Below, in pieces: positions 1 to 11,780 of a stretch of DNA of 11,780 nt (position 1 is the first letter of the stretch; each line of letters opens with the position of its first letter). This DNA comes from Acidimicrobiia bacterium (lineage in GTDB: Bacteria > Actinomycetota > Acidimicrobiia > Acidimicrobiales > AC-14). The position numbers and the translations under genes were made by a program. The stretch is from NCBI GenBank assembly GCA_019243595.1, contig JAFAUA010000028.1, positions 1 through 11,780 of the forward strand, given 5' to 3'. A model generated the notes under the pieces. That model worked only from the letters and a program-made list of their open reading frames with translations. It had not been told where the DNA came from and did no database searches.

Positions 1-1505
1 GCGAGACGGGGGCCGGGAAGACGCTTCTCGTCGAAGCGATCGAGCTGCTGGTCGGCGGACGGGCCGACGGCGTGCTCGTACGCAGGGGTGCCGACGAAGC
101 GCGCGTCGAGGGCCGGTTTGTGGTCGATGATGACGAGCGGGTGCTCACTCGCGTCGTGCCGGCCCGCGGGCGTTCTCGGGCCTACGTCGACGGACGTATG
201 GCGACGGCGGGTGAGCTGGCGTCGATCGGCGCCGAGCTCGTCGACCTGCACGGTCAGCACGCCCACCAGTCGCTGCTGGCGACCGCCGCCCAGCGCCACG
301 CCCTCGACCTCTTCGGCGGCATCGACCTGGCACCGCTGGTCGCGGCCCGACAGGCCGTTGTCCAGATCGACGCCGCGCTCGCCGCCCTCGGCGGCGACCC
401 CCGGGCCCGGGCACGCGAGCTGGATCTTCTGCGGTTCCAGCTCGCGGAGATCGACGCCGCGGGGATCTCCGACGCCGGCGAGGAGCAGGCGCTCGAGGCC
501 GAGGAGGAGGCGCTGGCCGGCGCCCAGGCCAACAGGGATGCCGGATGGGCGGCCCACGCGGCGCTCACCGACGAGGCCGGGGCCGTCGATGCCCTCGGCA
601 CCGCGCTCGCCGCCCTGGCTGGGAGCGGCGTGTGGACAGCCATGGAGGCTCGACTGCGGGCGGTGAGTGCCGACGTCACCGACATCGCCGCCGAGCTTCG
701 ACACGCGGCTGAGCAGATCGCCGAAGACCCCGAGCGCCTGGAGGCCGTGCGGGCCCGCCGTCGACTACTGGCGGACGTCCGCCGCAAGTACGGTGAAACG
801 CTGTCCCACGTGATGGCCTACACGGTGGAAGCACGCAGCCGGCTCGACGAGTTGGTAAAGCACGATGAGCGCGCACTGACGCTCGATCGCGAGCGCGCCG
901 ATGCGCAGGCCCAGGTGCAGGCGATCGCCGGCACGGTTGCTGACGCCCGCCGCCGCGCCGCCCCGTCACTGGCGACGGCGGTCGAGGGTCGCCTGCAGGA
1001 ACTGGCGCTGGCCGGCGCCCGTTTCGACGTCTCGGTGGGCGGCGAGGATCCGGCTGACGACGTGGAGTTCCTGCTGGGGCCGAACCCGGGCGAACCGCTT
1101 CTCCCGCTCGCCAAGACGGCGTCCGGTGGCGAGCTGGCGCGCGCCATGCTCGCGGTGCGACTGGTCCTCACCCAGGGCCCACCCACGCTCGTTTTCGACG
1201 AGGTCGATGCCGGTGTCGGGGGAGAGGCGGCAGTGGCGGTCGGGCGGGCCCTCGCGGCCGTCGCCGACGATCACCAGGTGCTGGTCGTCACGCACCTCCC
1301 TCAGGTGGCGGCCTTCGCCGACGAGCAGGTCGCCGTCACCAAAGAGGAGAAGGACGGACGCACGATCGCCTCGGCCCAGGTTGTGCGCGAAGGCGAGCGC
1401 GTCATCGAGCTGTCCCGCATGTTGTCGGGCCAGCCGGCGAGCGCGGCCGCCCGTGGCCATGCCGAAGAGCTGCTCGCCGCCGCGTCGCGCCAGCGGAGCC
1501 ACTGA
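1..1505 (+). CDS. recN: DNA repair protein RecN, 5' end missing
   Basis: RecN is an SMC-like ATPase that acts at DNA double-strand breaks in the cytoplasm. About 500 codons are visible, in frame from base 3, and the window opens inside the Walker A motif (E-T-G-A-G-K-T, bases 3-23). Family lengths of about 550-590 residues suggest that only some 30-50 residues are cut off. Other landmarks are the RecN-typical G-Q-H-A-H-Q-S-L-L near bases 250-278, a long charged helical middle (about 400-950) fitting the coiled-coil arms, the ABC signature S-G-G-E-L-A-R near 1120-1142, and Walker B with the D-loop (T-L-V-F-D-E-V-D-A-G-V-G-G, about 1185-1225), then V-V-T-H-L-P-Q-V-A. A GTG at base 72 is not the start, because the Walker A motif lies upstream of it. 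The stop TGA overlaps the steA ATG by one base, so the two genes are probably co-transcribed and coupled. The family call is secure. Confidence 0.97.
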   Translation, partial: ETGAGKTLLVEAIELLVGGRADGVLVRRGADEARVEGRFVVDDDERVLTRVVPARGRSRAYVDGRMATAGELASIGAELVDLHGQHAHQSLLATAAQRHALDLFGGIDLAPLVAARQAVVQIDAALAALGGDPRARARELDLLRFQLAEIDAAGISDAGEEQALEAEEEALAGAQANRDAGWAAHAALTDEAGAVDALGTALAALAGSGVWTAMEARLRAVSADVTDIAAELRHAAEQIAEDPERLEAVRARRRLLADVRRKYGETLSHVMAYTVEARSRLDELVKHDERALTLDRERADAQAQVQAIAGTVADARRRAAPSLATAVEGRLQELALAGARFDVSVGGEDPADDVEFLLGPNPGEPLLPLAKTASGGELARAMLAVRLVLTQGPPTLVFDEVDAGVGGEAAVAVGRALAAVADDHQVLVVTHLPQVAAFADEQVAVTKEEKDGRTIASAQVVREGERVIELSRMLSGQPASAAARGHAEELLAAASRQRSH

Positions 1506-2647
1506 TGGCCGCCCAGCGACGGCCCGCGGACTCGGATCGGTCGGTCGTGGGACCGGCGCGTGTCGACGCCCGCACCAAACGCCTCACCCGTCGCCTGCAT
1601 CCGGGCGACATCGCCGTCATCGACCACGAAGACCTGGACCGAATCGCCGCCGAGGAGCTCGTCGAGGCCCGGCCGGGCGCCGTCATCAACGCCGCGGCGT
1701 CGATCTCGGGCCGCTATCCGAACGTCGGTCCGCTGTTGGTCGCCGCCGCGGGCATCCCGCTCATCGACGATGTGGGCCGCGAGATCATGGAGCGGGTGCG
1801 CGACGGGCAGGTGCTGCGCGTCGACGGTGCCGAGATCAAGCGTGGCGACGATGTCATCGCCAAGGGTGTCCCACAGACCTTGCAGTCGCTGGAGGAGAAG
1901 CTCGAGGCCGCCAAGCGCGCCGTCGGTGACGAGCTCGAGCGCTTCGCCGAGAACACCCTCGAGTACCTCCGCCAAGAACGCCACCTGCTGACCGACTCGC
2001 CCAACCTGCCCGACGTCGCCGTCGATCTTCGCGACCGTCACGTCCTCGTCGTCGTCCGGGGCCTCGACTACCGAGCCGACCTAGCTGCGCTGCGGAGCTA
2101 CATCAGCGACATGCGCCCGGTGCTCATCGGCGTCGATGGGGGAGCGGACGCCCTGCTCGAGGCCGGCTACCGCCCGGACATCATCATCGGCGACTTCGAT
2201 TCGGTGTCCGAGCGCGCACTGGAGACCGGCGCCGAGCTCATCGTGCACGCCTATCCGGGCGGCCACGCGCCGGGCGCCCAGCGTCTGGAACAGCAGGGTC
2301 GCGACTACCTCGTGTTCGAGGCGGCCGGGATGAGCGAGGACATCGCCCTCCTCCTCGCCTACGAGAAGGGCGCCGAGCTGATCGTCGCCGTGGGGACGCA
2401 TGCGTCGGTGGTGGAGTTCCTCGACAAGGGTCGGGCGGGCATGGCGTCGACGTTCCTTGTCCGGCTGAAGGTCGGCCCTGTGCTCGTGGACGCCAAGGGC
2501 GTGAACCGGCTGTACCGCACACAGCTCCGACGCAGCGACATGGTCTTTCTGGTCGGCGCCGCGTTGTTCGCCATGCTCGTCATGGTGATGGTGGCTGAAC
2601 CCCTGCGTCTGGTCCTGCGCGGGTTCTGGTTCGTCCTCGGGCGGTAA
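1505..2647 (+). CDS. steA: SteA-like cytokinetic protein with thiamin-pyrophosphokinase-like fold
   Basis: This 380-residue protein matches the SteA family. In Corynebacterium glutamicum SteA and SteB are reported to work together to stimulate the septal peptidoglycan hydrolase RipA during cell separation. The N-terminal part has the family-typical run V-D-x-R-T-K (20-25) and P-G-D-I-A-V-I-D-H (33-41), then I-S-G-R-Y-P-N (67-73). Residues about 125-160 look coiled-coil. Residues 209-235 carry a thiamin-pyrophosphokinase-like motif, G-V-D-G-G-A-D ... G-D-F-D-S-V-S. One membrane helix lies near 346-365 with a short basic tail, which suggests a cytoplasmic protein anchored by its C-terminus. The ATG is supported by overlap with the recN stop and by a GGAG at 1495-1498 with a 6-nt spacer. 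SteB follows after a 6-nt gap, the usual pairing. Older annotations call this family a thiamin pyrophosphokinase; a true TPK role is unlikely. Confidence 0.92.
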   Translation: MAAQRRPADSDRSVVGPARVDARTKRLTRRLHPGDIAVIDHEDLDRIAAEELVEARPGAVINAAASISGRYPNVGPLLVAAAGIPLIDDVGREIMERVRDGQVLRVDGAEIKRGDDVIAKGVPQTLQSLEEKLEAAKRAVGDELERFAENTLEYLRQERHLLTDSPNLPDVAVDLRDRHVLVVVRGLDYRADLAALRSYISDMRPVLIGVDGGADALLEAGYRPDIIIGDFDSVSERALETGAELIVHAYPGGHAPGAQRLEQQGRDYLVFEAAGMSEDIALLLAYEKGAELIVAVGTHASVVEFLDKGRAGMASTFLVRLKVGPVLVDAKGVNRLYRTQLRRSDMVFLVGAALFAMLVMVMVAEPLRLVLRGFWFVLGR

Positions 2648-2653
2648 CGAACC

Positions 2654-3604
2654 GTGCTCAACCTCAGGTATCACGTGGTGTCGTTGGTGGCCGTGTTCCT
2701 GGCCCTCGGCGTCGGGGTGATCATGGGCGCGACGGTCATCGATCGCGTGACGGTCGATCAGCTCCGGAACCGCCTCGACGGCGTCGAGGCCGCCGACCGC
2801 AAGACGCGCTCGGATAACGACCGGCTCTCGGCCCAGATCGCCACCTGGAACAAGTTCGCTGACCAGGGCCGCACCGAGCTTCTCTCCGACCAGCTGCAGA
2901 ACGTGCCTGTGCTGCTCGTCGGGGTCAACGGCATCGATCGCAAGTCCGTGTCGGACCTGAGGTCGCAGCTGGCCACGGCCGGGGCGAACGTCGAAGGCAC
3001 CCTCTGGCTGACGGACAAGCTCAATCTGAATAGCCAAGGCGACGCCACCGCGCTCGCCGCCTCCATCGCCATTCCCGACGCCACGCCCGACATCGCACGT
3101 GCCGCCGCCCTCTCGAAGCTGGCGGAGGCCCTGGACCGCGGCAGCGATCCAACCGGCATCATCGCCGCGCTCCACCAGGGCGGCTTCCTTGACTACGAGG
3201 CGCCACCCGTACCGGCGTCGACCTCGTCGTCCACGCCCACGTTCGGGCTGGACACCATCCCCGTTCGTGGAACGCGGGCGGTGATCATTTCGGGGGCGGG
3301 CGCCCGCCTCGACGACGAAACGATGACCATGCCGTTCGTCACCCAGCTGGCCCTCAACGACACGCCTGTGATCGCGGCCGAGGCCGGCCGGGACACGCCC
3401 GGAGGGCGCGACGTGTTCGTCGGTGTCATCCTCCGTCACCCGGAGACGGCGTCGCGCATCTCGACCGTCGACAACCTCGAGTCGTTCATCGGGCAGGCCG
3501 CCGCCGTGCTCGCCCTTCGCGACATCGGCAAGCAGCCGCCCAACCACTACGGCGTCGGTCCCGGCGCCCAGCGGCTTCTCCCCGAAACGCCGTCAACGCC
3601 TTGA
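2654..3604 (+). CDS. steB: SteB / MctB-family membrane-anchored protein
   Basis: The 316-residue protein belongs to the family known as MctB in M. tuberculosis (linked to copper tolerance and described as an outer-membrane channel) and as SteB in corynebacteria (partner of SteA in septal hydrolase control). The start is typical: M-L-N-L-R-Y-H-V-V-S-L-V, running into one membrane helix at about 8-28. A short coiled coil (about 33-70) follows, then an exported alpha/beta region. A Pro/Ser/Thr-rich linker lies at 184-196, and the family-type ending Q-A-A-A-V-L-A-L ... N-H-Y-G-V-G-P-G-A is at 281-305. Length matches the family (about 310). It uses GTG at 2654 with only a weak G-rich ribosome site upstream. 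Position next to steA favours the cytokinesis role. Nothing in the sequence shows a copper site or a beta-barrel. Databases may label it copper transporter. Confidence 0.9.
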   Translation: MLNLRYHVVSLVAVFLALGVGVIMGATVIDRVTVDQLRNRLDGVEAADRKTRSDNDRLSAQIATWNKFADQGRTELLSDQLQNVPVLLVGVNGIDRKSVSDLRSQLATAGANVEGTLWLTDKLNLNSQGDATALAASIAIPDATPDIARAAALSKLAEALDRGSDPTGIIAALHQGGFLDYEAPPVPASTSSSTPTFGLDTIPVRGTRAVIISGAGARLDDETMTMPFVTQLALNDTPVIAAEAGRDTPGGRDVFVGVILRHPETASRISTVDNLESFIGQAAAVLALRDIGKQPPNHYGVGPGAQRLLPETPSTP

Positions 3605-5211
3605 ACGCGTCGGTGACAGACGAGCAGGCCGTCGACCTCGACGCCGGCCTCCTACGGTCCACGGCGTCGATCACCGCCGGCAACGTGGCCTCGCGCGTCA
3701 CCGGGTTCGTGCGCGTCATCGCCGTGGGCGCCGCACTTGGCACGACGTTCCTCGGCAACACGTACCAGACGTCGAACCTGGTTTCGAACATCCTGTTCGA
3801 GCTGTTGGCCGCCGGCCTTCTTTCGTCAGTGCTTGTCCCGACCTTCGTCCGCTTCATCGACGCCGGCCAGCGCGACGACGCCGAGCACGTGGCGGGCGCC
3901 GTCCTCGGAGTGTGCCTCGTCGCCCTCGGGGCCGTACTGGCGATCGGGCTCCTCCTGCGGCCGTTGATCATGCGCCTGCTCACGGTTGCCGTGTCCGATC
4001 CCGGCGTACGTCGCCAGGAGGTCGCACTCGGGTCGTTCCTCCTCTGGTTCTTCCTGCCTCAACTGCTGCTCTACGCGGCAGGAGCGGTGGCCACCGCGCT
4101 GCTCAACGGCGCTCGCAAGTTCACGGCGCCCGCCTTCGCGCCCGTCGCCAACAACGTCATCGTGATCGCGACGATGGGCGCCTTCTGGGCGCTGCACGGG
4201 TCGGGCGGTGGTCTCGGCCTCAGCGTCGGCGAACGGCTCGTGTTGGCCATCGGCACCACTAGCGGTGTGCTGGCGATGACGGCGGTGTCCTTCGTCGCCG
4301 CGTGGCGCGCCGGCTTGCGCGTCCGCCCCCACTGGGACCCGCGCCATCCGGCGGTGCGCGCCCTGGCCCGCCCCGGCGCGTGGGCCGTCGGCTTCCTTGC
4401 TATGAACCAGCTGCTGATCGCGGTGACCCTCGTGCTGGCCAACCGGGTCGCCGGCGGCGTCGTCGCCTACCAGATCGCCTACACGTTCTTCCTGTTGCCG
4501 TACGCCATCCTCGCCCAGCCCATCATGACGGCGCTGTTCCCGCGCCTGTCGTCTGACGCCGTGGCCGAGCGCTGGGCCCGGTTCTCCGGCACCGTGACCG
4601 ACGGCGTGCGATTCGTCGCCTTCCTCGTGCTTCCCGCCACCGCGCTCATGGCCGCCCTGGCGAGGCCAGTGCTCGAGGTCATGCAGGTCGGTGCCCTCAA
4701 TGCCGCCGGCGGACAGCTGGTGGCGCGCGTCGTCGCCGCCTACGCCGTCGGTCTCATCGGCTGGTCGGCGCTGCAGCTGCTCACCCGGGCCTCCTACGCC
4801 GCCGACGACACGCGCACGCCGACGCTGGTCGCCGTCGGTCTGACGGCGCTTGGTTGCGGGCTGATGGTCTGGTGGTTCGCACGGAGCTCGGGTGACAACC
4901 GCGTCGTCGTCCTCGGGCTGGCGTATTCCACGGCGATGGTGGCCGGGGCAGCTGCGCTCCTGGTGCTTCTCGGCCACCGCATCCGCCGTTCTCTCCCGGT
5001 CGGCGTCGCACTGGTGCGCAGCATGGTGTGTGCAGGCGCCGCCTACGGCGCGGCTCGACTCGTTGTCGAACTGCTTCCCTCGTCGACGCGCGCCGAAGCG
5101 GCGCTCACGGCCGTCGTCGGGGCCGCACTCGCGGTCGCCGTGTACGCCGGCCTCCAGTGGGCGGCGCGGGCGCCCGAGTTCAAGGGCATCCCCTCGGAGG
5201 GCCAGGCGTGA
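3601..5211 (+). CDS. murJ: MurJ/MviN-family lipid II flippase
   Basis: MurJ moves undecaprenyl-linked peptidoglycan precursor across the cytoplasmic membrane. This protein has up to 536 residues and about 14 hydrophobic segments, as expected. Family landmarks are N-V-A-S-R-V-T-G-F-V-R (28-38; R32 and R38 align with E. coli R18 and R24), L-F-E-L-L-A-A-G-L-L-S-S-V-L-V-P (65-80), A-L-L-N-G-A-R-K-F-x-A-P-A-x-A-P-V (166-182), Y-Q-I-A-Y-T-F-F-L-L-P-Y (290-301) and A-L-F-P-R-L-S (311-317). By ungapped alignment the positions of E. coli D39, R52 and E57 are N53, F66 and A71, so the first-half cavity charges differ. The start is uncertain: TTG at 3601 overlaps the steB stop by 4 nt (TTGA), while GTG at 3613 would remove four residues; neither has a clear ribosome site. 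Mycobacteria keep murJ elsewhere, so its place here links it to SteA/SteB and the downstream glycan genes. Confidence 0.93.
   Translation: MNASVTDEQAVDLDAGLLRSTASITAGNVASRVTGFVRVIAVGAALGTTFLGNTYQTSNLVSNILFELLAAGLLSSVLVPTFVRFIDAGQRDDAEHVAGAVLGVCLVALGAVLAIGLLLRPLIMRLLTVAVSDPGVRRQEVALGSFLLWFFLPQLLLYAAGAVATALLNGARKFTAPAFAPVANNVIVIATMGAFWALHGSGGGLGLSVGERLVLAIGTTSGVLAMTAVSFVAAWRAGLRVRPHWDPRHPAVRALARPGAWAVGFLAMNQLLIAVTLVLANRVAGGVVAYQIAYTFFLLPYAILAQPIMTALFPRLSSDAVAERWARFSGTVTDGVRFVAFLVLPATALMAALARPVLEVMQVGALNAAGGQLVARVVAAYAVGLIGWSALQLLTRASYAADDTRTPTLVAVGLTALGCGLMVWWFARSSGDNRVVVLGLAYSTAMVAGAAALLVLLGHRIRRSLPVGVALVRSMVCAGAAYGAARLVVELLPSSTRAEAALTAVVGAALAVAVYAGLQWAARAPEFKGIPSEGQA
5196..5200 (+). promoter_or_regulatory. 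Shine-Dalgarno site fixing the start of the GT2 fusion gene
   Basis: GGAGG lies inside the last codons of murJ, 7 nt before the GTG at 5208. The reading frame stays open further upstream to 5028, but this site, the 4-nt overlap with the murJ stop (GTGA) and the fact that the glycosyltransferase fold begins directly with T-V-V-A-V-V-A-A-R-N-E make 5208 the likely start. Confidence 0.8.
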
Positions 5212-8141
5212 CCGTTGTGGCTGTCGTGGCGGCGCGCAACGAAGCGGCGACGATCGGGCCCACCGTCGCCGCCCTCCTCGGGCTGTCCGAAGTCGACCGG
5301 GTGCTCGTCGTCGACGACGCATCCCACGACGACACGTCGGCCGAGGCTCGGGCCGCGGGTGCGACCGCCCTGCAGCTGCCGCGCAACCGGGGAAAGGGTG
5401 GCGCGGTTTCCGCCGCCATCGAGCACACGCCCGACGCCGACGTCTATCTCCTGATCGACGGAGACGTCGGTGCCAGCGCCGCCGCGGCGCGCACCCTGCT
5501 CGGACCGGTGCTGAATGGCGCGGCCGACATGACGATCGGCGTCCTTCCGGCCGCGGGCGGGCGCGGCGGCTTCGGTCTCGTCCGCGATCTCTCGGCGGCA
5601 GGTGCGGCCCGGGCGACGGGCTGGCGACCCGAGTCTCCGCTCTCGGGGCAGCGAGCCGTGCGGGCCGAGGTGCTGCGATCGGTCGATTTGGCCCCGGGAT
5701 TCGGCCTGGAGACGGCGCTCAACATCGACGCTGTCCGGGCCGGCGCCCGCGTGCTCGAGGTACCGGTCGTGATGGAGCACCGCCACACCGGGCGGGGGCC
5801 GCGCGGCTTCGCCCACCGCGCCGCCCAGGGCGTCGATGTGGTGCGCGTCCTCTGGTCCCGGCTGACCTCGTCCACGCTGCGGAAGGCGGTCATCGTCGCG
5901 GTCACCGTCCTTGCCCTGGCGCTGGCCCTGTGGTCGGGGAGCCGCTGGGAGCCGACGAGCGTGGCATCAACAGCACGCGCTGACAAGGTCGTCGTGTTCG
6001 GGATGCCGGGGTTGGCCTGGTCCGACGTCGGTAAAGGAAGCCTGCCCAACCTCGACCGGCTCGTGCGCGGCGGCGCAGTGGCGGCCATGAGCGTCCGCAC
6101 CCTGTCACACGATCCGGCGATCGCCGAGGGGTACGCCACCCTCGGTGCGGGTGATCGCGTCGCCGCATCGGGCATCGGCGGAGGCGCTTACGATGCCGGC
6201 GCTCCGCTGGAGAACGGGACGGCGGCCGAGGCTCTGGCTCGGCGGGTCGGTCGGCCGATCGCCGGCGAGGTCGTCGTGGTCGACGGGCCGGCGACGGTGC
6301 GGGCCAACCAGGGGAAGCACCTGTCAAGCCTGCCGGGGGCCCTGGGTGAGGCGATGGGCCATGCGGGCCGGAAGACCGCTGCGGTCGGCAACGCCGACAT
6401 CGGCGCCGTCGACGGGCGCCAACCTGTGGTGTCGCGCCCCGCGGCGGTCGCAGTCATGAACGGCGCGAGTGCGGTCGACCACGGCGCGGTCGAACCGGGC
6501 GACGTGCTCGTCGACGACCCCTCCAGTCCCTTCGGTGTCAAAGGGGCGGCGGACAAGATCGTCGCCGAGACCACGACAGCACTGCAGGGCGCCGATCTCG
6601 TCGTCGTCGACACGGGCGACGTCGAGCGGGCCGCGGCCGTACGTCGCGACGCCCTCTCTGCGGTGGCGTCACGAGCCGATCGCCAGGCGTTGATTCACAC
6701 CGACGAAATCCTCGGGCAGGTTGAGCGGAGTCTCCCGCCCCGCACGCTCCTCCTGGTTGTCTCCGTCGTCCCGCCCGGTCAGAAATGGCACCTGACGCCC
6801 GTTGTTGCATCGGGCGCGGGAGTCGTCAAGGGCTACATCCAGTCGGAGTCGACCCACCGCCTCGGCCTGGTCACGCTCACGGATGTGGCGCCCATGGTCT
6901 TGGACTCACTCGGAGTTCCCGTGCCCGACGGCATGGTCGGTCATCCGCTGCGGTACCACGAGGGTTCCGTCGACCTCGGCCGACTGGCGAGCCTCGACCG
7001 CGACGGCACGACACGCGACTCGATCTATCCCGGGATCGCGCTCGGCCTCGTCATCCTGCACGCCGCTGTGTACCTGGTAGCCGCGTTCCTGCTCTCACGG
7101 AGGGAGGCCGGCCGCAGCGAGCCGTTCCTGCGCTACGGCGTGTTGGCGATCGCCGCCCTTCCTGTCGCCACCTTCCTCGTGAAGGCGCTGCCCCTCAATG
7201 GCGCCGCTTCGCTCCCCGTCATGTTCGGCGTCGACGCCATCATCGTCGCCCTGGCCGGTCGTGCCCGTAGGCATCCACTCAGCCCTCTGGCATGGGTGAT
7301 GGGCTTCACGGCGGTCGTACTCATGATCGACGTGGCCACTGGGGCCCGGCTGCAGGTGAACAGCGTGCTCGGCTACTCACCGCAAACGGCCGCTCGATTC
7401 TTCGGGATCGGCAACCCGGCGTTCGCAGTGCTGTCGGCGACGGGCATCCTTTTCGCCGCCATCCACCTGCAGTACGCGCCGAGGCGACGTGAAGCGCTTC
7501 TGACGGTGACGGGCTTCCTCATCCTGCTGATCATCATCGACGGCGCCCCGACTCTCGGGGGCGACGTGGGTGGGATCCTGACCCTCGTCCCGGTCATTGG
7601 TCTGACACTCGTCGCCTTCAGCGGTCGACGCATCTCGGTGAAGACGATCGCCGTCCTGGCTGCACTCACGGTGGCGGTGCTCGGCGCTGCTCTTCTCGTC
7701 GACGTGCTGCGCCCGCCGCAGGCCCGGACGCACCTCGGCCAGCTCTTCACCAATGTCCACCAGAGCGGGGGGTCGTCGTTCATGACGACCGTGCTTCGCA
7801 AGATTGGCACCAACCTCCGCGTTTTGCGGGGAACGGTGTGGTCGTGGCTCGTGCCGATCATCGCCGCCTTCCTCTTGTACCTGCTGATCTGGGAGCGCCG
7901 GCTGGGACGGCTCCTGCCCCGAGGGTCGTCCCTGCGCGTCGGTGTGATTGCGGCCCTGGGCGCGGGCCTCTTGGGGTTCGCGGTCAACGACTCGGGTGTC
8001 GTCATCACCGCCCTCGTGTACCTCTACCTCGGGCCGTACCTGACGCTGCTCGCCCTCGACGCCCAGGAGCCCGCGCCGGAGCTCCTCGAGCCGGTCGTGC
8101 CTGCCCGCGCCGGTCGGAGCGTCAGTGCCAGCCGCCGATGA
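5208..8141 (+). CDS. GT2 glycosyltransferase fused to an alkaline-phosphatase-like domain and a polytopic membrane domain
   Basis: This 977-residue protein has three parts. Residues 1-215 are a GT2 glycosyltransferase: A-A-R-N-E (8-12), V-V-D-D-A-S (34-39), G-K-G-G-A (62-66), the metal-binding D-G-D (84-86), S-G-Q-R-A (146-150), likely catalytic E168 in G-F-G-L-E, and H-R-H-T-G-R (191-196). A membrane helix at about 226-243 leads to residues 258-585, which follow the alkaline-phosphatase/sulfatase fold (P-N-L-D-R-L at 280-285, L-T-P-V-V at 529-533, T-D-V-A-P-M-V-L at 558-565, G-H-P-L at 578-581). Its usual metal ligands look lost. Residues 608-951 hold about 10-11 membrane helices with N-S-V-L-G-Y, R-F-F-G-I-G-N, G-A-P-T-L-G-G-D and N-D-S-G. 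No stop separates the parts, though GTG codons at residues 211-212 could restart translation. The gene overlaps murJ and the MraY-like gene by 4 nt each. The role is inferred: transfer of sugar to a lipid carrier or envelope polymer. Donor and acceptor cannot be read from sequence. Confidence 0.85.
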   Translation: MTVVAVVAARNEAATIGPTVAALLGLSEVDRVLVVDDASHDDTSAEARAAGATALQLPRNRGKGGAVSAAIEHTPDADVYLLIDGDVGASAAAARTLLGPVLNGAADMTIGVLPAAGGRGGFGLVRDLSAAGAARATGWRPESPLSGQRAVRAEVLRSVDLAPGFGLETALNIDAVRAGARVLEVPVVMEHRHTGRGPRGFAHRAAQGVDVVRVLWSRLTSSTLRKAVIVAVTVLALALALWSGSRWEPTSVASTARADKVVVFGMPGLAWSDVGKGSLPNLDRLVRGGAVAAMSVRTLSHDPAIAEGYATLGAGDRVAASGIGGGAYDAGAPLENGTAAEALARRVGRPIAGEVVVVDGPATVRANQGKHLSSLPGALGEAMGHAGRKTAAVGNADIGAVDGRQPVVSRPAAVAVMNGASAVDHGAVEPGDVLVDDPSSPFGVKGAADKIVAETTTALQGADLVVVDTGDVERAAAVRRDALSAVASRADRQALIHTDEILGQVERSLPPRTLLLVVSVVPPGQKWHLTPVVASGAGVVKGYIQSESTHRLGLVTLTDVAPMVLDSLGVPVPDGMVGHPLRYHEGSVDLGRLASLDRDGTTRDSIYPGIALGLVILHAAVYLVAAFLLSRREAGRSEPFLRYGVLAIAALPVATFLVKALPLNGAASLPVMFGVDAIIVALAGRARRHPLSPLAWVMGFTAVVLMIDVATGARLQVNSVLGYSPQTAARFFGIGNPAFAVLSATGILFAAIHLQYAPRRREALLTVTGFLILLIIIDGAPTLGGDVGGILTLVPVIGLTLVAFSGRRISVKTIAVLAALTVAVLGAALLVDVLRPPQARTHLGQLFTNVHQSGGSSFMTTVLRKIGTNLRVLRGTVWSWLVPIIAAFLLYLLIWERRLGRLLPRGSSLRVGVIAALGAGLLGFAVNDSGVVITALVYLYLGPYLTLLALDAQEPAPELLEPVVPARAGRSVSASRR

Positions 8142-8989
8142 CTGACGCGGCCCGGGACATCGTCGGCTTCGCGGCGGCCGGCTTGGCCGCGGGCATCGTC
8201 CTTCGCGTCCTCATGCGCCCCGTGCTCGAGCTCCCACTCCTGGCTCGGGAGAACTACCGCGGGGTCCGCGTCGCAACCGCCGCCGGACTGGTTGTCGTGC
8301 TCGCAGCCGTGTTCGTGGAGGGGACGAGGGACATCCTTGCCTCATTTGGCGCCGGCCATCAGGTGACGCCGGCCCGCGGTCTGGTCCTGTTCACCACCCT
8401 GGGCTTCGGCCTCCTCGGTCTCCTCGACGACCTGATCGGCAGCGGCCACGCCCGCGGTTTCCGCGGACACGTGGGCGAGCTTGCCCACGGCCGCCTCACG
8501 ACCGGCGGGATCAAGCTCGTGGGCGGGGCGGCACTGGCGATCGTCCTGGCCGGCGCCACCGACGGCAACGCCCCGGCCCGGGTGCTGACCGACGCCGCCC
8601 TGATCGCCCTGGCCGCCAACCTGGCCAACCAGCTCGACCGCCGGCCGGGTCGGGTCGCCAAGGTCGCAGTACCCGCGTTCGTCGCCCTCGCCGCCACCGC
8701 GACCTACGGCGACTATCTGGAGGGTGTCGCCGTCGTCATCGGCTCCACCGCGGCGTTGTTCGTCGACGACCTTCGTGAGCGGCTCATGCTCGGCGACACG
8801 GGTGCCAACGTCATCGGCGCGGCGTTGGGCGCGGGCGTCGTGTTCTCGTTCCCGTTCGACGTGCGCGTCGGCGTGCTCGTCGCGGTCGCCGTCCTCAACG
8901 TCGTCGGCGAGCTGAGCTCGTTCACCCGGCTGATCGACAAGGTCCCGCCGTTGCGGGCACTCGACCGAGCCGGCCGGATCGACCCCTAG
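8138..8989 (+). CDS. MraY/WecA-superfamily phosphosugar transferase-like protein
   Basis: The 283-residue, highly hydrophobic protein resembles polyprenyl-phosphate phospho-N-acetylhexosamine transferases, which build lipid-linked sugars on the cytoplasmic membrane face. Visible motifs are the Asp pair in G-L-L-D-D-L-I (D97-D98), G-F-R-G-H (107-111), R-L-T-T-G-G-I-K (119-126), N-L-A-N-Q-L-D-R-R-P-G-R (161-172, where MraY/WecA enzymes have N-x-x-N-x-x-D-G-x-D-G) and L-G-D-T-G-A-N (218-224; D220 matches the catalytic Asp of M-G-D-x-G-S). The ending K-V-P-P-L-R-A-L-D-R-A-G-R replaces the histidine-rich loop of true MraY. It is shorter than MraY (about 320-360). ATG at 8138 overlaps the previous stop (ATGA); no good ribosome site is seen, so translation is probably coupled. 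It is not the main MraY, and the sugar is unknown. The superfamily is likely; enzymatic activity is probable but unproven. Confidence 0.82.
   Translation: MTDAARDIVGFAAAGLAAGIVLRVLMRPVLELPLLARENYRGVRVATAAGLVVVLAAVFVEGTRDILASFGAGHQVTPARGLVLFTTLGFGLLGLLDDLIGSGHARGFRGHVGELAHGRLTTGGIKLVGGAALAIVLAGATDGNAPARVLTDAALIALAANLANQLDRRPGRVAKVAVPAFVALAATATYGDYLEGVAVVIGSTAALFVDDLRERLMLGDTGANVIGAALGAGVVFSFPFDVRVGVLVAVAVLNVVGELSSFTRLIDKVPPLRALDRAGRIDP
8986..8989. other. CTAG palindrome serving as stop codon on both strands
   Basis: The plus-strand MraY-like gene ends with TAG at 8987-8989. The minus-strand 87-codon gene ends with TAG read from 8988 down to 8986. The two converging genes therefore overlap by exactly the four bases CTAG, with no room for a terminator between them. 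Confidence 0.9.
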
Positions 8990-9249
8990 CGGTTCCGGGG
9001 GCGCAGCCGTTCGAGGAGTGGCTTCTTGCCGGCCTCGAGGTGGCGGCCGTCGAGGAATCCGACCTCGACGCCGTTGTCGAACAACACCCGGTAGCGGCGC
9101 CAAGCGAAGCCATCCACCAGGAGGACTGTGCCCTCGGTGCCGGCAGGCACCTTGGCCAGGTCGACTTTGGCCTTGACCCGCTGACGGAGGATGAGGTCGA
9201 TCTCAGGCGGCAGCTCGCCCGCCAGCTTGTGCTTGTCCCAAACGGCCAT
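8986..9249 (-). CDS. Small conserved-looking protein of unknown function, 87 aa
   Basis: I do not recognise a characterised family. The protein begins M-A-V-W-D-K-H-K-L-A-G-E-L-P-P-E-I-D and continues with alternating hydrophobic and charged stretches (V-K-A-K-V-D-L, G-T-E-G-T-V-L-L-V, W-R-R-Y-R-V-L-F-D-N-G-V-E-V-G-F-L-D) before a basic tail ending L-R-P-R-N-R. This pattern suggests a small beta-barrel of SH3/KOW type, perhaps nucleic-acid or protein binding; that is only an inference. It has no signal peptide or membrane helix. Most codons end in G or C, as in the neighbouring genes, which supports real coding. The reading frame is open further upstream to 9429, but that part overlaps pyrG codons and lacks coding character, so ATG at 9249 is chosen. 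No ribosome site is visible; a TACCAT hexamer 9 nt upstream fits a leaderless or nearly leaderless message. Confidence 0.72.
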   Translation of the reverse strand: MAVWDKHKLAGELPPEIDLILRQRVKAKVDLAKVPAGTEGTVLLVDGFAWRRYRVLFDNGVEVGFLDGRHLEAGKKPLLERLRPRNR

Positions 9250-11491
<2,242 letters not shown>

Positions 11492-11495
<4 letters not shown>

Positions 11496-11780
11496 ACGTC
11501 GGCGTTCCCGCCGAGGTGAAGGAGGGGGAACGCAGGGTCGCCATCACGCCCGACGGGGTGCGCGAACTGACGACGTCGGGACATCAGGTGCTGATCGAAC
11601 GGGGCGCGGGCGAGCAGTCCGCCATCACCGACAACGAGTACACCAAGGCCGGTGCGTCGATCGTGTCGGTCGACGACGCATGGGCCGCCGACCTGGTCGT
11701 CAAGGTCAAGGAGCCGCAGTCGTCGGAGTACGGCTACCTGCGTTCCGACCTCGTCCTGTTCACCTACCTGCACCTGGCGG
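11492..11780 (+). CDS. ald: Alanine dehydrogenase, 3' end missing
   Basis: Ald interconverts L-alanine and pyruvate plus ammonia with NAD. Only the first 96 residues (of about 370) are in the window, ending at the right edge. They follow the family closely: M-N-V-G-V-P-A-E-V-K with R15 in E-R-R-V-A-I-T-P, V-L-I-E-R-G-A-G (33-40), V-K-V-K-E-P (70-75) and F-T-Y-L-H-L-A (90-96). R15, K73 and H94 match the substrate-binding R15, K75 and catalytic H96 of the M. tuberculosis enzyme after a two-residue shift. GTG at 11492 overlaps the Nudix stop (GTGA), so the gene is probably translated from the pyrG transcript. In M. tuberculosis ald is elsewhere in the genome. The related nicotinamide nucleotide transhydrogenase alpha subunit shares this fold, but the local motifs fit Ald better. 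Confidence 0.93.

Follow-up and report, generated by a model that had tools for sequence, protein, structure and literature searches.

A glycosyltransferase, an AlkP-like domain and a polytopic membrane domain joined in one open frame beside steA and steB in an Acidimicrobiia bacterium

Does an open frame that runs from a glycosyltransferase through an AlkP-like fold into a polytopic membrane domain encode a genuine fused protein, and what might such a protein do beside steA and steB? The window (the whole stretch of 11,780 nucleotides that was analysed) comes from a draft genome that is 81% complete and in 597 contigs. Its gene order is recN (cut), steA, steB/mctB, a murJ-like gene, the fusion, a MraY/WecA-like phospho-sugar transferase (PNPT) and pyrG; window features with coordinates below are on the forward strand. 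As in the SteAB cell-separation system, steA and steB are both present, here upstream of the fusion and in the same direction. The available portions of PMC6705760 and PMC12977500 cover the distribution of steA and steB as well as a steA-steB fusion, and neighbouring glycan genes are not mentioned in those portions.

The gene, its neighbours and its domains

Profile searches identify steA (1505..2647; 486 bits against NF040608, cut-off 150) and steB/mctB (2654..3604; 163 bits against PF11382). The murJ-like gene (3601..5211) matches PF03023 with an E-value of 3e-63 and reaches 217.9 bits against TIGR01695, slightly below the cut-off of 235.55. For the PNPT gene (8138..8989), the match to PF00953 has an E-value of 7.8e-4 and 19.9 bits, below the cut-off of 27. 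Its residues D97, D98, N161, N164, D167, G219 and D220, which we take to be the named PNPT motifs, are invariant in 61 of 61 aligned sequences. Between these two genes lies the fusion (5208..8141), a frame of 977 codons without a stop. It starts with a GTG that overlaps the murJ-like stop codon and is preceded by GGAGG, and its own stop overlaps the ATG of the downstream gene.

The 977-aa protein divides into four parts, and the model of its whole structure has a pLDDT of 94.2 and a pTM of 0.92. Residues 1–221 (5208..5870) form a cytoplasmic GT-A domain (GT2/GT81-like), with D84-G85-D86 at 5457–5465 and with E168. A linker membrane helix follows at residues 222–246 (5871..5945), seen as a helix in the model and with a best 19-residue hydropathy of 2.21. 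The AlkP-fold ectodomain, which has lost most metal ligands, covers about residues 257–587 (5976..6968), and the membrane domain, with 11 hydrophobic helices, covers residues 588–953 (6969..8066). The predicted topology supports a sugar transferase inside the cell and a cluster of conserved residues outside. The sequence-only reading had placed the GT2, AlkP-like and membrane parts in one frame, and both the open frame and the same architecture in homologues confirm this. It had also suggested, from GTG codons at residues 211–212, that the second half might be made alone; a separate internal start is not supported, and we rejected it.

Conservation and origin of the fusion

The fusion is genuine and conserved. 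Among the matches listed (of 604), 116 of 120 homologues exceed 930 aa, and the 117 of 121 proteins above that length were used further. A search of 298 genomes of the order gave 88 matches at 1e-40: in 32 genomes a single alignment runs from residue 39 or earlier to residue 949 or later (two with one internal TGA), and in five more the alignment is broken into two pieces, with the length of the open frame unchanged. It is not the case that close relatives all carry two genes.

Could the open junction be a sequencing or assembly error that joins two genes? The window does come from a draft of 597 contigs, and in one relative (L072, a named MAG) the frame changes near the junction between the GT2 and the core (the AlkP plus membrane domain), which could reflect a sequencing error or a genuine interruption. 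Against this, the same architecture recurs in those 116 listed matches and in 17 of 80 named loci, from many projects, so we give an error a negligible chance; such independent records contradict an assembly artefact, and we rejected it. In one fused relative (L010, G274:C38), the alignment skips about residues 323–484, and its AlkP domain may therefore be incomplete.

The fusion is probably of single origin. All 20 fused rows group within a clade of 23 in the membrane-domain tree, which was built from 87 of 139 rows; the branch of this clade is starred (100, by the quick method with SH-aLRT only). One alignment took 90 of 134 chosen rows. The other three rows of the clade are L072 and two GT2-less paralogues from the window's own genome. 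Three state changes are required, which fits one gain and two losses, in a tree where gain and loss are indistinguishable. Against the sequence-only interpretation stand L072, with its parts in different frames, and the GT2-less paralogues, which show that the halves can separate again.

The window's own genome holds three GT2-less core paralogues (L002:1492-3687, L003:1429-3510 and L004:1-1695), and those at L002 and L003 adjoin LytR-CpsA-Psr genes. These GT2-less paralogues are altered at N736, D778 and D786, which the fused proteins keep.

Possible functions of the domains

The GT2 domain has a predicted GT-A fold with intact motifs and passes the Pfam GT2 profile (47.6 bits, cut-off 23.3). 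In 16 sequences D84 and D86 are invariant and E168 is present in at least 90%, and 11 stand-alone GT2 proteins are 41–50% identical to the window's domain. The closest GT-A enzymes are GpgS (GT81), AglJ, ArnC, GtrB and dolichol-phosphate mannose synthase. Unlike GpgS- and AglJ-type enzymes, the domain is joined to an AlkP/membrane protein, and it does not reach the NCBIfam equivalog models for GpgS (53.5 bits, cut-off 262) or AglJ (84.9 bits, far below the cut-off of 325).

The predicted model of the ectodomain contains the AlkP core fold, but the two-metal Asp/His ligand set known from the alkaline phosphatase superfamily (iPGM, NPP, PafA, sulfatases) is incomplete, with its canonical ligands mostly replaced. 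Ligands were mapped by aligning the domain with a nucleotide pyrophosphatase and with a phosphoglycerate mutase, which puts the first metal Asp at P267 and the Asp-His pair at about 519–523; we take positions 267, 471, 475 and 519–523 to be the sites of the metal ligands. P267, A475 and V520-V521 replace ligands, and D471 is kept. Conservation was assessed in 151 sequences, left from 188 rows after dropping identical ones, with only matches of at least 600 residues included. At position 267, Pro is found in 19 of the 21 fused and in 78 of the 100 unfused actinobacterial-type sequences, whereas the distant set has Asp there in 23 of 30. Position 475 is mostly Ala (where His would come four after D471), and in every set the four commonest letters at 520 and at 521 include no Asp or His.

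Could the domain still work as a phosphatase, or transfer phospho-groups as EptA and LtaS do? Some residues count against a wholly dead site: D471 is kept in 30 of 30 sequences of the distant set, 21 of the 100 unfused sequences have Asp at 522, and 6 of the 21 fused ones have His at 528. GPI ethanolamine-phosphate transferases, EptA and LtaS, which presumably likewise pair an AlkP domain with a membrane domain, require an intact metal site. Given Pro267, Ala475 and the residues at 520–521, we consider an active enzyme very improbable, and the degenerate ligands rule it out as the likeliest role. The term "phosphatase-like" is right for the fold and, judged from these residues, probably wrong for the function, i.e., this part is probably inactive.

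The membrane domain is far more strictly conserved than the AlkP site in the 151 sequences. Its predicted outer loops hold R730 (7395..7397; 151/151) in the motif R-F-x-G-x-G-N, G733 and G784 (both 151/151), N736 (148/151), H842 (7731..7733; 149/151) in T-H-L-G and N927-D928 (7986..7991; 147/151 and 148/151) in N-D-S-G. R864-K865 (7797..7802; 148/151 and 142/151) lie on an amphipathic outer helix predicted at residues 855–875, with H842 just ahead. According to the portion of PMC10449877 available, an outer amphipathic helix that carries a conserved Arg is common to RodA and WaaL, and a catalytic His is present in WaaL. The membrane domain may resemble them in its predicted outer helix with Arg/Lys and its predicted outer His.

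The membrane domain was also modelled alone, because fold searches with the whole model had not probed it. Its ten best VIA entries, all with weak Z, are WaaL, RodA (five), FtsW (two), AftA and ALG3, i.e., all lipid-linked glycan enzymes; the best solved matches are the O-antigen ligase WaaL and the SEDS proteins RodA/FtsW (GT-C_B). Foldseek against the PDB and a viral library gave weak matches (best E 0.2 and 0.21) that include transporters. Profile alignment was run against Wzy_C, FtsW/RodA, MurJ, GT87 and PNPT sets, omitting one Wzy_C and three FtsW/RodA rows. The Wzy_C score (16.0 global, 27.4 local) is no better than its reversed control (19.2, 26.5), so it is no evidence of sequence kinship. 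Pfam does not match the window's core, and on 17 core sequences it returns nine families with one to five members each (best E 0.00065, Phosphodiest, two members). For its comparison with WaaL and RodA/FtsW, the membrane domain has no sequence support that exceeds the reversed control, and it differs from them in its AlkP ectodomain and GT2 fusion.

The membrane domain could instead be a flippase or transporter for the GT2's lipid-linked product, with the AlkP fold receiving that product outside. It is polytopic with invariant polar residues on one face, transporters appear among its weak Foldseek matches, and four f31 loci with GT2, GT-B and PNPT have no murJ match, so another flippase could be needed there. 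But a murJ-like gene is a neighbour in the window and likewise in many relatives, and none of the ten best VIA entries is a transporter, all being enzymes of glycan synthesis or transfer; we rate this reading as unlikely.

Relatives with separate parts and a proposed glycan pathway

The core occurs in 96 of 296 Actinomycetota genomes, in 39 of 148 of the class and, within the phylum that includes Firmicutes bacterium UBA3943 (G417, source of locus L114; Bacillota at NCBI), in 139 of 199. Gene labels in the loci come from HMMs built in this analysis, so distant genes may be missed. Besides the 17 fused loci of the 80, a GT-B gene adjoins the core at the steAB/pyrG locus in 19, and the core sits beside GT87 genes in 13, of which 12 have a separate GT2. 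Two have the GT2 in another frame (L072) or as a separate divergent gene (L099), and 29 have no partner glycosyltransferase found (in some, the contig ends there). In the distant phylum, a GT-B gene is beside the core in 12 of 20 longer stretches (L180–L199). Four genomes (L145, L146, L147, L163) carry recN-steA-steB-GT2-GT-B-core-PNPT-pyrG, all as separate genes. The expectation that the parts are usually separate near steA/steB thus holds, as relatives there mostly carry separate genes. Pairing is not obligatory, since there are cores without a GT2 and GT2s without a core: 11 genomes of the order match over the GT2 part only, and all six of these examined have steB, GT2, PNPT and pyrG with no core match.

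Several loci are arranged differently. L219, L220, L221, L222, L225 and L226 (Acidimicrobiales) have GT2 and PNPT at the steAB/pyrG locus with no core match. At the steAB/murJ-type loci L097, L122, L127 and L229, the core is present twice and neither GT2 nor GT-B is matched, and in L196 (G560:C13) and G441:C1 two core copies in tandem form one open frame of about 1490 aa. In L099, the core and the separate GT2 gene flank a frame at about 12160–12920 whose motifs resemble those of a calcineurin-type metallophosphoesterase. Away from steAB, the order GT87 - core - GT87 - GT2 is found in Streptosporangiales, Thermomonosporaceae and Intrasporangiaceae-type genomes (loci L110, L112, L115, L118–L121, L123, L125, L132, L136 and L144); a gene near it in L112 and L118 is presumably prephenate-dehydratase-like. 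Two Nocardiopsis-type loci have no evident glycan gene among the neighbours.

Another reading is that the protein has no catalytic role and acts as a scaffold or regulator, placing glycan gene products or SteAB at the division site. Its operon with steA-steB, its degenerate AlkP site and the dispensability of the core in some relatives would suit that role. The core also occurs away from steAB beside GT87 genes, however, and its charged outer residues are strictly conserved over two phyla (e.g., R730), so we regard a scaffold as quite improbable.

We instead favour a glycan pathway, built on the supported fusion, conservation, gene partners and predicted domain folds and topology; we infer the substrates, step order, transferase chemistry and ectodomain role. 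PNPT would put a sugar phosphate onto polyprenyl phosphate, and the cytoplasmic GT2 domain would lengthen this lipid-linked sugar or make a polyprenyl-phosphate sugar. The MurJ-like protein may flip the lipid-linked sugar, and the membrane domain may transfer or polymerise it at the outer face, as O-antigen ligases and RodA/FtsW do. The AlkP-fold ectodomain, its metal site mostly lost, probably holds or positions the substrate. The overlapping codons of fusion and PNPT, the invariant PNPT motifs and the separate GT2, GT-B or GT87 genes that adjoin stand-alone cores support such a pathway. GT87 enzymes use polyprenyl-phosphate mannose, so GT87 partners favour prenyl-phosphate sugars, whereas PNPT partners speak for prenyl-pyrophosphate sugars; the findings do not decide between the two.

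The sequence-only reading had proposed inner sugar transfer tied to a second, outer step. The predicted topology supports that division, and the phosphatase chemistry is not supported, with the ligands mostly lost; a new envelope-glycan enzyme is plausible, with its chemistry putative. Our preferred reading, which we put at a little short of an even bet, is that this genuine and probably single-origin fusion joins the inner half of a lipid-linked glycan pathway to its outer half, the pathway's genes accompanying the SteAB division genes. The arrangement suggests a coupling of two wall-sugar assembly steps that related bacteria assign to separate proteins.

Searches of the open-licence literature turned up no paper that describes this protein or gene set. 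Of greatest interest is the uncharacterised core, together with its link to SteAB. More tentatively, and with distinctly less confidence, the core may found a family of outer-face transferases for lipid-linked glycans, widespread and apparently undescribed, in which a dead AlkP fold holds the substrate. The set steA-steB-murJ-GT-core-PNPT may then be a whole glycan pathway for division in Actinomycetota, with inner and outer transferases fused in Acidimicrobiales. The core's partner genes are suggestive of lipid-linked glycan assembly next to SteAB, which is known for its control of cell separation. If this is true, SteAB would gain a partner glycan pathway, outer-face transferases would gain a family, and the fusion itself would reveal which inner step goes with which outer step.
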